Part shown: piece after piece, positions 1 through 64,000 of the stretch
Layout of the letters: every line of letters starts with the position of its first letter
How positions within the stretch are numbered: the first letter of the stretch is position 1
Notes under the pieces: generated by a model
What the model was told of the DNA's origin: nothing
What the model saw: only the letters and a program-made list of their open reading frames with translations
The model's database searches: none
Assembly: GCA_903913215.1 (NCBI GenBank)
Contig: CAIWKE010000002.1
Location: 62,001-126,000, forward strand
Direction of reading: 5' to 3'
DNA: 64,000 bases
From: an uncultured Holophagaceae bacterium
GTDB taxonomy: Bacteria > Acidobacteriota > Holophagae > Holophagales > Holophagaceae
Position numbers and translations under genes: made by a program

Positions 1-598
<598 letters not shown>

Positions 599-638
599 AA
601 CCCCGAAGCCCCCGATCAGTCTCTTCCCCGGAGATCCC

Positions 639-1139
639 ATGACCTCGCCCAACTACAACGTATTGTTCCTCTGCACGGGGAACTCCGCCCGCAGCATTCT
701 GGCCGAAGCCATCATGAACGAGGAGGGCAAGGGAACCTTCCGTGGCTACAGTGCTGGCAGCCAACCCAAGGGAGAAGTCCACCCTCTGGCCCTGGAGCGG
801 CTGCAGAAGGCCAATCTTTCCATCGAGGGCTACCGGAGCAAGAGCTGGAGCGAGTTCGCCGCGCCCGGCGCACCCACCTTGGACTTCGTCTTCACGGTTT
901 GCGACAACGCGGCTGGGGAGGTCTGCCCCGTGTGGCCTGGACAACCCATGACCGCCCACTGGGGAGTCCCAGACCCTGCGGCTGTGAAAGGAACTGAGGA
1001 GGAGAGGCAGAAGGCCTTCCTCACCGCCTATCTCCAGCTCCAGAGCCGGATCAAGATGTTCCTGGCCCTGCCGCTTGGGGCGCTGGACCGCATGAGCTTG
1101 CACCAGAAGATGGTCGAGATCGGGGCCACCAAGGACTGA
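639..1139 (+). CDS. arsC: Arsenate reductase, low-molecular-weight phosphatase (thioredoxin-coupled) type
   Basis: Reduces arsenate to arsenite in the cytoplasm so that the upstream ACR3 pump can export it. The protein is 166 residues. It opens with the phosphatase P-loop CTGNSAR (Cys12 as nucleophile, Arg18), and two further cysteines lie in FTVCDNAAGEVCP (about Cys88 and Cys96), as expected for the disulfide relay of the pI258-type enzymes. The frame is open upstream to 543, but the ATG at 639 has a GGAG eight bases ahead and places the P-loop at the usual N-terminal position. The stop codon ends on the base before cydB's stop codon: the two convergent genes have no bases between them and no terminator hairpin. 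Confidence 0.92.
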   Translation: MTSPNYNVLFLCTGNSARSILAEAIMNEEGKGTFRGYSAGSQPKGEVHPLALERLQKANLSIEGYRSKSWSEFAAPGAPTLDFVFTVCDNAAGEVCPVWPGQPMTAHWGVPDPAAVKGTEEERQKAFLTAYLQLQSRIKMFLALPLGALDRMSLHQKMVEIGATKD

Positions 1140-2186
1140 TCAGTACCCCTCGCCCTCGGCGGCGGCACTGACCTTGCCTCGGTGGAATCGGAAGAGGAAG
1201 GCCACGTAGCCCAGGGCGATGGGGAAGCCCAAAAGCCACCAGGCTAGGCCCACCCGCAGGCCGTGCTGGCCTACGGCGGCGTTGAGGGCCGTGAGGTCGA
1301 AGGCCGGATCCAGCGTGGAACGCAGCATGACGGGGAAGACGCAGGCGGCGCTGGCGGCCAGCAACCCCAGAATGAAGGCGCCAGAGCCCAGGAAGGCCAA
1401 GAGGAAGCGCTGGAGGTGGAGGCCCGTGAAGACCAGGCCCAGGCCCCCAAGGAAGATCAGGGTGGCCAGCCAGGCCAGGGGCGCGTGAGGCAGGTTCCGC
1501 AGGATGGCCGGGTTCACGGCAGTGGTGGCCAGGGTGGCCAGGACCCAGAAGATCAGGACCAGTGCCCAGAGCCGCCCCGCTAGGCCCTTGGACCGCTCAT
1601 GGACGGGACCCGCGGTCTTCCAAGCCAGGAACACGGCGCCATGGGCGGCCATGGTCACCAGGGCGAAGAGGCCGACAAGCACCGTGTACCAGTCCAGGAC
1701 GCCCAGGTGGGCGCCCAGTCCGAAGTCGGACCAGAGGGGCAGGCTGAAGTAGCCGCTGGCATCCAGGGGCACGCCCCGCAGCACGTTGCCCAGGGCCGCG
1801 CCAAGCAGGACAGGCAGCAGGATGCTGGAGACGGCGAAGGTGCTGTCCCAGAAGTGCCGCCAGAGCCCATCCTCCACATGGGAACGGAACTCGATGGAGA
1901 TGCCCCGGAGCATGAGGAACCAGACGACCAGCCATATGGCCAGGTAGAAGCCCGAAAAGCCCGCTGCCAGGACCTTGGGGAAGGCGAGGAAGAGGGAACC
2001 GCCTCCGGCCAGGAGCCAGACTTCGTTGCCGTCCCAGAGAGGGCCGATGGCAGCGAGGACCTCGCGCCGCTCTTCATTGGACTTCGCCACAAAGAGATGC
2101 AGGATCCCCGCACCAAAATCAAAGCCATCCATCACCACGTAGATGGCCACCATCACCGAGACCAGCCAGAACCAGAGCGTTTCCAT
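1140..2186 (-). CDS. cydB: Cytochrome bd-type quinol oxidase subunit II
   Basis: Subunit II of the membrane-bound bd-type terminal oxidase, which reduces O2 to water with electrons from quinol. It is 348 residues with about eight hydrophobic segments. The N-terminus (WFWLVSVMVAIYVVMDGFDFGAG) and the following GNEVWLL match the CydB family. It lies 9 bp downstream of cydA on the same strand, so the two are cotranscribed. No cydX-like small ORF is evident after it, because the gene runs directly into the convergent arsC stop. Family assignment is firm. Confidence 0.93.
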   Translation of the reverse strand: METLWFWLVSVMVAIYVVMDGFDFGAGILHLFVAKSNEERREVLAAIGPLWDGNEVWLLAGGGSLFLAFPKVLAAGFSGFYLAIWLVVWFLMLRGISIEFRSHVEDGLWRHFWDSTFAVSSILLPVLLGAALGNVLRGVPLDASGYFSLPLWSDFGLGAHLGVLDWYTVLVGLFALVTMAAHGAVFLAWKTAGPVHERSKGLAGRLWALVLIFWVLATLATTAVNPAILRNLPHAPLAWLATLIFLGGLGLVFTGLHLQRFLLAFLGSGAFILGLLAASAACVFPVMLRSTLDPAFDLTALNAAVGQHGLRVGLAWWLLGFPIALGYVAFLFRFHRGKVSAAAEGEGY

Positions 2187-2195
2187 GGGGTGCTC

Positions 2196-3524
2196 CTAGG
2201 CCTGGTGGCCGGTGGGGCCGTGCGCGATCTCGCGGCCGATGAGGTAGAGGAACAGGAGCCCCAGGACCACGAAGATGCCCGCGAAGCCCAGGGTGGTGAA
2301 GGCCGTCTGGCCCGCATGCACTGTGGGCGAAGCGCCCTGAGCCGTGCGTAGGAGCCCGTAGATGAGCCAGGGCTGACGTCCGAACTCCGCTACGGCCCAA
2401 CCCGCCGTGGTGGCGATGTAGGGGAAGGGGAAGGCCAGCATCATTACCCAGAGCATGGGGCGGTTCCCCTCCAGGCGGCCCCGCCAGAGCAGCAGTGCCG
2501 CCAGACCCATGATGGCGATCATGATGGTACCCAGGCCCGCCATGATGTGGAAACTGTAGTAGAGCAGTTCAATGTTCTGGGGCCACTGGTCCTGGGGGAA
2601 GGCGCTCAGGCCCCGCACGTCGCTGGAGAAGGTGCCGTAGGCGATGAAGCTCAGCACTGCGGGCACCTGGATGGGATTGTCGATCTTGCGTTGGGCCACG
2701 TTGGGCTGCCCGATGAGGGTCAGGCCCGCCCGGGGGCCGCTCTCAAAGCGTCCTTCCATGGCGGCCAGGGTGATGGGCTGGTGCCGGGCCACAAGCTTGC
2801 CCTGCAGGTCCCCGGTGGGGAAGGCCACTAGGGCGCTGGCGAGCAACCCGGCCGCAGTGCCCACCTTCAGGTTCACCCGGGCATGGGGCAGGTGGATGCC
2901 CTTGAGGACCCAGAAGGCGCCGATGGAGGCCACCACGAAGGAACCGGTCACCACGGCAGCGATCATCGTGTGGGCGTACTGGGCCAGGGCCCAAGGGTTG
3001 AGCAGGAAGGTCCAGAAGCTCGCCAGCTGGTAGGTGCCGTCCGCCAGCAGCGCATGACCCACGGGATGCTGCATGAAGGCGTTGGTGGCCACGATGAAAT
3101 AGCCCGAGAGCCAACTGCCGCCCCAAAGGGCCAGTGCCGCACCGAAGTGCCCCCGGCGCGAGAGCCGCTTCTCCCCCCAGACCAGCAGGGCCAGGAAGCT
3201 GCTCTCCAGGAAGAAGGCGAAGAGGCCCTCCATGCCCAGGGTCTGGCCAATGACGCCGCCCGAGAGTTGGGAGAAGCGGGCCCAGTTGGTGCCGAACTGG
3301 AATTCCAGGGGGATCCCTGTCACCACACCCACGGCGAAGTTGATGCCAAAGATGCGGATCCAGAAGCGGGCGGTCTCGTCGTAACGGACATCTCCGGTCT
3401 TCAGGCCGACGGCTTTGAGCACCACGATCAGGAAGGCCAGGCCCATGGACAGTTGAGGGAAGAGGTAGTGGTAGGTGGCCGTGAACCCGAATTGCAACCG
3501 GTGCCAGAACAGTGGATCGCCCAT
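2196..3524 (-). CDS. cydA: Cytochrome bd-type quinol oxidase subunit I (short Q-loop form)
   Basis: Carries the hemes and the quinol site of the bd oxidase. The frame is open to a TTG at 3557, but the ATG at 3524 has a GGGGGA ribosome site and yields a protein whose His19 (TATYHYLF) coincides in number with the heme b595 ligand His19 of E. coli CydA. The signature around GRQPW (AEFGRQPWLIYG) is present. At 442 residues it is clearly shorter than the ~520-residue E. coli protein, and the region between GDLQGK and NIELLYY is compact. This points to the short Q-loop (CIO-like) subfamily, which is often less cyanide-sensitive; that last point is inference. Forms an operon with cydB. Confidence 0.93.
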   Translation of the reverse strand: MGDPLFWHRLQFGFTATYHYLFPQLSMGLAFLIVVLKAVGLKTGDVRYDETARFWIRIFGINFAVGVVTGIPLEFQFGTNWARFSQLSGGVIGQTLGMEGLFAFFLESSFLALLVWGEKRLSRRGHFGAALALWGGSWLSGYFIVATNAFMQHPVGHALLADGTYQLASFWTFLLNPWALAQYAHTMIAAVVTGSFVVASIGAFWVLKGIHLPHARVNLKVGTAAGLLASALVAFPTGDLQGKLVARHQPITLAAMEGRFESGPRAGLTLIGQPNVAQRKIDNPIQVPAVLSFIAYGTFSSDVRGLSAFPQDQWPQNIELLYYSFHIMAGLGTIMIAIMGLAALLLWRGRLEGNRPMLWVMMLAFPFPYIATTAGWAVAEFGRQPWLIYGLLRTAQGASPTVHAGQTAFTTLGFAGIFVVLGLLFLYLIGREIAHGPTGHQA

Positions 3525-3601
3525 GTTGGTCCCCCAGGGCGCCTCAAGCGACGCCAAGGGTCAAGTATCTTCCCGATTGGGATAAACGATGAAAAACATA
3601 T

Positions 3602-3620
3602 TATCTATAAATAGTAGATA
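3602..3620. promoter_or_regulatory. Inverted repeat in the cydA upstream region
   Basis: In the 261-bp gap between the divergent cydA and the M3 peptidase gene, an AT-rich patch holds TATCTA, seven bases, then TAGATA. Its position about 80 bp upstream of the cydA start suits an operator or a promoter element for the oxidase operon. The arms are short and AT-rich, so chance is possible. The rest of the gap shows no gene. Confidence 0.3.
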
Positions 3621-3785
3621 GGGCACATATCAATAGATTTACGGGTCAAGTGATAGACGTCTATGCTCAAATGGTTGTGTTTTGGTGGCCCCAGGGATGG
3701 CGGTCTATGCTCCCGGCCCAGGGGACCAGAGGTGAGCCGGGTCGCCTGAACGTCGGGCTATAAAGGACTCATCGCCAGGAGTCCC

Positions 3786-5918
3786 ATGTCGTCCCCCCTC
3801 ATCTCCCGCCTGACCCTCCTCGCCGGTCTCGTTCTAGGATTGGCCCCAGCCCAAGCAGGAAGCCCCGTGCCCCAGCCCGCCCAAATCCCCGCCATGCTCG
3901 GCCCCTGGGTGGGGCCCTATGGGGGCGTGCCGGCCTGGTCCCAGGTCCGGCCGGACCAGTTCCCCGCCGCCTTCGCTGTGGCCATGCAGGCCCAGCGGGA
4001 GGCGATCCAGCGCATCACGGGCAATCCCGAGGCGCCCAGCTTCGCCAACACCATCCTGGCTCTAGAGCAGTCCGGTGCGGCCCTGGATCGCGTGAGCACG
4101 CTCTTTTCCGTCCATGCCGGCACCTTGAACCTGGGCGTCATCCCCAAGGTCGAACAGGAGATGGCCCCCAAGCTGGCGGCCTTCTATGACGAGATCAGCC
4201 AGAACGGGCCCCTCTTCAAGCGTGTGGAGGCTGTGCACCAGCAGGCGGAGAAGGCCAGTCTGACGCCGGAGCAGCGCCGCCTCACCTGGCTCATTTACAC
4301 CAACTTCGTGCGTGCTGGCGCCAAGCTGGACGCTACGCAGAAGGCGGCCATGGGTCGACTCAACCAGCGCTTGGCCGTGTTGGCCACCCAGTTCGCCCAG
4401 AATGTCCTGGCGGACGAGTCCGGTCCTCACACGGTCATCGAGAAGGCCGCCGATCTGGCGGGTCTTTCCGAGGATCTCAAAGGCAGCGCCGCTCGCGCCG
4501 CCGAAAAGCGGGGTCTCAAGGGCAAATGGGTGATCAACAACACCCGCTCCGCTTCGGATCCTTTCCTCACTTACGCGGAGAACCGGCAGCTGCGGGAGAA
4601 GGTCTGGCGCACCTTCGTGAGTCGCGGGGACAACGGCGGCGCCACGGACAACAAGGTCATCGCCGCCGAGATGCTGAAGCTGCGCTTCGAGCGGGCCCAG
4701 CTCCTCGGTTATGCCACCCACGCCCACTGGGCTGTGGAGCAGGCCATGGCGGGCACCCCGGATCGGGCCGTGGCTCTCATGGAAGCGCTCTGGAAGCCCT
4801 GTGTGGCCCAGGTCCAGGCGGACGTGGCCGCCATGCAGCAGCTGGCCGGGACGGGCTTCAAGCTGGCCCCCTGGGACTACCGCTTCTACGCCGAGAAGGT
4901 CCGCAAGGCCAAGTACGACCTGAACCTCGAGGAGGTCACGCCCTACCTGCAGCTGGATAAGTTGCGGGAGGCCATGTTCTGGGCCGCGGGCCAGCTCTAC
5001 GGGCTGCACTTCACTCAGATCAAGACCGTGGAAGTCCAGCACCCGGATGTCACCGTCTACGAAGTGACCGATGCCAAGGGCGCCCATGTGGGCCTCTGGT
5101 ACTTCGATCCCTTCGCCCGGGAGGGCAAGCGCTCCGGGGCCTGGATGAGCGAGTATCGGACCCAAAACCGCATGGCTGGCGAAGTCACGCCCATCGTCAG
5201 CAACAACTGCAACTTTGTGAAGGGCGCGGCGGGCCAGCCGGTCCTCATTTCCTGGGATGACGCCCGCACCCTCTTCCACGAGTTCGGCCACGCCCTGCAC
5301 GGCCTCCAGTCCAATGCCACCTACCGCAGCCTGGCTGGCACGTCCACTTCGGCGGACTTCGGCGAGTTCCCCTCCCAGATCAATGAGCACTGGTTCGCCA
5401 CGCCTGAGATCCTGAATCGCTTCGCCCTCCATTACCAGACGGGACAGTCCCTGCCAAAGGCCCTGCTGGACAAGATCCAGAAGGCCGAGACCTTCAACCT
5501 GGGCTTCGGCACCATGGAATACCTGGCCTCCGCCGTCATCGACATGAAGCTGCACATGGCTGGGGGCAAGCCCATCGACGTGGCCGCCTTCGAGAAGCAG
5601 GAACTGGATCGGCTGGGCATGCCCGCCGAGATCGTCATGCGCCACCGCATCCCCCAGTTCAACCACGTCTTCGGGAATGCATATGGTGGCTACGATGCGG
5701 GCTACTACGCCTACCTTTGGAGCGACGCCCTGACGGCGGACGCCTGGGAGGCCTTCCTGGAAGGCAAAGGTCCATGGGATGCGACCATCGCCGCCCGCTT
5801 CAAGAAGGAAGTGCTGGCCGTGGGCAACACCAAGGATCCCGCCGAAGCCTTCCGCGCCTTCCGGGGCCGCGATGTGAACACCGACGCGCTCATGCGCAAG
5901 CGGGGCTTCCAGAAATAG
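3786..5918 (+). CDS. M3-family zinc metallopeptidase (peptidyl-dipeptidase Dcp-like), exported
   Basis: A 710-residue thimet/Dcp-type oligopeptidase that would degrade short peptides. Residues 1-25 form a signal peptide (hydrophobic core LLAGLVLGLAPAQA, then a cleavage-like AQA-G), so a periplasmic site is inferred. The catalytic zinc motif HEFGH sits in DARTLFHEFGHALHG near residue 500, and the substrate-pocket tail FGNAYGGYDAGYYAYLWSD is typical of M3A enzymes. The ATG at 3786 has AGGAG five bases ahead. It lies alone: divergent from cydA and convergent with dinB, whose end is six bases away. Dcp and oligopeptidase A are hard to separate by eye, so no gene symbol is given. Confidence 0.9.
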   Translation: MSSPLISRLTLLAGLVLGLAPAQAGSPVPQPAQIPAMLGPWVGPYGGVPAWSQVRPDQFPAAFAVAMQAQREAIQRITGNPEAPSFANTILALEQSGAALDRVSTLFSVHAGTLNLGVIPKVEQEMAPKLAAFYDEISQNGPLFKRVEAVHQQAEKASLTPEQRRLTWLIYTNFVRAGAKLDATQKAAMGRLNQRLAVLATQFAQNVLADESGPHTVIEKAADLAGLSEDLKGSAARAAEKRGLKGKWVINNTRSASDPFLTYAENRQLREKVWRTFVSRGDNGGATDNKVIAAEMLKLRFERAQLLGYATHAHWAVEQAMAGTPDRAVALMEALWKPCVAQVQADVAAMQQLAGTGFKLAPWDYRFYAEKVRKAKYDLNLEEVTPYLQLDKLREAMFWAAGQLYGLHFTQIKTVEVQHPDVTVYEVTDAKGAHVGLWYFDPFAREGKRSGAWMSEYRTQNRMAGEVTPIVSNNCNFVKGAAGQPVLISWDDARTLFHEFGHALHGLQSNATYRSLAGTSTSADFGEFPSQINEHWFATPEILNRFALHYQTGQSLPKALLDKIQKAETFNLGFGTMEYLASAVIDMKLHMAGGKPIDVAAFEKQELDRLGMPAEIVMRHRIPQFNHVFGNAYGGYDAGYYAYLWSDALTADAWEAFLEGKGPWDATIAARFKKEVLAVGNTKDPAEAFRAFRGRDVNTDALMRKRGFQK

Positions 5919-5924
5919 GCGGGC

Positions 5925-7085
5925 CTACTCGCTCCAGTTGCTGAAGAGCCCCGGCTCCTCCGCCACCCTTGGCGGGGGAGCCGGTCGCGCGTAATCAGCC
6001 GCTTTCACCAGGGCCCCGGCCCGCAGGCCCAGCAGGCGCAGGCGGCGCTCCAGGGGCACCCGTTTCAGGGAGGACCGCGCGGCCGCCCGCAGGGACTCCG
6101 CATCGGCAATGGGGAGGGCCAGGGTCACGTCCCTCGTCACGGTGCTGAAATCCTCGTAGCGCAGCTTGATGCCGACGCTGCGGGCCAGGTAGCCCTTGCG
6201 TTCAAGATCCCGGGCCAGGGCCTCGCAGAGCTTGAGAAGCACCTGGGACAGGGCCTCCCGGTCCAGTTTCGCGTGCAAATCCCGCTCGAAGGTGGTCTCC
6301 CGGCTGATGGACTTGGGCTCCCGGCTCAGGCTCAGCGGCCGCTCGTCGCGACCGTGGGCGGCCGCGTGCAGCCAAGTGCCGTAGCTCTGCCCGAAGTGCT
6401 CCACCAGCCACTCGGGCTCCGCCTGGGCCAGCTCTCCGATGGTGTGGAGCTGGAATCCGCTCAGCTTGGAGCTGGCCTTGGGCCCGATGCCGTTGATTGC
6501 GGAACAGGGCAGGGGCCAGATCCGGGTGGACAGGTCCTCCAGGCCCAGGATGGTGATGCCATCGGGCTTCTCCAGCTCCGAGGCGAGCTTGGAGAGCAGT
6601 TTGTTGGGCGTGATACCGATGGAGCAGCTGAGTCCCGTGGCCTCCCGCACAGCCGCCTTGAGGCGGTGGGCCAGTTCCAGGGAATCTCCTTCGAGGTCCG
6701 TGAGGTCGATGTAGATCTCGTCGATGCCCCGGTCTTCGATGACCGGAGCCACCGTCGCCACCGCGACCTTGAAGGCCCGGGAGGCTGCACTGTAGGCCTC
6801 GAAATGGGCTGGGAGCAGGATGGCCTCCGGGGCCAACTGGGCGGCCTTCATCAGGCCCATGCCGCTGTGGACGCCGAAGGCCCGGGCTTCGTAGGTGCAG
6901 GTTGTGGCCACGCCACGGCCCACATAGCCCTTGAGGCGCGCGTAGGATTGGCCTTCGGCAGCTACGGGGCGCCGGCCTCCGACCACCACGGGCAGACCCC
7001 GCAGCTCCGGGTGCTCCAGCAGCTCCACGGAAGCAAAGAACGCATCCATGTCCAGGTGGGCGATGCGGCGCAGGGCGGAGTTCAT
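5925..7085 (-). CDS. dinB: DNA polymerase IV (Y-family translesion polymerase)
   Basis: Copies past DNA damage with low fidelity. The 386-residue protein starts with RIAHLDMDAFFASVE, containing the first catalytic aspartates. It also has the second catalytic site RGIDEIYIDLTD near residue 120, helix-hairpin-helix-like INGIGPKASSKL, and the little-finger region to the end. The frame is open to 7247 but the extra 54 residues are low-complexity and non-homologous, so the ATG at 7085 directly before the conserved start is chosen. No beta-clamp motif of the usual QxxLF form was obvious; the tail ends in LFSNWSE. No LexA box was recognised upstream. Confidence 0.92.
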   Translation of the reverse strand: MNSALRRIAHLDMDAFFASVELLEHPELRGLPVVVGGRRPVAAEGQSYARLKGYVGRGVATTCTYEARAFGVHSGMGLMKAAQLAPEAILLPAHFEAYSAASRAFKVAVATVAPVIEDRGIDEIYIDLTDLEGDSLELAHRLKAAVREATGLSCSIGITPNKLLSKLASELEKPDGITILGLEDLSTRIWPLPCSAINGIGPKASSKLSGFQLHTIGELAQAEPEWLVEHFGQSYGTWLHAAAHGRDERPLSLSREPKSISRETTFERDLHAKLDREALSQVLLKLCEALARDLERKGYLARSVGIKLRYEDFSTVTRDVTLALPIADAESLRAAARSSLKRVPLERRLRLLGLRAGALVKAADYARPAPPPRVAEEPGLFSNWSE

Positions 7086-7132
7086 CGGGGGTCCATGGGA
7101 GGACCAGTATAGCGAAACAAAAACGAATGTGC

Positions 7133-9028
7133 CTACTCGACGAGAGGCTCCACGTGGTAGGGAATGGAGATCACGATGGTCTTGGGCTTCATGAGCAGGG
7201 TGGTCTTGATGCGCCAGGCGGTCTGGTTGTGGAGCAGGTTGGCCCACCAGTGGCCGGTGACGAACTCAGGCAGGATGACGGTGATGGTGAATTCAGGCTC
7301 CACCAGGCGCATGCGGTCCAGTTCATGGACGATGGGCTCGACAACCTTGCGGTAGGGGCTGCGCAGCGCCCGGAGGGGGATGCCCTCACAGTAGCGGGGC
7401 CAGTCGGAACGGAGCTTCTCCAGGGCTGCGCTGTCCCGCCCATGCTCGTCGGGGAAGTCCACGGTGATGGCCTCGACCTCGCCGTGCTCGGCGATGACCT
7501 TGGCGTAGTTCAGAGCCTGAACCACGCCGGCGTGGATGCCGGAAACGAGCACCACCACACGGTTCCGGCGGGGGCCCACGAAGTCCACGCGGCTTGCGGC
7601 CAGGATGGACTTCACCCGGATGTAATGCCGGTGGATGTTGAAGAAGGTGGCCACCATGATGGGCACCAGCAGGATGACGATCCAGGCCCCGTGGGCAAAG
7701 CGTGTCACGGCGATGACCAGCATGACAATGAGGGTGACGACGGCGCCCAGGCCGTTGATGATGGCCTTCATCTGCCAGGCCTTGCCCCGGAGCCGGAACC
7801 ACCGGACCACCATGCCCGTCTGGCTGATGGTGAAGCCCAGGAACACACCCACCGCATAAAGGGGCAGCAGGTGGTCTTCCTTGGCGCCGAAGAGCAGCAC
7901 CAGGATGCCCGCCGCGATGGACAGGATGAAAATGCCATTGGAGAAGACCAGGCGGTCCCCCTGGCTCGTGAACTGTCGGGGCAGGAAGCCGTCCCGGGCA
8001 TGGAGGGCGGCCAGGCGGGGGAAGTCCGCATAAGCCGTGTTCGCGGCCAGGGCCAGGATGGCCATGGTGAAGCCCGTGGTGACGAGGTAGACCAGCTTGG
8101 CGAAGCCGTGCTCCGCTCCGCCAAGGATGAGGCGGGTCAATTGGGAGAGCAGGGTCTCGGCGGCATCTGGGTGGTAGGTCAGGTGATAGTGGTTCGTCAG
8201 GTAGGTGATGCCCAGGAACATGGTGCCTAGGAGCGCCACCATCCAGGTCATGGTCTTGGACGCGTTGTGGGAGACCGGTTCCTTGAAGGCGGTGACGCCG
8301 TTGCTGATGGCCTCCACGCCGGTCAGGGCCGTGCAGCCTGCGCTGTAGGCCCGGGCGAAGAGCCAGACGGCCGCCAGCTTGGAGGTGCCCTCCAGGTGCG
8401 CGACAGCGATGGGGGCCGCGGCGATCACCTCGTGGCCCATGGCCACGTTCCAGAAACCCTTGAGGAGCAGGCCCAGGATGCAGATCACAAAGCCGTAGGT
8501 GGGCAGGGAGAAGACCAGCCCGCTCTCCTTCACGCCCCGTAGGTTCATGAGCGCGATGAAGGCGATGATGCCTTCTGCCAGGAAAATGCGGTGGGCTTCC
8601 AGGCCCGGGAAGGCGGACACAATGGCCGAGACGCCCGCCGAGACTGACACAGCCACCGTGAGGATGTAGTCAATGAGGAGGGAGGCTCCAGCGGTCTGGG
8701 CCGCCACCTCGCCGAGGTTGTCCTTGGCCACCAGGTAGGCGCCGCCGCCGCTGGGGTAGGCGTGGATGGTCTGGCGGTAGCTCACGTTCAGGACCAGCAA
8801 CAGCCCCACGATGCCCAGGGCCACCAGCCAGGACCAGCCCAGCACCCCGGCGCCGAAGATGGCCACGGCCGCCGTGAGGGGCGCCATGATCTCCTGGGTG
8901 CCGTAGGCCACAGAGGAGAGGGCATCTGAGCTGAACACCGCCAGGGCGATGGGGTTGCTGATCCTGGTCTCGTGGCTCTCTTCGGTGGTCAGGCGTCGGC
9001 CCAGCAGGAGGGCGCGATAGTTGGGCAT
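7133..9028 (-). CDS. APC-superfamily transporter resembling the potassium importer KimA (YdaO)
   Basis: A 631-residue inner-membrane transporter. The N-terminus ALAVFSSDALSSVAYGTQEI, then SYRQTIHAYPSGGGAY, SLLIDYILTVAVSVSAG and ALTGVEAISNGVTAFK match the KimA/YdaO branch of the APC superfamily closely as I recall it. About twelve membrane segments occupy residues 25-460, followed by a soluble C-terminal domain (VVVLVSGIHAGVVQALNYAKVI). In Bacillus subtilis KimA is a proton-coupled K+ importer controlled by c-di-AMP. Whether this protein moves K+ or an amino acid is inference. It lies 121 bp downstream of a kinase gene on the same strand. Confidence 0.75.
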   Translation of the reverse strand: MPNYRALLLGRRLTTEESHETRISNPIALAVFSSDALSSVAYGTQEIMAPLTAAVAIFGAGVLGWSWLVALGIVGLLLVLNVSYRQTIHAYPSGGGAYLVAKDNLGEVAAQTAGASLLIDYILTVAVSVSAGVSAIVSAFPGLEAHRIFLAEGIIAFIALMNLRGVKESGLVFSLPTYGFVICILGLLLKGFWNVAMGHEVIAAAPIAVAHLEGTSKLAAVWLFARAYSAGCTALTGVEAISNGVTAFKEPVSHNASKTMTWMVALLGTMFLGITYLTNHYHLTYHPDAAETLLSQLTRLILGGAEHGFAKLVYLVTTGFTMAILALAANTAYADFPRLAALHARDGFLPRQFTSQGDRLVFSNGIFILSIAAGILVLLFGAKEDHLLPLYAVGVFLGFTISQTGMVVRWFRLRGKAWQMKAIINGLGAVVTLIVMLVIAVTRFAHGAWIVILLVPIMVATFFNIHRHYIRVKSILAASRVDFVGPRRNRVVVLVSGIHAGVVQALNYAKVIAEHGEVEAITVDFPDEHGRDSAALEKLRSDWPRYCEGIPLRALRSPYRKVVEPIVHELDRMRLVEPEFTITVILPEFVTGHWWANLLHNQTAWRIKTTLLMKPKTIVISIPYHVEPLVE

Positions 9029-9149
9029 TCAGGGATCCTGGGGCAGGGGGCCTGGGGCGGCCGGAAGGGATGCCAAGAGGGACGACCAGGCACGGGAACC
9101 CTGGCTTGATCAAGCAGCCAGATTACGCAGCGTGGGTGTTAAGAAGACG

Positions 9150-11405
9150 TTAGGAGTTTGGTTGGCCGGGTTCCCCCAAGGCCTCTAGGTGTCCCTTGAG
9201 AACCTTGATGGAAAAGGGTTTGGGTAGCAGGGTTACCAGGGGGTAGGCCCCGGCGAGGTCCTGGGCGGATTGGTCCGCCCGGCCGGTGGAGAGCAGCACT
9301 GGTACTTGGGGAAGCAGGAGGCGCAGGCGGGGCAGGGTGCCGCGGCCGCCGAGCCCCGGCATGTTCATGTCAAGGATCACGACCTGGGGGGCGAAACCGG
9401 CTTCCAGAGCCGCCAGGGCTGCTTCGCCACTCGGGGCGATGTGAACCTCATGGCCCAGGCTGCCCAGGATCGCTTCCATGGATTTCTGGACCAGCTCGTC
9501 ATCGTCCACCAACAGGACACGGAGGGAGCGCCGCTCGGGGCCGGGAAGGTCTGCGGTGGTGGGACTGGGCCCGCTGGGTTCCTTGACGCAGACCGGGAAG
9601 CGCAGGCTCACCTGGGTGCCAAGGCCGTGCTCACTCAAGATGTGGAGCTGACCATGGTGCGCTTTCACGGTGCTGTAGACCATGGAGAGGCCCAACCCGG
9701 TACCTTTCCCCACTTCCTTGGTAGTGAAGAAGGGTTCCAGGGCCCTGGCCAGGACCTCCGGGGGCATGCCGCTGCCTGTGTCCTGGACCAGAACCTCAAC
9801 CCACTCCGGGGACTGGTTGCGGGTGCGGAGCGTGAGGGTGCCGGCCTCGGGCATGGCGTCCACGGCGTTGACGCAGAGGTTCATGAGGGCCTGGGCCAGG
9901 GCGCTGGCGTCTCCGAGGATGGGCTGCAGGCCCGGGTCCAGATCCAGCACCAGGTGGACCTGGGCCAGGGTGGTGCGCTGGAGCAGTTCGACTTCCTCCC
10001 GGAGGATCGCATTCAGATCGATGGCCCGAGTCTCAGCTGGGCTCTGATGGGCGAAGCGCAGCAGGGACTTCACCATTTTCCCGCCCCGTTCCGCGGCCTT
10101 GATGATGGTCTCGAAGGCCCGGCGGGCAGGCGTCCCATCTGGTTCCATCTCCTCATGGGCCGAGGCAATGCCCAGGATGGCACCCAGCACATTGTTCATA
10201 TCGTGGGCGATGCCCCCGGCCAAGCTGCCCAGGCTTTCCATCTTTCGAGACTGCTGGAGCTGGGCTTCCAACTTGGCCTTCTGCTGCTGCTCAAGCTGCA
10301 CGGCCCGTTCGGCCTGGTCGCGGGAGGCCAGGGCACCCTTCAGCCGATGGTACTGGCGGAAGAAGAGCAGGGCCGCGCCGCCCAGCAGGAGCCCCAGGCC
10401 GACGAGCATCACGATGGCCCCGATCAGGCGCCGGTTGATCTGGCGGACGCCGGCCTCCGGTTCGTAGAGGAAGCCCTCCAAGTCGAAGCCCTTGGGCAGA
10501 AGACCCAGCTCCGCGTATGTATCAACGATGTGCTGCCAGCGCCCGCGGTACATGTAACCCATGTCCACGAGGGTGGGCTGGAGGAGGGGGTTCATTTTCT
10601 GGGCCTCGTAGAGCAGGTAGGCCCGACCCCGCCGCTCGCCGTAGCGGGCCAGGATCAGAGTGGTGATCTCCTCTGGATTCTGCATGGCGTATTTCCAACC
10701 CCGGAGGCTGGCTTCCCGGAAGGCCTTGACCTGGTCCGGGTGTGCCTTGAGCTCATCATCTGAGGTGAAAAGGTTGTCGCCGTAGAAGTCGATGCCGCCC
10801 ATGCGCGGGGTGAAGGTCAGGTATTGGAAGTGCGCCTTGTCGAGCAGGAAGGCCTCATCGGTGGCGTAGGCGCTCATGCAGTCCACCTTCCCCTGGATGA
10901 GGTCATCGGGGTTGAAGCTGTGTTCCACGAGGGTCAGGGTCTGCTCCGGTACCCCCTCCTTCCGCAGGTAGGCGAAGAGCTCGTCGGCCTGTCTTTCGAT
11001 CATGAGGCGTTTGCCGACAAGATCCTGCACGGAGGTGATGCCGGCGCCGGACCGGGCGACGAGGACCATGGGGCTGTGCTGGAAGATGGTGGCCAGCACC
11101 ACCACGGGCCGGCCCTGTTGGCGGCTGAGGAGCAGGGCACTGCTGCCGACCCCGAACTGAGCGTGTCCGGTGACCACCTCGTCGACGACGTCAACGCCTG
11201 GCGCTGCCTCGAGGATGTTCACCTCCAGTCCGGCCTCCTTGTAGTAGCCCTTGGCCTGGGCGGCGTAGTAGCCCGCAAACTGGAACTGGTGCTGCCACTT
11301 GAGCTGAAGCGTGACCTGCACTGGGGGCGGGGCTGCGCCCAGGAGGAAGGTCGCCAGGCTCAGGAGGCAAACCAGGAGGATGCGGGAGGGAGAGGACACA
11401 GTCAC
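9150..11405 (-). CDS. Hybrid sensor histidine kinase with periplasmic SsuA/THI5-like binding domain
   Basis: A 751-residue membrane kinase. Residues 1-25 are a signal sequence. Residues ~30-310 form an NMT1/THI5/SsuA-type solute-binding domain (LKWQHQFQFAGYYAAQAKGYYKEAGL), followed by a membrane segment near 325-350 (IGAIVMLVGLGLLLGGAALLF). Then come a HisKA domain with phospho-acceptor His in GGIAHDMNN, an ATPase domain (GTGLGLSMVYS), and a C-terminal receiver with VDDDE and phospho-Asp in VILDMNMPG. It therefore senses a small ligand with a transporter-type domain. The partner regulator is not adjacent. The start is uncertain: GTG at 11405 (used here) or the GTG six bases further in. It is divergent from glgC. 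Confidence 0.85.
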   Translation of the reverse strand: MTVSSPSRILLVCLLSLATFLLGAAPPPVQVTLQLKWQHQFQFAGYYAAQAKGYYKEAGLEVNILEAAPGVDVVDEVVTGHAQFGVGSSALLLSRQQGRPVVVLATIFQHSPMVLVARSGAGITSVQDLVGKRLMIERQADELFAYLRKEGVPEQTLTLVEHSFNPDDLIQGKVDCMSAYATDEAFLLDKAHFQYLTFTPRMGGIDFYGDNLFTSDDELKAHPDQVKAFREASLRGWKYAMQNPEEITTLILARYGERRGRAYLLYEAQKMNPLLQPTLVDMGYMYRGRWQHIVDTYAELGLLPKGFDLEGFLYEPEAGVRQINRRLIGAIVMLVGLGLLLGGAALLFFRQYHRLKGALASRDQAERAVQLEQQQKAKLEAQLQQSRKMESLGSLAGGIAHDMNNVLGAILGIASAHEEMEPDGTPARRAFETIIKAAERGGKMVKSLLRFAHQSPAETRAIDLNAILREEVELLQRTTLAQVHLVLDLDPGLQPILGDASALAQALMNLCVNAVDAMPEAGTLTLRTRNQSPEWVEVLVQDTGSGMPPEVLARALEPFFTTKEVGKGTGLGLSMVYSTVKAHHGQLHILSEHGLGTQVSLRFPVCVKEPSGPSPTTADLPGPERRSLRVLLVDDDELVQKSMEAILGSLGHEVHIAPSGEAALAALEAGFAPQVVILDMNMPGLGGRGTLPRLRLLLPQVPVLLSTGRADQSAQDLAGAYPLVTLLPKPFSIKVLKGHLEALGEPGQPNS

Positions 11406-11593
11406 CTTAGGGCAAGGACCTCAGTGGGTCGGGATCCCTATTCTTTCATCGGAACAGGACGGGGCTTTCCTTGATTTAATGCCGAACTCGTTTAATGTTT
11501 GGGTTTGACGGAGCCTGTGGAGTTCTCGGCAGACCTGCGTCGCCTGGGGGTCCTGCCCACGGACGCCTGTGAACTGTCTGAGATAGGTGCCGC

Positions 11594-12814
11594 ATGGCTG
11601 AGAAGACTCTGACCATCCTCCTCGCTGGTGGCAGCGGTTCACGCCTGCAGCCCCTGACCGCGGACCGGGCCAAGCCTGCAGTGCCCTTCGGCGGGAAATA
11701 CCGTGTCATCGATTTCACCCTTTCCAACTGCCTCCACTCCGGGTTGCGACGGATCCTGGTGCTGACTCAATACAAGTCTCACTCCCTCCACAAGCACCTG
11801 CGGGATGGCTGGTCCATCTTCAATGCTGAGTGCGGTGAGTTCATCACCGTCGTGCCGCCCCAGATGAGGACTGGCGCCAGCTGGTACGCTGGCACCGCCG
11901 ACGCCATCTACCAGAACCAGTTCCTCTTGGAGCGCAGCCAGGCAGACAAGGTGCTGATCCTGGCTGCGGATCACATCTACCGCATGGACTATGCGGCGCT
12001 GGTCAAGGCCCACGACGAGACGCACGCCGACCTCACCGTGGCCTGCATGAAGGTGCCCCTGGGCGAGGCCAGCTCCTTCGGCGTCATGGCCACGGACAGT
12101 GAGCAGCGCATCGTGGAGTTTCAGGAGAAGCCCGAGCAGCCCAAGGCCATTCCAGGCGAGCCGGACACGGCCCTGGTTTCCATGGGGATCTATGTGTTCC
12201 CCATCGCCCTGCTGATGGAGGTCCTGCAGGCCGACTCAAACCGGGAGGACTCCAGCCATGACTTTGGAAAGGACATCATTCCGAGTCTGATCGGCACTCA
12301 CAAGGTCTTTGCCTACGAGTTCGGTGGCACCCGCGGCCGGGTCACGCCGGACCGTTACTGGCGAGATGTGGGCACCCTTGACGCCTATTACGACGCGAAC
12401 ATGGATCTGCTGCGGCCCGTGCCGCCCCTGAACATCTACCAGCGGGATTGGGCCATCCGCACCTACCACGGCCAGAACCCTCCGGCTCGGATGGTCCCTG
12501 GGGAAGGTGGCAAGGACGGCCTGCTGACCAACTCCATCCTGGGGGCTGGCACCGTCATCATCGGCGGCACCGTTCGCCACTCGATCCTGTCGTCCAGGGT
12601 CCACGTGCATGAGGATGCTGAGGTGCAGGACTGCATCCTCTTCGACCATGTGGACGTGGGGCAGGGCGCTCGGCTCCGCCGCTGCATCGTGGACAAGGAA
12701 GTGAGCATCCCCGCAGGCGAATCTATCGGGTTCGATCTGGACAAAGATCGGCAGCGCTTCCCCTGTTCGGACAATGGCATCGTGGTGGTGCCCAAGGAGT
12801 ATCGCTTCGAGTAG
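11594..12814 (+). CDS. glgC: Glucose-1-phosphate adenylyltransferase (ADP-glucose pyrophosphorylase)
   Basis: Makes ADP-glucose from glucose-1-phosphate and ATP, the committed step of bacterial glycogen synthesis. The 406-residue protein has the nucleotidyltransferase start LLAGGSGSRLQPLTADRAKP, the activator/substrate segments PFGGKYRVIDFTLSNC and WYAGTADAIYQN, ILAADHIYRMDY for metal binding, and a C-terminal left-handed beta-helix. Length fits the family (~400-430). No other glycogen genes are next to it. It ends nine bases before a convergent TPR gene. Confidence 0.93.
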   Translation: MAEKTLTILLAGGSGSRLQPLTADRAKPAVPFGGKYRVIDFTLSNCLHSGLRRILVLTQYKSHSLHKHLRDGWSIFNAECGEFITVVPPQMRTGASWYAGTADAIYQNQFLLERSQADKVLILAADHIYRMDYAALVKAHDETHADLTVACMKVPLGEASSFGVMATDSEQRIVEFQEKPEQPKAIPGEPDTALVSMGIYVFPIALLMEVLQADSNREDSSHDFGKDIIPSLIGTHKVFAYEFGGTRGRVTPDRYWRDVGTLDAYYDANMDLLRPVPPLNIYQRDWAIRTYHGQNPPARMVPGEGGKDGLLTNSILGAGTVIIGGTVRHSILSSRVHVHEDAEVQDCILFDHVDVGQGARLRRCIVDKEVSIPAGESIGFDLDKDRQRFPCSDNGIVVVPKEYRFE

Positions 12815-12823
12815 GGCCGGTCC

Positions 12824-14401
12824 TCAGGCCAACTCAGAGTCCGTCGATCCGTCCTTGAACCGGAGCCGATCCATGGCCTTGGGGTAGAGCTGTTCCGCGC
12901 AGTGGGGGCAGATGCCGTGGGAGAAGGTGGCCGAGGTGTGCTCGGAGATGTAGCCCTCCAACTGGGTCCAGTAGCCCTCGTCATTCCGGATCTTCTTGCA
13001 CTGGGCACAGATGGGGAGCAGCCCGCTGAGCGTCTTGATCTCGTGGATCTTGTCCTGCAACTCAGTGTTGATCTGGGCCAGATCGGAATTCGACTTCTCC
13101 AGGGATTTCCGGCTCAGCCGCATCTTCTTGTTATAGGTCGCGAGGGTCAGGACAAGGACCACCAGGAACCCGATGCTGGAGATGAAGACGATGGAGAGGT
13201 AGCGCTGTTCCTTCATCCGCAGAGTCGAGATGAGCCGCTCCTTCTTGAGCTTGTCGATCTCGTTGTCCTTCCGCATGGTGACGAGCTTCATGGAGATCTC
13301 GGAGATCCGATTGCTCTCCTGGGCTGTGAAGATGGAGTCCTTGGTGGCCGTGGCCAGTTTGAAATAACGGTAGGACTCTTCTGTGTTGTGCAGCTTTCCG
13401 TAGAGGTCGGAGATCAGCTCATAACTGGCCTTCAGTTCATCCCGGGCGTTGATCTTCTGGGCCAGGAGGGCCGCTTCCTTGGCGAGGGGGATGCCCCGGG
13501 CGAAATTCCCCGTGAGCAGCTGCAGGCGGGCCAGGGCGTTCAGGGCCTGGACCAGGCCGTGCTTCTGGTCCTGCTTCCGGTATTCGTCATGCGCCATTTG
13601 GAGGTACTGCCCGGCCTGGGCGTACTGACCCAGGTCTGTGTAGGTCATGCCGAGGTTCAGGTGGGCATAGTTGAGGTGAGTCGTTTCATTGAACTGGCCG
13701 GTCATGGCCAGAGCCTCCTGGTGGATCTGCAGAGCCTCCTTGAAACGGCCGAGCTTGTAGAGGGCAAAGCCGATGTTGAGTTTCGCGAGGATCTTCCGCT
13801 TGGGATCTGACGTGGCTTCTGTTCGCTTCAGCACCTGATTGAAGTAATCGATGGCCTTCTCATACTGCCCGCTGTGGTGATAGACCACGCCGATGAGGTT
13901 CAGCGACTGAGCAATGGCCTGCACCTCCCCAAGTTCCTCCCGGATGCGCAGGGCTTCCACGCTCTCTTCAAGGGCCTGGCTGTAGGCCCCGACAAAGGTG
14001 TAGGTGATGCCCAGCGCATTGTGGGCCTTGGCAATCCGGTCCTGGTTGCCGATCTCTGTACCCAGGGCGAGGGCCCTCCGGCCAAAATCGATGGAACGCG
14101 AAAAGTCCCCGGTCTGGCTGCAGCAGTAGGCAGTCGTGGAGAGGAAGGCTGCTTCTCGTTCTCGATCCCCCAGACTTCGGGCCAGGGCAATGCCTTCATC
14201 GGTATAGGTCAGGGCTTCCTGGGGTGCCTTGGCTTCGAGGCTGTTGGCCAGTTTCAGTAAGGCCGCGAGGCGCGCAGGGCCCTGGAGCCCTGGCAGGGCC
14301 TGTCTCTGGGCTTGGATCGTGGGCTGCGCGGACTGGGCCCCAAGAAACGTGGAGCCACAAGCCAGTAGGAGGAAGAATAGTGTTCGGCCAATCAAGGGCA
14401 T
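12824..14401 (-). CDS. TPR-repeat membrane protein with C-terminal cysteine motif
   Basis: A 525-residue protein. A signal-like segment at the start (TLFFLLLACGSTFLG) precedes about seven tetratricopeptide repeats to ~residue 370 (for example AIDYFNQVLKRTEA and ALQIHQEALAMTG). A membrane helix follows at ~405-425 (IVFISSIGFLVVLVLTLATY), then a coiled coil (SRKSLEKSNSDLAQINTEL). The tail LLPICAQCKKIRNDEGYW...FSHGICPHC is a conserved cysteine segment I know from the ends of many response regulators and sensor proteins. The periplasmic TPR/membrane/cytoplasm layout resembles TPR sensor kinases, but there is no kinase domain. ATG 14401 has AGGAG at good spacing, whereas the upstream TTG at 14422 does not. 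Function unknown. Confidence 0.75.
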   Translation of the reverse strand: MPLIGRTLFFLLLACGSTFLGAQSAQPTIQAQRQALPGLQGPARLAALLKLANSLEAKAPQEALTYTDEGIALARSLGDREREAAFLSTTAYCCSQTGDFSRSIDFGRRALALGTEIGNQDRIAKAHNALGITYTFVGAYSQALEESVEALRIREELGEVQAIAQSLNLIGVVYHHSGQYEKAIDYFNQVLKRTEATSDPKRKILAKLNIGFALYKLGRFKEALQIHQEALAMTGQFNETTHLNYAHLNLGMTYTDLGQYAQAGQYLQMAHDEYRKQDQKHGLVQALNALARLQLLTGNFARGIPLAKEAALLAQKINARDELKASYELISDLYGKLHNTEESYRYFKLATATKDSIFTAQESNRISEISMKLVTMRKDNEIDKLKKERLISTLRMKEQRYLSIVFISSIGFLVVLVLTLATYNKKMRLSRKSLEKSNSDLAQINTELQDKIHEIKTLSGLLPICAQCKKIRNDEGYWTQLEGYISEHTSATFSHGICPHCAEQLYPKAMDRLRFKDGSTDSELA

Positions 14402-14557
14402 TGCCGGGAACTCCTGAAACAACCCGGCCCAGGGTCGGAGGGGGCGTCCCAGGTCGGGTAGGCGGGAATTCCCGCAGAGTAAGGACGCGTAAGGTAGTCT
14501 GACCGAGCCCGCTAGCGGATGATCCGGGGATTTCTTGCCGAGCCACGAAGCTTGGGC

Positions 14558-14992
14558 CTATGGCTGGGATTGCAGCAGGGACTTGTGAAACGACTTCCCC
14601 GTGTTGAGGGTGAGTGTGCGGCTGACCCGGGCTTGGAAGCCCAGGGAGGTGGCCTGTTCCAGGAAGTGGTCGGGCGGGATGAGCGCCATGAGGTGGGTCA
14701 GTTTGGAAATTGTTGCCAAGGGTTCCAGATTTATGAAGCGCCCCTGGTGTCGGCTCCGAGCAGCGGCCACGTAGGCGGGGTTGATATCCACCCCCACCAG
14801 ACGCTGGATCCGATCCGGTGGCAGGGCCTCGAACCCGTTCCCGCCCGCACAGCCCAGGACAGCCACGGAACTTGGCGCCAGGCTGCGCACCGTTGAAACC
14901 AGCACATCCGCCAGGAACGGTGCCTGGGCCACTGAGGGCAGGGCCATGCGCCCTTCGTAGTCAGCCAGAGGGATCTCAAGCCAGGGATTCAT
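14558..14992 (-). pseudogene. Class I SAM-dependent methyltransferase-like gene with a missing middle
   Basis: The 144-residue product begins like a Rossmann methyltransferase: VAVLGCAGGNGFEAL is the SAM-binding glycine motif, and LVGVDINPAYVAAARSR is the second strand with its acidic residue. It ends like the same family (LVSALIPPD-type segment, here HLMALIPPDHF, and TGKSF near the end). The part between them, normally some 60-80 residues with the post-II, III and catalytic segments, is absent: RHQGRF runs straight into INLEPLATISK. The frame is intact, so this looks like an in-frame deletion and probably a non-functional or re-purposed remnant. The comparison is from memory of the family. 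Confidence 0.55.
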
Positions 14993-15167
14993 GGGGCCTC
15001 CGATTCAGAAGTGGAATCAAGGCTGAGGTGCGTCACTGCAGGGTTTGATTTATATGGGCAAATATTACCACGTCTAGACAAGGCCTAAAGGGCCTGGCTG
15101 CCCGGGCTGGCGGAAGCCACGCAGGTAACGACGCTAAATAGGCTGAAAAACTAACCCCTTCGATGCG

Positions 15168-15554
15168 TCAGGGTTGCTGCACCGAGCCGGCCTTGAGCCA
15201 CTCCATGGCCTGATCGCGGCTGTAGAAAATACGTGTGGTGACGGTCTTGGCAGAAATGGCGACCCACATCCGGGCGACTTTCTCGTGGGCCTCGTCGTTG
15301 ACCAGGACAGCCACCATTCGATGATGTTGATCCATTTTCTCGCGGAAGTTGTCATCCACTTGTTTCCAAAACTCAGCCCCCGTGAACAAGGGCGTCGCCT
15401 CGCTCACATCCACGAGGGCCCGATAGATCCCACTTTGCCGCGTGTCCATGGACAGCTTGACCCAGTGCTCGCCCATGTCCGGGGGCAGGATCTCCCCGCA
15501 CCACCGCTCGAAGATGATCCCCGCCTCTGCATCAATCTCGTAGGTGATCGGCAT
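15168..15554 (-). CDS. SpoIIAA-like (STAS-like fold) small protein
   Basis: A 128-residue soluble protein with no signal peptide. The start ITYEIDAEAGIIFERWCGEILPPD, then YRALVDVSEA, RMVAVLVNDEAHEKVARMW and RIFYSRDQAMEWL follow the pattern of the SpoIIAA-like/STAS-related family, in which a beta-strand and helix alternation ends with a 'sRdeAleWL' helix. Such proteins are usually of unknown cellular role. It is followed at 14992 by the methyltransferase remnant after a 175-bp gap without a clear feature. Fold-level assignment only. Confidence 0.55.
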   Translation of the reverse strand: MPITYEIDAEAGIIFERWCGEILPPDMGEHWVKLSMDTRQSGIYRALVDVSEATPLFTGAEFWKQVDDNFREKMDQHHRMVAVLVNDEAHEKVARMWVAISAKTVTTRIFYSRDQAMEWLKAGSVQQP

Positions 15555-15641
15555 TAAGACTCCCTGGGCCTGCTTGACACCTTATCGGCCAGACGGCCTG
15601 CGAGGAGAGTTTGGTCTGGAGCAGATGTCCATCACAGCTGA

Positions 15642-16169
15642 TCACCCATGGTCCACAAACACCAACTTCTGGGTGTCGAAGCCAAAGCCCTTCGCCTTGT
15701 TGATCAGTTCTTCCTGCTTAGCTGAATTCATCTTTGGGGACCGGGACAGGAGCCACAGGTAGGACTTGTCCGGGCCGGCCACCAGGGCGTATTGGTAGCC
15801 CTCCTGATCCAACTCGAACACGATGTAGCTGCCATAGAATGGGCCGAAGAACGAGACTTTCAAATAGCCCTGGTGAGCGTCTTCGACGAAGAAGGCCTTC
15901 CCCGTGGCAGTCTTCCAGATCCCCTTCTCGGCTGACCAACCTTGGTTTACGACCTTGAGGCCACCTCCCTCCCGCAGGCTGTAGGTGGCGGTGACATTGG
16001 TCAGGCCCCGTTCGAAGGAATGATCCAGCCTGGCGATCTCGTACCAATTGCCCAGATATCTGTCACTTTCAAAGGAGCCGACCGGCTTGATGTTTTCCGG
16101 GATTCGCACGCAGCCCATGGCCAGGAGCGCTCCCACCATCAGTGGCAAGGAAATCGGGGAATGCCTCAT
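15642..16169 (-). CDS. blc: Outer-membrane lipoprotein lipocalin (Blc-like)
   Basis: A 175-residue lipoprotein. The N-terminal LPLMVGALLAMGC is a lipoprotein signal with the lipidated Cys at about residue 20. The lipocalin signature GNWYEIARLDHSFERGL follows directly, and DKSYLWLLSRSP is the family's second motif. Known relatives sit in the outer membrane and bind fatty acids or lysophospholipids under stress. It stands alone, and the tRNA-derived palindromes and the integrated element lie just upstream. Family call is firm. Confidence 0.9.
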   Translation of the reverse strand: MRHSPISLPLMVGALLAMGCVRIPENIKPVGSFESDRYLGNWYEIARLDHSFERGLTNVTATYSLREGGGLKVVNQGWSAEKGIWKTATGKAFFVEDAHQGYLKVSFFGPFYGSYIVFELDQEGYQYALVAGPDKSYLWLLSRSPKMNSAKQEELINKAKGFGFDTQKLVFVDHG

Positions 16170-16450
16170 GGTTCACCGCCTCCTGATTTTTACAGAGTGG
16201 GACCAAATACGCGCGAGTCTTGCGGTTGTAACTCCGGGGTCGGCTGAATCGACGGGCTAGGTCGGGGCTGGTCGGCAGCAACCAGCGGCGGACTCGAACC
16301 GGCGCGTGGCTGGCCACGCTTGCGGGCGCTGCGCAGGCCCCACTGGGGCCTTGCTCGCTGCAAGCTACCTGGCCGCCACTGCTTCTCGGCGGTTCGAGTC
16401 CGCCTCCTCCAATCCACCAACGAAAAGGGGCCCGATGGGCCCCGTTTCGT
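16170..16450. other. Non-coding stretch with tRNA-fragment palindromes
   Basis: No gene is supported here. The stretch holds a T-arm-like fragment in minus orientation (16287-16302), a second in plus orientation (from 16386) and a strong hairpin (16427-16443). Together with the att repeat that starts at 16451 they form alternating copies of the same tRNA 3'-end sequence. Confidence 0.6.
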
Positions 16451-16480
16451 TGGTGGCTGGAGGCGGACTCGAACCGCCGA
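16386..16480. repeat. Large imperfect inverted repeat built from a tRNA 3' end
   Basis: The left arm (16386-16433) and right arm (16437-16480) are near-exact reverse complements around a GAT loop. Both hold the T-arm sequence GGCGGTTCGAGTCCGCC, a CCACCAACGAAA end and the GGGGCCC stem. The left arm differs by a four-base insertion and two substitutions. The right arm is the authentic 3' end and terminator of the tRNA-Met locus, so the left arm looks like an inverted copy. Confidence 0.75.
16427..16443 (-). terminator. Hairpin terminator of the original tRNA-Met locus
   Basis: GGGGCCC, loop GAT, GGGCCCC. Read on the minus strand the stem is followed by TTTT, and it lies just beyond the displaced 3' end of the tRNA. 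It would have ended tRNA-Met transcription before the element inserted. Confidence 0.7.
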
Positions 16481-16496
16481 CCTGCGGATTATGAGA
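16451..16496 (-). repeat. attL: Left attachment site: displaced 3' half of tRNA-Met
   Basis: This 46-bp sequence is identical to 26107-26152. It covers the anticodon loop (TCTCATAA on the minus strand) through the CCA end of tRNA-Met. It breaks off at 16497, where AT-rich element DNA begins. This is the chromosomal 3' end left behind when the element restored the gene with its own copy. Confidence 0.9.
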
Positions 16497-16557
16497 ATTC
16501 GGGTCTAATGTATAAATTATTTATTTGTTATACTTAGAAGCAAACCGCCTTCCTCGT

Positions 16558-16575
16558 GGCACTATTTGAGCACTG
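16558..16575. repeat. Terminal direct repeat, left copy (possible integrase arm site)
   Basis: GGCACTATTTGAGCACTG, 62 bases inside the left att repeat. A copy with 16 of 18 matches lies in the same orientation near the right end at 25973-25990. Matching short repeats inside both ends suit integrase or excisionase arm-binding sites. It overlaps the 3' end of the exported-protein gene. Confidence 0.4.
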
Positions 16576-17161
16576 AGTCCGGGTAGAGTGGATGTTTTGT
16601 TGAATACTGAATCGACTTGGTTTCTACCACCCACCAGAACAGACCAGAATGTGTGCCGTCTTCGGTTGCTGGATGGTTCAAAAGATATTTTGATGATTTC
16701 GGATGTTCCTTACACCATTTGTAAATGGTGCAATAAATTAGATCTAGTTTGTAAATAATTTCTTCTTTACTGTAGATGACATTAATTGGTCTACCCATTA
16801 TAGCAATTGATGATCGTTGAACATCAATTGCTTCTTTTAAGTATGCGTCATAACGTTTATCGTTGAAAAAATTCTCAATGAAATGGCAATCTGAATCATT
16901 TGTTTCAATAGCTATTTTTGCGCAAATATTAGTTAATTCTATGCTTCCTCCGGGTTCCTTTATCTTATTGTCACAATAGGCGAAGATTGACTCGATTTTT
17001 ACATTAGATAATATTTTTTCTAAATTTTCAACTTCATGTTTTGCGTTTTTTGGTTCGAAGGTTCTGTAGAAATCGCCTCTATTAAAAGAAGGTTTAACAA
17101 ATGGAGCTGCCATTGCTAAACATGGAATAATAAACATTGAACAATATTTGATAGGGTTCAT
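16562..17161 (-). CDS. Unknown exported protein, element cargo
   Basis: A 199-residue protein not recognised. Its start MNPIKYCSMFIIPCLAMAAP reads as a signal peptide with a cleavage-like AMA-A, so export to the periplasm is likely. The mature part is mixed charged and polar without repeats, with several cysteines (YCDNKIK, NICAKI, DCHFIEN, IYCTIYKWC) that could form disulfides. The ATG has AAGGGG eight bases ahead, supporting translation. It sits between the integrase and the left att site, downstream of int on the same strand, a usual position for cargo. Base composition is AT-rich like the element. Confidence 0.6.
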   Translation of the reverse strand: MNPIKYCSMFIIPCLAMAAPFVKPSFNRGDFYRTFEPKNAKHEVENLEKILSNVKIESIFAYCDNKIKEPGGSIELTNICAKIAIETNDSDCHFIENFFNDKRYDAYLKEAIDVQRSSIAIMGRPINVIYSKEEIIYKLDLIYCTIYKWCKEHPKSSKYLLNHPATEDGTHSGLFWWVVETKSIQYSTKHPLYPDSVLK

Positions 17162-17207
17162 CTAAATACCCCTTATATTAAAATTGAATATTGAATAATT
17201 GCGTAAT

Positions 17208-18236
17208 CTATAGCAATGAATTTTGAGCTTCCCTGAAGTCGTTCAGGTCTGTCTCCACATAGCCTAGCGTGGTCTGGATGTTCTTATGACGTAGCATCCT
17301 CTGAATGATGACGGTCGAAACCCCATTTTTTGAGAGCAGGGTGGCACAGGTGCCTCTCAAACGGTGTGGGGTGAGCTTGGGTAGGCCGATAGCCTTCCCG
17401 CTTGCTGTGATGGCCTTCTTAGTGAACTGCGCTCTGTGTGGCATTCCATCCTCGGCTGGCAATACCCAATCGGATGTGCGGGGTAGGGGGCTAAGAATTT
17501 CGACCACGATATCAGGAACGGGCAGGGGGACAGCTTCCTTTCCTTTGGTTTTCCCTGGTGTGTAGGTGTGGAGGTCGTCTGAGAACCATTCCCAGCGAAG
17601 TCCTAACGCCTCAGATTCTCGCAAGCCCAGATAGACCATCATCCGGACAGCAACCCGAACATGGATATTGCGTGTGTGTGAGTCGATGTGTTGTAAGAAT
17701 GGTTCGATTTTGTCTTTCGGCAGAAAGGTTTTTGGTTTTCGTTGGACTGGATGCAATTTGATTTTGAAAGGCATTTCACGGATTAGCCTTTGATGAACAC
17801 CCCATCTAAATACAAGGCGAAGGTGTCTAAGTAATGCATTTGCGCCAGAAATTGTTCTAAATTTATTGTTTGGTCCAATAGTATTAAGATACATATTTTC
17901 TATTAATGTAATATGTGATGAATTGACTTGATCTGAGTATAAGTAATCAATATGTGGCAATATATGAAGCACAAAGTCTCCCTTTACTCTTGATATATGG
18001 GAAACTGTTGACGTTTTTATATGCGATTCAAGCCATTTATGAAATAGAATCTCGACAGTTGGTGATGGACCTATATTTAATTCCGTCAGAGCAAGTGTGT
18101 CTCTAAATACTTTTAACCATTTTTGTGCATTTTGGTAGTTTTCACACCCTGTTGATTTATTAATTGTTTTACCGTTGTGCTTAAAGTGGCAATAATACAC
18201 GCGGCCATTTTTGACTAGACCATTTCTCGTTGTCAT
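17208..18236 (-). CDS. int: Tyrosine recombinase (integrase) of the element
   Basis: A 342-residue phage-type integrase that would insert and excise the element at tRNA-Met. The catalytic residues are visible: Arg in YLGLRESEALGLRW (~210), Lys in the beta-hairpin TKGKEAVPL, HRLR (~293), His in MLRHKNIQTT (~316) and the nucleophile Tyr in TLGYVETD (~325). A SAM-like core-binding domain (TVEILFHKWLESHIK) and an N-terminal AP2-like arm-binding part (VYYCHFKHNGKTINKSTG) precede it. The C-terminal half has higher GC than the N-terminal half. It is divergent from the regulator at 18593. Confidence 0.93.
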   Translation of the reverse strand: MTTRNGLVKNGRVYYCHFKHNGKTINKSTGCENYQNAQKWLKVFRDTLALTELNIGPSPTVEILFHKWLESHIKTSTVSHISRVKGDFVLHILPHIDYLYSDQVNSSHITLIENMYLNTIGPNNKFRTISGANALLRHLRLVFRWGVHQRLIREMPFKIKLHPVQRKPKTFLPKDKIEPFLQHIDSHTRNIHVRVAVRMMVYLGLRESEALGLRWEWFSDDLHTYTPGKTKGKEAVPLPVPDIVVEILSPLPRTSDWVLPAEDGMPHRAQFTKKAITASGKAIGLPKLTPHRLRGTCATLLSKNGVSTVIIQRMLRHKNIQTTLGYVETDLNDFREAQNSLL

Positions 18237-18592
18237 ATCATGCTCTATTATGTGAAATACGGTTAAACGATGATAACGTTTCCAGGATAAACAATCATTC
18301 GTCTATTGTGAATCGTCGCGATTGGATTCATTTTATTCATAATATGGTTGCAAAATTCATTAGATAATTTAAAATTCACACAAACACCACATTGTATTTC
18401 GGAGTGTCTAATTTGTTTTGTATGACATTTCCGACCATGCTAGTATAAATGACACAGGCGGCATTTCTATGCGAAATATTCGTCATGTATTTAGAGAATT
18501 CATTTAGCTTCAGTCCATGCCTTTAATAGATCAACCATACTTAGAGTCGTAAAAATTTGAATATTTACGACTCAATAAGAAAGGATGAATGC
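18237..18592. other. Divergent intergenic region between integrase and regulator
   Basis: This AT-rich gap of 356 bp separates the leftward integrase from the rightward replication genes and must hold both promoters. Apart from the 30-bp inverted repeat listed separately, I see no gene, no tRNA and no strong repeat in it. Confidence 0.6.
18544..18573. promoter_or_regulatory. Perfect inverted repeat upstream of the regulator gene (operator)
   Basis: GAGTCGTAAA, ten bases, then TTTACGACTC: two perfect 10-bp arms ending 20 bp before the ATG of the small DNA-binding protein. A centre-to-centre spacing of two helical turns suits a dimeric repressor or activator. Likely binders are the adjacent 76-residue protein or the XRE protein of the same element. 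Confidence 0.6.
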
Positions 18593-18820
18593 ATGGACTT
18601 GGAATCCTTGCTATCTAAAACAGGTGTTTCACCAAGCATTAGGTATGAGCCTAGTGATGTGTGTAAAATACTTGGAATTTCGTATCGTCAATTGAGATGG
18701 ATAATCCTTCAACAACACATACCAGTTATTATATATGGTAAGAAGTTGGCCTTCATTCTCCATGAAGACCTAGATCGAATGGTTGTTTCATCATACAGAA
18801 CAGAAAAGGTCAATGTATGA
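18593..18820 (+). CDS. Small helix-turn-helix protein (AlpA/excisionase-like)
   Basis: A 75-residue protein with the helix-turn-helix pattern YEPSDVCKILGISYRQLRWIILQQHIPVI, as in AlpA/MerR-type regulators and excisionases. The final part (ILHEDLDRMV) fits the usual closing helix. The ATG at 18593 has AAAGGA at good spacing and is preferred over the one at 18557, which lies inside the inverted repeat. It overlaps the next gene by ATGA, so the two are coupled. In satellites such proteins switch on excision and replication; that role is inferred here. Confidence 0.6.
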   Translation: MDLESLLSKTGVSPSIRYEPSDVCKILGISYRQLRWIILQQHIPVIIYGKKLAFILHEDLDRMVVSSYRTEKVNV

Positions 18821-19059
18821 TCGATCTAATAGATGCGAATGATTTAAAATTTCTCTTCAAGACTCATTTCAAAATAAATTTGGACGGAAAAAAGTTGGCT
18901 AGTTTAAAACAAGAAGGAATGCCATTTTATAAAATTAGCAAAAAATGTCACAGATACATATGGAATGAGTGTTGTGAATATATTTTAAATAAAAAAACAA
19001 TTGTAGACATTGTTAAAAATGCAAAATTAAAGGCAGGGTTTGGTTATAAATATAAATAA
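18817..19059 (+). CDS. Unknown 80-residue element protein
   Basis: Not recognised. It overlaps the upstream regulator by four bases (ATGA), which supports translation by coupling. The sequence is basic and lysine-rich (KINLDGKKLASLKQEGMPFYKISKKCHRYIW), and the GMPFYKI segment resembles the wing after a helix-turn-helix in small DNA-binding proteins, where a target residue is read after 'GMP'. It ends with a basic tail. A DNA-binding role in replication or excision is plausible but unproven. Confidence 0.5.
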   Translation: MIDLIDANDLKFLFKTHFKINLDGKKLASLKQEGMPFYKISKKCHRYIWNECCEYILNKKTIVDIVKNAKLKAGFGYKYK

Positions 19060-19164
19060 TTTATAAAACACACTGTAAACAAAATAGAAAAATTTAGACA
19101 AAAAATTAAATATTAATATATGACATGGCCTTCGGTCTATTTTGCGTCGGATAATGGGGAATTT

Positions 19165-21279
19165 ATGATCAGCAAAGAAAACATGTATGAAAGAGCATTA
19201 AGGTATTTGAAAATTGGAGTGGTAGTAATACCTGTAGCTTACAAAGAAAAAAAGCCATCGATACCTTGGAAAATTTACCAAACTCAAAAACCAACAATCG
19301 AAGAATATAAAAAATGGTTTTATGGAAAAAATACAAATATGGGAATTGTGACGGGAGAATACTATGGATTGATATGTGTTGACCAGGACAGTCAAGAAGC
19401 AATTGATTACGTTAATACAAATCTTCCTAAAACATCAATGATGACGAAAACAGGTAGTGGTAAACTACACTCATATTACAGACATCCAGGCACACCAATA
19501 CCGAATGGTGTAAATATTAATAATATTAAAATCGATATCCGTGGGGATGGTGGTCAAGTTGTTGCACCTGGGTCCGTTCATCCCAAAGGTGGCGTATACG
19601 AGGAGATTGGGGAGTGGGGTCCAATTAGTGAATTGCCTATCTTTGACCGAAGATGGTTTGATGAAAATTCACCATCTGACCGAACGAGAAATATTGGGAA
19701 CTCATCGAGTGATGAAATTGATCCGGAGGTTCTTGAATACATCAACAGTAGTGAGGATTCAATTGAAGGGAGCAATGGAAGTGCCGTATTAACGAAGGTT
19801 GCTAGGAAATTTATCAGCGGTTTCAAACTTAACCGCGATGAAGCTATGCGATGTTTGATCTTATGGAATGTGAAGTGCGCTAAGCCCCTGTGGTCTGAGC
19901 ATGAGTTAGAACACGCTTTAGATAATGTCATTCACACAACAGGATCCAATAATAAAAATAAGAATAATAAAAAAACAAGTATAATTATCGATTCAATACT
20001 AAATTGGAAATATTATAACGATGGTAGTCCAAAATCAATCAAGAAGACTGGTGATAATTTAATGAAAATTATTGCCAATCATGAAGATCTACATGGTGTT
20101 ATTGGATTTAATGAATTAATTAGTAGTGCTGTTATACTTAAAGAACCACCTTGGCATGATTGTTATCTCGACTCACCCGATTTTGTCAATGGTGTCGCCT
20201 GGTCTGATGACGATACAATAGGAATAATTGGATGGATAGAATCGAAATACGATGTTACATATGCTCCAAATATTGTTAATATGGCGATTGACCTTGTATC
20301 AAAAGCAAATTCATTTCATCCTATTCGCAAAATGCTTAGATCTGTTGAATGGGATAGAATAGATAGGGTTAATAAGATGATGAATATATACTATGGTTGT
20401 GAGGATACGAAGTATGCACAACTGGTAGGTCGATACCTTATGATATCCATGGTAGTCAGAGTTGAAGAGCCTGGATGCAAAGTTGACCATTGCGTTATAC
20501 TTGAAGGTTTACAATCTACATGCAAAAGTCAGAGCATTAGAGCCTTGGCAAGAAAAAGTGAATACTTCATTGACTCAGATATACCAATTGGCAAAACGGA
20601 CGCATATCAGATTATCCGTGGTGGGTGGCTCATTGAAGTGCCTGAAATAGATAAGTTATTCAAACATGACCCATCTGACCTAAAGGCATACATCACGAGT
20701 CAGATTGATACATATAGGCCGTCCTATGGACGTAGGGCTTTAAAATTTCCCAGGCAATGTGTATTCATAGGAACCACAAATGCACAACACTATTTAAAGG
20801 ATATTACAGGCAACAGGCGCTTCTGGCCAATCAAGACAAACTGTATTGATCTTGAAGGTTTAAAACGGGATGCAGATCAATTGCTGGCTGAGGCATTGTA
20901 TCTACTTCAACAAGGTGAACGCTGGTGGCCTGATAGGGAAGAGCAATGTCAAATCTTTAGTCCCGAACAAAAAACACGAATGATGACAGATGTATGGGAA
21001 AAGATTATTTGGGACTATATCTACTCAGGCAATAAATTGAAAGTCGAGATATCTGAAATACTTGAAAAGGCAATTCAACTTAAGGCTTCAGAATGGAATC
21101 ACTCGCATGAGAATAGAGTGGCCAAGATCTTGCTTGGTTTTGGTTGGGAAAGGAAACAACTCAGACATAAGGGTGATGGATTACATCGGCGGTTTTATGC
21201 ATACATTAAGCCCTTGAATTTAAATGATGATAATCAACTCAATGTGTTACACCTTTCTGAAGACTATGATATCGAATAA
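19165..21279 (+). CDS. Bifunctional primase-polymerase / VapE-type helicase replication protein
   Basis: A 704-residue protein. The first ~190 residues are a primase-polymerase (AEP-like) domain: YLKIGVVVIPVAYKEKKPSIPW, NMGIVTGEYYGLICVDQDS with metal-binding acids, and HPKGGVYEE. The second half is a virulence-associated E (VapE) helicase: the P-loop-like GLQSTCKSQ, DIPIGKTDAYQIIRGGWLIEVPEID as Walker B, and FIGTTNAQHYLKDITGNRRFWPI with sensor and arginine-finger positions. It would start DNA synthesis at the element's origin. ATG 19165 has GGGGA five bases ahead, while the ATG at 19120 has no ribosome site. It is followed by a long hairpin and repeats. Confidence 0.85.
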   Translation: MISKENMYERALRYLKIGVVVIPVAYKEKKPSIPWKIYQTQKPTIEEYKKWFYGKNTNMGIVTGEYYGLICVDQDSQEAIDYVNTNLPKTSMMTKTGSGKLHSYYRHPGTPIPNGVNINNIKIDIRGDGGQVVAPGSVHPKGGVYEEIGEWGPISELPIFDRRWFDENSPSDRTRNIGNSSSDEIDPEVLEYINSSEDSIEGSNGSAVLTKVARKFISGFKLNRDEAMRCLILWNVKCAKPLWSEHELEHALDNVIHTTGSNNKNKNNKKTSIIIDSILNWKYYNDGSPKSIKKTGDNLMKIIANHEDLHGVIGFNELISSAVILKEPPWHDCYLDSPDFVNGVAWSDDDTIGIIGWIESKYDVTYAPNIVNMAIDLVSKANSFHPIRKMLRSVEWDRIDRVNKMMNIYYGCEDTKYAQLVGRYLMISMVVRVEEPGCKVDHCVILEGLQSTCKSQSIRALARKSEYFIDSDIPIGKTDAYQIIRGGWLIEVPEIDKLFKHDPSDLKAYITSQIDTYRPSYGRRALKFPRQCVFIGTTNAQHYLKDITGNRRFWPIKTNCIDLEGLKRDADQLLAEALYLLQQGERWWPDREEQCQIFSPEQKTRMMTDVWEKIIWDYIYSGNKLKVEISEILEKAIQLKASEWNHSHENRVAKILLGFGWERKQLRHKGDGLHRRFYAYIKPLNLNDDNQLNVLHLSEDYDIE

Positions 21280-21294
21280 ACCGGACAGCAAGTC

Positions 21295-21341
21295 CAAGGA
21301 AGGCCATCATCAAGTCGTGAACCTGGTGATGGCCTTCCTTG
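21295..21341. terminator. Long hairpin after the primase/VapE gene
   Basis: Two perfect 15-base arms (CAAGGAAGGCCATCA and its reverse complement) around a 17-base loop, starting 15 bases after the stop codon. There is no clear T-run, so it may be a processing or protective structure or a weak terminator. Confidence 0.55.
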
Positions 21342-21343
21342 TC

Positions 21344-21445
21344 TCTAGTGTCACTAGATTGCTACCCGCTCCGAAGTATATAATATTCAATTCTTCAGTC
21401 ACTACAAATCAACTGGTGACACTGGTGACAGGGACGATGAGTCCC
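21344..21445. other. ori: Candidate replication origin of the element
   Basis: Directly after the primase/helicase gene lie a 15-bp palindrome (TCTAGTGTCACTAGA), an AT-rich patch, two tandem copies of ACTGGTGAC (21412-21429) and a GGGAC/GTCCC hairpin (21431-21445). Short repeats beside a self-encoded primase-helicase are what an origin of this class would look like, but there are too few repeat units to be sure. Confidence 0.3.
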
Positions 21446-21816
21446 ACAGTTACCTATCCAAGGCAGATCAACCCCTGGGATGCCAGCTCCATGGAGCCAG
21501 AACGCACCATAGGGACGGTTGAACTGCCAAGGGCAGGGAAGGGGGGCGCAGTGGATTCGGGTCTTACCTGTCATTGGATATCTCTCCTTATTAATTGTTA
21601 CGTTATTTCTTCTTGTCATCCTTCTCAAGTATCCACCTTAGTAATACGGTTACAATTACACCTGCGAGGTTTGGAATCATTTGATACTCCCATTAATTGA
21701 ATTGATAATATAAATTATTATTCTATACTTATTATAACATTTTAATGTTAGTTTTTGCACTAGACATATGCAAATGAATTGTAGACAACTCATTTGTCTT
21801 TATTGAGGCACAAAAA

Positions 21817-21844
21817 AAGAGCCGGACAAAGAAATCCGGCTCTT
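21817..21844 (-). terminator. Rho-independent terminator of the cargo block
   Basis: AAGAGCCGGA and TCCGGCTCTT form a 10-bp stem. On the minus strand it is followed by a run of Ts and lies 20 bp after the last leftward cargo gene. It closes the six-gene block. Confidence 0.8.
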
Positions 21845-21863
21845 GATCGTTGACTCTCTATTT

Positions 21864-22505
21864 TTACTTCTTGGCCTTTCTTTCACGCTCCTCTTTAGAG
21901 GTCGTAAAGATCCAACCATTGCTGTCTCTTTCATTAGTCGATTCCATTTTTGCCGCCAAAGCAATTGCTGTGGTCTTATGTTCCTTCAACATTCCTTCGA
22001 GCTTTTCGGCCAATGCAGCAGGGGGGAGAAACGGTGCGAGGCCCACCAAGATCGAAGCCAGTTTCTCAGGATCACTCTTCTTGATTGGCCCTTTACTCCC
22101 TGAAACCTGACTAACCATGAAATGGAAAGCTTCTTCATTGGTTACGCCAGCTTCTTCGAGTTGATTAAGAAGGGCGGTCTTTTCCGACCAGGGGCAGAAG
22201 GGAGATAGAAGAGCTTCTTCAATTTTGTATGCCTTCTTCTTGCTCTCAAGTGAGGCAAAAGTATTTTTGATCTGTCCAAGTTCCTTTGCATTGATTCTTG
22301 CGTCTGAATGTTCCTTGGTGGATTCCTTGACGTAGTAGTATGAACCAGCTCCTTTACCTTCATGATGCTTGATGATTGTAGAAAGATCCTTCTTTGCCAT
22401 GTCTAAATCTCCGAGTGTTTTGCTGGTATCAATACCAGCTTGGTTGAATAGATCTCGATCAGCATGGTTATTCTGATCAGTTTGTTTTTTCTTAAATAGT
22501 CCCAT
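21864..22505 (-). CDS. Unknown soluble 213-residue protein, cargo
   Basis: Not recognised. No signal peptide or membrane segment is visible. The N-terminus (MGLFKKKQTDQNNHADRDLF) is basic and polar, the middle is rich in Lys and Glu with helical character, and APFLPPAALAEKLEGMLKEHKTTAIALAAK near the end looks like helices with a proline hinge. GGAGAG precedes the ATG by seven bases. It is the last gene of the leftward block, with its own terminator after it and a terminator-like hairpin (22565-22591) before it, so it may be expressed separately. Confidence 0.55.
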   Translation of the reverse strand: MGLFKKKQTDQNNHADRDLFNQAGIDTSKTLGDLDMAKKDLSTIIKHHEGKGAGSYYYVKESTKEHSDARINAKELGQIKNTFASLESKKKAYKIEEALLSPFCPWSEKTALLNQLEEAGVTNEEAFHFMVSQVSGSKGPIKKSDPEKLASILVGLAPFLPPAALAEKLEGMLKEHKTTAIALAAKMESTNERDSNGWIFTTSKEERERKAKK

Positions 22506-22564
22506 ACGAATCTCTCCAACTGGACGATGAAATCATAGATCAAGTATCCCAAGCGTCAACAAAA

Positions 22565-22591
22565 AAATGACCAACTCAATGTTGGTCATTT
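22565..22591 (-). terminator. Terminator inside the cargo block
   Basis: AAATGACCAAC, loop TCAAT, GTTGGTCATTT; on the minus strand it runs into TTTTTTT-like bases. It lies 19 bp after the 159-residue gene and 60 bp before the next start, so it separates the last cargo gene from the rest. Confidence 0.75.
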
Positions 22592-22609
22592 CAGGAAAAC
22601 CATTATTTA

Positions 22610-23089
22610 TCATATATACATTTTTTGGGGATCTCGCAATCTCACCTCCTTTACCTTGAATCCAAGCCTATCGTGCCCTAGTTCATCTGACGTTCTTTGG
22701 CTCATAACTTCCATATTCCAAATCGCCGCTTTCGCGCCATACTTGAGCAAAGCAATTCCACCGACAAGGTCTGCATAAGTCCACTGAGGATGCAAGACAA
22801 CCTCTAGGTTTGATCTGTCGCTGAATATGACCCATTCAGATGTTAATTTATCCATTAAATATATTGAATATAAATCGTTTTCGATTTTAATGCATGAAGT
22901 GTCATTATCCGGGTGAAAAAATATATTTAAAGATTTAAATACTCTTGGTTCGATATGTTCTTTCAATTCAAGTATTGTATTTATATGCTTGCATCTAATT
23001 TTTTCACATAAAATCAAATCAACATCGTTATAAAAATTTTCAACATCAATGTTAATATCATTAGCTGGCATTTGTGTTTTGTTACACAT
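22610..23089 (-). CDS. Unknown soluble 159-residue protein, cargo
   Basis: Not recognised. No signal peptide is visible. The protein is acidic in its first half (DINIDVENFYNDVDLILCEKI), then carries EWVIFSDRSNLEVVLHPQWTYADLVGGIALLKYGAKAAIW, an alternation of strands and a helix. GGAGGA sits right before the ATG at good spacing, the strongest ribosome site in the block. A small acidic cytosolic protein beside exported partners could be an immunity-type protein, but nothing in its sequence proves this. Confidence 0.55.
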   Translation of the reverse strand: MCNKTQMPANDINIDVENFYNDVDLILCEKIRCKHINTILELKEHIEPRVFKSLNIFFHPDNDTSCIKIENDLYSIYLMDKLTSEWVIFSDRSNLEVVLHPQWTYADLVGGIALLKYGAKAAIWNMEVMSQRTSDELGHDRLGFKVKEVRLRDPQKMYI

Positions 23090-23170
23090 AATTCCTCCAT
23101 GTAATATTATACCGCACGGAAAAAAATAGAGAAATTATATATATATTAATAATACTATATGAATACAAAT

Positions 23171-23743
23171 TTAATTACATATTAGCTTGCGAAATATACT
23201 CGCAGAATAAATTCGATCAACTATACTATCTGGCATTTGTATCGTCTTTTTATTACCATTAGCAGCTATAAGGCTTACACTCAAGGGTGTAAAAGTTCCC
23301 TTGATACAGTTAATTTCAACATAAGATTCTGTTGATTCTATTGATTTTATATTATTTGCAACAACTTCACTATATATCATTCCGATTGCAATTTTTTGGC
23401 GTTCATCTTCATCCTTTTCCATCGACAATCGTTTTGATGAGTTAACAATTGGCATTCTTTTTTTGAATAAATCCATGAATCTTGCTTCTTCTTTTTTTGA
23501 TTCTGATTTTGATTTAACAAGATATCTTTTCATTTCTTTCAATGTAATGTATTTTATCCATAAATTAATTTTGTCACCGGACCTTTGAATCGTATCTGGA
23601 CTATAGAACAATACTATACCTTCGACATTCATAATTTGTGAATTATTCTTGGTAACAATTTCTTGAACATGTTGCCAGTCGTGACCATAAGCAAAAGAAC
23701 TGCATATAAAAAACATAGAGAATATCGTTTTTATGTACGACAT
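23171..23743 (-). CDS. Unknown exported protein, cargo
   Basis: A 190-residue protein not recognised. MSYIKTIFSMFFICSSFAYGHDW is a signal peptide with a likely cut after AYG. The mature part is Lys/Glu-rich in the middle (KSKSESKKEEARFMDLFKKR) and beta-like towards the end (YVEINCIKGTFTPLSVSLIAANGNKKTIQMP). Two cysteines remain in the mature chain (INC and LICN), which could form one disulfide. AAAGGA precedes the ATG. It follows the Sel1 gene in the same direction, so periplasmic cooperation with it is plausible. Confidence 0.55.
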   Translation of the reverse strand: MSYIKTIFSMFFICSSFAYGHDWQHVQEIVTKNNSQIMNVEGIVLFYSPDTIQRSGDKINLWIKYITLKEMKRYLVKSKSESKKEEARFMDLFKKRMPIVNSSKRLSMEKDEDERQKIAIGMIYSEVVANNIKSIESTESYVEINCIKGTFTPLSVSLIAANGNKKTIQMPDSIVDRIYSASIFRKLICN

Positions 23744-23790
23744 ATTTTTATCCTTTAATAATTTTTATATTATGTTTTATATTTTTTGTA

Positions 23791-24351
23791 TTATAGTTTA
23801 GATTTATCATTAATTTCAACTTTAATTTTATTTTTTCTATCTAGGGCCTTTTGAAGTTCTTCCTCTGCTAGATTTTTTTCGAGATTCTCAAGAATATCCC
23901 CGATACGTCCATCTTTAATGTTTCCCTCTACTGCTATACTTAGCCATGCGTGAGCTTCAATAGGGTCTTTGAAAACGCCGTTTCCAAATAAATAGCAGCA
24001 CCCTAGTCTTGCCTGGCTGACCACATAGCCTTGCTCTGCTGACTTCCTGTATAAATTTGCTGCTTCAGTTAAGTTCTTGGTGGTCCCCATTCCAGTTTCA
24101 AAACAGACTCCGAGAAGAAATTGAGCATTCTTGTTATTTAATGCAGATGCCTTTTTAAACCACATTACAGCGGTAGAAAGGTTTTGCTTTAACCCGTTAC
24201 TACCAGCCATGTATCTAGCACCAACAATGGTCATCGCTTCAGGATCACCATGTTTAGCTTTTGAAATTAGATCATCTCCTTTTGCAATAGTGATGTTAAA
24301 AAATAGAACAACCATGATTAGCATCGATTTATATAATTTAGAAATGTTCAT
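23791..24351 (-). CDS. Exported Sel1-like repeat protein, cargo
   Basis: A 186-residue protein with a signal peptide (LIMVVLFFNITIAKG) and about three Sel1-like repeats (AMTIVGARYMAGSNGLKQNLSTAVMWFKKAS-type units, each 36 residues with the A..W and G..D patterns) at residues ~30-145. Sel1 repeats form alpha-solenoids that bind proteins. The C-terminal 35 residues are a charged helix. The start has no strong ribosome site, but lies 12 bp after the stop of a 42-residue membrane protein, which suggests coupling. Confidence 0.75.
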   Translation of the reverse strand: MNISKLYKSMLIMVVLFFNITIAKGDDLISKAKHGDPEAMTIVGARYMAGSNGLKQNLSTAVMWFKKASALNNKNAQFLLGVCFETGMGTTKNLTEAANLYRKSAEQGYVVSQARLGCCYLFGNGVFKDPIEAHAWLSIAVEGNIKDGRIGDILENLEKNLAEEELQKALDRKNKIKVEINDKSKL

Positions 24352-24363
24352 TATAATTTATTC

Positions 24364-24492
24364 TTATTTAAATGATTCTACAAATTCTTTTCGTGATCTT
24401 TCTTCCGCAGTTGCTGCGACATACATTCGCCATAGGACAATAGCTGCTATTGCTGCGAGTATTCCCAGGATGACCTTTGTTGATATTTTCAT
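24364..24492 (-). CDS. Small single-pass membrane protein (42 residues)
   Basis: A short gene in the gap between two cargo genes. It reads MKISTKVILGILAAIAAIVL, then WRMYVAATAEERSRKEFVESFK: one membrane helix at ~6-24 followed by a charged tail, with a basic N-terminus. AAAGG lies nine bases before the ATG. The spacing to its neighbours (50 bp before, 12 bp after) fits an operon. It may be an anchor or a partner for the flanking membrane and Sel1 proteins. Function unknown. Confidence 0.6.
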   Translation of the reverse strand: MKISTKVILGILAAIAAIVLWRMYVAATAEERSRKEFVESFK

Positions 24493-24542
24493 TTTTAATA
24501 CCTTTACGTGTTGTTGATGATTGCATGTAATGGCATATTATT

Positions 24543-25139
24543 TTATTTATTATTAATCAATAGTTCAGAATCAATCACAAAGCCATCAATTTCCTTTTGC
24601 GTTTGAATCCATCGTTTTCTTTGATTGTCATATTCTTCCATTTCTTCATAGATTTTCTTGGCGACACCACGAAAGGTGGATTCATTATCTTGAGTCCAGT
24701 CATAGGATGCAATGTTTCTTTTTCGATAATCCAATAATCGTTTTCCACGATCATCCACATCTCGACGTTGATACCCCCAATAAGCAATTCTTAAATGAAC
24801 AGCCTCTTTTATTAATTTACGTGCCTTTTCCAGATCGTCGCCACATGCTTCAAATTCTTTTCGTTCATCGCCGGTCAATACATTATGTCCACTAAAGTCA
24901 CAAACATTCATCATATCCTTAATGACATTTTGAATAATAGTGTGCCTCTTCTCATGCTCAGCCAACAGTCTTGCCTTTTCCTGTTCTTGATGTAATCGTT
25001 CCTGTTCCTTCTGAATTTTAGCTATTTTATTTAGATGATTATTATACATTAAATAGCTTGATGGAATTACTATAACAAACATCCCAATCAAGACTGCCCC
25101 AATTTTCTTAGCAGGTGTGTTCATGTAACCCAGACTCAT
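24543..25139 (-). CDS. Membrane-anchored coiled-coil protein, cargo
   Basis: A 198-residue protein not recognised. One membrane segment lies at residues ~12-30 (IGAVLIGMFVIVIPSSYLMY), followed by a long charged coiled coil (KIAKIQKEQERLHQEQEKARLLAEHEKR) and a helical, charged C-terminal part (YWGYQRRDVDDRGKRLLDYRKRN). It is the first gene of the leftward cargo block. The start could also be the ATG at 25124; neither has a clearly spaced ribosome site. The arrangement resembles a scaffold held in the inner membrane with the coiled coil outside or inside; the orientation cannot be told. Confidence 0.55.
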   Translation of the reverse strand: MSLGYMNTPAKKIGAVLIGMFVIVIPSSYLMYNNHLNKIAKIQKEQERLHQEQEKARLLAEHEKRHTIIQNVIKDMMNVCDFSGHNVLTGDERKEFEACGDDLEKARKLIKEAVHLRIAYWGYQRRDVDDRGKRLLDYRKRNIASYDWTQDNESTFRGVAKKIYEEMEEYDNQRKRWIQTQKEIDGFVIDSELLINNK

Positions 25140-25423
25140 TCCCCTTCTCCCGTATGAACTATTCTTCTTATCGTAAAATCAGAAGAATACAGGTCAAAAG
25201 ACAAAATATAATTTAAATTCTGTTGGCTGTCTTAATTAGCTTATATCGAATTGAAGCAGGAAGTATCCCCATGAATCTACTCCGAACATCCGACAAATTG
25301 AGGATTGGAAATTCTGCTAATTTAAATCTATGGCGTTCGCCGTATTTTTCCGCCCCTCTGCAAAGGGGGACGGGGTGATACCGCCAGAATAGACATATTG
25401 CGTTTTACGATCCAGAGGTATCC
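25140..25423. other. Divergent promoter region, cargo block and XRE gene
   Basis: A gap of 284 bp between the first leftward cargo gene and the rightward regulator. It is AT-rich on the left and more GC-rich from about 25330. No further gene is visible; it must hold both promoters and probably the binding site of the XRE protein. Confidence 0.5.
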
Positions 25424-25900
25424 ATGACTCGTCGTGATGCCTACGGGACGAAAACGGCAAAGACAAGCCCCAAAACCTTTGGAGAACGTCTTAGGCGCAT
25501 CCGGATTGCATGGGGATTGAGTCAAGGTCAGCTAGCGGAATCACTTGGTTCCAATCAACGCCTCATCTCGCATTGGGAAAGAGACATCGCCAAACCTTCC
25601 GGTGCTGCGATGACCGCTATCACCTCACTAATCGGAGTCACTTCACAGGCGCTCTTAACGGACAAAGGATTTTCAATTCCTGACATCCCCGCGAAAGTCG
25701 AAGGTGTGACCAAAGAGAACGTGGCTAAATTTGCTGCCTTGTCAAACCTGTTGCCACAAACTGAGACAGAAGGGGTGATGTTCGTAGACCTCGACTCCTT
25801 CCAAACGAAGCACTATTCCGTTGCTGAGTCTGTGCGGGCGCTGAAATCCGCGAGTGGTGAAGGAAGTGAGGTCTGGATAGTGGTTCGAGTCCCGAGGTGA
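25424..25900 (+). CDS. XRE-family helix-turn-helix transcription regulator
   Basis: A 158-residue protein. Residues ~18-75 form the Cro/C1-type DNA-binding domain: FGERLRRIRIAWGLSQGQLAESLGSNQRLISHWERDIAKPSG, with the classical second helix and recognition helix. The rest (to residue 158) has no second recognised domain. It is alone on its strand at the right end of the element and divergent from the cargo block, so it probably controls cargo or element genes. Its GC is nearer the chromosome's than that of the cargo genes. Confidence 0.8.
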   Translation: MTRRDAYGTKTAKTSPKTFGERLRRIRIAWGLSQGQLAESLGSNQRLISHWERDIAKPSGAAMTAITSLIGVTSQALLTDKGFSIPDIPAKVEGVTKENVAKFAALSNLLPQTETEGVMFVDLDSFQTKHYSVAESVRALKSASGEGSEVWIVVRVPR

Positions 25901-25972
25901 AACCGCTTAGCTAAGGTGGATGTGGGACTCTTCAAACTTAATGGTGATGCGGATCTCCATGAATATTGGCAT

Positions 25973-25990
25973 GGCACCATTTGAGCACCG
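25973..25990. repeat. Terminal direct repeat, right copy (possible integrase arm site)
   Basis: GGCACCATTTGAGCACCG, 116 bases inside the right att copy, matches the left copy at 16558-16575 in 16 of 18 bases and in the same orientation. Confidence 0.4.
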
Positions 25991-26070
25991 GACACGAAAA
26001 TCATCGGCATTCTTCAACACTTACACGCCCATCATCGCCACTCATTGCCCCTTGATTCTGGGCAAGTGAA

Positions 26071-26100
26071 AAGCCCCGAAACCTAGTGGTGACGGGGCTT
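26071..26100 (-). terminator. Terminator after tRNA-Met, supplied by the element
   Basis: AAGCCCCG and CGGGGCTT arms around a 14-base loop; on the minus strand followed by TTTC. It sits 6 bp beyond the CCA end of the restored tRNA and replaces the chromosomal terminator now stranded at 16427. Confidence 0.75.
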
Positions 26101-26106
26101 TGGAGG

Positions 26107-26152
26107 TGGTGGCTGGAGGCGGACTCGAACCGCCGACCTGCGGATTATGAGA
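26107..26152 (-). repeat. attR: Right attachment site: restored 3' half of tRNA-Met
   Basis: Identical over 46 bp to 16451-16496. The crossover lies within the anticodon-loop-to-3'-end segment, so the element brings its own 3' half and leaves the tRNA intact. Confidence 0.9.
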
Positions 26153-26183
26153 CCGCTGCTCTAACCAGCTGAGCTACCCAGCC
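26107..26183 (-). tRNA. tRNA-Met (CAT), elongator type
   Basis: 77 bases with encoded CCA. The acceptor stem GGCTGGG pairs with TCCAGCC (one G-T), and the D-arm TAGCTCAGCTGGTTAGAGCA, anticodon loop CTCATAA (CAT) and T-arm GGCGGTTCGAGTCCGCC are all present. The anticodon stem has one T-T mismatch next to the loop. The acceptor and D-arm resemble elongator Met more than initiator or the Ile2 species at 38734. It is the integration target of the element. Confidence 0.9.
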
Positions 26184-26219
26184 ACGAAAAATCAGTCTAC
26201 CGCGGGGGTGGGCTTGCGT

Positions 26220-26879
26220 CTACGTGAGATCGTCCACGAGCACCACGACCAGGCGCTTCGGGCCGTGAACGCCGTAGGCCAGGGTCTGCTCGATGTCGGC
26301 GGTCTTGCTGGGGCCGGAGATCATGAGGGCATTGGGAGGCAGGCTGCGGGTCCAGCCCAGTGCCTGCACGGCGGACCAGAAAGAGTCCTGGATGGTGGCA
26401 GCGCGCAGCAGGGCAAGGTGGATGGGGGGTACCAGGGAGAGCAGGCGCGGTTCCTGGGGGCCGGGCATGAGCAGGAGCCCGCCGGTCTCGGCGATGCCGC
26501 CCACGGTGCCCGTGAAGCCAGCCTCGATGCTGGTGAAGAGCTCGGTCTTGAAGGCCTCCACGGGCCGGTCGTAGGCCACCAACTGCGTGCCGCCGGGGGC
26601 CCAGGTGGCGGCAAGGGCCCCGCCCGCTTCGCTTGTGGGGCCCAGCAGGAGGTTCTTCAGGCCCTCGCTCTCACAGAAGGTCCGGACCACGTCGGGCCAG
26701 GTGGCGGGCTTGGCCTCGAGGAACTCGGTGTGGACCGCCTCCATGCCCTTGCGCAGGCGCACCACCCGCTCGGGGGCGGACCAATGGCGGCGCTCCATGA
26801 CAGCGGGATTCAGGGTGGGCAGGGGACCGCCGCCCGCGGTGGCGCGGAGGCGTTCGAGGATGGCCGATCGGCTAGACAT
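26220..26879 (-). CDS. lutC: Lactate utilization protein C (LUD domain)
   Basis: The LUD-domain subunit of the LutABC complex, which oxidises L-lactate to pyruvate in many bacteria. It is 219 residues with the family pattern: GGIAETGGLLLMPG, LVPPIHLALLRA and the C-terminal MISGPSKTADIEQTLAYGVHGPKRLVVVLVDD. GAAGGAGG precedes the ATG. It overlaps lutB by eight bases, so the order lutA-lutB-lutC is one translation-coupled operon. Its role in electron transfer is not settled in the family. Confidence 0.9.
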   Translation of the reverse strand: MSSRSAILERLRATAGGGPLPTLNPAVMERRHWSAPERVVRLRKGMEAVHTEFLEAKPATWPDVVRTFCESEGLKNLLLGPTSEAGGALAATWAPGGTQLVAYDRPVEAFKTELFTSIEAGFTGTVGGIAETGGLLLMPGPQEPRLLSLVPPIHLALLRAATIQDSFWSAVQALGWTRSLPPNALMISGPSKTADIEQTLAYGVHGPKRLVVVLVDDLT

Positions 26880-28305
26880 GGGGGCCTCCTTCGGCGCGCA
26901 TGCGCTCGCTCAGGGAGCGTTTGGCGGGCACGGGCTTGGTGCGGTGGGCGGTCCAATGTTTTAGGAGCGGCGCACTGCCGGGCAGGGCCCGGCCGAAGCG
27001 GGTGGCGAACCAAGTGGCCAGGCGGTAGAGCGCGGGGCGTTTCAACACGCCAGCCCAAATCCGCCACGCCCAATCCTCGGTGTTGGTCCGCCCGCTGCCC
27101 TTGCCCATCACCGAGGAGGTGGCATCCGTGTGGGTAGCCTCACGGCGCAGGCGCACGATGATGTCGGGGATGGGGATCTGCACGGGGCAGACCTCCGAGC
27201 AGGCGCCGCAGAGGCTGGAGCCGTGGAGCAGGTCGTGGCGGACGCCGACGCCCTCCATCTGGGGGGTGAGAATCTTCCCGATGGGGCCCGGATAGACGGC
27301 CTCATAGGCGTGGCCGCCCACCCGGGTGTAGACGGGGCAGTGGTTCATGCAGGCACCGCAGCGGATGCAGCGCAGGGTGGCCTGGAGCTGAGGATCGGCA
27401 TAGATGCGGGAGCGCCCGTTGTCGAGGATGACCAGATGCACTTCCTGGGGGCCATCCAGCTCCCCTTCGCCCCGGGGGCCTGTGATGAGGTTGAAGTAGG
27501 TGCTGACAGCCTGACCCGTGGCGGAACGCGTGAGGATGGCATAGAGCGGTGCCACCTCCTCCAGGTTGGCCACCACCTTCTCCAGGCCCATGACGGCGAT
27601 GTGGAGGGGCGGCACGTGGGTGCTCATGCGGCCGTTCCCTTCGTTTTCCACCAGGCAGAGGGTTCCGGTCTCCGCCACGGCGAAGTTCACGCCGGAGATC
27701 CCTGCATCCGCGTCCAGGAACTTCTGGCGCAGCACCTTGCGGGCCATGGCGGTGAGTTCGTCCACGTCCTCGGTATATTTGGCGTCCTTGATCTTCTGGC
27801 TGAACTGCCGGGCGATCTGGTCCTTGTTCTTGTGGATGGCCGGCATGATGATGTGGCTCGGCGTCTCGTCATCGAGCTGGATGATGTATTCACCCAGGTC
27901 AGATTCCAGGGCCTCGATGCCGTGAGCTTCCAGGAACGCGTTGAGGTGCATCTCCTCGGAGACCATGCTCTTGCCCTTGACCAGGGTCTTGGCACCCCGG
28001 GCCTGGAGGAGGCCCAAGATGAGCTGGTTGGCCTCATCGCAGGTCTCGGCCCAGTGGACCTGGATGCCATTCCTGGTGAGGTTGGTCTCCAGCTGCTCCA
28101 GCAGGGTCGGCAGGTTCAGGAGGCTGCGGGAGCGGATGGCGGTGCTGAGCTCACGCAGTTCCTGGAGATCCTGGGGATCTGGGAACTGGGCTTTGCGCTT
28201 GGCCATGAGGCCATCCATGGCCCGGCGGAAGTTGGCCCGGAGCTGGGGATCGAGGAGGGCCTTGGAGGCAGAGTCGCGGAACAGGATGTCCGTATCAGCG
28301 TGCAT
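26872..28305 (-). CDS. lutB: Lactate utilization protein B, iron-sulfur subunit
   Basis: A 477-residue protein: an N-terminal LUD domain (VKGKSMVSEEMHLNAFLEAHGIE, DLGEYIIQLDDETPSHIIMPAIHK, GISGVNFAVAETGTLCLVENEGNGR) followed by two 4Fe-4S motifs (CIRCGACMNHCP and CGACSEVCP at ~310-370) and a basic C-terminal part. It passes electrons from lactate oxidation. The ATG has GGGAG ahead and overlaps lutA by 11 bases. The same domains occur in the fused protein at 29240-31372, so the genome has two versions. Confidence 0.92.
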   Translation of the reverse strand: MHADTDILFRDSASKALLDPQLRANFRRAMDGLMAKRKAQFPDPQDLQELRELSTAIRSRSLLNLPTLLEQLETNLTRNGIQVHWAETCDEANQLILGLLQARGAKTLVKGKSMVSEEMHLNAFLEAHGIEALESDLGEYIIQLDDETPSHIIMPAIHKNKDQIARQFSQKIKDAKYTEDVDELTAMARKVLRQKFLDADAGISGVNFAVAETGTLCLVENEGNGRMSTHVPPLHIAVMGLEKVVANLEEVAPLYAILTRSATGQAVSTYFNLITGPRGEGELDGPQEVHLVILDNGRSRIYADPQLQATLRCIRCGACMNHCPVYTRVGGHAYEAVYPGPIGKILTPQMEGVGVRHDLLHGSSLCGACSEVCPVQIPIPDIIVRLRREATHTDATSSVMGKGSGRTNTEDWAWRIWAGVLKRPALYRLATWFATRFGRALPGSAPLLKHWTAHRTKPVPAKRSLSERMRAEGGPHV

Positions 28306-29026
28306 GGGTGCGCTCCCACAGGAACTCGGCGATGTGCTGGACCCGCAGTTGGCTCTGCTTGGCTTCCAGGGCGCCGTTCACGTTGAGGAGGCAGCCGCCG
28401 TCGGTCGAAAGCAGCACGGAGGCGCCGGTGGCCTCGGCATCCGCAGACTTGTCGCAGACCATGGCCCCCGAGATCTCCGGTTGGCGCACAGAGAAGGTTC
28501 CGCCGAAGCCGCAGCACTCGTATTCCCGGGCCAGAGGCGCCACCTCCACGTTCTCCAGCTGACCCAGCAGGGATTGTGGTTCGACTTTGAGTCCCAGGTC
28601 CCGCAGCGCATGACAGGAGCTATGCCAGGTGACCTTCACGGGGGCGCCCAGGTCCTTGAGCTGCACGTGCAGGACGTCCACCAGGAACTGGGTCAGCTCA
28701 TAGACCCGGCCGCTGAAGGCCCGCACCTGTGACTCATCGGGCTCACCATGGAAGAGCTCGGGGTAGTGCACCTTCATCATGCCGGCGCAGCTGCCCGAGG
28801 GCAGGATCACAGGCAGGTCATCGGGGAAGAGGGCCACCTGGGCACGAGCCACGGCCCGTGCCTCCTCCCAGTAGCCGCAGTTGTAGGCGGGCTGACCGCA
28901 ACAGGTCTGCCCCTCCGGAAAAACCACCTCCAGGCCCGCCTGCCGGAGCAGCTGGATACCCGCCATGCCTGCATCCGGGAAGAAGAGATCCACCAGACAG
29001 GTGCCATAGAAGTAAACCTTTTTCAC
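28295..29026 (-). CDS. lutA: Lactate utilization protein A (CCG-domain subunit)
   Basis: A 243-residue protein with two cysteine-rich CCG domains: GQTCCGQPAYN with SGSCAGM, and YECCGFGGTFSV. These bind a non-cubane iron-sulfur cluster in relatives such as heterodisulfide reductase subunit B. The start is taken as GTG 29026, which has CAGGAGA at good spacing and gives a length close to E. coli LldE (~239). The frame is open to 29107, but that leader is not conserved. It is the first gene of lutABC. Confidence 0.9.
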   Translation of the reverse strand: MKKVYFYGTCLVDLFFPDAGMAGIQLLRQAGLEVVFPEGQTCCGQPAYNCGYWEEARAVARAQVALFPDDLPVILPSGSCAGMMKVHYPELFHGEPDESQVRAFSGRVYELTQFLVDVLHVQLKDLGAPVKVTWHSSCHALRDLGLKVEPQSLLGQLENVEVAPLAREYECCGFGGTFSVRQPEISGAMVCDKSADAEATGASVLLSTDGGCLLNVNGALEAKQSQLRVQHIAEFLWERTHAR

Positions 29027-29144
29027 GTCGCGTCTCCTGGCAGGTGCTGCTGAACCGGAAGGATCACCCTGAAGGCTGCCCCTGGGGGCCCCGCAGGTCA
29101 AGGCCATTGCTGTAGCTACAGGGTTGGATTAAAGACAACTGATC

Positions 29145-29209
29145 ACCACCAAGGCACCTAGACGCCAAGAACTGACTGCTTTCTTGGTGTCTTGGTGCTT
29201 TGGTGGTGA
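29145..29209. repeat. Long imperfect hairpin between lutABC and the fused LUD gene
   Basis: Two 28-base arms (29145-29172 and 29182-29209) match at 25 of 28 positions around a 9-base loop. The unit reads as stacked ACCAAG/CACCAAG steps, which is the look of a spreading intergenic palindromic repeat. It could also act as a terminator for the 29240 gene or as a stabiliser of the mRNA. Confidence 0.6.
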
Positions 29210-29239
29210 ACCATTTCCTTTTGGGCCTGTACCCGGGCT

Positions 29240-31372
29240 CTACTTGAACCGGTTGGCCAGGGTCTCGACGGTGTGCTCGGCGTGGATGGGGGAGCCCTCC
29301 TTGTCCAGGCCGCCGCGGATCTGCATGACGCAGCCGGGGCAGTCCATGACCACCTTGGTGGCACCAGTTTCCTTGATGAACTTCAGCTTGCGCTCAAGGA
29401 TGGGGGCGGAGATCTCCGGGAGCTTGAGGGAGTAAGATCCGGCCATGCCGCAGCAGGTATCACACTCGTACATCTCGCTGAGCTCATGGCCAGCCTGCTG
29501 GAGCAGGTCCCGGGGCGGCTGGGAGGCCTTCAGGGTCCGCTTCAGGTGGCAGGAGTCGTGGTAGGTGATCTTCTCCAGGGTCTCGCCCTCCTTCAGGGTG
29601 AGGCGGCCCTCGTCCACCAGCTTCTTCACCAGGGTGGCGAAGTCGATGGCCTTGGCGGAGAGCTCCTCGGCCTGGGCCATGGCATCGGATTCACCGAGGC
29701 TCTTGAAGGTCTCGATGAAGTCGTGCTTCAGGGCCACGGTGCAGGTGGGGCAGGCGGAGACCACATGCTTCACGTCCGTGGCCAGCAGGGCCTTGAGGTT
29801 GTCCCGGGCATTCTGGCCGGCCACCTCGTAGGCGCCGTTGTAGCGGGCCGGGGCGCCGCAGCAGGTCTGCTCGTCGGGGAAGATCACCTCGATGCCAGCC
29901 TTGTTGAGGATCTTCACCAGGGATTCGCCCATTTCCGGGTAGCAGAAGTCGATGAGGCAGCCGGCATAGAAGGCCACCTTTTCGGGGCTCTTCGGCTGCT
30001 CGATCTCCTTGATGGTGTCGCGCAGGGGCCGGGGGGCCACGGCAGGCAGGCTGCGGAACTCAGTCATGTCTGACAGGAAGAGGGGCAGGTGGCGGATGAA
30101 ACGACCCTGCTTGAAGGGCTTTTGCGTGACGGCGGCCACCCGCAGCATGGAGTGGAAGAGGCGCCGATTGTTGACCACCGCATAGATGGCCTTCATGCCC
30201 ATGGACTGGCCCTTTTCCACCACGATCCGGCGGCGCAGCTCGAGGATGAGTTTGGGAATGTCGATCTTGCCGGGGCACATGGGCACGCAGGTGCCGCATT
30301 GGATGCAGAGCCCCTGGATATCATCGGCCTTCTTCAGCTCGTCGAACCAGGCCGTGAGGATGGTGCCGATGCCGCCGGTGTAGGTCTTGCCGAAGACGTG
30401 GCCGCCCACCAGGCGGAACACCGGGCAGACGTTCAGGCAGGTGGCGCAGCGGATGCACTGCAGCGCCTCCTTGAACATCGGATCCTTGGCCATGTCCGAG
30501 CGGTGGTTGTCCATGAGGATGATGTGGAGCTGCTTGGGGGAGCCATCGGTGTTGGGGACCTGCCCGGAGATCATGGAGACGTAGCTGGTGAGCAGCTGCC
30601 CGGTGGCGCTACGGGGCAGGGCCGTGAGGATGGGTGTGATGTCCTTGACCTGGGCCACCAGCTTCTCGATGCCCACGATGGCCACGTGGATCCTGGGCAG
30701 GGTGGAGACCAGCCGGGCATTGCCTTCATTGGTGACGATCACCAGGGTGCCGGACTCGGCCACGGCGATGTTGGCGCCAGTGATGCCCATGTCGGCCTGG
30801 AGGAACTTGGGGCGCAGCTTGGCGCGGGCGAACTTCACCAGCTTGGGGATGTCGGGCATCTGGCCCTCTTCCACTTCCTGGCTGAAGACCGTGGCGACCT
30901 CCTCCTTGGTCATGTGGATGGCGGGCATCACCATGTGCGAAGGGGTCTGGTGGGCCAACTGGATGATCCACTCGCCGAGGTCGGTCTCGTCCACCTCGAT
31001 GCCGGCCTTCTCAAAGGCCTTGTTCAGGTGGATCTCCTCAGAGGCCATGGACTTGGACTTGACCACCCGCTGCACGCCCTGCTCCCGGGCGAGATCAAGG
31101 ATGTACTGCTTCACCTGCTCGGGGTCCGAGGTGCGGAAGACCTTGGCGCCGCGAGCCTCGGCATTCTGTTTGAATTGCTGGGCCAGTTCCTCGAACCGGG
31201 ACGAGGCATCGGCCTTGGCGGCCACGATCTCGTCCCGGACGGTCTCGAAGTCGATGCCCTCATAGGCCTTGGCACGGCTGACCCGGTAGGCCTCAGAGAA
31301 TCGACCCAGGGCCCCGGTGAGATTGGGATTGTGGAGGGCGGTCTCGATGGAATCCTTGAACTGGGTGGTCAT
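29240..31372 (-). CDS. Fused LutB/LutA-type iron-sulfur oxidoreductase (LUD + 4Fe-4S + CCG)
   Basis: A 710-residue protein joining two subunits in one chain. Residues ~1-300 are a LUD domain (VKSKSMASEEIHLNKAFEKAG, DLGEWIIQLAHQTPSH), ~310-390 carry two 4Fe-4S clusters (CIRCATCLNVCP, CIQCGTCVPMCP), and ~470-710 are two CCG domains (EQTCCGAPARYN, ACPTC; CDTCCGMAGSY, DCPGC). It overlaps the upstream LUD gene by four bases (ATGA). Similar fusions are known in the organic-acid oxidation region of Desulfovibrio. It probably takes electrons from the dehydrogenase at 31937-34777. No gene symbol, since names differ between groups. Confidence 0.85.
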   Translation of the reverse strand: MTTQFKDSIETALHNPNLTGALGRFSEAYRVSRAKAYEGIDFETVRDEIVAAKADASSRFEELAQQFKQNAEARGAKVFRTSDPEQVKQYILDLAREQGVQRVVKSKSMASEEIHLNKAFEKAGIEVDETDLGEWIIQLAHQTPSHMVMPAIHMTKEEVATVFSQEVEEGQMPDIPKLVKFARAKLRPKFLQADMGITGANIAVAESGTLVIVTNEGNARLVSTLPRIHVAIVGIEKLVAQVKDITPILTALPRSATGQLLTSYVSMISGQVPNTDGSPKQLHIILMDNHRSDMAKDPMFKEALQCIRCATCLNVCPVFRLVGGHVFGKTYTGGIGTILTAWFDELKKADDIQGLCIQCGTCVPMCPGKIDIPKLILELRRRIVVEKGQSMGMKAIYAVVNNRRLFHSMLRVAAVTQKPFKQGRFIRHLPLFLSDMTEFRSLPAVAPRPLRDTIKEIEQPKSPEKVAFYAGCLIDFCYPEMGESLVKILNKAGIEVIFPDEQTCCGAPARYNGAYEVAGQNARDNLKALLATDVKHVVSACPTCTVALKHDFIETFKSLGESDAMAQAEELSAKAIDFATLVKKLVDEGRLTLKEGETLEKITYHDSCHLKRTLKASQPPRDLLQQAGHELSEMYECDTCCGMAGSYSLKLPEISAPILERKLKFIKETGATKVVMDCPGCVMQIRGGLDKEGSPIHAEHTVETLANRFK

Positions 31373-31926
31373 GCCATCACCTGCTGGAGGTCGTCGACGA
31401 CGACGATGATGAGCCGCTCGGGGCCGTGCACGCCGATGGTGAGCACCCGCTCAATGTCGGCGGTCCGGCTTGGACCGGTGATGCAGGAGATGTAGTTGAG
31501 CTCCTGCGGGCGGAGGTGTTCCAGCACCGAGTTCATATCTGCCAGGATGCGGTCCGTGCCCAGCAGGGCCACATGGATGGGAGGCAGGGTGGAGACCAGG
31601 CGCTTGTCCACGGCGCTGGCGTCCTGGACCAGGGTGCCCGTGGCAGCGATGCCCCAGTCCAACTGGCTAATGCCCACCTTGGAACTGGCCGAGGCGGCCT
31701 GGCTTACCTCGAAGCTGAGGCCTGGTACCTTGACCTTGAGGTCATCTTTTCGGGGCCCGTCCAGGAAGGTGCCCGCCGCGCAGACAGCACCTTCCTGGGG
31801 GGACACACCCTCCTCCTGAAGGAAGCTCAGGAGGAAGGCTGTCGCCTCCTCTTGTGTCCCGAATCGGTGGACCTCGGCGCTGACCGCCTCGGCCCTCGTT
31901 TTAAAGGACTCAAATGAGTGGCTCAT
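31369..31926 (-). CDS. LUD-domain protein, second LutC-like copy
   Basis: A 185-residue LUD protein: GVSQLDWGIAATGTLVQDAS-type centre, LPPIHVALLGTD, and the C-terminal CITGPSRTADIERVLTIGVHGPERLIIVVVDD nearly repeats that of LutC at 26220. AGGAG lies seven bases before the ATG. It is coupled to the fused gene (ATGA) and follows the D-lactate dehydrogenase by 10 bp, so the three form one operon. Confidence 0.87.
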   Translation of the reverse strand: MSHSFESFKTRAEAVSAEVHRFGTQEEATAFLLSFLQEEGVSPQEGAVCAAGTFLDGPRKDDLKVKVPGLSFEVSQAASASSKVGISQLDWGIAATGTLVQDASAVDKRLVSTLPPIHVALLGTDRILADMNSVLEHLRPQELNYISCITGPSRTADIERVLTIGVHGPERLIIVVVDDLQQVMA

Positions 31927-31936
31927 ATCGTGACTC

Positions 31937-34777
31937 CTATCGGGTGGAGGCTTCGAGAAGGTAGAGGAAGCTGCGGTAGACCTGGCCCGTTGAGCGGGTC
32001 AGACCCACTTCGCAGGTGCGGCTGCTGGAGAAATAGCCGTCGAAGGACTGGCTCTGCACTTCGCGAGCCTCGTGCTTGGTGGCGGAAGCCGTCAGTTCTG
32101 GCAGCATGAAGCCCCGGTCTCCGGCGAAGCCGCAGCAGCCCGCATCGCGAGGCACCACGACGTTTTCCGCGCAGGCATTGGCGACACCTTCGAGCTTGGG
32201 CAGCAGGTTCATCTTGGTGACGGAGCACACCGGGTGGAGGACCACCGAGCCTACCTTCTGGCTGACCTTGAGCCGGGGCAGCAGTACATCATTGGCAAAG
32301 GTGGTGCTGTCGACAATCTTCAGCTTGTCGAAGCAGGCCTGGTTCTCGGGCGTGAGGTAGCCGCGGCTGCTGAGCACGCCGTAGGTGCACGGGCTGGTGT
32401 CGATGACGATGGAGAGCCGACCCTGCTGGCTCCACTCCCAGAACTTCTCGATGGCCCGGTTGATCATGAAACGATGGGCCTCGTCGAAGCCCTTGGAGCT
32501 GAAGGGCACACCACAGCAGGTGCCCTCGACGTCCAGGGGGATGTGCACCGGCACGCCAGCGCGCTTGGCCAGCTTCACCAGGACCTCCACCAGACTCTGA
32601 TCGGTGGGCTCGCCCGGCAGGTGGCCCATCATGCGGGAGATGCAGGCGGGGAAGTAGATGGCCTGGGCTTCTTCCTTATTGGTGATGGGCAGGGGGGCCT
32701 TGGCGGCCTTGGGCATTTCTGGGCTCCACTCGTGCCCCGTGCCGATGGATTTCACGGCTTTGGTGAGGACGGTGAGGATCTTGGGGCCAAAGATGTTTTG
32801 GACCAGGTGGCCGGCTCGCAGGGCCACGCGCATGACGGGTTCGATGCTGCCGTAATTCCGGGCCACGGAGAGGGCGATCTTCTGCGCGCGGCGGCTGTGG
32901 CTGGCGCGGCGGAAGCGCTTGGTGAGCTGGCCGGTGTCGATGCTGACGGGACAGGCCGTGGCGCAGAGGCCGTCCGCGGCGCAGGTGTCCACCGCCATGT
33001 ATTGGAAGGACTCCTGAAGCGATGCCAGCAGGGCCGGGTTCTCACGGTTTTCGGTCAGGCGGGAGATCTCTCGGCGCACGACGATGCGCTGACGGGGGGT
33101 GAGCGTCAGCTCGCGGCTGGGGCACTTGGGCTCGCAGTAGCCGCACTCGATGCACTTGTCGACTTCCTCTTCCACGCCGGGCATGGGCTTGAGGTCCGAC
33201 AGGTGGCACTTGGGATCGGCATTGAGGATGACACCCGGGTTCAGCAGGCGCATGGGATCCACCAAGTCCTTTAACTGCTCCATCACGGCCTTGGCCTCGG
33301 GGCCCCACTCGGCCTCCACGAAGGGCGCCATGTTGCGGCCCGTGCCGTGCTCGGCCTTGAGGGCGCCGTCGTACTTCTTGACCACCAGTTCCACCACGTC
33401 ATCGATGAGGCGCGCGTAGCGGTCCACGGCGGCCTGGTCGTTGAAGGACTGGGTGATGACGAAGTGGAGATTGCCATCCTTGGCGTGGCCGAAGATGATG
33501 GCCTCGTCATAGCCGTGCTTGGCGAAGAGCTTGGTGAGGTCCACGGCGGCGTCCGCCAGACTCTCAATGGGGAAGGCCACGTCCTCGATGAGCACCGTGG
33601 TCCCCCGCTTGCGCACCGCACCCACGGAGGGGAAGGTGCCCGAGCGGATCTTCCACATGAGGGCCTGCTCCACGGGGTCGTGGGTGAAGCGGGCGGGCTC
33701 CATGAGCTGGAGGCCCGAAGCCACGCTTAGGGCGGTGCGCTCCAGGTCGGCGCGGACGGATTCGTCCCGGCCATGGAACTCCACCAGCAGGGCGGCTGCA
33801 CCCTCGGGCATGGTCTTGATGTTGGTGGGGGTGCCGGGCTGATTCTCCACGGAGCGCAGGGAAGCGCGGTCCAGCAGCTCCAGGGCTGCGGCACCCGCGT
33901 CTCGCAGCGGGATAATGGCTGCACAGGCCGCGTGCAGGTCGGGGAAGAGCAGGAAGGCCGTGACCTTCACCGGCAGGTCCGGCACGGTCTTCAATACCGC
34001 CTCGGCGATGAAGGCCAGGGTGCCCTCGGAGCCCACCAGCAGGTTGCGGAAGATCTCCACGGGTTTGTCGAAGTCCATGAAGGCGTTGAGGGAGTAGCCC
34101 GTGGTGTTCTTGGTCTTGTACTTGGAGCGGATGCGCTGGGCCAAGGCCGGGTTGGCCAACAGGTCGGCCTTGAGCTTCAGCAGACCTTCGGCCAGCGCCG
34201 GTTCCATCTGGCGGAAGCGCTCATCGGCACCCGGGGCCCCTGTGTCGATGACGGTGCCGGAGGGGAGCAGGAAGGTCAGGGACTCCAGCGTGTGATAGGC
34301 GTTCTGAGTCACACCGCAGCACATGCCACTGGAGTTGTTGGAGAGGATGCCGCCCACGGTGCAGGTATTGATGGAGGCAGGATCAGGGCCCATCTTGGCC
34401 TTGAAGAATTTGAGGGCGTGGTTCACATGGACACCCAGGACACCGGGCTGGACCTTGACCTTGGCGCCGCCCTCCAGCACCTGGATGCCGCGCCAGTTGC
34501 GGGCCACTTCCACCAGGATGCCGTCAGACACGGACTGGCCCGAGAGACTGGTGCCCGACGCCCGGAAGGTCATGGGGACCTTCTGCTCCTGGCTGAGTCG
34601 GAACAGCCCTCGAACTTCGTCGATGCTGCCTGCGAAGACCACTGCTTTGGGGATGAGGCGGTAGAAGCTCGCATCCGAGGCGAAAGCGATGAGGTCGACG
34701 GGCCGGTCAAGCACGCGCTCGGGTCCGACGATGGCGGCTAGGGCATCTCTTAAGTTGGCGGCAGTGGCTGTGGTCAT
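31937..34777 (-). CDS. FAD-linked D-lactate dehydrogenase with Fe-S and CCG domains (Dld-II type)
   Basis: A 946-residue fusion. Residues ~1-470 are a GlcD/VAO-type FAD oxidase: MTFRASGTSLSGQSVSDGI and PASINTCTVGGILSNNSSG bind FAD, and AEHGTGRNMAPF closes the domain. Then come 4Fe-4S motifs (CIECGYCEPKCPS, CAADGLCATACP at ~535-620) and a CCG part (GTCCGVPFSSKG, DAGCCGFAGDRG). The order matches the Dld-II D-lactate dehydrogenases of Shewanella type, with electrons passed to quinone. The ATG has GGAGGAGG. It lies between the L-lactate permease and the LUD genes. D-2-hydroxyglutarate or glycolate are alternative substrates. Confidence 0.87.
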   Translation of the reverse strand: MTTATAANLRDALAAIVGPERVLDRPVDLIAFASDASFYRLIPKAVVFAGSIDEVRGLFRLSQEQKVPMTFRASGTSLSGQSVSDGILVEVARNWRGIQVLEGGAKVKVQPGVLGVHVNHALKFFKAKMGPDPASINTCTVGGILSNNSSGMCCGVTQNAYHTLESLTFLLPSGTVIDTGAPGADERFRQMEPALAEGLLKLKADLLANPALAQRIRSKYKTKNTTGYSLNAFMDFDKPVEIFRNLLVGSEGTLAFIAEAVLKTVPDLPVKVTAFLLFPDLHAACAAIIPLRDAGAAALELLDRASLRSVENQPGTPTNIKTMPEGAAALLVEFHGRDESVRADLERTALSVASGLQLMEPARFTHDPVEQALMWKIRSGTFPSVGAVRKRGTTVLIEDVAFPIESLADAAVDLTKLFAKHGYDEAIIFGHAKDGNLHFVITQSFNDQAAVDRYARLIDDVVELVVKKYDGALKAEHGTGRNMAPFVEAEWGPEAKAVMEQLKDLVDPMRLLNPGVILNADPKCHLSDLKPMPGVEEEVDKCIECGYCEPKCPSRELTLTPRQRIVVRREISRLTENRENPALLASLQESFQYMAVDTCAADGLCATACPVSIDTGQLTKRFRRASHSRRAQKIALSVARNYGSIEPVMRVALRAGHLVQNIFGPKILTVLTKAVKSIGTGHEWSPEMPKAAKAPLPITNKEEAQAIYFPACISRMMGHLPGEPTDQSLVEVLVKLAKRAGVPVHIPLDVEGTCCGVPFSSKGFDEAHRFMINRAIEKFWEWSQQGRLSIVIDTSPCTYGVLSSRGYLTPENQACFDKLKIVDSTTFANDVLLPRLKVSQKVGSVVLHPVCSVTKMNLLPKLEGVANACAENVVVPRDAGCCGFAGDRGFMLPELTASATKHEAREVQSQSFDGYFSSSRTCEVGLTRSTGQVYRSFLYLLEASTR

Positions 34778-34820
34778 GAGAAACCTCCTCCTTCCCCCGG
34801 GAAGATGGGGGCGTTAAAAA

Positions 34821-34853
34821 AGTCCCGCCAACGCGGTGCGTGTTGGCGGGACT
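34821..34853 (-). terminator. Rho-independent terminator after the lactate permease gene
   Basis: AGTCCCGCCAAC and GTTGGCGGGACT make a 12-bp stem with a 9-base loop; on the minus strand it is followed by TTTTTAACG. It separates the permease from the D-lactate dehydrogenase operon, so downstream genes need readthrough or their own promoter. Confidence 0.85.
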
Positions 34854-34881
34854 CGGGTCGTTCGTCGAGAATCCGCCTGTG

Positions 34882-36645
34882 CTACTTCTTGGCAGGAACG
34901 GGAGCGGGCAGGGCAGGGGCAGCGGGCACAGCAGGGGCTGGCACGGTCGCGACCACGGCGGGAGCCGCGGGAGGCTGGGTGGGCATCCAGTTAGCGGGCA
35001 GGACCTTCGCGTAGAGGAAGATCACGACGCCTACCAAGGAGGCCAGGGCCAGGCTGTGGAAGAAGACGTAGCGGAGGATGGTGCCCTCCTCGCCCTGCTG
35101 ATTGGTGGCCACGGAGGCCACCACGAGGCTCTGGGCGTCGATCATCTTGCCCATGACACCGCCTGTGGTGTTGGCAGCGGCGGTGAGGATCGGGTTCAGG
35201 CCCAACTGCTGGGCGGTGATCTTCTGGAGGCCGCCGAAGAGGACGTTGGCGGAGGTGTCACTACCGGTGAGGGCCACGCCCAACCAGCCCAGCATGGCGC
35301 TGAAGAAGGGGAAGAGCGCGCCGGTGCTGGCGAAGGCAAGACCCATGGTGGCGTCCAGACCTGCGGACTTGGACACGAAGCCCAGGCCCAGCATGGCCGC
35401 GATGGTGAGCAGGGAGATCTTCACGCGATTGACGGTTTTGCCGAAGATCTTGAGCAACTCCATGGGACCGAAGCCCACCAGCAGGCCACTGCAAATGCCG
35501 GCCAGGAGCAGGCTGGTGCCCGTGAGGGAGAGCCAGTTGAAGGTCCAGACAGCGGCTTCGGCGGAAGGCTTGGCCACAACAGGGGGAACCTTGATGACGT
35601 TCTTGTGGAGCAGGGGGATCTCGAAGTTCTTGACCGTGTAGCCGCTCAGGAAATTGGGCGCGGTCTTGGTGCCGCCGTTCAGGAAGGTCTTGACCTGAGG
35701 GGTGCCCCAGGCGAACACGAAGAGGGACAGGAACACCCAGGGCATCCAAGCCTTAACGATCTTGCCGGTGGTCTGCTCGACCTTGACGGCATGGGCGTCT
35801 TCGCGCTCGTGCTCATAACGCCAGAGGGTCTTGGGCTGCCAGACCTTCAGGAAGAGCACCAGGGCCACCATGGAGACGATGGCGCCGATGATATCCACGA
35901 GCCAGGGGCCGTGGAAATTGCTCACGAGAAACTGGGTGATGGCGAAGCTGCCACCGGCCACCAGGCAAGCGGGCCAGACTTCCAGCATGGCTTTGCGACC
36001 AGCCATGGTCCAGATGATCCAGAACGGCACAATGAGGGAGAAGATGGGCAGGATGCGGCCCGCAGCGGCGCTGAGGAGGTTCAGGTCGAGACCCGTCACA
36101 CCCGCCAGGGCGATGAGGGGGCTGCCCAGGGCACCATAGGCCACGGGGGCCGTGTTGCCGATGAGCGCCAGACCGGCGGCCTGCAGGGGACGGAAGCCGA
36201 GGCCGATGAGCATGGCAGCCGAAATGGCCACGGGCGTGCCGAAGCCAGCTGCACCCTCAATGAAGGCGCCGAAGCTGAAGGCGATGAGCAGGGCCTGGAT
36301 GCGGCGATCGGCGGCCAACCCGGCGATGGAGTGCTTCACGACCTCGAAATCGCCGGACTTCACCGTGATGTCATAGATGAAGATCGCGTTCAGCACGATC
36401 CAGCCGATGGGCAGGAGGCCGAAGAGTGCGCCATGCACGGCGGCCATGCCAGCCATGCCGGCCGGCATCTTGTAGATGAGGATGGCCACCAGTAAACAGG
36501 TGACGAGGCCAAGGAGGGCCGAGTAGTGGGCCTTCACATGTTTGGCGAGGAAGCCCAGCAGCACGAAGACCGGCAAAGCGGCCACCAGTGCGGAGAGGAA
36601 GATATTCCCCATGACGGGGGAATAGACTTGAGTCCAGGGGGTCAT
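34882..36645 (-). CDS. lctP: L-lactate permease
   Basis: A 587-residue inner-membrane permease (LctP/LldP family) that imports lactate with protons. About 13 membrane segments are visible; family runs include FSFGAFIEGAAGFGTPVAISAAML, GNTAPVAYGALGSPLIALA and VALTGSDTSANVLFGGLQ. The C-terminal tail is an Ala/Pro-rich extension (VATVPAPAVPAAPALP) not usual in the family. AAGGAGG lies before the ATG. A FadR-type operator sits in the 172-bp gap to the divergent repressor gene. Confidence 0.93.
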   Translation of the reverse strand: MTPWTQVYSPVMGNIFLSALVAALPVFVLLGFLAKHVKAHYSALLGLVTCLLVAILIYKMPAGMAGMAAVHGALFGLLPIGWIVLNAIFIYDITVKSGDFEVVKHSIAGLAADRRIQALLIAFSFGAFIEGAAGFGTPVAISAAMLIGLGFRPLQAAGLALIGNTAPVAYGALGSPLIALAGVTGLDLNLLSAAAGRILPIFSLIVPFWIIWTMAGRKAMLEVWPACLVAGGSFAITQFLVSNFHGPWLVDIIGAIVSMVALVLFLKVWQPKTLWRYEHEREDAHAVKVEQTTGKIVKAWMPWVFLSLFVFAWGTPQVKTFLNGGTKTAPNFLSGYTVKNFEIPLLHKNVIKVPPVVAKPSAEAAVWTFNWLSLTGTSLLLAGICSGLLVGFGPMELLKIFGKTVNRVKISLLTIAAMLGLGFVSKSAGLDATMGLAFASTGALFPFFSAMLGWLGVALTGSDTSANVLFGGLQKITAQQLGLNPILTAAANTTGGVMGKMIDAQSLVVASVATNQQGEEGTILRYVFFHSLALASLVGVVIFLYAKVLPANWMPTQPPAAPAVVATVPAPAVPAAPALPAPVPAKK

Positions 36646-36729
36646 GCAGCCTCCTTAAGGGGGGGGTGGTAGACGATAGATCGGTAGTGTTTTGGAAAAG
36701 AGCCTGTGCGCAGGTTACAATGGGTCTAG

Positions 36730-36740
36730 TGGTCAGACCA
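36730..36740. promoter_or_regulatory. Operator for the FadR/LldR-type repressor
   Basis: TGGTCAGACCA is a perfect palindrome around one base, matching the TGGTnnnACCA pattern known for the FadR/PdhR/LldR group. It lies between the divergent lctP and repressor genes, 85 bp and 78 bp from their starts, so one bound dimer could control both. Confidence 0.7.
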
Positions 36741-36763
36741 ACATGAAAAAGACTTTTTTTCGT

Positions 36764-36782
36764 CACACTTTCTCAAAGTGTG
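36764..36782. promoter_or_regulatory. Second palindrome in the lctP-repressor gap
   Basis: CACACTTT, CTC, AAAGTGTG: perfect 8-bp arms, 35 bp upstream of the repressor start. It does not match the FadR pattern, so it may serve a second regulator or be part of the repressor's own promoter. Confidence 0.4.
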
Positions 36783-36817
36783 TTTTCCGCCCCCTACATT
36801 CTTCTTGAAGTGATCCC

Positions 36818-37534
36818 ATGGACTTTACACCGATTAAAACCAAACGCCTCTACGAGGAGATCGTGGAGCAGATCAAGCAACTCATCACGGATGGGCGGCT
36901 GAAGCCTGGGGACAAACTGCTGGCAGAACGTGAGCTTGCCGATCAATTTCAAGTCAGCCGGGCCTCGGTTCGAGAGGCCATCCGGACCCTGGAGATGCTT
37001 GGCGTGATTGACATCCGTCCCGGAGAGGGCACCTTCGTCCGCCGCACGGGTGCCGACGACATCATTCGGCCCCTGGCCATGTTCCTAGCCGTTGAGCGGA
37101 GTTCCCTCCTGGACATGTTCGAGATGCGGCGCATCTTCGAGACCGCCAATGCCCGTTTGGCCGCCGACCGGGCAACCCAGGAGGAACTGGACCAGATCGA
37201 ATCCACCCTTGAGGCCATGCGGGAGCGCCTCAATGTCCTTGACCCGGAAAAGGGTGAGGAGTTCGACGCTGCCTTCCACTACGCCGTGGCCGAGGCCACT
37301 CACAATAGCCTCCTCAACAAGCTCTTCAAGACTGTCTCTGAAGAGTTCTCCAAGGCCAACTCTGTGGCCCGGCGCCAGCTCTACCACGACAATGCGGACA
37401 ATGCCCAGAAGATCATTGACCAGCATTCCGACATTTTTGACGCCATCCGGGACCGGGAGCCCATCAAGGCCTCTGAAGCCATGCTGACCCATCTGATCTT
37501 TGCCGAAGGCGAGCTGAGGAAGTGGATCGTCTAG
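36818..37534 (+). CDS. GntR/FadR-family regulator of the lactate genes (LldR/LutR-like)
   Basis: A 238-residue regulator. Residues ~8-75 form the winged helix: KRLYEEIVEQIKQLITDGRLKPGDKLLAERELADQFQVSRASVREAIRTLEMLGV. Residues ~90-230 are an FCD ligand domain with metal-binding residues in DAAFHYAVAEATHN. The family uses lactate or related acids as inducer. It is divergent from lctP with a matching palindrome between them. No strong ribosome site before the ATG. Confidence 0.88.
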   Translation: MDFTPIKTKRLYEEIVEQIKQLITDGRLKPGDKLLAERELADQFQVSRASVREAIRTLEMLGVIDIRPGEGTFVRRTGADDIIRPLAMFLAVERSSLLDMFEMRRIFETANARLAADRATQEELDQIESTLEAMRERLNVLDPEKGEEFDAAFHYAVAEATHNSLLNKLFKTVSEEFSKANSVARRQLYHDNADNAQKIIDQHSDIFDAIRDREPIKASEAMLTHLIFAEGELRKWIV

Positions 37535-37570
37535 TTCCACTGCCCGTGTGAGCGTCCAGGGCTGGCCGCG

Positions 37571-38671
37571 CTAAGCCGATCCCATCTCACCTTCCGACAG
37601 GGGCTTCCCGACAAAAAGCGTGCCCCGTGCCACGCCCCGGAGCGTGTTGAACAGGATGTAGGCCCATAACAAAACCAGAAGGACTGTCAGGGCCTGGGCG
37701 TAGCCCCGAGTCAACAGGGAGGGGAACCGCAGGGCGATCTTCTGGCTGCCGATGGTGTAGGCCGCCAGGGGGAAGACGAAGGCCCACCACCCGAGGCTGA
37801 ACTGGAACCCTCCGCGGCGGGCCTGGTAGAGGCAAATCACCAGGATGATGGCCAAAATCCACATGCCGAAGCCCCAGAGAAACACGGCCCCGATGGAGAA
37901 GAGGCCAGTGTCGGCCACCAGGCCGAGGCTCCTGGCCGCGGGGCCCAGGTCGATGAGACAGCTGATGGCCAGGCCCGCCGCACTGAGAAAGATGCCGAAG
38001 GTCGGCGTTGTTTCCGCAGGGGGCAGCGGGTGCTGAGCCAACCGGACGAAAATGATGGCCCCAACGAACAGAAAGAGCGAAAACCCTATGCCAAACATGG
38101 CGGCATTGGCGACGAAAATAGTTAAAACCCATTCCGGCCGGAGCTGAGCCGCCATTCCGAACACGGGGTTCCCCAGGAGCAGGAGGGCCATGTTGGCGAT
38201 TGGAGCCATGATCCAGGAAAAGTTCATCAGCTCGGGCGCCGGGGCGGTCTCTGCCCCAATGAACCGGAAGGTTGTGAACAGGGTGAAGAAGGCCACACCA
38301 ACGATAGAAAGGAACCAGCAGGCGAGGGCCAGGGCGAAGGTGAGCTGCGGCTCCAGGTGGTGGCTCCAGATGAGGCAGATATTTGTCCCCAGGATGACGG
38401 TTGCCACTGGCATGGTGACGAAGAAATTGGAGACCACCGGATGGTAGAGATCGCGCCTCACGTAGTCGAAATGGTTGGTCCAGCGCAGCAGCCAAGGAAC
38501 CAGCACGAGAAAATAGCCAATATCAGCCAGGCCGGCCACGGCCATGCTCGGACGCCACCCGCCAAACCCTGGGCCTTCCCAAAGAAAGAGGATGTTCGCC
38601 AGGCCGCCCGTGCCCATGATCACGGCGAACCAGCTGGGGGCGAAATGCTTGATGAGGTGTTTCTCTTGCAT
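37571..38671 (-). CDS. TDT-family transporter (TehA/Mae1/SLAC1 type)
   Basis: A 366-residue inner-membrane protein with ten hydrophobic segments. The start HLIKHFAPSWFAVIMGTGGLANILF and YHPVVSNFFVTMPVATVILGTN are typical of the TDT family, which includes TehA, the malate transporter Mae1 and anion channels. In this context a C4-dicarboxylate or other organic anion is a plausible substrate, but the sequence does not tell. It is convergent with the regulator gene, 36 bp apart, and begins 62 bp from tRNA-Ile2. Confidence 0.85.
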   Translation of the reverse strand: MQEKHLIKHFAPSWFAVIMGTGGLANILFLWEGPGFGGWRPSMAVAGLADIGYFLVLVPWLLRWTNHFDYVRRDLYHPVVSNFFVTMPVATVILGTNICLIWSHHLEPQLTFALALACWFLSIVGVAFFTLFTTFRFIGAETAPAPELMNFSWIMAPIANMALLLLGNPVFGMAAQLRPEWVLTIFVANAAMFGIGFSLFLFVGAIIFVRLAQHPLPPAETTPTFGIFLSAAGLAISCLIDLGPAARSLGLVADTGLFSIGAVFLWGFGMWILAIILVICLYQARRGGFQFSLGWWAFVFPLAAYTIGSQKIALRFPSLLTRGYAQALTVLLVLLWAYILFNTLRGVARGTLFVGKPLSEGEMGSA

Positions 38672-38733
38672 TCAGGATCCCTAAGCTGCTGGAGGAAGGC
38701 CCGGGCCGCATCGTGCAGGCCCAGGCCTTCCCA

Positions 38734-38809
38734 TGGTGGCCCCGGTGGGGTTCGAACCCACGACCAAGCGGTTATGAGCCGCCAGCTCTGACCGCTGAGC
38801 TACAGGGCC
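38734..38809 (-). tRNA. tRNA with CAT anticodon, probably tRNA-Ile2 (lysidine type)
   Basis: 76 bases with encoded CCA. The acceptor GGCCCTG pairs with CGGGGCC, the anticodon stem GGCGG/CCGCT carries loop CTCATAA (CAT), and the T-arm is GTGGGTTCGAACCCCAC. The acceptor ends and CCGCTTGGTCG segment resemble tRNA-Ile2 of other bacteria, in which TilS converts C34 to lysidine so that AUA is read. The Met assignment cannot be excluded by eye. Confidence 0.85.
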
Positions 38810-38844
38810 AGAGCCAGTGTAGCGGGCAGGGGGCCCTCAACGGA

Positions 38845-39468
38845 TCACAGACCTTCGAGGTAACGGCCGCCCTGGGCGAATTCGAGGAGTTTGAGCAGCC
38901 GATCTGCCAGTGTCGCAAGATCCCGGGCTTCCAGGAGGAACTGACGTTCCGTGGGCTTGAAGTCCAGGGCCATGGCCAGGGTATTGAGGCGTCCCGCATC
39001 TTCCAGGGGGAGGTCCAGCAACTCCGCCACCTGGGCCTCAATGCCCTCGGCTTCGGCAAAAGCCTGGAGCGCGTCCATGAGCCGACGCCGATGGGGTCCA
39101 GGCCAGAGCACCGAGTCCGTGAAGGGGAGGACCTCATGCAGAGCCTGTCGGAAGGCCTTCCCCGGACGTTCCTCGACGATACGGACTGCGTGCTTGCCCT
39201 GGATCAGCAGGCGCCAGCGGCCCCCAGTGAGTGGTTCGGCACGGACGATCTCGCCCAGGCAGCCCACCTCGAAGATGGGGCTACTCTCTCCGAGCCCCCC
39301 AGGTTCCGGGGTCTCCTGCATTAGCGAGATGATCAGGTGTTGATGCGAGTTCAGAACTTCCACCGTCATGTCCTGGTACCTCGGTTCAAAAACGAACAGA
39401 GGTAGGAAGGTCTGCGGGAAAAGCACGACCTGGGGCAGGGGGAAGAGGGGGAGAATGGCTGGTAGCAT
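38845..39468 (-). CDS. LON peptidase N-terminal (PUA-like) domain protein
   Basis: A 207-residue protein consisting of the substrate-binding N-domain of Lon without ATPase or protease: LPLFPLPQVVLFPQTFLPLFVFEPRYQ is the family start, and GCLGEIVRAEPLTGGRWRLLIQGKHAVRI the central sheet. A helical bundle fills the C-terminal half. Role in the cell is unknown for the family. ATG 39468 is preferred over the GTG at 39474 because AAGGTG is well spaced for it. It is divergent from kdsD with 36 bp between starts. Confidence 0.87.
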   Translation of the reverse strand: MLPAILPLFPLPQVVLFPQTFLPLFVFEPRYQDMTVEVLNSHQHLIISLMQETPEPGGLGESSPIFEVGCLGEIVRAEPLTGGRWRLLIQGKHAVRIVEERPGKAFRQALHEVLPFTDSVLWPGPHRRRLMDALQAFAEAEGIEAQVAELLDLPLEDAGRLNTLAMALDFKPTERQFLLEARDLATLADRLLKLLEFAQGGRYLEGL

Positions 39469-39504
39469 GAACACCTTGTTCGCTACCCCATCGGAGTCAA
39501 AACA

Positions 39505-40491
39505 GTGAAGGATGAGAACCAGGCTACAGTCGCGCTGACGGTCGGAAATGCCGTGCTGGATGCGGCCCTCGGCGGACTCGGCGAATTGCGGGAAACCTGG
39601 GCCACGGCGCGGGTCGAGACCTGGCTCGGCATGGTGCTCGGCAGAAGCGGAAGGGTGGTCCTCACCGGCATGGGCAAGTCAGGCCTTGTGGCGCAGAAGA
39701 TCGCGGCGACCATGGCCTCCACCGGTTGTCCCAGCTTCTTCCTCCACCCAGCGGAGGCTTTGCACGGCGACCTGGGGATGGTGACTTCGGAGGATTCGAT
39801 CCTCGCCTTGTCTAACAGCGGTGAAAGCGAGGAACTCGTCAAGCTCCTGCCCAGCCTCCTGAGGATGGGTCTCCCCCTGGCAGCCATCACGTCCAAACCC
39901 GAGAGCAGTCTGGCGCAGGCAGCGGACTGGGTTTTCGGTTACGCCCTTCCTCACGGAGAAGGTTGCCCCCTGGACCTGGCCCCGATGGCCAGCACGACCC
40001 TCCAGATGGTCTGGGGTGACCTCCTCGCCGGCTGCCTCATGGAAAGGCGGGGCTTCACCCGGGACCTCTTTGCCCTCAATCATCCTGCTGGAAGTCTCGG
40101 TGCTAAACTTTCCAAAGTTAAGGTATTGATGCATCGTCAATGGCCACATGTCGAGGCCTCCGCGTCGCTTACCCAGGTCTTGAAGGCCATGACCGGTGGA
40201 CGCCTGGGCATGACCAGCGTCATGGACGGCGAGACCCTCGTTGGGGTGGTGACGGATGGGGATATCCGCCGCGGTCTTGAACGCGCGGAGCGGGACAGGA
40301 CCAACCCACTGGCCCTCACGGCCGTCCAACTCATGACCAAGTCCCCGGCCACCATCGATGAAGAGACCCTGGCGATTGAGGCGGCCGGACTGATGGAAAC
40401 CCGGAAGATCACCTTCCTGATCGCCACCCGGCAGGGCGTCCCGACAGGCGTCATCCACATCCACGACCTCCTGGGCGCCAAGGTTCTGTGA
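39505..40491 (+). CDS. kdsD: Arabinose-5-phosphate isomerase (KdsD/KpsF family)
   Basis: Converts ribulose-5-phosphate to arabinose-5-phosphate, the first step to Kdo for lipopolysaccharide. The 328-residue protein has a SIS domain (GMGKSGLVAQKIAATMASTGCPSFFLHPAEALHGDLG; SNSGESEEL) and two CBS domains in the second half (TQVLKAMTGGRLGMTSVMDG, VVTDGDIRRGL, VQLMTKSPATI). The start is a GTG with GGAG nine bases ahead. It stands just before the lptF-lptG fusion gene, consistent with an envelope role. Confidence 0.92.
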   Translation: MKDENQATVALTVGNAVLDAALGGLGELRETWATARVETWLGMVLGRSGRVVLTGMGKSGLVAQKIAATMASTGCPSFFLHPAEALHGDLGMVTSEDSILALSNSGESEELVKLLPSLLRMGLPLAAITSKPESSLAQAADWVFGYALPHGEGCPLDLAPMASTTLQMVWGDLLAGCLMERRGFTRDLFALNHPAGSLGAKLSKVKVLMHRQWPHVEASASLTQVLKAMTGGRLGMTSVMDGETLVGVVTDGDIRRGLERAERDRTNPLALTAVQLMTKSPATIDEETLAIEAAGLMETRKITFLIATRQGVPTGVIHIHDLLGAKVL

Positions 40492-40565
40492 GGAACAGGT
40501 CGACTTGGAGTCATTGCTTCAAGGTTACATAATATACATTATCGAAAGTTAAACCAGGACCGCCC

Positions 40566-42806
40566 TTGTCATCCATTCTGAGTCGATACGTGCTTCGGCG
40601 CTGGGCCACCCCCTTCCTCGGGGCCCTGATGTTCTATGGGTTTCTGCTGCTCTCCTCTGAAATGGTGATGATCTCCAAAGAGATCTTCTCCGAGGGCGCA
40701 CCCCTGGTCTGGTTGGTGCCTCTGCTGCTGACCTCCATGCCGGAAAACCTAAGCCTGGTCCTCCCCATGGCTGCGGTTCTCGGTGGGCTCATTGGTACAC
40801 AGCAGTTGATGGAAGGATCTGAACTGGTGGCAGCCCAAGGGCTTGGGGTTGGTCGCAGGACCTGGACGGCGCCCTGGCTACGGATGGCTTTCTGGTTGGT
40901 CCTTTTGGCCACCCTCAATGCTCATGTCCTGGTTCCAGCCGCTGCTCGGCTTCAGCAGCAGTTCAAGGTACGCATGGCCGAGGATGCCAAGGCCCGCTTC
41001 CTTCGTCCAGGATCTCCTCCCTGGTTCCCCCCGGGGGCACCGAACACCGCCTTCTGGGTCTCGCCCGAGGGGCAGATCCACATCATGGAATCCACACCCC
41101 AGGGGGTTCAGCACCTCATTGCCTCCAGCATGACTTACGCACTGGAGGCTAAGGCTGATGGTTCCAGTGAGCTGCAACTTCATCTGGCTGGACTCCAGGG
41201 AGCCTTGTATCAGACCATGGGCGCAGGCAGCGTCATCCACCTGAGCCAGGAAAAGCAGGTGCTCCGTTTCGGGATCCCCTCGGGAACCCGACTCCTGCCA
41301 CCCACCCGGTTACGCTACGAGAGTTCTCCAAATCTTCTGTGGATCAGTATGCATCCAGGGGACCTGGAGAGTGCCACCCCTGAAACAAAGAACCTCTACC
41401 GCGAGGCGGCCCAGGAACTTTGCCGACGCACCACCCTGCCCCTGGCTGCAGCGGCCCTGCTCCTGCTGGGCATTGCCATGGGCTTCGGGCATCCCCGGTT
41501 CTACAAGGGGGGTGCCATCATCAAGAGCCTGGGCATCATCATCATTTACTATTTGGTGATGAAGTACATTGAAAACATGTGGATGAGCGAAAAAATTCGA
41601 TCCATCTATCCACTATTGATGGTGCCCCTTCCCTTTCTGCTGGCCGGTTGGATTCTCTTACAACTGCGCCTCCGCCCGCATCGCTCTGATCGCGGTTGGG
41701 GGGGGCTTAACCTCTTCTCGGCTCCAGTCCAGGTCCTGCTGGCCAAACCCGTGGGGCGATTCCAACAGGGCCTGGACGCTTTCCTCTGCTGGGCTCACGG
41801 CAAGGGCACCCAGCACGGGATCATGCGCCACTGGGCGACCCTCGCTTGGTGGCGAAATTGGGCCTCGGCTCTGGGGAGTTTGTTGGTGCTAGACCTGCTG
41901 GTGGAATACGCCAGCCTCGCAGGAGATCTTTCGAAGAACGGTGTCCATCTTGTTGTATTTATTCAATATTGGTTATGGAATCTTCCGCCATTCCTGGTTG
42001 TTGCCCTGCCCATGGCCTTCCTGCTGGGCAGCCTTCTGGCCCTCTCGGAGGCAGCCCTCAATCGGGAGTGGCTCGCTCTCCGGGCTGGCGGAGTCAGCCT
42101 GCTCAGTTGGCTCTGGAGCAGTCGCTATGCCTGGGGCCTGGTGTTGGGGGGAACTTTATTCCTCCAGGTGGCCGTCTCTCCGGTGGCCAACGCCAAATCT
42201 CGTGTGCTTTACCAAAGAATTCTCCACCGGTCCCTTGAACCTGGACCCACCCGTCCCTGGCTCTATCTGGGCTCCACCGGGGTGCTCTGGCATCTGGAAA
42301 CTGGGCAGCGATGGGGTTTTCCACTGAAGTCCCCGCAAGAGGCCCCCATTCTGCTGCACTGGCAGCTCGGAGCCACCCATTCGGAGGCCCTGGCCTGGGG
42401 TGGACTGAATCTGGTCCCTGGGCCCGCCGCCGAACGCCTCTTCCCTGCCCGGGCCCTGCGTACCTCCTCCACGGCCGAAGACACCGCCACCCTCGACCTG
42501 TTCCGCTGGCATGCCTGGGCTCCAGACCCCGAACGCTCCTACATGCTGTGGGGTCGGCTCTTGGGCTGGCTGGCAGGCCCCTGCCTGGTGCTCTCCATGC
42601 TCTCCTTCGCCTTCCCGGGCCCTCGTCAGGGGCGCGGCCAGGCTCTGGGCGCGGGTCTGGTGGCTGGTCTCGTATTCCTGGGCCTGCAGACACTTTTCGG
42701 CGGGGCTGCTCGGGCCTCAGAGGTACCAGCCTATTGGGGTGTCCTGGCGCCCCTCGTCCTGCTCCTGGCTGCTTCATTCTTCCGGCTTGAGCGGCTGAGG
42801 ACCTGA
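40566..42806 (+). CDS. Fused LptF-LptG lipopolysaccharide export permease
   Basis: A 746-residue protein with two LptF/LptG (YjgP/YjgQ) units in one chain. Unit 1 (~1-370) opens RYVLRRWATPFLGALMFYGF, has MPENLSLVLPMAAVLGGLIG, a periplasmic jellyroll-like part, and three closing helices (LAAAALLLLGIAMGFGH). Unit 2 (~425-746) repeats the plan: WASALGSLLVLDLLVEYA, LPPFLVVALPMAFLLGSLLALS, a periplasmic part, then closing helices. Normally these are two separate proteins forming a heterodimer that extracts LPS for the Lpt bridge. The start is a TTG with AGGA ahead; no earlier ATG exists. The stop overlaps the mnmA start (TGATG). Confidence 0.85.
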   Translation: MSSILSRYVLRRWATPFLGALMFYGFLLLSSEMVMISKEIFSEGAPLVWLVPLLLTSMPENLSLVLPMAAVLGGLIGTQQLMEGSELVAAQGLGVGRRTWTAPWLRMAFWLVLLATLNAHVLVPAAARLQQQFKVRMAEDAKARFLRPGSPPWFPPGAPNTAFWVSPEGQIHIMESTPQGVQHLIASSMTYALEAKADGSSELQLHLAGLQGALYQTMGAGSVIHLSQEKQVLRFGIPSGTRLLPPTRLRYESSPNLLWISMHPGDLESATPETKNLYREAAQELCRRTTLPLAAAALLLLGIAMGFGHPRFYKGGAIIKSLGIIIIYYLVMKYIENMWMSEKIRSIYPLLMVPLPFLLAGWILLQLRLRPHRSDRGWGGLNLFSAPVQVLLAKPVGRFQQGLDAFLCWAHGKGTQHGIMRHWATLAWWRNWASALGSLLVLDLLVEYASLAGDLSKNGVHLVVFIQYWLWNLPPFLVVALPMAFLLGSLLALSEAALNREWLALRAGGVSLLSWLWSSRYAWGLVLGGTLFLQVAVSPVANAKSRVLYQRILHRSLEPGPTRPWLYLGSTGVLWHLETGQRWGFPLKSPQEAPILLHWQLGATHSEALAWGGLNLVPGPAAERLFPARALRTSSTAEDTATLDLFRWHAWAPDPERSYMLWGRLLGWLAGPCLVLSMLSFAFPGPRQGRGQALGAGLVAGLVFLGLQTLFGGAARASEVPAYWGVLAPLVLLLAASFFRLERLRT

Positions 42807-43939
42807 TGTCCGACCTACTTGAAGCGGCACTGGCCCCCCTCCGTCAGCATCCCACCCTCCAAGCCGGGGATAGGGTACTGGCGGCCATGTCCGGGGGGGT
42901 CGACAGCTCCGTGATGGCCGCCCTGCTCCACCGCGCCGGCTATGACGTGGTGGGCGTTTCCATGCAGCTATTCGATAAAAAGGGCATTTCAGCTTCCGAT
43001 TCCAAATGCTGCACCCTTGATGATTTCCAGGACGCCCGTAGAGTTGCCTACGAGGTCGGTTTCCCTCACTACGTCATGGATTTTGAAACCCGCTTCCGGG
43101 AGACGGTCATCGAGGGCTTCATCCAGGGCTACTTAAAGGGTGAAACCCCCAGTCCTTGCATCTGGTGTAACCAACACCTGAAATTCTCTTCACTACTTGA
43201 GAGAGCAGAATCACTCAAGGCCCCCTTTGTGGCTACGGGTCACTACGCCACCATCTCCCAGGCCCAGGGACTCTGGCACCTGCTGAAGGCCGCTGATGCC
43301 TCCAAGGACCAGAGCTACTTCCTCTTCCACCACACCCAGACCACCCTGGCCCGCAGCCTCTTCCCCCTCGCCCACCTCACCAAACTCCAGGTGCGCCAGG
43401 TGGGAAAGGAACTCGGGCTCCACTTGGCCGAGAAGGCCGAAAGCCAGGAGATCTGCTTCGTGACTCAGGACCGCTATGACGCCTTCCTGGAGGCCGAGGG
43501 GCGAGATCCCCAGCGGGGGGAAGGTGAAATTCGCCACCTTGATGGTCGCCTGCTGGGTCGACACCTGGGTTATTGGCGCCACACCGTGGGCCAGCGGAAG
43601 GGCTTGGGCGTGGCCCACTCAGAACCTCTATATGTGATCCGGACGGACCCGGCCACCAACACTGTCTGGGTGGGTTCCGACTCCGACCTTCAGGGCCGGG
43701 ACCTGGTGGCCCGGGAGCTGTCCTGGGTGCTGGGCGCACCAACCTCGCCCCTGTCCTGCCAGGCCCGCATCCGCAGCCGTGCCCCCGAGGCCGAGGCCCT
43801 GGTCATCCCCTTGCCCGATGGCCGGGTGCAGGTCTCCTTCGCAGAGCCCCAGCGGGCCATTGCCCCCGGCCAGGCGGTGGTCTTTTACATGGACGGAGAA
43901 GTCCTGGGCGGTGGCTGGATCGATGGCCGCCTCCTGTGA
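42806..43939 (+). CDS. mnmA: tRNA-specific 2-thiouridylase MnmA
   Basis: Puts sulfur on U34 of tRNA-Lys, Glu and Gln. The 377-residue protein has the PP-loop SGGVDSSVMAALL at ~30, the first catalytic Cys in SPCIWCN (~115), the second in ESQEICFV (~212), and HTVGQRKGLG. Length fits the family. Translation is coupled to the lptF-lptG fusion by a one-base stop/start overlap. Confidence 0.94.
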   Translation: MSDLLEAALAPLRQHPTLQAGDRVLAAMSGGVDSSVMAALLHRAGYDVVGVSMQLFDKKGISASDSKCCTLDDFQDARRVAYEVGFPHYVMDFETRFRETVIEGFIQGYLKGETPSPCIWCNQHLKFSSLLERAESLKAPFVATGHYATISQAQGLWHLLKAADASKDQSYFLFHHTQTTLARSLFPLAHLTKLQVRQVGKELGLHLAEKAESQEICFVTQDRYDAFLEAEGRDPQRGEGEIRHLDGRLLGRHLGYWRHTVGQRKGLGVAHSEPLYVIRTDPATNTVWVGSDSDLQGRDLVARELSWVLGAPTSPLSCQARIRSRAPEAEALVIPLPDGRVQVSFAEPQRAIAPGQAVVFYMDGEVLGGGWIDGRLL

Positions 43940-43974
43940 TCCAGGCGCGCCCGCCGATCCGTTAGCCTTGCAGG

Positions 43975-44511
43975 ATGGACAGCTACCGACTCTGGGTTCA
44001 GACCCACCCCTTCCTTTCGGCCGCCATCCAGTTCGGGCTCCTGGGCACCCTGGGCGAACTGGTGGCCGCCAGCCTGCGGGCCCGGCGCCCCGCCCTGCCC
44101 TGTCCCCCCCTGCCCCTGCTCGCCAAGGTGCTGGCCTGGGCCCTGCTGGGCCTGGTCATCAAAGGCGGTTTCATCGGCATGAAGGGCTTCACCCGGGCCC
44201 TGCTGGACCACCATCTGCTGCCTGCGATCCTGGGCACAGGGCTGGGTTGGGCCTTCGCCCTCTCCACCCTTACGAATGTGTTCTTCGGCCCCCAGATGAT
44301 GCTTTTCCATCGGTTGGAGGACAACCTCATTCTGGGCCAACGGGGCTTCGAGGGCATGGCCCCGGCCTTGAAAACCCTGGTCTGGTTCTGGATTCCGGCG
44401 CACACCCTGACCTTCAGTCTCCCCGTGGACTTCCAGATCGGCCTGGCGGCGCTTTGGTCCCTGGCCCTGGGCTTCATCCTAGGTCTGGCCAAGCTTCGCT
44501 CGAAAGCCTGA
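43975..44511 (+). CDS. Unknown membrane protein with four to five helices
   Basis: A 178-residue protein. Hydrophobic segments at about 12-32, 48-68, 78-100, 135-150 and 153-172. The last part (LVWFWIPAHTLTFSLPVDFQIGLAALWSLALGFILG) resembles the end of the Mpv17/PMP22 family (W-x-P-x-x-x-x-F, then a helix), and relatives are known as hypothetical proteins in several phyla. This family link is only suggestive. It starts 35 bp after mnmA and is convergent with the chemoreceptor gene, 17 bp away. Confidence 0.6.
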   Translation: MDSYRLWVQTHPFLSAAIQFGLLGTLGELVAASLRARRPALPCPPLPLLAKVLAWALLGLVIKGGFIGMKGFTRALLDHHLLPAILGTGLGWAFALSTLTNVFFGPQMMLFHRLEDNLILGQRGFEGMAPALKTLVWFWIPAHTLTFSLPVDFQIGLAALWSLALGFILGLAKLRSKA

Positions 44512-44528
44512 TCAAGCCGGAGAGCTGA

Positions 44529-46127
44529 CTACCTCAGCTTGAAGTGCCCCGTGAGTTCCTGGAGTTGGTTTGCCAGCAGGGCCAGGTCGTCGATGGTGTG
44601 GGCGGATTCGGAGATGGCGGTGGTCATCTCCCGGGTGGCCTCGGCGTTCCGTTGGCTGAGGCTGCGGGTCAGGTTCATGGCCTCATTCACCTGGTGGCTG
44701 GAGGCTGCCTGCTCCCCCATGGCCCTGGTAATGACGCCGATGCGGGTCACCAGGGCCTTGATGTTTTCCTCAATCAGGGACAGGGACTGGGCTACGGCGT
44801 TCACGGATTCCGCCCCCACCTGGACGCGCTCATTACTTTCGGAGATGAGGGCCGTGATCTCCTTGGCCGCGGCACCGCTGCGCTCGGCCAGCTTGCGAAC
44901 CTCTTCGGCCACCACGGCGAAACCCTTGCCCATGGCCCCGGCTTTGGCCGACTCGATAGCCGCATTTAGGGAGAGGAGGTTGGTCTGCCGGGCGATGTCC
45001 GTGATAACGGCGGTGATCTTGCCCACCTTCTGGCTGCTCTCCTGGATGGCGTCCATGGCCTTGGTGGTGTCACCCACCTTGGTCAGGCCCACTACGCTGG
45101 CATCCCGGGAGTTCAGGGACAGGGCCTCGGCCTTCTGGGCCTCCTCCCGGACCTGCTCAATGGACCGGGACATGGCGCTCAGGGCCTCGGAGGAGCGGTC
45201 TGCGGCCTGGTTCTGCTCCAGTGCCCCGTGATTGATGGACTGGGCGGTCGCATCCATCTCCTCCGTGGTGGCGGAAAGCTCCGTGGAACTGGAGGCCGTG
45301 CGCTGGGAGTAGGAGGCGATGGTCTGGATATCGTTGCCCAGGGACGCGATGAGGTTGCGGATGTTGGTGGCGATGGAGCCCAATTCATCCCCGCTCTGGA
45401 AACTAGGCGGCTTGGTGAGGTCCCCGGCGGCCACGGCCTCGATGCTCTTCTTGATCTCGGCAGCCCCCCGGGTGATATAGCGGTTCAAGCCCGAGGCGAT
45501 GCTCATGCCCGTGATGAGGGCCGTGACCACGCAGAGAGCGATGAAGAGCGAAGCGTTCTGGGCATAGTCCTTGTCCTTGGCGGCCCGTTCCTTGGAGGTC
45601 TTCTCGATCTGGTCGATGACCCAGAGCAGATCCTTCTCCGCAGGCACCTTGAACTCGAAGATGTTGGTCTTCATCAGGGGCCCTACCTTCGAGGCGTCCT
45701 TGTTGGCCCGGGCCTGATCCAGGATCCCCGCATACTGGGCGTCGTATTGGTCCAAACGCTTGAAGGCCCCATCCAGCTTCTGGCGCTCCTCGGCGGTCCA
45801 GGTCCTGGAGTTCAGGGCACTGATGACCTCGCGGTACTGCTTTTCAACCACGTTGGTTAGGTAACCCTTGTTGTCCTCGAAGGCCTTGTCGTCGTGGACC
45901 TCGACGATCATTTCCTCCTGGATGATCTGTCTCACCAGATGCACGCGCATGAGCTTAGACAAATCCGCCATCTTGGGCAGGTTGTCCGTCAATTCGATCT
46001 GGCCTTCCCGCAGGCGGTCGACGCTGAGCCAACCCAAGCCACCGACCACGAGCAGCAACAGACAGATGGTGCCGACCATCAGGCCCAGCTTGAATCCAAG
46101 GCTTTTCGTGTTGAACCAGCGAAACAT
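44529..46127 (-). CDS. Methyl-accepting chemotaxis protein
   Basis: A 532-residue chemoreceptor: cytoplasmic start, membrane helix at ~15-35 (LGLMVGTICLLLLVVGGLGWLSV), a four-helix-bundle periplasmic domain with MVEV-type segments to ~190, a second membrane helix, a HAMP domain (RGAAEIKKSIEAVAAGDLTKPP), and the signalling domain with hairpin tip [37 protein letters not shown]. Signals to CheA/CheW. The frame is open to 46388, across tRNA-Cys, but ATG 46127 has AAAGGAG and is the real start. Confidence 0.92.
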   Translation of the reverse strand: MFRWFNTKSLGFKLGLMVGTICLLLLVVGGLGWLSVDRLREGQIELTDNLPKMADLSKLMRVHLVRQIIQEEMIVEVHDDKAFEDNKGYLTNVVEKQYREVISALNSRTWTAEERQKLDGAFKRLDQYDAQYAGILDQARANKDASKVGPLMKTNIFEFKVPAEKDLLWVIDQIEKTSKERAAKDKDYAQNASLFIALCVVTALITGMSIASGLNRYITRGAAEIKKSIEAVAAGDLTKPPSFQSGDELGSIATNIRNLIASLGNDIQTIASYSQRTASSSTELSATTEEMDATAQSINHGALEQNQAADRSSEALSAMSRSIEQVREEAQKAEALSLNSRDASVVGLTKVGDTTKAMDAIQESSQKVGKITAVITDIARQTNLLSLNAAIESAKAGAMGKGFAVVAEEVRKLAERSGAAAKEITALISESNERVQVGAESVNAVAQSLSLIEENIKALVTRIGVITRAMGEQAASSHQVNEAMNLTRSLSQRNAEATREMTTAISESAHTIDDLALLANQLQELTGHFKLR

Positions 46128-46270
46128 AGGCAGGGCTCCTTTGAGCTCACGGGCGATGGGCATTTCTTCGGTAAAACGTCCCGATTTATGAGTTTTGGGT
46201 CCTCTAACCTGAGAGACCCTCTCATCGCGAAAGCCCACCAAGTGGATCGACTCCAATCCGGCCACGAAAA

Positions 46271-46288
46271 AGCCCCCTTGCGGGGGCT
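46271..46288 (-). terminator. Terminator after tRNA-Cys
   Basis: AGCCCCC, TTGC, GGGGGCT; on the minus strand followed by TTTTT. It ends the tRNA-Gly/tRNA-Cys transcript. Confidence 0.8.
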
Positions 46289-46291
46289 GAT

Positions 46292-46366
46292 TGGAGGCGC
46301 CGATCGGAGTCGAACCGATGCATACGGGATTTGCAGTCCCGGGCCTTACCACTTGGCTACGGCGCC
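46292..46366 (-). tRNA. tRNA-Cys (GCA)
   Basis: 75 bases with encoded CCA. Acceptor GGCGCCG pairs with CGGCGCC, discriminator T is typical of Cys, and the anticodon loop CTGCAAA carries GCA between stems CGGGA/TCCCG. T-arm ATCGGTTCGACTCCGAT. Confidence 0.95.
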
Positions 46367-46392
46367 GTGCTTGTTGTAAAGCTTTCAAACAA

Positions 46393-46416
46393 CCCGGGCC
46401 GCTTGCGCGGCCCGGG
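46393..46416 (-). terminator. GC-rich hairpin between tRNA-Gly and tRNA-Cys
   Basis: CCCGGGCCGC, TTGC, GCGGCCCGGG: a perfect 10-bp stem. On the minus strand TTGTTTG follows, so it may be a terminator of tRNA-Gly or a processing signal between the two tRNAs. Confidence 0.6.
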
Positions 46417-46419
46417 CAG

Positions 46420-46494
<75 letters not shown>

Positions 46495-46530
46495 GTGAGA
46501 CATCAAGACTAGCAATGGCGTGGCCTTCGG

Positions 46531-46965
46531 TCAACGGTCTTTTTCGGAACGGCAGGTTGCGCAGAGGCCGAAGAGCATGAGTTGATGCCGTGTGATGGTG
46601 AAGCCGGACAGGGTTTCCAGCTTTCGGAGGGACTCCTCGAGGCCGCAGGCATCCACCTCCGCCGTGCGCCCACATTGCTCGCACTGCAGGTGATGGTGGT
46701 GGTGGCGGGAGTCGCACCGCACGAAGCGCATGACTTGGTCTGTGCCGAGGATGCTCTCGGCCCAACCTTCCTGGACGAAGCGCTCCAGGTTCCGGTACAC
46801 CGTGGGGAGGCCAGAGCGGCGTTCAGGCATGCGCTCCCAGATCTCCTCGACGGTGAGGGGGCGATCCGAGCCCCGCAGCACGGAGAGGATGCCCTCACGC
46901 TGGGGAGTCTGGCGCATTCCTGCGGCACGCAAGGAGGGCGAGGGGGAGGCGGCGGTGTCGGCCAT
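46531..46965 (-). CDS. Fur-family metal-dependent regulator
   Basis: A 144-residue regulator. The DNA-binding helix region is RQTPQREGILSVLRGSDRPLTVEEIWERMPERRSGLPTVYRNLERFVQEG. Metal ligands are seen in CDSRHHHHHLQCEQCG and the C-terminal CATC. Which metal or signal it reads (Fe, Zn, Mn or peroxide) cannot be told. The ATG at 46965 faces the kinase start at 46974 with eight bases between, so the two divergent genes must share an overlapping promoter region or the starts are set slightly too far out. Confidence 0.88.
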   Translation of the reverse strand: MADTAASPSPSLRAAGMRQTPQREGILSVLRGSDRPLTVEEIWERMPERRSGLPTVYRNLERFVQEGWAESILGTDQVMRFVRCDSRHHHHHLQCEQCGRTAEVDACGLEESLRKLETLSGFTITRHQLMLFGLCATCRSEKDR

Positions 46966-46973
46966 ACCCTAGG

Positions 46974-48686
46974 ATGGCAGAATCGGGCACCATGGTTGCT
47001 ATGCTCCAGCGCACATGGAACAGGTTGGGGGCTTCCGAGGCTGGAGCTTCTTTCCTGCCCCTCTCCTTCCGCCTCTTCGCCACGTTCGGCCTCCTGGTTC
47101 TCCATGCGGCTCTGCCGCCCGATGGCCGGGCTTCCGGGCCCGGCGAGGGCGTCTACCTGGGCACCCTGCTCCTGCTCTTTCTGGAATCGGTGTGGGAGGC
47201 AGGTCGGGGGCTGAAGGCACTGGACCGCCTCTTTCCCGTCCCTCGACCCGGTTGGATCCGCTGGAATCTGGCTCTGGACGTGTTTCTGGTGACCGTTGTC
47301 ATCGCCTTCCAGGGCGTGCTCCAGGAGCGCTTCGGGACCCTCTACATCTTCCCTGTGCTGGCCTCGGCCTTCTACCTGAGCACCGTGGAGATTGTCTGGG
47401 TGGGCATCCTCTCCGCTTTCTCCCATCTCCTGCTGGTGCTTGGATTCTCCGTGGGATTCCTACCCTCCTTCGGTCTCTCAGACGCGAACATGGTGCCAGA
47501 ACCGGGTCGGCTGTCCTTCGTCCTGGGCATCGCCTCCCTGCAGATCTTCGTCGCCACGCTGCTGGTGGTGCTCAACCGCAGGAACCTGGACCGGCTGCAC
47601 ACGGACCTCATCAGCAGTGAAGCGGCGGTGGACGAGTTGTCAGCCCTCCATCAGCGCGTGGTGGAGTCCATGAACTCCGGCCTCATCACCCTGGACCTCA
47701 AGGGGCGGGTGACCTCCGCCAACCCTGCGGCTGCGGCCATCCTGGGCACCCCCATCGCCCTGGGCATCCCCATCCTGAGCCTGCTGCCCATCGCTGATTC
47801 CAAACAAGGCCGCCATGGGCGTGAACACCGCTTCGAAGTGGTGCACCAGCGGGAGGACGGAACGCGCCTGATCCTGGGCGGTCACCAGTCCTCCCTCCGC
47901 GGGGCCACGGGGAAGGAATCCGGGCACCTCATCCTGTTCCAGGACCTCACGGACCTCAAGGCCCTGGAGGAGCGCACACGGATCAGCGAACGCCTGGCTT
48001 CCATCGGCCATCTGGCCGCAGGTCTGGCCCACGAACTCCGCAATCCCCTTGCCTCCATCAGCGGCTGCGTGCAATTGCTGCAGCGGGAAGGCTCTCCCGA
48101 GGAGGTGCGGGCCCGGGTGCTGGGCATCCTGGACCGGGAGACCCACCGGGTGGGGGCCATCGTAACTGACTTCTTGGACTTTGCCCGGCCCGCACCCGCA
48201 GAAGGCACCATCCTCTTTCTCCCGAAAATAGTGGAAGAGCTCAGGGCCAGCTGGGAGATGGACCCACGGAACCAGGGACTGACGCTCTCTCTGGACGCGG
48301 TGCCCCCCCTCTATCTCCGGGCGGACGCCACGGGACTCCACCGGTCTCTCATGAACCTCTTGAGCAATGCCAGGAAGGCCGTGATAGATACCCCTGAACC
48401 CAAGGTCCACCTTTCCTGCCTGGTCAGTGGCGACAACCTCTTGGTGCAAGTGCGCGATAACGGTTGCGGCATGTCCCCTGAACAAATGGAGCGGCTCTTC
48501 GTCCCCTTCGCCGGCAGCTTCAAAGAGGGCTCTGGTCTGGGCATGAGCCTAGTCTACAAGTTCATCGAGGGCATGGACTGGCAGATCGATGTGAAGAGCG
48601 AGTCAGGTTTGGGCACCCTGGTCCAGATCCAGTTGCCCATCTGCTCGGCGGAAGAGCTCCTGGCGCCCCCTTCCCCTCAGGTTTAA
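46974..48686 (+). CDS. Sensor histidine kinase with membrane domain and PAS (NtrB/AtoS-like)
   Basis: A 570-residue kinase: six or so hydrophobic segments up to ~residue 195, a PAS domain (VVESMNSGLITLDLKGRVTSANPAAAAILG) at ~225-330, HisKA with the phospho-acceptor in GLAHELRNPLASISG (~355), and HATPase with GSGLGMSLVY. No receiver domain, so a separate regulator is needed; none is adjacent. The start is uncertain: ATG 46974 (used), 46992 or 47001, none with a clear ribosome site. It is divergent from the Fur-family gene. Confidence 0.85.
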   Translation: MAESGTMVAMLQRTWNRLGASEAGASFLPLSFRLFATFGLLVLHAALPPDGRASGPGEGVYLGTLLLLFLESVWEAGRGLKALDRLFPVPRPGWIRWNLALDVFLVTVVIAFQGVLQERFGTLYIFPVLASAFYLSTVEIVWVGILSAFSHLLLVLGFSVGFLPSFGLSDANMVPEPGRLSFVLGIASLQIFVATLLVVLNRRNLDRLHTDLISSEAAVDELSALHQRVVESMNSGLITLDLKGRVTSANPAAAAILGTPIALGIPILSLLPIADSKQGRHGREHRFEVVHQREDGTRLILGGHQSSLRGATGKESGHLILFQDLTDLKALEERTRISERLASIGHLAAGLAHELRNPLASISGCVQLLQREGSPEEVRARVLGILDRETHRVGAIVTDFLDFARPAPAEGTILFLPKIVEELRASWEMDPRNQGLTLSLDAVPPLYLRADATGLHRSLMNLLSNARKAVIDTPEPKVHLSCLVSGDNLLVQVRDNGCGMSPEQMERLFVPFAGSFKEGSGLGMSLVYKFIEGMDWQIDVKSESGLGTLVQIQLPICSAEELLAPPSPQV

Positions 48687-48880
48687 ACTTTCCCTAGCCA
48701 TTCAGCATCCAATTCCATAACACACTCTTGCAGGGTCCACTTGGCACCTGTCAAAGTGGTTCATCCCCCCACCAGCGTGCGCAGTCCGCTCCCCTCCGGG
48801 TCCGTCTGTCCAGGTCTGATTCGGGATTTCCACGACTTGCCTTTGACATCCCCGCGCCGCCCTCTGGGCCAGGATCTGCC
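48687..48880. other. Intergenic stretch before hfq
   Basis: A 194-bp gap with no convincing gene. The open frame running through it into hfq has no conserved content before the ATG at 48881. A promoter for the following genes is expected here, but I see no distinct motif. Confidence 0.4.
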
Positions 48881-49363
48881 ATGAACCGGAAGCTCATTCG
48901 ACCGAACCTCAGTGAACTGAAGGACAAACTCGGCCTTCCCGCCAAGGGTGGAGGCGTCGAAGCCATGACGCCCGTGCCCTCACCCATCACTCCCAGTGGG
49001 GAACCAAATCCGGCCGTGAACCCCGGTGCGGCCACGGCGCCCCAGGGACCGGCCAGCCCCCGCCGTAAGATCGCCCCACCTGAGCAGACGAATGCCGAGA
49101 GTTTCTATTACCTGAAGCAGATGCAATCCAAGACCCCCATGGTCATCGTCTTGCAGGATGACGAGAAGGTGCGCGGGATCATCGAGTGGTATGACAAGCA
49201 CTGCCTGAAGATCAACCGGGTGAAGGAACCCAACGTCCTCGTGCCCAAGCACAACATCAAATACATCTACAAGCAGGAAGAGGAACCCCGCATTCGGCGG
49301 AGCCGGTCAGCCAAAAAGGAGGAGCCGGGACCTTCTGAGGTGGAGATTCCAGTCTACGATTGA
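48881..49363 (+). CDS. hfq: Hfq-like RNA chaperone with long N-terminal extension
   Basis: A 160-residue protein. Residues ~75-140 form an Sm/Hfq domain: [37 protein letters not shown] (Sm1) and [15 protein letters not shown] (Sm2, with the KH of the K-H-x-I motif). Residues 1-74 are a Pro/Ala-rich extension with a basic start ([20 protein letters not shown]), and the tail is charged ([20 protein letters not shown]). Usual Hfq is 70-110 residues. The ATG at 48881 has AGGA ahead. It is followed 27 bp later by pdxA. RNA binding is inferred from the fold. Confidence 0.75.
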
Positions 49364-49390
49364 GCCCTCAAGTCAACCTGAGGGATCTCC

Positions 49391-50650
49391 ATGAGCCGAC
49401 GTCCGCGCATCGCCATCAGCCTGGGGGATCCGTGCGGCATTGGGCCTGAACTGCTCCTGCGCAGCCTCTCCTCCATCCAACCTTGGACAGACATGGTGGT
49501 GGTGGGGAGCCGGGCCGGCGTCGACCTGCTGGAGGGCCTGCCGGGAGCCAAGGCCAGCTGGCGCTGGGCGGAAGCAGGTCCCCAGGTGCCCCACGACTTC
49601 ACGGGCAAGGCTTACAACCTTCAGATCCTGTCCATGGGAACCAGCCCTGGCCAGGTTCTGGCGGAAGCCCTCTGGCTGGATCCCACCCCTGAGATCACCC
49701 GGGAGCACCTGAAGCTGGGCGAAGGCACCGCCACATCAGGCCAAGCCACGGTGGAGGCTATCCGCGTGGCGGCCCTGCTCACCATGGATGGCCGAACTGA
49801 TGCCCTGGTCACCCTGCCCATGGCCAAGGCTGCGGCACACCTCGCGGGCTACGATATCCCCGGCCACACGGAATTCCTCCAGGAGCTCTCAGGTGCGCCC
49901 ATCACCCGCATGGCCTTCGTCAGCCCCCGCTTGAACGTGGTGCTGCACACGGTGCACCAGAGCCTGCGTTCCGTGGTGGAGAACCTGGACATGCAGGCCG
50001 TGGCTGAAACCCTGGCCTTCTCTGCCGATCGCTTCATCCAGCTCACGGGGAAACTGGATCTGCGGGTGGCCCTTTGCGCCATGAATCCCCATGGGGGTGA
50101 AGGCGGCGCCTTTGGCAAGGAGGAGGGCCTCCTGGACGAGGCCATCACCATGGCGGAGGCCTCCTTCCTGGACTTTCCCGCAGATCAGGAAGGCCCCTTC
50201 CCCGCCTCCTTGTCCCCCTTCCGACCAGGGCCCCCACCCCAGGGTTGGACCGTGTTTCCACCCGAGGACATGCCGAAGCACCGGACGCCAGGGCACCGGG
50301 GTGTGGAAGTGGTCTCCACCCACGCTCAGGGGCAGGAAGCCCACCCGACTCCACTCTTCTTCGGCCCCCTGCCCTCGGACAGCGTCTTCCAGCGGGCCGC
50401 CCGCGGTGAGTTCGACCTGGTGGTGGCCCTCTACCATGATCAGGGCCTCATCCCAGTAAAACTGCTGGAGCCCACGCGCGCCGTGAACCTCACCCTGGGG
50501 CTGCCCTTCATCCGCACCAGTCCCGACCACGGCACTGCCTTCGACAAGGCAGGTTTGTGGATCGCGGACGCGCAGAATTTCCTTGAGGCCACGGCACTGG
50601 CAGTGCGGTTGGCAGGAAGGGTGAGGCACGCGGCCGACGTCAGGCGCTAA
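49391..50650 (+). CDS. pdxA: 4-hydroxythreonine-4-phosphate dehydrogenase, with an insertion
   Basis: A pyridoxine-synthesis enzyme that oxidises 4-phosphohydroxy-L-threonine. The 419-residue protein has SLGDPCGIGPEL, PMAKAAAHLAGYDIPGHTEFL with the metal His, CAMNPHGGEGG, ALYHDQGLIPVKLL and RTSPDHGTAFD. It is ~90 residues longer than the usual ~330, and the extra part sits between residues ~255 and ~330 (a Pro/His-rich segment, PPPQGWTVFPPEDMPKHRTPGHRG). GAGGG precedes the ATG. It lies between hfq and glmU in the same direction. Confidence 0.9.
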   Translation: MSRRPRIAISLGDPCGIGPELLLRSLSSIQPWTDMVVVGSRAGVDLLEGLPGAKASWRWAEAGPQVPHDFTGKAYNLQILSMGTSPGQVLAEALWLDPTPEITREHLKLGEGTATSGQATVEAIRVAALLTMDGRTDALVTLPMAKAAAHLAGYDIPGHTEFLQELSGAPITRMAFVSPRLNVVLHTVHQSLRSVVENLDMQAVAETLAFSADRFIQLTGKLDLRVALCAMNPHGGEGGAFGKEEGLLDEAITMAEASFLDFPADQEGPFPASLSPFRPGPPPQGWTVFPPEDMPKHRTPGHRGVEVVSTHAQGQEAHPTPLFFGPLPSDSVFQRAARGEFDLVVALYHDQGLIPVKLLEPTRAVNLTLGLPFIRTSPDHGTAFDKAGLWIADAQNFLEATALAVRLAGRVRHAADVRR

Positions 50651-50671
50651 GCTGGAGGCCTGGGAGGCAGC

Positions 50672-52057
50672 ATGTCCACAGTGGCAGTGATCTTGGCGGC
50701 GGGGCTTGGCACGCGGATGAAATCGCGGACGCCGAAGGTTCTGCACCCGATCCTCGGCGACCCCACCCTGTTGTGGGCCTTGCGCACCCTGCCCACGGGC
50801 TTGGGCGGCGCCGTGGTGGTGGTCCACCACGGTAAGGAGCAGGTGCTGTCCGCCCTGGCGGCTTGGGCCAAGGCCGGACTTCTGCCCTGCCCCGTGAGCA
50901 CCGTGGACCAGGGCGAGCCCCTGGGCACGGGCCACGCCCTGCAAGTCTGCATCCCCGAATTGGACCGCCTGGGCGCCACCAAGGCCGTCATCCTCTGCGG
51001 GGATGTACCGCTCACCTCGGCAGCGACCGTACAGCGACTCTGCCAAGCTGAGGCCCTCCTGCTCGCCATGGACCTGCCTGTTCCCGGTTCCTACGGCAGG
51101 ATCCTTCAGCAGGCCGATGGCCGGCTCCAAGGCATCGTGGAGGCTAAAGACGCCACCCCAGAGCAGTTGGCGGTGCGGAGGGTGAACGGGGGTGCCTACG
51201 CCCTGCCCTGGCCTGCCCTCCGGAGGGCCTTGCAGGGCCTCAACAATGCCAATGCCCAAAAGGAGTACTACCTCACGGACGCCGTGGTCGCCGTGGGTCG
51301 GGAGGTACCGGTGGTCGTGGATCTCTGCGACCCGGTGGAACTGGCGGGCATGAACTCCCGCCAAGACCAGGCGGCCCTGCAGGTTGCCGCTCAGGCGCGC
51401 ATCAACCAGCACTGGATGACCGAGGGGGTGACCTTCCTCCACTCGGACAGCACCTTCGTGGGTCCCCGGGTGACCCTCAATTGCGATGTCTTGCTGGAGC
51501 CCAGTGTGCGGTTGGAAGGCGCGGTGCGGGTTGGCGAAGGCTGCCGCATCGGCCAGGGCACTATCATCACAGACTCCACCCTAATGGAAGGTGTGGAGGT
51601 GAAACCCTACTGCGTCATCGACCGGGCCCAGGTGGGCTCCGGCTCGAAGGTGGGCCCCTTCGCGCGGTTGCGGGAAGGGACGGAACTGGGCGAACAGGTG
51701 CATGTGGGCAACTTCGTGGAGACCAAGAAAACCAAGCTGCACCGGGGCGCCAAGGCCAATCACCTGGCCTATCTGGGCGATGCGGAGATCGGCGAAGGCA
51801 GTAATATCGGAGCTGGTGTGATCACCTGCAACTACGACGGCGTGAACAAGCACCGCACGCACATCGGCCGGAACGTGTTCGTGGGTTCAGACACTCAGCT
51901 GGTGGCCCCGGTCACTCTGGGCGACGGCGCGCTCATCGGGGCGGGCAGCACCATCACGAGAGATGTCCCTGCGGAGGGCCTCGCCCTCAGCCGCAGTCCC
52001 CAGACCCTGCGCGAAGCTGGTGCGACCAGACTCCGGTCCCGCCAGAAGAAGGTCTGA
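50672..52057 (+). CDS. glmU: Bifunctional UDP-GlcNAc pyrophosphorylase / glucosamine-1-phosphate acetyltransferase
   Basis: Makes UDP-N-acetylglucosamine for peptidoglycan and LPS. The 461-residue protein starts with the uridyltransferase motif ILAAGLGTRMKSRTPKVLHPI. It then has CGDVPLTSAAT and the acetyltransferase half with hexapeptide repeats and KTKLHRGAKANHLAYLGDAEIGEGSNIGAGVITCNYDG, which holds the catalytic His. Length and order fit GlmU. GGGAGG precedes the ATG. Confidence 0.95.
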   Translation: MSTVAVILAAGLGTRMKSRTPKVLHPILGDPTLLWALRTLPTGLGGAVVVVHHGKEQVLSALAAWAKAGLLPCPVSTVDQGEPLGTGHALQVCIPELDRLGATKAVILCGDVPLTSAATVQRLCQAEALLLAMDLPVPGSYGRILQQADGRLQGIVEAKDATPEQLAVRRVNGGAYALPWPALRRALQGLNNANAQKEYYLTDAVVAVGREVPVVVDLCDPVELAGMNSRQDQAALQVAAQARINQHWMTEGVTFLHSDSTFVGPRVTLNCDVLLEPSVRLEGAVRVGEGCRIGQGTIITDSTLMEGVEVKPYCVIDRAQVGSGSKVGPFARLREGTELGEQVHVGNFVETKKTKLHRGAKANHLAYLGDAEIGEGSNIGAGVITCNYDGVNKHRTHIGRNVFVGSDTQLVAPVTLGDGALIGAGSTITRDVPAEGLALSRSPQTLREAGATRLRSRQKKV

Positions 52058-52141
52058 ACAACAACCACAGCAATTGTAAGCTTCCCGGGCGCCTGCCTGG
52101 GCGGCCTCTGCGCTAAGCTATCTCTTTGGGTTTGGAGCTGC

Positions 52142-52918
52142 ATGGTCCTGACTTTCTTCGACAAGGCCGGTTCAGTCATCCTGCGCGGCATGGACACGGC
52201 CGGGGATTTTGCCGTGTTGGCTGGACGGACTTTTGCAGCCATCTTCAAGCGGCCCTTCGATGGCGCCAACCTGCTGCGCCAATTCCAGGCCGTGGGCGTC
52301 AACTCACTGCCGGTAGTCCTCCTCACCAGCCTGGCCGTGAGCATGGTCTTCGCCGTGCAGTTGGCCTTCGGCTTCAAACAGTTTCAGGCAGAGGGTCTGG
52401 CTTCCCAAGTTGAGGGTCTTGCCATCATGCGCGAGCTGGCTCCCGTTATCACGGGGCTCATGCTCTCGGGCCGGGTGGGCAGCGCCATGGCTGCCGAACT
52501 GGGCACCATGCAGGTGACCGAGCAGATCGATGCCCTGGAGTGCCTGGCCACGGACCCCATCCACTACCTCTTCGTGCCGCGCCTGCTGGCGGCCATCGTC
52601 ATGGTGCCCCTCCTCACGGCCGTCTCCATCTATGTGGGCTATTGGGGCGGATACCTCATTCTGGTGGGCGTGGAGGGCCAGAGCGCCTACGTCTACGGCA
52701 ACGAGTTCTATAAGCTCCTGGCCTTCCGGGATCTGCGCATCGCCCTCTACAAAGGCCTGGTCTTCGGGATGATCATCGCCCTGGTGGGCTGCTGGAAGGG
52801 CTATCGCACCCAAGGTGGGGCCGAGGGTGTGGGCAATGCCCCCACCAGCAGTGTGGTGACCAGCTCGCTCTGGATCCTCATCACCGACTTCTTCCTCACC
52901 AAACTGCTGCTGGTCTGA
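52142..52918 (+). CDS. mlaE: MlaE-family ABC transporter permease (phospholipid transport)
   Basis: A 258-residue inner-membrane permease of the Mla/Mkl-type lipid transporter that maintains outer-membrane lipid asymmetry. About five membrane segments are seen. Conserved runs: ELAPVITGLMLSGRVGSAMAAELGTMQVTEQIDALECLATDPIHYLFVPRLLA, and KGYRTQGGAEGVGNAPTSSVVTS near the end. GGAG precedes the ATG. It begins the five-gene run mlaE-mlaF-mlaD-DUF116-ubiA. Confidence 0.93.
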   Translation: MVLTFFDKAGSVILRGMDTAGDFAVLAGRTFAAIFKRPFDGANLLRQFQAVGVNSLPVVLLTSLAVSMVFAVQLAFGFKQFQAEGLASQVEGLAIMRELAPVITGLMLSGRVGSAMAAELGTMQVTEQIDALECLATDPIHYLFVPRLLAAIVMVPLLTAVSIYVGYWGGYLILVGVEGQSAYVYGNEFYKLLAFRDLRIALYKGLVFGMIIALVGCWKGYRTQGGAEGVGNAPTSSVVTSSLWILITDFFLTKLLLV

Positions 52919-52922
52919 CGCC

Positions 52923-53714
52923 ATGTCCGTCATTGATGTCATCAACCTCTCCAAGGCCTTCGGGCCCAAGGTCGTGCTCTCGGACGTGAATCTCCAGGTG
53001 GAGGAGGGCGAAAGCCTGGTGGTTCTTGGGGGCTCGGGTACTGGCAAGACCGTCTTGTTGCGCACCATCATGGGCCTCCTCACGCCGGACTCCGGCCATG
53101 TGTCTGTAGAAGGCAAGATCATCAGCGAGATCTCCAGGGAGGAGCTCTTCCAGGTGCGGCAGAGCATCGGCATGTGCTTCCAGATGGCCGCCCTCTTCGA
53201 CTCCATGACCGTCTTCGAGAACGTGGCCTTCGGCCTGCGCCGCCACCAGAAGATGAACGAAGCCCAGATCCAGGGTCGGGTGGAGGAATGCCTGTCCATG
53301 GTGGGCATGAAGGGGACGGACAAGCTGAAGCCGGCGGAGCTCTCCGGTGGCATGAAGCGTCGCGTGGGCTTCGCCCGCGCCATCGCTCTCAAACCCAAAA
53401 TTCTCCTCTTCGACGAGCCCACCACAGGCCTGGACCCAGTCATGACGGACGTCATCGGCCGCATCATCCTGGACCTCAAGCATGAACTGGGCGTCACCAG
53501 CATCACCATCACCCATGACCTCAAGTCTGCCTTCGAGATCGCGGACCGCATCGCCCTGCTCTTCCGTGGGGAATGCATCGCCTGCCAGCCGCCGGACGAG
53601 TTCAAGGTCAATCCCCATCCAGTGATCCAGCAGTTTCTGCGCGGCGACGCAGACGGGCCCTTCCTGCAGGACCCGCCCCCGCCCAAGCGCAAAGTCAAGG
53701 AGGCACAAGCATGA
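52923..53714 (+). CDS. mlaF: MlaF-type ABC transporter ATP-binding protein
   Basis: The ATPase of the Mla complex, 263 residues. Walker A GGSGTGKT, Q-loop and signature ELSGGMKRRVGFARAI, Walker B ILLFDEPTTGLDPV, and the switch His in ITITHDLKS. It starts four bases after mlaE and overlaps mlaD by four bases (ATGA). No separate mlaB (STAS) gene is in the cluster. Confidence 0.93.
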   Translation: MSVIDVINLSKAFGPKVVLSDVNLQVEEGESLVVLGGSGTGKTVLLRTIMGLLTPDSGHVSVEGKIISEISREELFQVRQSIGMCFQMAALFDSMTVFENVAFGLRRHQKMNEAQIQGRVEECLSMVGMKGTDKLKPAELSGGMKRRVGFARAIALKPKILLFDEPTTGLDPVMTDVIGRIILDLKHELGVTSITITHDLKSAFEIADRIALLFRGECIACQPPDEFKVNPHPVIQQFLRGDADGPFLQDPPPPKRKVKEAQA

Positions 53715-55171
53715 AGCTCGAGACCAAGGTCGGCCTCTTTTTCACATTCGGCATCGTCCTCCTCGCCGTGCTTATTTTCCGCACGGAGAAGCTCGAATTC
53801 GGCGGCAAGCGGAACCAGAACGGCCGCTTCACCTACTTCGACCAGGTGGCGGGCCTGAGCCCCCAGAGCAAGGTCCTCATCGCCGGCGTGAAGGTGGGCG
53901 ACGTGCGCGACATCAAGCTGGAGAACGGCAAGGCCCGTGTGGATATCGGCATCGAGAAGGAAGTGCCCATCTATGCGGATGCCGTGGTGTCCCTGGGCTC
54001 CATCGGCATCCTGGGCGAAAAATTCGTGGACCTGGATCCTGGCCACAGCGCCAAGGGCAGCTTCCCCGAGGGGCGTCCCCTGCCCAGCAAGGCGGGCATC
54101 AGCCTCGACAACCTCATGGAGACCATGTCCGACATCGGCAGGAACGTGAAGGGCATCACCCAGTCCCTGAACGAATCCATTGGGGGTGAACAGGGCCGTC
54201 AGAAGCTGGATGAGATTGTGGACAACATCCGAGTCCTCACCGCCGAGTTCCGATCCATGGCCCAGGAAAACCACGGCGCCATCAATCACACCCTTGCCAA
54301 CGTGGAGTCCATCAGCGCCGACCTCCGGGAGAAGCTGCCGAAGCTGGCTCTGGAGTTCCAGACCGTGGGCAAGAACCTGAACGCCATGCTGGAAGAGACA
54401 AGGCCAGAGCTCAAGGGGACCATGGGCGATGTCCGCAAACTGGCCCAGAGCTTCCAGGCCACCGGCGACAACCTGAAGCTCCTCACGGACCGCATCAACA
54501 AGGGTGAGGGCACCATCGGCAAGCTGCTCAACGACGAGTCCACCATCAAGAAGATCAATGAAGCCGTCGACAATGTGAATGGCATGTTGGGCGGCTTCAA
54601 CAAGATGGACATGCGCCTCGATATGAATGCGGCCCAATGGGACAAGCGCAAGGACAGCCGTGTGGGCCTGGGCATCGAGATCGCCCCCCGGCCGGACTAC
54701 TGGTACTCCCTGGGTTTCGCCTCCACGCCCGACGGTAAGATCAGCCAGAGTTCCCGGACGCTGTCCCAGATCGACCCCCTCACAGGGCTTCCCATGGTCG
54801 TGAAGGACACCATCGTCACCACGGACCAGGCCTTCACCGTGTCTGCCCAGTTCGCCAAGCGCCTCGGCCCAGCCGTCCTCTCCGCGGGCATCATCGAGGG
54901 CAAGGGCGGAGCCGGTCTGGAACTGCGCACCCTGGACAACGACGCCCTCCGCTTCGGCATCATCGGTTACGACTTCACCAAGCGCGACGACAAGCCCAAT
55001 CCCCGCTACCGCTTCACCACCAGCTACCAGTTCTGGAAGGGCGCCTACCTCCAGGCCGGCGTCCAGGACATCGGCAACAAGGATCTCCGCACGGTATTCT
55101 TTGGTGGCGGCCTGCGCTGGAAGGATGATGATTTGAAGAAGTTGATCGGCCTCGCCGGAGCCGCCAAGTGA
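53711..55171 (+). CDS. mlaD: MlaD-type MCE protein with long C-terminal beta-rich domain
   Basis: A 486-residue MCE protein. A membrane anchor at ~5-22 (KVGLFFTFGIVLLAVLIF) precedes the MCE domain (FDQVAGLSPQSKVLIAGVKVGDVRDIKL; GSIGILGEKFVDLDPG) to ~120. A long helical stretch follows (~150-320, with coiled-coil pattern). The last ~150 residues alternate aromatic and polar strands (YWYSLGFAST, YRFTTSYQFWKGAYLQAGVQD, TVFFGGGLRW), like outer-membrane barrel strands. E. coli MlaD is only ~183 residues. The ATG is chosen by the ATGA overlap with mlaF. Confidence 0.88.
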   Translation: MKLETKVGLFFTFGIVLLAVLIFRTEKLEFGGKRNQNGRFTYFDQVAGLSPQSKVLIAGVKVGDVRDIKLENGKARVDIGIEKEVPIYADAVVSLGSIGILGEKFVDLDPGHSAKGSFPEGRPLPSKAGISLDNLMETMSDIGRNVKGITQSLNESIGGEQGRQKLDEIVDNIRVLTAEFRSMAQENHGAINHTLANVESISADLREKLPKLALEFQTVGKNLNAMLEETRPELKGTMGDVRKLAQSFQATGDNLKLLTDRINKGEGTIGKLLNDESTIKKINEAVDNVNGMLGGFNKMDMRLDMNAAQWDKRKDSRVGLGIEIAPRPDYWYSLGFASTPDGKISQSSRTLSQIDPLTGLPMVVKDTIVTTDQAFTVSAQFAKRLGPAVLSAGIIEGKGGAGLELRTLDNDALRFGIIGYDFTKRDDKPNPRYRFTTSYQFWKGAYLQAGVQDIGNKDLRTVFFGGGLRWKDDDLKKLIGLAGAAK

Positions 55172-55956
55172 AGACACCCCGCCCTCTGCCCGCTCCCGGC
55201 CCCCTGCCGCCGGAGCAGGGGGCGCTGTTCCTCTGGGTCCGGCGAGGCGTACCGCTAGGCTTGGCTCTCCTGGCCTTCCTGGCGGCCACCCTCCACGGGG
55301 CCGGTCGCGGCTGGTGGCTGCTCCTGGGCGTGGGCTTCCTGGCGGCCGCCTGGCCCAGCTTCCTGCGGGGCGAGGCTTTTCTGCGCAACCGGGTTGCGGT
55401 CACCCGGCAGGATACTTTGTGGGTCCACGCCCTGCGGCCCCTGGCCCGGCGGCTGGGCCAGGAAGACGCCTGGATCCTCTCCTTCTGTGGGCACAACAAC
55501 CTCCGGGTCCGGGAAGCCTTCCAGGGCCTCCGCGCCCGCCGGGCCCTCATCCTCCTGCCCCACTGCGTCCAGCTGGCCAAGTGCAAGGCCCCGATCCTGG
55601 AGGATCTCCAGGCCTGCTACGACTGTGGGCTCTGCCCCGTGGGGGACTACCTGAACGCCGTGTTGGAGCACCGTTGGGAAGGCCGCATCACCAACCGCAG
55701 CCACAAGGCCTACCGCGAGGCGCGGGAATTCCGACCGGATCTGGTGGTGGCCGTGAGCTGCACGGACCGGCTCCTCAAGGGGCTGACCAAGCTGCCCGAA
55801 CTACCCTGCTACGTGATCCCCCTGAACCTGGCCCACGGTATGTGCGTCGACACAGACTTCAGCGTGCCCCACTTGTTGGCGGCCATGGAGGCCCTGGTCG
55901 AGCCCAGGCGGCCCGAGGCTGAGGTTCAACCTCTGCGCCGCGAAGGCATCGCATGA
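55168..55956 (+). CDS. DUF116-family protein, membrane-anchored
   Basis: A 262-residue protein. Two hydrophobic segments at ~25-65, then a cysteine-rich soluble domain: LLPHCVQLAKCK, ACYDCGLCPVGDY, VSCTDRL, MCVDTDF. The cysteine spacing could bind a metal or iron-sulfur cluster. This is the DUF116 pattern as I know it; its function is unknown. The GTG start overlaps the mlaD stop, and the gene is coupled on to ubiA by ATGA. Confidence 0.75.
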   Translation: MKTPRPLPAPGPLPPEQGALFLWVRRGVPLGLALLAFLAATLHGAGRGWWLLLGVGFLAAAWPSFLRGEAFLRNRVAVTRQDTLWVHALRPLARRLGQEDAWILSFCGHNNLRVREAFQGLRARRALILLPHCVQLAKCKAPILEDLQACYDCGLCPVGDYLNAVLEHRWEGRITNRSHKAYREAREFRPDLVVAVSCTDRLLKGLTKLPELPCYVIPLNLAHGMCVDTDFSVPHLLAAMEALVEPRRPEAEVQPLRREGIA

Positions 55957-56849
55957 CTGGAACCCGCTTTCCTGTGCGTCGCTTTTTCGAGGGCCTCCTG
56001 GGCCCAGGGCTCATGCCCTACCTGCTGCACCTGCGCCCCCTGGAGTGGCCCATCATGACGGCCCACTTCCTGCTGGGCACCCTCCTGGTCTGGGGCTGGC
56101 ATCTGCGCGCCGGCGCCACGGGGCTGGGCTGGCTGGTCTATGTGGCCCTCCTCAATGGGGGCACCTTGGCCATCAACAGCGCCTTCGACAAGGACGAGGG
56201 GGATATCGGCTACCTGAAGCAGCCCCCCAAGCCGCCGGAGCACCTGCTGGCCTTTTCCATCGTGCTGCTCGTGGCCTCGACCCTGCTGGGTTTCCTGCTG
56301 CCCTTGCCCTTTGCCCTCATCAATCTGGCCTGCGTGGTCATGAGCGTGCTCTACTCCGTGCCCCCAGTGCGGCTCAAGGCGCGGGCCGGATGGGATCTGC
56401 TCATTAACTGTGTCGGCTTCGGCATGCTGACCCCCCTGGGCGGCTGGGCCCTCACGGGCCGTCCCTTCAGCCGGGCCATCCTGCTGGCCTCACTGGGCTT
56501 TGCTTTCCTCTTCGCCAGCCTCTATCCCATGACGCAGATCTACCAGGTGGCTGAGGATACTCAGCGGGGCGACCGCACCCTCGTCATCCGCGTGGGCGTG
56601 GGGCGCAGTCTGGCCTTGGCCCTGGTGGCAACCCTCCTGGCCCATGCCTGCTTCATTGCGAGCGTCCTGGCCGAGGGACGCCTCCCCCTGTTCCTGGGGC
56701 TCTCCCTGGTGGCCTGGGTGGGGGTGCTGCTGCCCTGGATGCGCCGCTGGCGAACCTGGACCGACCACCAGCATGAGGCGGGGATGTATTGGGGATTGGC
56801 TGCCTGGGCTGTGACGGATCTCAGCGTGCTGGCTCTGCTCTGGCCCTGA
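55953..56849 (+). CDS. UbiA-family prenyltransferase
   Basis: A 298-residue membrane prenyltransferase. The first aspartate-rich motif is [17 protein letters not shown] (~73-89) and the second is [19 protein letters not shown] (~195-213). About eight membrane helices are seen. Substrate is unknown; menaquinone, heme or lipid prenylation are possible. It is coupled to DUF116 by four bases, at the end of the mlaEFD run. Confidence 0.82.
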
Positions 56850-56868
56850 GGCAGGGAGCGCTCCGTGG

Positions 56869-58545
56869 GTGGTCAGGGTAGGCCCCATAAGTAGGGCAGG
56901 TGAATATTGTCGCTCGGTGAAGTTTTCGCTTGACGGTTCCAGACACTGGACCAAGTCCAAGCCATCGAGCCGCTTCCGCCCCACCACGCTATCCGGAAAG
57001 ATCCTCCTGCTCGTATTGGCCCCCCTCGGGGTGGTTTTACTGGGTGCCCTCCTGGGCTTGATGCCGGTTTTCGAGCGCTCGTTCATCGAGTCCAGGAAGG
57101 AATACCTGAAGCACCTTTCTGAAACCGCCTACGGCGTCCTCGAGTCCCAGGAGGCCCTGGCAGCGCAGGGCCTCTTCAGCCCGGAAGAGGCCCAGAAACG
57201 GGCCGTGAGCATCATCAAGCGCATCCGCTTCGGGAAGACAGGCTATTTCTACGTATTCACCCGAGACCTGCACATCGTCACGGTGCCCATCAAGCCCGAG
57301 ATGGAAGGCAAGCTGGTGGACACCTCCAAGGATGGTTCTGGCCAGTTCCTCTATGTGAACCTCAATACGCTGGGCCGGAGCCCCGAGGGCGGCTTCCTGG
57401 ACTTCGTGTTCGCCAAGCCTGGCGAGTCGGGCCTCTTCCCAAAACTGGGCTACGTGAAGTGCTTTGAACCCTGGGGCTGGAACATCGGTACAGGCGTCTA
57501 CCTGGATGATGTGCAAACCCAGCTCCGAGCCTATGGCCTTGGCATCGTGGGCGGACTGCTTGTGCTCTCCTGCATCATCTTCCTGGTGGTGCGCGCCGTC
57601 ACCCTCCGCATGACCCGACCGCTGGAGGCGCTGGTCCGCGGGCTCCAGAGCAGCGACCTGACCCGGGAGATCCACATTGAGTCGCATGACGAGATCGGGG
57701 CCGCAGCCCAAGCCTTCAGCGCCTACAACTCGGCGCTACATGAGCGGATCATCGAGGTCTCGGGCTACTCGGACCGCGTGGCCTCAGGCAGCACAGAACT
57801 GGCCGCTTCTGCAGATGAGATGACCAGAGCCGTTGAGGAGATCGCCAAAATGAGCGAGAACCTCAAGTCCGCCCGCAGCCATGTGGCCGAAGCCATGGGA
57901 GACCTCTCAGAAAAGGCCGCCCTGGAGGCAAGCCATACCCAGGAGGGGCAGCGGGAGAGTCAGGAAGCAGTCAAGGACACCAACCGCAGCACCGAGGCCG
58001 GCCAGGGGGCCGTAAGCGGCATGGGCGAGATCCAGCGGGTGATGGGGCAGATTGTCCAGGCCGTGCGGGTCATCCAGGACATCGCCCGCCAGACCAACCT
58101 GTTGAGCCTGAACGCGGCCATTGAAGCGGCCAAGGCCGGGGCCCAGGGCAAGGGCTTCGCCGTGGTGGCCGAACAGGTGCGCAAGCTGGCCGAGCGCAGT
58201 CGCGGAGCCGCCCAGGAGATCGAAGCACTGATCCAGCGTATCCAGGAGGCCGTGGCTGGCGGCGTCGAGAGTGTGGGGATCACCATGGACTGCCTGGAGG
58301 CCATCCGTCTGCGCATCACGGAAGTTGCCCGACGCATCGATCAAATCGGCAGCTTCAGCCATGGCTAGGCTGACACCAGCCAGACCGTGACCCGGATGAT
58401 GGATGCGACCCAGGAGGGGCTGGCCCAGAACGCCGCCGCCACCCACCAGCTCTCGGCCACGGTCCATGAGGTCGCCAGCACCTCCGAAGACCTGGCCCAG
58501 GTGGCCGAAGGGCTGAAAAGCCTCGTGCGGTCATTCCAACTCTAA
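56869..58545 (+). pseudogene. Chemoreceptor (single-Cache MCP) interrupted by an in-frame amber codon
   Basis: Two membrane helices (~45-65 and ~225-245) flank a Cache domain ([39 protein letters not shown]), then HAMP and a signalling domain with tip [41 protein letters not shown] at 58366-58368 stops the frame at residue 499, but the same frame continues for 58 more codons (ADTSQTVTRMMDATQEGLAQ...VAEGLKSLVRSFQL) to TAA at 58543-58545, exactly the normal MCP C-terminal end. Without the tail the methylation-helix pairing is incomplete. Start uncertain (GTG 56869 or 56917). Confidence 0.75.
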
Positions 58546-58554
58546 GGGGGCTCC

Positions 58555-60783
58555 ATGAACAACAGACTCAGCATCCACCTGCTCCAGACCCTCCGCCGCC
58601 TCGGGATCCTGGGTTTATTACTGCTGGGACCCGGGACCTACATTCCCCTTCTCCGGGCCGAGGATCCGGGTCATAAGCAGGTGCTGCTGTTGCACAGCTA
58701 CCACCTGGGCTACATCTGGACCTCCAATATCCGGGACGGGGTCATTGAGACCCTGGGCCACTCCAACATCGATGTGGACGTCCGCTCCGAATATCTGGAC
58801 TGGAAGCATTTCCCCACAGAGGAGAACCTCTCTAGACAGTTGGAATCACTCAAGGGCAAGTACCGGAACTTCCCCTTCAACCTGGTCATTACCTCCGACA
58901 ATGCCGCGACGGAGTTCGCCCTGAAGCACCGTGCGGAGTTGTTCCCGGGCGTGCCCATCATCTTCTGCGGCTACAACGGCTATGCCGCCACCCTGATCAA
59001 AGGGCATCGCGGCGTGACAGGAATCGCTGAAAACCTGGACGGCACCGGCACGCTGAATATCGCCCTCCGGCTGCTGCCCGACCTGAAAGAGGTTCTGGTG
59101 GTCACCGATGACACCGAGACCGGCCGAGCCGTGCGGGCGGAAATCGAGGCCTGTACCCTCCAATTCAAGGATCAGTTGCACTTCCGTTTCCTGGGTGAAG
59201 GGCTCGCCACAGAAGAGGTCATTGCCACGGCCAAAGCCGCCGGCCCGGAGGCCTTCCTTCTGATCGGCCCCTTCAACCGGGACCGGCGCGGGCGCTTCTT
59301 GGACCTTTGGGAACTGGCCGTGCTGATGCGGGAACGCGGGGTCAAGGATCCGCTCTTCCACCTTTATGAGGAGGCCATGGGCCATGGTTCCCTTGGCGGC
59401 AGCGTCATGAGTGGGCGCCTGCAGGGAGAAGCTGCCGGTCGCCTGGCCGTACGGATCCTCCTGGGCGAAGATGCTGGCCGGATTCCTGTGGAGGAGCGAC
59501 CCACGGTGCGCAGCATCGTGGACCACCAGGAGATGCAGCACTTCGCCATCCCCATGGCCAATGTGCCGCCGGGCTGCCAGGTGCTCAACCCCCCACCCAG
59601 CTTCTACGAGCGGAATAAAACCCTGGTGCTGTCAGCCCTCGTCCTGTCTCTGCTGGGCATGCTGGTGCTTACCGTGGTCATCCCTTCCCAGTTCCAGAAC
59701 GAGCGCCTCCTGCGGGATAGCGAGGCGCGGCTGCGGTATCTGATCCAGAACATGCCGGTACTCATCTGTGCCTTGGATACGCACGGCTGCGTCATCGTCT
59801 GGAACCGGGCTTGTGAAGCGTGCACGGGACATACGGCACCGGAGGTGGTCAAGCAGACCGCCGCCACCACCGCGGCCTTGCTCCGTAAGGAAGATTACGC
59901 CCGGTTCCTGGGCCTGATCCAGGGAGATGGGATAGAGACCGAAGCCGAGTTGAGCCTCGTGGCCAAGGGCGGCGAACATCGAAGGGTGCGTTGGTTCAGT
60001 GAATCCCGCCTCTACCCTGTTCCCGGTTGGGCGGGCTGGGTGGTGGGTGTGGACGTCACCCGGCAGTTGGAGGCTGAGGAGCACCTTCGCCGCAGCCAGC
60101 GCATGGAGTCCCTCGGGGCCCTGGCGGGAGGCTTGGCGCACGACTTTGGCAACCTGCTGGCCACCATCCTGGCCAGCGCGGACCTGATGGAAGTGGATGA
60201 GGCCACGGACGATTCCCGCCAACGCAACCTGGCCATGATCCGGAAGGTGGCCAGCCGAGGCACCGAACTGGTGAAGCAGATGATGGGCTTCGCCCGGGCC
60301 AAGCCCGAGGGTGCCACCATGGTGAATATTCACACCCTGCTGGGGGAATTGGCTCCCATTCTCGACCGGACCTTTCCGAGGGACATCCGAATCAGCCTGG
60401 AACTTGGGGCGAAGCGACCCGCCATTCTCGGTGAATCAGGCCAGCTCATGCAGATCCTGCTGAACCTGGCCCTGAATGCCCGGGATGCCATGCCGGATGG
60501 GGGTCACCTGAGCTTCTGGACCCAGGATGAGGGCGAGTCACTCCACCTTTGGGTTCAGGACACAGGCATAGGCATGAGTCCTGAAACCCAGCGGCGGATC
60601 TTCGAACCCTTCTTCACGACCAAGGAGGTAGGCAAGGGCACGGGCATGGGCCTGGCGATGGTCTGCATGCTCATCAAGAACCACGTGGGCAGCATTTCCG
60701 TGGACAGCGAGCCAGGCAAGGGCACCTCCTTCCACCTGCGCTTTCCATGTGCCGCATCCACGGAGAGCCTGGTCCCGGTCTAA
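58555..60783 (+). CDS. Sensor histidine kinase with periplasmic ABC-substrate-binding-like domain and PAS
   Basis: A 742-residue membrane kinase. A signal sequence (LGILGLLLLGPGTYIPLL) is followed by a periplasmic domain at ~40-345 (KQVLLLHSYHLGYIWTSNIRDGVIETL; PIIFCGYNGYAA), of the ABC_sub_bind type. A membrane helix (~357-380), a PAS domain (YLIQNMPVLICALDTHGCVIVWN), HisKA with GGLAHDFGNLLATI and HATPase with GKGTGMGLAMV follow. No receiver domain. It starts nine bases after the interrupted chemoreceptor gene, suggesting the two once acted together. Confidence 0.87.
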   Translation: MNNRLSIHLLQTLRRLGILGLLLLGPGTYIPLLRAEDPGHKQVLLLHSYHLGYIWTSNIRDGVIETLGHSNIDVDVRSEYLDWKHFPTEENLSRQLESLKGKYRNFPFNLVITSDNAATEFALKHRAELFPGVPIIFCGYNGYAATLIKGHRGVTGIAENLDGTGTLNIALRLLPDLKEVLVVTDDTETGRAVRAEIEACTLQFKDQLHFRFLGEGLATEEVIATAKAAGPEAFLLIGPFNRDRRGRFLDLWELAVLMRERGVKDPLFHLYEEAMGHGSLGGSVMSGRLQGEAAGRLAVRILLGEDAGRIPVEERPTVRSIVDHQEMQHFAIPMANVPPGCQVLNPPPSFYERNKTLVLSALVLSLLGMLVLTVVIPSQFQNERLLRDSEARLRYLIQNMPVLICALDTHGCVIVWNRACEACTGHTAPEVVKQTAATTAALLRKEDYARFLGLIQGDGIETEAELSLVAKGGEHRRVRWFSESRLYPVPGWAGWVVGVDVTRQLEAEEHLRRSQRMESLGALAGGLAHDFGNLLATILASADLMEVDEATDDSRQRNLAMIRKVASRGTELVKQMMGFARAKPEGATMVNIHTLLGELAPILDRTFPRDIRISLELGAKRPAILGESGQLMQILLNLALNARDAMPDGGHLSFWTQDEGESLHLWVQDTGIGMSPETQRRIFEPFFTTKEVGKGTGMGLAMVCMLIKNHVGSISVDSEPGKGTSFHLRFPCAASTESLVPV

Positions 60784-60925
60784 AAATCAAGCCATCCACC
60801 TCAAATCGCCCTGGCCAAAGGCTTTTCGGGCCATGTAAGATTTTGTAAGTTCACCTAATGCCGCCAACCTGAAGATCCGATATCCTGGTAAGACTTGCTG
60901 AAAGTCGAAATCTTCTGGAGGGTGG

Positions 60926-61765
60926 ATGAGTCTCAATGGGGTCAAGCTGGTTCTGGGTTTTGTCCTGACCTTGCCGACCCTCACTTTGAGTGCTGCAGCC
61001 CACGGGAATCCCAAGTTGTCCCTGAAGTCCGCCTCGGCCCTGGTGCTGGACCAGGCCACGGGCAGGACCATCCTGGAGAAGCAGGCCGGTGCTGCGGTAC
61101 CGATCGCCTCACTCACCAAGCTCATGACGGCCATGGTGCTGCTGGATGCGCACCTTGACCCCCTGGAATTGCTGACGATCACCAATGAAGACAAGGACAT
61201 GCTTCGGCACAGCCGCTCCCGTCTGCCCGTAGGGACCCGCCTCCCCCGCGAGCAGGCCCTACTCCTGGCCCTGCTGGCCTCCGAGAATCGCGCCGCCCAC
61301 GCCCTGGGACGCACCTTTCCCGGGGGGCTGTCGGCCTTCGTCCTGGCCATGAATGCCAAGGCCAAGGTGCTGGGTCTGAGCGTGGCCCGCTTCGAGGATC
61401 CCACCGGGCTCTCCAGTGGCAACGTGGCCAGTGCCATGGATTTGGCCCGGATCATGGAAGCCGCCTACCACTATCCGGAAATCCGCGATTTCACCACCCG
61501 CCCCGAGACCACCCTCCAGACCGGGCGCCACTCTATCGAGTTCCCCAACACCAACGCCCTGGTCCGCAACTCCCGTTGGACCATTGGCCTCTCCAAGACT
61601 GGCTACATCGAGGAGGCCGGCCGCTGCCTCGTGATGCAGGCCATGCTGGCCAACCGCCCGGTGCTCATCATCTTGTTGGATTCCTGGGGCAAGTATTCCC
61701 GTCTGGGAGATGCCAATCGCATCAAGCAGTGGATGGAAGCGCGGATCCCCAACAACGGGAAGTGA
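60926..61765 (+). CDS. Penicillin-binding D-alanyl-D-alanine endopeptidase (PbpG/DacB-like)
   Basis: A 279-residue exported serine peptidase of the S11 type that trims peptidoglycan. A signal peptide is at 1-27. The catalytic motifs are SLTK (~63, with the nucleophile Ser), SEN (~118) and KTG in SKTGYIEEAG (~225). GGAGGG precedes the ATG. The short length without a C-terminal anchor fits PBP7 rather than PBP5. The gap before it (60784-60925) shows no gene. It is five bases before pgeF. Confidence 0.9.
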   Translation: MSLNGVKLVLGFVLTLPTLTLSAAAHGNPKLSLKSASALVLDQATGRTILEKQAGAAVPIASLTKLMTAMVLLDAHLDPLELLTITNEDKDMLRHSRSRLPVGTRLPREQALLLALLASENRAAHALGRTFPGGLSAFVLAMNAKAKVLGLSVARFEDPTGLSSGNVASAMDLARIMEAAYHYPEIRDFTTRPETTLQTGRHSIEFPNTNALVRNSRWTIGLSKTGYIEEAGRCLVMQAMLANRPVLIILLDSWGKYSRLGDANRIKQWMEARIPNNGK

Positions 61766-61769
61766 GCCC

Positions 61770-62435
61770 ATGCTGACTCCGTCCGTCCAGGCGCCCTTTC
61801 CCATGCAGTGGGGCTTCTCCACCCGCCTGGACGAGGAGGCTGACCTTCCCGAGCGGAAGTTGAACCAGATACATCGCTGCGGAGTGGTGGAAGCTACGGA
61901 TGCCGTGGTGGACGCGGATGGTCTCTGGACCACCCAGACGGGCTTGCGCATCGGCGTCCGGGTGGCTGACTGCGTGCCCATCCTGCTGGCGGGGCCCCTG
62001 ACCGGCGGTCGCCCCTGGGCCGCGGCCCTGCATGCGGGCTGGCGCGGCGCGACAGGGCATGGCGACCCTACCCCCGGCGGGGGCATCCTGCGCCGCGCCG
62101 TGGCCCGCTACCGCAGCCTGGGTGGCGATCCTGCGACCCTGGCCTGGGCGCTGGGGCCGGCCATTCTGAAATGCTGCTTCGAGGTGGGCGATGAAGTCAT
62201 CGCAGCGGCTCGGCTGGATCCCGCCTGGGACGAGGAGCTCACCTCCCTGGGACCTTCGGGCAAGCAGCATCTGGATCTCCATGGCTTCCTGACGGCCCAG
62301 GCCCTGGACCTGGGGCTCAGCCCTGTGAATGACGGCAGCCTCGCCTACTGCACTGGCTGCCGCCCAGATCTGCTCTATTCCTTCCGCCGTGGCGAGACCA
62401 CGGGTCGACAGTGGGGCTGGATCGAGATCGGCTAA
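61770..62435 (+). CDS. pgeF: PgeF/YfiH-type multicopper polyphenol oxidase-like protein
   Basis: A 221-residue protein of the YfiH family, which in E. coli hydrolyses misincorporated amino acid from UDP-MurNAc peptides. Metal-binding motifs: QIHRCG, VADCVPILL, HAGWRGAT, and the ending CTGCRPDLLYSFRRGETTGRQWGWI. It starts right after pbpG, with GAAG ahead of the ATG, so both may be cotranscribed. The two would both act on peptidoglycan. Confidence 0.88.
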   Translation: MLTPSVQAPFPMQWGFSTRLDEEADLPERKLNQIHRCGVVEATDAVVDADGLWTTQTGLRIGVRVADCVPILLAGPLTGGRPWAAALHAGWRGATGHGDPTPGGGILRRAVARYRSLGGDPATLAWALGPAILKCCFEVGDEVIAAARLDPAWDEELTSLGPSGKQHLDLHGFLTAQALDLGLSPVNDGSLAYCTGCRPDLLYSFRRGETTGRQWGWIEIG

Positions 62436-62478
62436 CCTGGAAGGCGGCCCCACCCCTGGAGCCAGTCCGAGGAAGCCC

Positions 62479-62838
62479 ATGCTCAACATCACCGATATCC
62501 GCATCAACAAGATTGAAGGCGACGAGAAGCTGCGTGCCTTTGCGGCCCTGGTGCTGGATGACTGCTTCTTAGTGGGCGACCTGCGGGTGGTGGAGGGCGA
62601 GGACGGCTATTTTGTGGCCATGCCCAGCCGCCGCAAGCGGGATGGGAGTTTCAAGGACATCGCCTACCCCCTGAACAACGCCCTCCGCGAGGAAATCGAG
62701 GAGAAGGTCCTGCTGGCCTATGAGACCGCCACCGGGCACAAGGCCCTCAGCCGCATCGAGCGCGGCGAAGCCAGCGTCGTGCGCCCCGACCTCCTGGGTG
62801 TCGAGGAGTTCGGATTCACGCCCAAGAGCGGATCCTGA
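62479..62838 (+). CDS. spoVG: SpoVG-family RNA/DNA-binding regulator
   Basis: A 119-residue protein. ITDIRINKIEGDEKLRAFAALVLDDCFLVGDLRVVEGEDGYFVAMPSRRKRDGSFKDIAYPLN is the SpoVG core. The C-terminal ~30 residues extend beyond the usual length (family ~85-100). GAGGAAG precedes the ATG. Outside sporulating bacteria the family regulates genes by binding nucleic acid. It is 43 bp after pgeF and 61 bp before tRNA-Gln. Confidence 0.9.
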   Translation: MLNITDIRINKIEGDEKLRAFAALVLDDCFLVGDLRVVEGEDGYFVAMPSRRKRDGSFKDIAYPLNNALREEIEEKVLLAYETATGHKALSRIERGEASVVRPDLLGVEEFGFTPKSGS

Positions 62839-62899
62839 ACCCCGCCTGAGACTCCAGCTTGGACCCAATGCGAAGCCGCGCTATGCTTGACTCTGCGTA

Positions 62900-62974
62900 T
62901 GGGGAGTAGCCAAGTGGTAAGGCAGCAGGTTTTGATCCTGCGTACCGAGGGTTCGAATCCTTCCTCCCCAACCA
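62900..62974 (+). tRNA. tRNA-Gln (TTG)
   Basis: 75 bases with encoded CCA. Acceptor TGGGGAG pairs with CTCCCCA, the anticodon TTG lies in loop TTTTGAT between stems CAGG/CCTG, and the T-arm is GAGGGTTCGAATCCTTC. The 5' UGGGG is typical of Gln. Confidence 0.95.
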
Positions 62975-63000
62975 AAGAGGCCGCCTTCGGGCGGCCTCTT
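62975..63000 (+). terminator. Terminator of tRNA-Gln
   Basis: AAGAGGCCGCC, TTCG, GGCGGCCTCTT: a perfect 11-bp stem with a stable TTCG tetraloop, followed by TGGTT, directly after the tRNA. Confidence 0.85.
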
Positions 63001-63086
63001 TGGTTGGGGGATGCTAGATAAGCAGATCGCACGCTAGGCCCCCTGTGTCCAGGCTGGGGCGCACGTTCCGTTTGGTCGGTGGCGCC

Positions 63087-63374
63087 CTAGCTCAGGACTA
63101 CTTCGAATCCAGTGGGACGCCCCTCCTGCATCACATGGAAGTGGGTCCGGTCCAGGAAATGGCGCCCGAACTCAAGGTAGGGCCTGGCCTCAAAAGCCTG
63201 ACCCCCGGGCCGGGCGACCACTCGGATCCCCCGGGGGCTCGCGCCATGTTCGCGGTAGTCCCGGCTCAGCCGGGCCGGGAACAAGTGGTGCAGGATCTTG
63301 TCTTCGAAATCGAAGCGGTCCTTTACCTCGAAACTGGCGATGAGGTTCGCGTGCTTGAAGAGAATGGCTTGCAT
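63087..63374 (-). CDS. Unknown 95-residue protein
   Basis: Not recognised. The sequence MQAILFKHANLIASFEVKDRFDFEDKILHHLFP has the look of a real small protein with mixed helices and strands; the rest has several Arg/Gly and ends FHVMQEGRPTGFEVVLS. A G-rich ribosome site lies immediately before the ATG. It follows another short gene by 46 bp on the same strand. No neighbour gives a clue. Confidence 0.45.
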   Translation of the reverse strand: MQAILFKHANLIASFEVKDRFDFEDKILHHLFPARLSRDYREHGASPRGIRVVARPGGQAFEARPYLEFGRHFLDRTHFHVMQEGRPTGFEVVLS

Positions 63375-63420
63375 GGCCCCCCCACGGATGCTTCAGATCT
63401 GGATGATGGGTGATGCGAAA

Positions 63421-63699
63421 TTAGGCCCCGGCGTCCAGGTGGGGTCGCCGATTCAACTGTGGTCGTGGACGCGGAGAACGACGCGTCCTGGCTGGCGTCT
63501 GGACCGGACCCGACCCGGCGGAGGCCCCCTGTATCATGGCCTCCGCCAAGTCCAGGGGATCGAAGTAGGTGACGCCCTGGTACTCCCACTCCCAGATGTC
63601 CGAACAGTACCAGACCTTGAAGGTGGCATCCCCGATCTTGCAGACGCCCCCACTCGGGGTCTGGGACGTCAGTTCCAGGATGATGTTTTCCAAGGTCAT
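63421..63699 (-). CDS. Unknown 92-residue protein
   Basis: Not recognised. It opens MTLENIILELTSQTPSGGVCKIGDATFKVWYC, then SDIWEWEYQGVTYFDPLDLAEAMIQG; the last ~30 residues are Arg/Pro-rich (TPARTRRSPRPRPQL). Trp/Tyr-rich strands suggest a small beta protein. GGAGGG lies six bases before ATG 63699, which is preferred over the ATG 36 bases upstream. Probably an operon with the next gene. Confidence 0.5.
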   Translation of the reverse strand: MTLENIILELTSQTPSGGVCKIGDATFKVWYCSDIWEWEYQGVTYFDPLDLAEAMIQGASAGSGPVQTPARTRRSPRPRPQLNRRPHLDAGA

Positions 63700-64000
63700 C
63701 GTGCCCTCCAAAATCTCCCCATAAACGAGTTGCAACTACACTCGCGGGAACCCCACCACGCTCATGCTGATTCATGCGCCTGGGGGATTCACCGAGGGAA
63801 CCCAAACATACGACTTCGGGTAGGTTTGACCATTCCCAATAGGGCTTAGGTTCCTTAGGGAAACCTGGTAATTTTCGGGCAAACAGGCTCTTCATCGCCT
63901 GCCTGGGACCATCCTTCAGGCCACGGTTTCCCAGCGGGCTGGAGACCGGGCAACTGCGGACACGGATCGACGATTTTGTGGAAAATTCCCCAGCGTGATA
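63700..64000. other. Right edge without a supported gene
   Basis: About 300 bases in which I see no convincing gene. A minus-strand open frame from 63895 overlaps both small genes and has no family features. This is likely the upstream region of the two minus genes, plus the start of something beyond the window. Confidence 0.4.

What the first reader, a model, noticed from the sequence alone, without database searches (positions are those of the whole stretch)
21864..25139. One-directional block of six unknown cargo genes, mostly exported or membrane proteins
The block holds a membrane-anchored coiled coil, a 42-residue membrane protein, an exported Sel1-repeat protein, another exported protein, a small acidic cytosolic protein and a soluble helical protein, with terminators after the fifth and sixth genes. 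Most have good ribosome sites and tight spacing. Together with the exported protein at 16562 they suggest an envelope-directed system: surface exclusion, anti-phage defence or a toxin with immunity. None is recognised, so function is open.
Basis: partly seen in the sequence, partly recalled or inferred. Interest (0 to 1): 0.68.

Follow-up and report, generated by a model that had tools for sequence, protein, structure and literature searches.

The report
Cargo of satellite-like Geothrix mobile element
The six genes are real but are not one system: the last belongs to the backbone of a 9.7-kb phage-satellite-like mobile element, and the other five are one-off passenger genes in a family of elements whose relatives carry known anti-phage defences, so they are untested defence candidates.

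Summary
The six minus-strand ORFs exist at the stated coordinates, with terminators after genes 5 and 6. They sit in a 9,656-bp element inserted in tRNA-Met (47-bp direct repeat), with integrase, Xis-like HTH protein, PrimPol-VapE replicase and Xre repressor, and no recognised virion or conjugation gene.

They are not one six-gene system. Gene 6 (21864-22505) is a backbone gene: relatives occur in seven other genomes, all of the window's genus, beside Xre or Rep/Int genes where context is intact, and without genes 1-5. Genes 1-5 are variable cargo: gene 3 is a secreted Sel1 protein, gene 4 is Adhesin_E-like, gene 5 had no relative and gene 1 one weak partial hit in 347 phylum genomes.

All four sibling elements whose ends could be mapped carry recognised defence genes (DRT8; Lamassu-like; McrBC plus methyltransferase; GmrSD plus HEPN). 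The slot read divergently from Xre holds a membrane or exported protein in all six elements where it is visible.

Best reading: a lineage of satellite-like, defence-carrying elements, in which genes 1-4 are probably envelope-acting phage-exclusion cargo. The anatomy is well supported; the function is inferred (about 0.38). Toxin-immunity and conjugative surface exclusion have no support.

The parts
16451..16497 (.). attL: 47 bp identical to the 3' part of the tRNA-Met gene
   Evidence: direct repeat D2, offset 9656
26107..26183 (-). tRNA-Met (CAT), intact; its 3' part 26107-26153 is attR
   Evidence: ARAGORN, Rfam RF00005, repeat D2
16562..17161 (-). orphan exported protein, 199 aa, between attL and the integrase
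   Evidence: no family match, no relative in 77 family genomes or viral contigs
17208..18236 (-). tyrosine integrase, 342 aa
   Evidence: NCBIfam tyrosine recombinases; relatives in sibling elements
18557..18820 (+). Xis/AlpA-like HTH_17 protein (TTG start)
   Evidence: Pfam HTH_17 3.1e-4, below the curated cut-off
18817..19059 (+). small protein, 80 aa, overlapping the Xis-like gene by 4 bp
   Evidence: ORF and position; no family
19120..21279 (+). PrimPol-VapE replicase (true start probably at a later ATG)
   Evidence: Pfam VapE-like 1.5e-66, Prim-Pol 3.4e-22
21864..22505 (-). gene 6: soluble helical protein, element backbone gene, own transcription unit
   Evidence: relatives in seven other genomes of the genus
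22610..23089 (-). gene 5: orphan acidic cytosolic protein, 159 aa
   Evidence: no relative found
23171..23743 (-). gene 4: exported Adhesin_E-like protein, 190 aa
   Evidence: relative L037:3855-4442, which passes the Pfam Adhesin_E cut-off
23791..24351 (-). gene 3: exported Sel1-repeat protein, 186 aa
   Evidence: Pfam Sel1 2.3e-26; PDB Sel1 proteins
24364..24492 (-). gene 2: 42-aa single-span membrane peptide
   Evidence: hydrophobic segment and codon score; translation unproven
24543..25139 (-). gene 1: N-terminally anchored, charged helical protein, 198 aa
   Evidence: ORF and hydrophobic segment; one weak partial hit in 347 genomes
25170..25178 (-). candidate operator TTTTACGAT over the -10 of a promoter-like site of gene 1
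   Evidence: one of only two copies in the element; promoter-like 25197-25170
25403..25411 (+). candidate operator TTTTACGAT just upstream of xre
   Evidence: second, inverted copy
25424..25900 (+). Xre repressor, 158 aa, with a C-terminal domain shared by sibling elements
   Evidence: HTH matches; alignment A1 and relatives
22564..22592 (-). terminator after gene 5
   Evidence: 12-pair stem and T run
21817..21844 (-). terminator after gene 6
   Evidence: 11-pair stem and T run

Best explanation
The finding is the cargo end of a 9.66-kb phage-satellite-like integrative element of a lineage found in Geothrix and its family. The element sits in tRNA-Met, encodes its own integrase, Xis-like factor and PrimPol-VapE replicase, and is presumably kept silent by its Xre repressor. 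Gene 6 is backbone. Genes 1-4, with gene 5 downstream, occupy the variable slot read divergently from xre, and should place one anchored helical protein, one 42-aa membrane peptide and two exported proteins (Sel1, Adhesin_E-like) in the inner membrane and periplasm. Their most likely function is to protect the host, and so the element, from other phages at the envelope, in the manner of superinfection exclusion (interference with adsorption or DNA entry). Shown: the insertion, the backbone, the sibling elements, defence genes in siblings, membrane or exported proteins in the same slot of siblings. Inferred: mobility by a helper phage, Xre control of gene 1, export of the proteins, and the exclusion function.
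For: 47-bp tRNA-Met repeat 9656 bp apart; integrase and PrimPol-VapE, no virion gene among the scanned proteins; Xre and gene 6 shared with sibling elements; four of four siblings with mapped ends carry defence genes: DRT8 2.4e-157, Lamassu LmuA/LmuB/LmuC, McrBC plus MTase, GmrSD_N plus HEPN; the slot divergent from xre holds at least one membrane or exported protein in six of six visible cases; TTTTACGAT occurs only twice in the element, inverted, beside xre and over the gene 1 promoter.
Against: No protein of the block matches a known defence family. Genes 1-5 were found together nowhere else, so co-function is not supported by co-occurrence. Promoter-like sites before genes 4 and 5 argue against one operon. 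In siblings the recognised defence genes are mostly not in the same slot as the membrane proteins, and membrane proteins are common anyway. No helper phage or excision was seen.
Confidence: 0.38

Rival explanations
1. Loose fitness cargo: genes 1-5 are independently acquired exported or membrane genes (lysogenic-conversion type, for envelope maintenance, adhesion or stress) with no common function and no anti-phage role.
For: Genes 1-5 never co-occur elsewhere; separate promoter-like sites; gene 4's only relative is in an integron-like array of mostly exported proteins; Sel1 and Adhesin_E proteins are common chromosomal genes (general knowledge).
Against: Sibling elements repeatedly carry defence genes; genes 1-3 are fairly close together, read away from xre.
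Confidence: 0.35
2. Element life-cycle or helper interference: the proteins serve the element itself, for instance in sensing or exploiting an infecting helper phage.
For: Position next to the repressor; small satellites use such genes to interfere with helpers (PMC10803314).
Against: Genes 1-5 are absent from the sibling elements, so they are not needed for the life cycle.
Confidence: 0.12
3. A toxin-immunity or contact-dependent system, with an exported toxin and gene 5 as cytosolic immunity protein.
For: One small acidic cytosolic protein beside exported ones.
Against: No toxin, immunity or delivery domain; the proteins are 159-198 aa without modular layout; the gene 5 model is too poor to compare.
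Confidence: 0.05
4. Surface exclusion of a conjugative element.
For: Membrane and exported proteins on a mobile element.
Against: No relaxase, coupling protein or mating-pair gene recognised in the element.
Confidence: 0.02

Closest known systems
PICMI satellites of Vibrionaceae (PMC10803314)
   Same: Small (6-kb class) element with integrase, AlpA-like HTH protein and primase, an unknown-gene cargo slot in which a new defence gene was proven, and known defence systems in relatives
   Different: Primase here is PrimPol-VapE, not DUF3987/DUF5906; site is tRNA-Met, not fis; an Xre repressor and gene 6 are present; different host phylum
P4-like satellites and their defence hotspot (PMC8628076, PMC9122126)
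   Same: Integrase plus replicase plus a variable defence slot, no full virion set
   Different: None of psu, delta, sid or epsilon recognised; different replicase layout and repressor
Superinfection exclusion of (cryptic) prophages, for example DicB (PMC6832061)
   Same: Protection at the inner membrane encoded by an integrated element
   Different: No sequence relation found; function here is inferred only
Sibling elements in Geothrix fermentans DSM 14018, G. limicola Red804 and relatives
   Same: Same Xre type, related integrases, gene 6, related or analogous replicases
   Different: High G+C; cargo different (DRT8, Lamassu-like, McrBC, GmrSD/HEPN); other insertion sites

Membership tests
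phage satellite (general, PMC13376191) | flanking attL/attR repeats | tested here: met
   47-bp tRNA-Met repeat
phage satellite (general, PMC13376191) | 7-20 kb with integrase, regulatory and replication genes | tested here: met
   9.66 kb; Int, Xis-like, Xre, PrimPol-VapE
phage satellite (general, PMC13376191) | no genes for virion structure | tested here: met
   no structural family among the ten proteins scanned against PHROGs; Int and Xre excluded by their own families
phage satellite (general, PMC13376191) | induced and packaged by a helper phage | not testable with these tools
   needs infection or particle DNA; Xre and gene 6 searches of viral contigs gave no element
PICMI | integration at fis | tested here: not met
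   site is tRNA-Met
PICMI | primase with DUF3987 and DUF5906 | tested here: not met
   PrimPol plus VapE-like; DUF5906 only 15.3 bits against a cut-off of 27.6
PICMI | AlpA (PF05930 or PF12728) | tested here: inconclusive
   HTH_17 PF12728 21.4 bits against a cut-off of 27
P4-like satellite | psu, delta, sid, epsilon | tested here: not met
   no such match among the element's proteins in Pfam or PHROGs
known anti-phage defence system | match to a described defence protein family | tested here: not met
   PADLOC: none for genes 1-6 beyond chance-level 0.039
Sel1 repeat protein (gene 3) | Sel1 repeats above the curated cut-off | tested here: met
   91.7 bits against 30.7, three stretches
Adhesin_E (gene 4) | Pfam PF16747 above the cut-off | tested here: inconclusive
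   14.1 bits against 23.7, but its relative in L037 scores 25.9
conjugative element with surface exclusion | conjugation or mobilisation genes | tested here: not met
   none recognised

The most novel reading that the evidence does not exclude
Genes 1-5 form an undescribed multi-protein, envelope-located phage-exclusion complex (anchored helical protein, 42-aa membrane peptide, periplasmic Sel1 scaffold, Adhesin_E-like exported protein, cytosolic partner), carried by a new lineage of phage satellites in Acidobacteriota.
Probability: 0.14. Interest if true: 0.75.

Novelty: new member of a known kind. Interest (0 to 1): 0.5.

Why it matters
It turns a list of unknown ORFs into a testable setting: a lineage of satellite-like elements in Geothrix and relatives, with a backbone (integrase, replicase, Xre, gene 6) and a variable region that in siblings holds known anti-phage systems. 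I found no description of such satellites in Acidobacteriota among the papers searched, though that library is partial. The slot beside Xre is a place to look for new envelope-acting defence genes, which searches aimed at intracellular defence miss.

Tried and rejected
Six-gene unit: rejected, gene 6 is backbone and the rest occur alone. Decayed fragments: rejected, larger ORFs intact with coding-type codon use. Integron-cassette origin of the block: considered because gene 4's relative lies in such an array; gaps of 12-104 bp leave little room for attC sites, but no dedicated attC search was run. Structure predictions: gene 5 alone (mean pLDDT 53) and gene 6 with four sequences (43) were unusable; Foldseek for gene 5 had no match below E 0.5. 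Searches without result: viral contigs for the replicase, genes 1, 4, 5, 6 and the 16562 protein; genome contigs for genes 1 and 5; plasmids for genes 1 and 4; phages for genes 1, 5, 6. Enrichment of exported proteins against host genes could not be computed well, because my ORF calls in high-G+C DNA include false frames. Lower-scoring Xre relatives (E 1e-16 to 1e-35) in other Holophagaceae were fetched but their surroundings lack the backbone genes, so they were not counted as siblings.

Full report
Observation. Six minus-strand ORFs lie at 21864-25139 as described. The five larger ones are far longer than chance allows and use codons like the element's replicase; the 42-residue ORF is supported mainly by its codon score. 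Terminators follow genes 5 and 6, and promoter-like sites precede genes 4, 5 and 6. Genes 1-4 and the 16562 protein have an N-terminal hydrophobic segment by a crude predictor. Gene 3 is a Sel1 protein.

Setting. The genes lie in a low-G+C island bounded by a 47-bp direct repeat of the 3' part of tRNA-Met, 9656 bp apart. Inside are a tyrosine integrase, an HTH_17-type Xis-like protein, an 80-aa protein, a PrimPol-VapE replicase and an Xre repressor. No virion or conjugation gene was recognised. The host belongs to the genus that includes Geothrix fermentans and G. limicola: the contigs of two same-genus genomes carry those names.

Relatives. The Xre protein, including its C-terminal domain, recurs at high score in elements of G. 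fermentans, G. limicola, an Acidobacteria MAG, a Holophagaceae MAG, and one contig binned as Syntrophobacteraceae. Gene 6 has relatives in seven other genomes, all of the same genus: next to Xre in three, beside Rep, LRR-like and integrase genes in two, and broken by a stop in two; a further copy is fused to the end of an integrase, the scar of a deletion. None of these elements carries genes 1-5, so gene 6 is backbone and the six genes are not a unit.

Orphans. Gene 5 has no relative in 77 family genomes, 347 phylum genomes, phages or viral contigs. The 16562 protein has none in 77 family genomes or viral contigs. Gene 1 has one weak partial hit (3e-4, with a stop inside) in 347 genomes. Gene 4 has one relative (26% identity), in an integron-like array of mostly exported proteins; that relative passes the Pfam cut-off for Adhesin_E, so gene 4 is called Adhesin_E-like.

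Cargo of siblings. Four siblings have mapped ends: 27.5 kb (G009), 20.0 kb (G006) and 17.8 kb (G049), each flanked by a short or imperfect direct duplication, and 18.5 kb (G050), flanked by a 49-bp repeat with tRNA-Arg. They carry DRT8 (G009), a Lamassu-like trio (G006), McrBC with a type II methyltransferase (G049), and GmrSD_N with a RiboL-PSP-HEPN protein (G050). In all six elements where the slot divergent from Xre is visible, it holds at least one membrane or exported protein: SHOCT membrane proteins (L030, L031), an anchored protein (L032), a GYF-domain and a small anchored protein (L049, the same element as G050), a run of exported proteins and lipoproteins including a Sel1 protein (L052), and genes 1-4 here. 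If a third of all proteins are exported or membrane-bound (general knowledge, not measured here), this is suggestive, not strong.

Regulation. TTTTACGAT occurs only twice in the element, inverted, at 25403 beside xre and at 25170 over the -10 of a promoter-like site of gene 1. In L030-L032 a palindrome of the form ATATCGGA..ACCGATAT lies just upstream of xre. This fits Xre control of both sides of the divergent region but remains inference.

What it works like, and what it is. By anatomy the element is satellite-like: att repeats, 9.66 kb, integrase, regulator and replicase, no virion genes, matching the description in PMC13376191. It is not a PICMI (wrong site, wrong primase; PMC10803314) and not P4-like (no psu, delta, sid or epsilon recognised; PMC8628076). 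Satellites of both kinds carry defence hotspots, including unknown genes later shown to act against phages (PMC9122126, PMC10803314). Whether a helper phage mobilises the present element is untested.

Conclusion. The cargo has no described defence signature. Given the siblings, phage exclusion at the envelope is the likeliest single function (0.38), with unrelated fitness cargo close behind (0.35). Structure predictions did not help. The most interesting and least certain reading, a multi-protein envelope exclusion complex, is put at 0.14.

Noticed in passing
window 16287-16304 and 16386-16407: Extra fragments of tRNA 3' ends in both orientations beside attL, flanking a G+C-rich terminator-like hairpin; possibly scars of earlier integrations.
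   Followed up: partly
L037 (G005:C10:1-10861): Integron-like array of about a dozen mostly exported proteins separated by repeated attC-like sequences, in the window's genus.
   Followed up: no
L129:1375-2238 (G006:C2): In-frame fusion of the gene 6 N-terminus to an integrase C-terminus: apparent deletion remnant of a sibling element.
   Followed up: partly
L127, L128 (G043:C290, G045:C69): Near-identical copies of gene 6 broken by a TAG stop in two genomes, near transposase-like genes.
   Followed up: no
window 21280-21864: Intergenic stretch with a G+C-rich patch at about 21400-21580, no ORF of note, no Rfam match and no relative in the fetched loci; candidate origin, packaging or regulatory region.
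   Followed up: partly
L120 (G009:C8:47726-52975): A 1749-aa exported protein inside the 27.5-kb sibling element, not identified.
   Followed up: no
L052:2298-9331: Run of nine minus-strand genes divergent from Xre, mostly exported or lipoproteins (LPP20-type lipoprotein, periplasmic-binding plus Sel1 protein, TPR protein), a better candidate for a true envelope system than the window's block.
   Followed up: partly

Follow-up and report, generated by a model that had tools for sequence, protein, structure and literature searches.

An in-frame TAG near the end of a Holophagaceae chemoreceptor gene, probably a very recent nonsense mutation

Introduction

In an uncultured Holophagaceae bacterium, a chemoreceptor gene is interrupted by an in-frame TAG close to its end, and this raises the question of whether the gene has very recently been broken, whether a base in the assembly is wrong, or whether the codon is read through. 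The gene lies in a 64,000-nucleotide stretch of contig CAIWKE010000002.1 (assembly GCA_903913215.1), the whole of which we call the window. A sequence-only reading of the window had named these three options without ordering them. Each finds some support below, and the evidence ranks a recent nonsense mutation first, a base error second and functional readthrough a distant third.

Results

Layout of the interrupted gene

By direct reading of the window, the TAG at 58366-58368 interrupts a gene for a single-Cache methyl-accepting chemotaxis (MCP) receptor on the plus strand (Table 1). The frame, opened by a GTG at 56869, continues beyond the TAG for 58 sense codons to a TAA at 58543-58545, which is nine bases from the ATG of the next gene at 58555. 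The earlier claims that the TAG splits the gene and that the tail ends right before its neighbour are thus confirmed. GTG 56917 is most likely the start, and probably to be preferred over GTG 56869. These two GTGs are the only common start codons in the receptor frame near the motif TLSGKILL, there is no ATG in this frame upstream of the first transmembrane segment, and the starts of related receptors fall slightly upstream of the motif aligned with TLSGKILL. A scan for promoters and terminators gave nothing of note.

Table 1. Features at the interrupted locus (window coordinates)
Feature	Coordinates	Strand	Remarks
Chemoreceptor head	56917..58365	+	483 codons from GTG 56917; alternative start GTG 56869
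In-frame TAG	58366..58368	+	Relatives: Gln 22/24, Glu 2/24
Tail in the same frame: final 58 residues of the MCP signalling domain, plus TAA	58369..58545	+	
Next gene, sensor histidine kinase (PAS, HisKA, HATPase_c)	58555..60783	+	Outside the lesion

The head consists, in order, of a short cytoplasmic start, a first transmembrane helix, a single Cache sensor, a second transmembrane helix, a weak HAMP domain and a signalling hairpin with a conserved tip. In a profile search, sCache_2 matched with an E-value of 1.1e-34 (120 bits); the HAMP match is weak (20.7 bits against a cut-off of 25), and the membrane helices were called by eye. The head alone exceeds the Pfam cut-off for MCPsignal (E 1.6e-31, 109.9 bits) and reaches position 148 of the 172 profile positions. 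The read-through frame scores 110.4 bits and reaches position 169, with one TAG inside the match. The tail moreover aligns residue for residue with related receptors, with an identity of 67-72% to the closest group and 60% to a more distant Holophagaceae receptor (L031, see below), so the residues after the TAG are indeed the normal end of an MCP signalling domain, as had been proposed. The receptor shares its domain order (with HAMP below its cut-off), hairpin tip and C-terminal tail with single-Cache MCPs (sCache_2, HAMP and MCPsignal), but differs from them in having a TAG 58 codons before its end; no single open frame encodes the whole hairpin together with its two methylation-helix regions. 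We rejected the idea that head and tail are two separate genes, since the tail by itself matches no Pfam family and corresponds to the normal receptor end in 24/24 relatives.

The codon at the TAG site in related receptors

We compared the site in 24 distinct aligned relatives, 23 of them from the same genus (comparison group of 46 genomes) and one from a named Holophagaceae MAG (L031). This MAG supplied the best homologue with a name, which makes Holophagaceae likely as the family; Geothrix as the genus would be a guess. The set combines two alignments. The first comprises 20 same-genus loci and L031, and has glutamine (CAG) in 19/21 and glutamate (GAG) in 2/21. The second comprises the 11 closest receptors among the matches listed, all with glutamine (10 CAG, 1 CAA); eight of these are shared with the first alignment and three are new. 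Nine of at least 29 relative loci were left out before counting, namely L019, which is cut by a contig end, and L023-L030, which are shorter matches or other receptors. From the search that yielded L031, only this one of seven loci was used, the other six being from other phyla and 28-34% identical.

Altogether, the TAG column holds CAG in 21, CAA in one and GAG in two of the 24 relatives, in agreement with the earlier expectation of a sense codon such as CAG. No internal in-frame stop occurs in any of the 24 aligned relatives; stop tallies from the homologue searches refer to the matches listed. TAG is one C-to-T step away from the family codon; with glutamine in 22 of the relatives and an internal stop in none, this single substitution accounts for the lesion. 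A compensated frameshift near the stop is ruled out by the alignment, which is gap-free around the TAG.

A difference of one base from the family codon, flanked by an equally conserved head and tail, is also what would be seen if the real gene were intact and the TAG were either an error of one base in sequencing, assembly or consensus calling, or a minority variant chosen in an assembly that is a draft or derives from a metagenome. With 41 contigs and a completeness of about 95%, the assembly is a draft, which is in favour of such an error. We nevertheless consider an error rather unlikely, because the assembly does not look noisy: among 324 domain matches in the genome there is just one other internal stop, inside a decayed fragment (see below), and a scan of the window found no other interrupted gene. 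In this six-frame coding-potential scan of all 64 kb, only the receptor stop was flanked by coding-like sequence and survived inspection. Two further stops were rejected as interrupted genes on judgement by eye: the stop at 2196 is the boundary between two genes that we take to be cydA/cydB-like, and the stop at 49889 is an antisense shadow.

Conservation of the tail and age of the stop

In the alignment with 11 relatives, the window receptor keeps 31/35 family-invariant columns in the tail and 65/73 in the 110 columns that precede the stop; as a leave-one-out control, L031 keeps 35/43 and 73/94, respectively. The tail is thus as conserved as the stretch before the stop, which means that it has not decayed so far, and the earlier impression of a tail without other damage holds. 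We saw no second lesion in the gene, both head and tail being otherwise readable. Relaxed constraint after the TAG is likewise not visible, and would not be expected anyway if the lesion is very young. The head is 60-64% identical to same-genus receptors and to the receptor of the Holophagaceae MAG. The nearest homologue is 64% identical; among the matches listed, identity does not exceed 63% along the full length or 69% in the last 113 residues. Judging from these alignments, the tail appears to have shared the constraint on the head for nearly all of the gene's separate history. However, equal conservation of head and tail does not discriminate between a young mutation, a base error and readthrough, as an intact tail is equally expected under the latter two.

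Is TAG recoded in this genome?

Amber readthrough and stop codon recoding, be it by near-cognate glutamine tRNAs or by pyrrolysine, likewise show an in-frame TAG with conserved coding sequence behind it. We therefore considered whether the TAG is real and usefully read through, by a near-cognate Gln-tRNA or an amber suppressor that escaped detection, such that some full-length receptor is made. The tail, fully conserved in frame, would fit such readthrough, and E. coli reporters are reported to show TAG readthrough with insertion of Tyr, Gln and Lys (PMC11126739).

Unlike in the known recoding systems, however, neither a tRNA with a CTA anticodon nor PylS was detected here, release factor RF1 is present, and the relatives lack the TAG. 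Among the 30 frames of at least 250 codons in the window, TAG is the commonest stop (TAG 14, TGA 12, TAA 4), so that general suppression would extend many genes. The gene for RF1 (prfA) is found in the genome above the profile cut-off. Furthermore, domain families are clean: matches without an internal stop number 24/25 for MCPsignal, 108/108 for HATPase_c, 60/60 for ABC_tran and 130/131 for Response_reg, or 322/324 for the four families pooled, both exceptions being TAG. We rejected genome-wide reassignment of TAG on these three grounds (the use of stops, RF1 and the clean families), and a pyrrolysine system because the genome (95% complete) has no match to TIGR02367 (PylS).

The second TAG occurs in a Response_reg match near a contig end (G000:C5:1713-1964, also L089:1713-1964). 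This receiver fragment is without the first 21 profile positions, has more stops nearby and, as read from the alignment by eye, has its TAG in a column that is tyrosine in the receiver of the downstream kinase. It looks like ordinary decay. Since the site is aromatic rather than glutamine and lies in a decayed fragment, it lends no support to a rule by which TAG is read as glutamine.

The sequence-only reading had also suggested looking for an amber suppressor tRNA. This search came out negative: none of the 39 tRNAs named by ARAGORN (of 40 tRNA matches) has a CTA anticodon, in a draft list without Asp, Ile and Trp tRNAs. The absence of these three means that the list is incomplete, and the draft could likewise lack a suppressor. 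The missing tRNAs suggest gaps in the draft, or detection misses. The single match to a CTA-anticodon pattern is tRNA-Arg(tct). ARAGORN made no call for the 40th match (C11:45929, 30.7 bits), in which we found no CTA anticodon by eye. This stretch (L078:200-264; G000:C11:45929-45993) has a tRNA-like 3′ end and is perhaps a tRNA remnant.

The signature of programmed readthrough, a stop kept across related species, is absent from the 24 aligned relatives, so nothing suggests that a programmed stop has been selected for. The base directly 3′ of the TAG is G; U in this position is reported to reduce readthrough (PMC5289835). Overall, we judge useful readthrough to be improbable. The more specific proposal, that this UAG is read as glutamine at an appreciable rate, giving short and full-length receptors in a ratio set by termination efficiency, appears more doubtful still.

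Discussion

The reading that we favour, and regard as probable on the sequence comparisons above, is that this chemoreceptor gene was put out of action, or at any rate cut short, by a single nonsense mutation of very recent date. A C-to-T transition would have turned a family-conserved glutamine codon into TAG, at which RF1 would terminate translation (58366). The predicted 483-residue product would be without the last 58 residues, which would comprise the end of the descending helix and the second methylation region in the four-helix bundle, and would signal poorly or be degraded. Aligned by phmmer to chain 6s1k_E (methyl-accepting chemotaxis protein I), the stop falls near residue 470, past the hairpin tip; this position is a hand count, and the alignment is weak there. 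The truncated product would thus keep the hairpin tip but not the C-terminal part of the bundle, where we presume the second methylation helix to lie, and the tail (58369-58545) would correspond to this second methylation-helix region.

Could the shortened receptor itself be functional, as an adaptive truncation? In favour of this, the frame still encodes the hairpin tip and about 80 further residues before the stop. However, the descending-helix end, which pairs with the first methylation helix in such receptors, would be lost, and none of the 24 aligned relatives ends at this site. Truncation mutations are reported to be common in bacteria and can be adaptive (PMC9241588). For this receptor, we hold an adaptive truncation to be very improbable, the least probable of the explanations considered.

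The favoured reading has a parallel in Campylobacter, for which naturally arising chemoreceptor pseudogenes have been described (PMC6433261): tlp receptor frames that are otherwise readable are likewise broken by small mutations, in genomes with several receptors. Among the Campylobacter cases considered, however, indels or larger deletions predominate, and strain comparisons back them, unlike the single TAG of the receptor described here. Our literature search found no paper on the present receptor gene, a statement that applies to that search alone.

The genomic setting bears on how the relatives are to be viewed. Beside the homologous receptors we found none of the window neighbours, except for a distant (29%) ABC ATPase match at one of them. 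Because the homologues sit in other neighbourhoods, strict orthology to the window receptor is unproven. The receptor (56917-58545) seems to have been moved or separately acquired, its genus homologues having other gene neighbourhoods.

For annotation, the locus should be marked as one interrupted gene rather than as two genes. If the TAG were read through, the receptor would be unusual and leaky, although nothing that we found points there. Most likely, nothing unusual has happened here: the genome has many chemoreceptor genes, and this one carries a recent nonsense mutation or, failing that, an erroneous base. Besides this gene's own, there are 24 MCPsignal matches in the genome, of which 22 exceed the cut-off; with more than 20 other MCP-domain matches, loss of this receptor is probably tolerated. 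If real, the stop would thus represent a strain-level loss of one probably redundant chemoreceptor.
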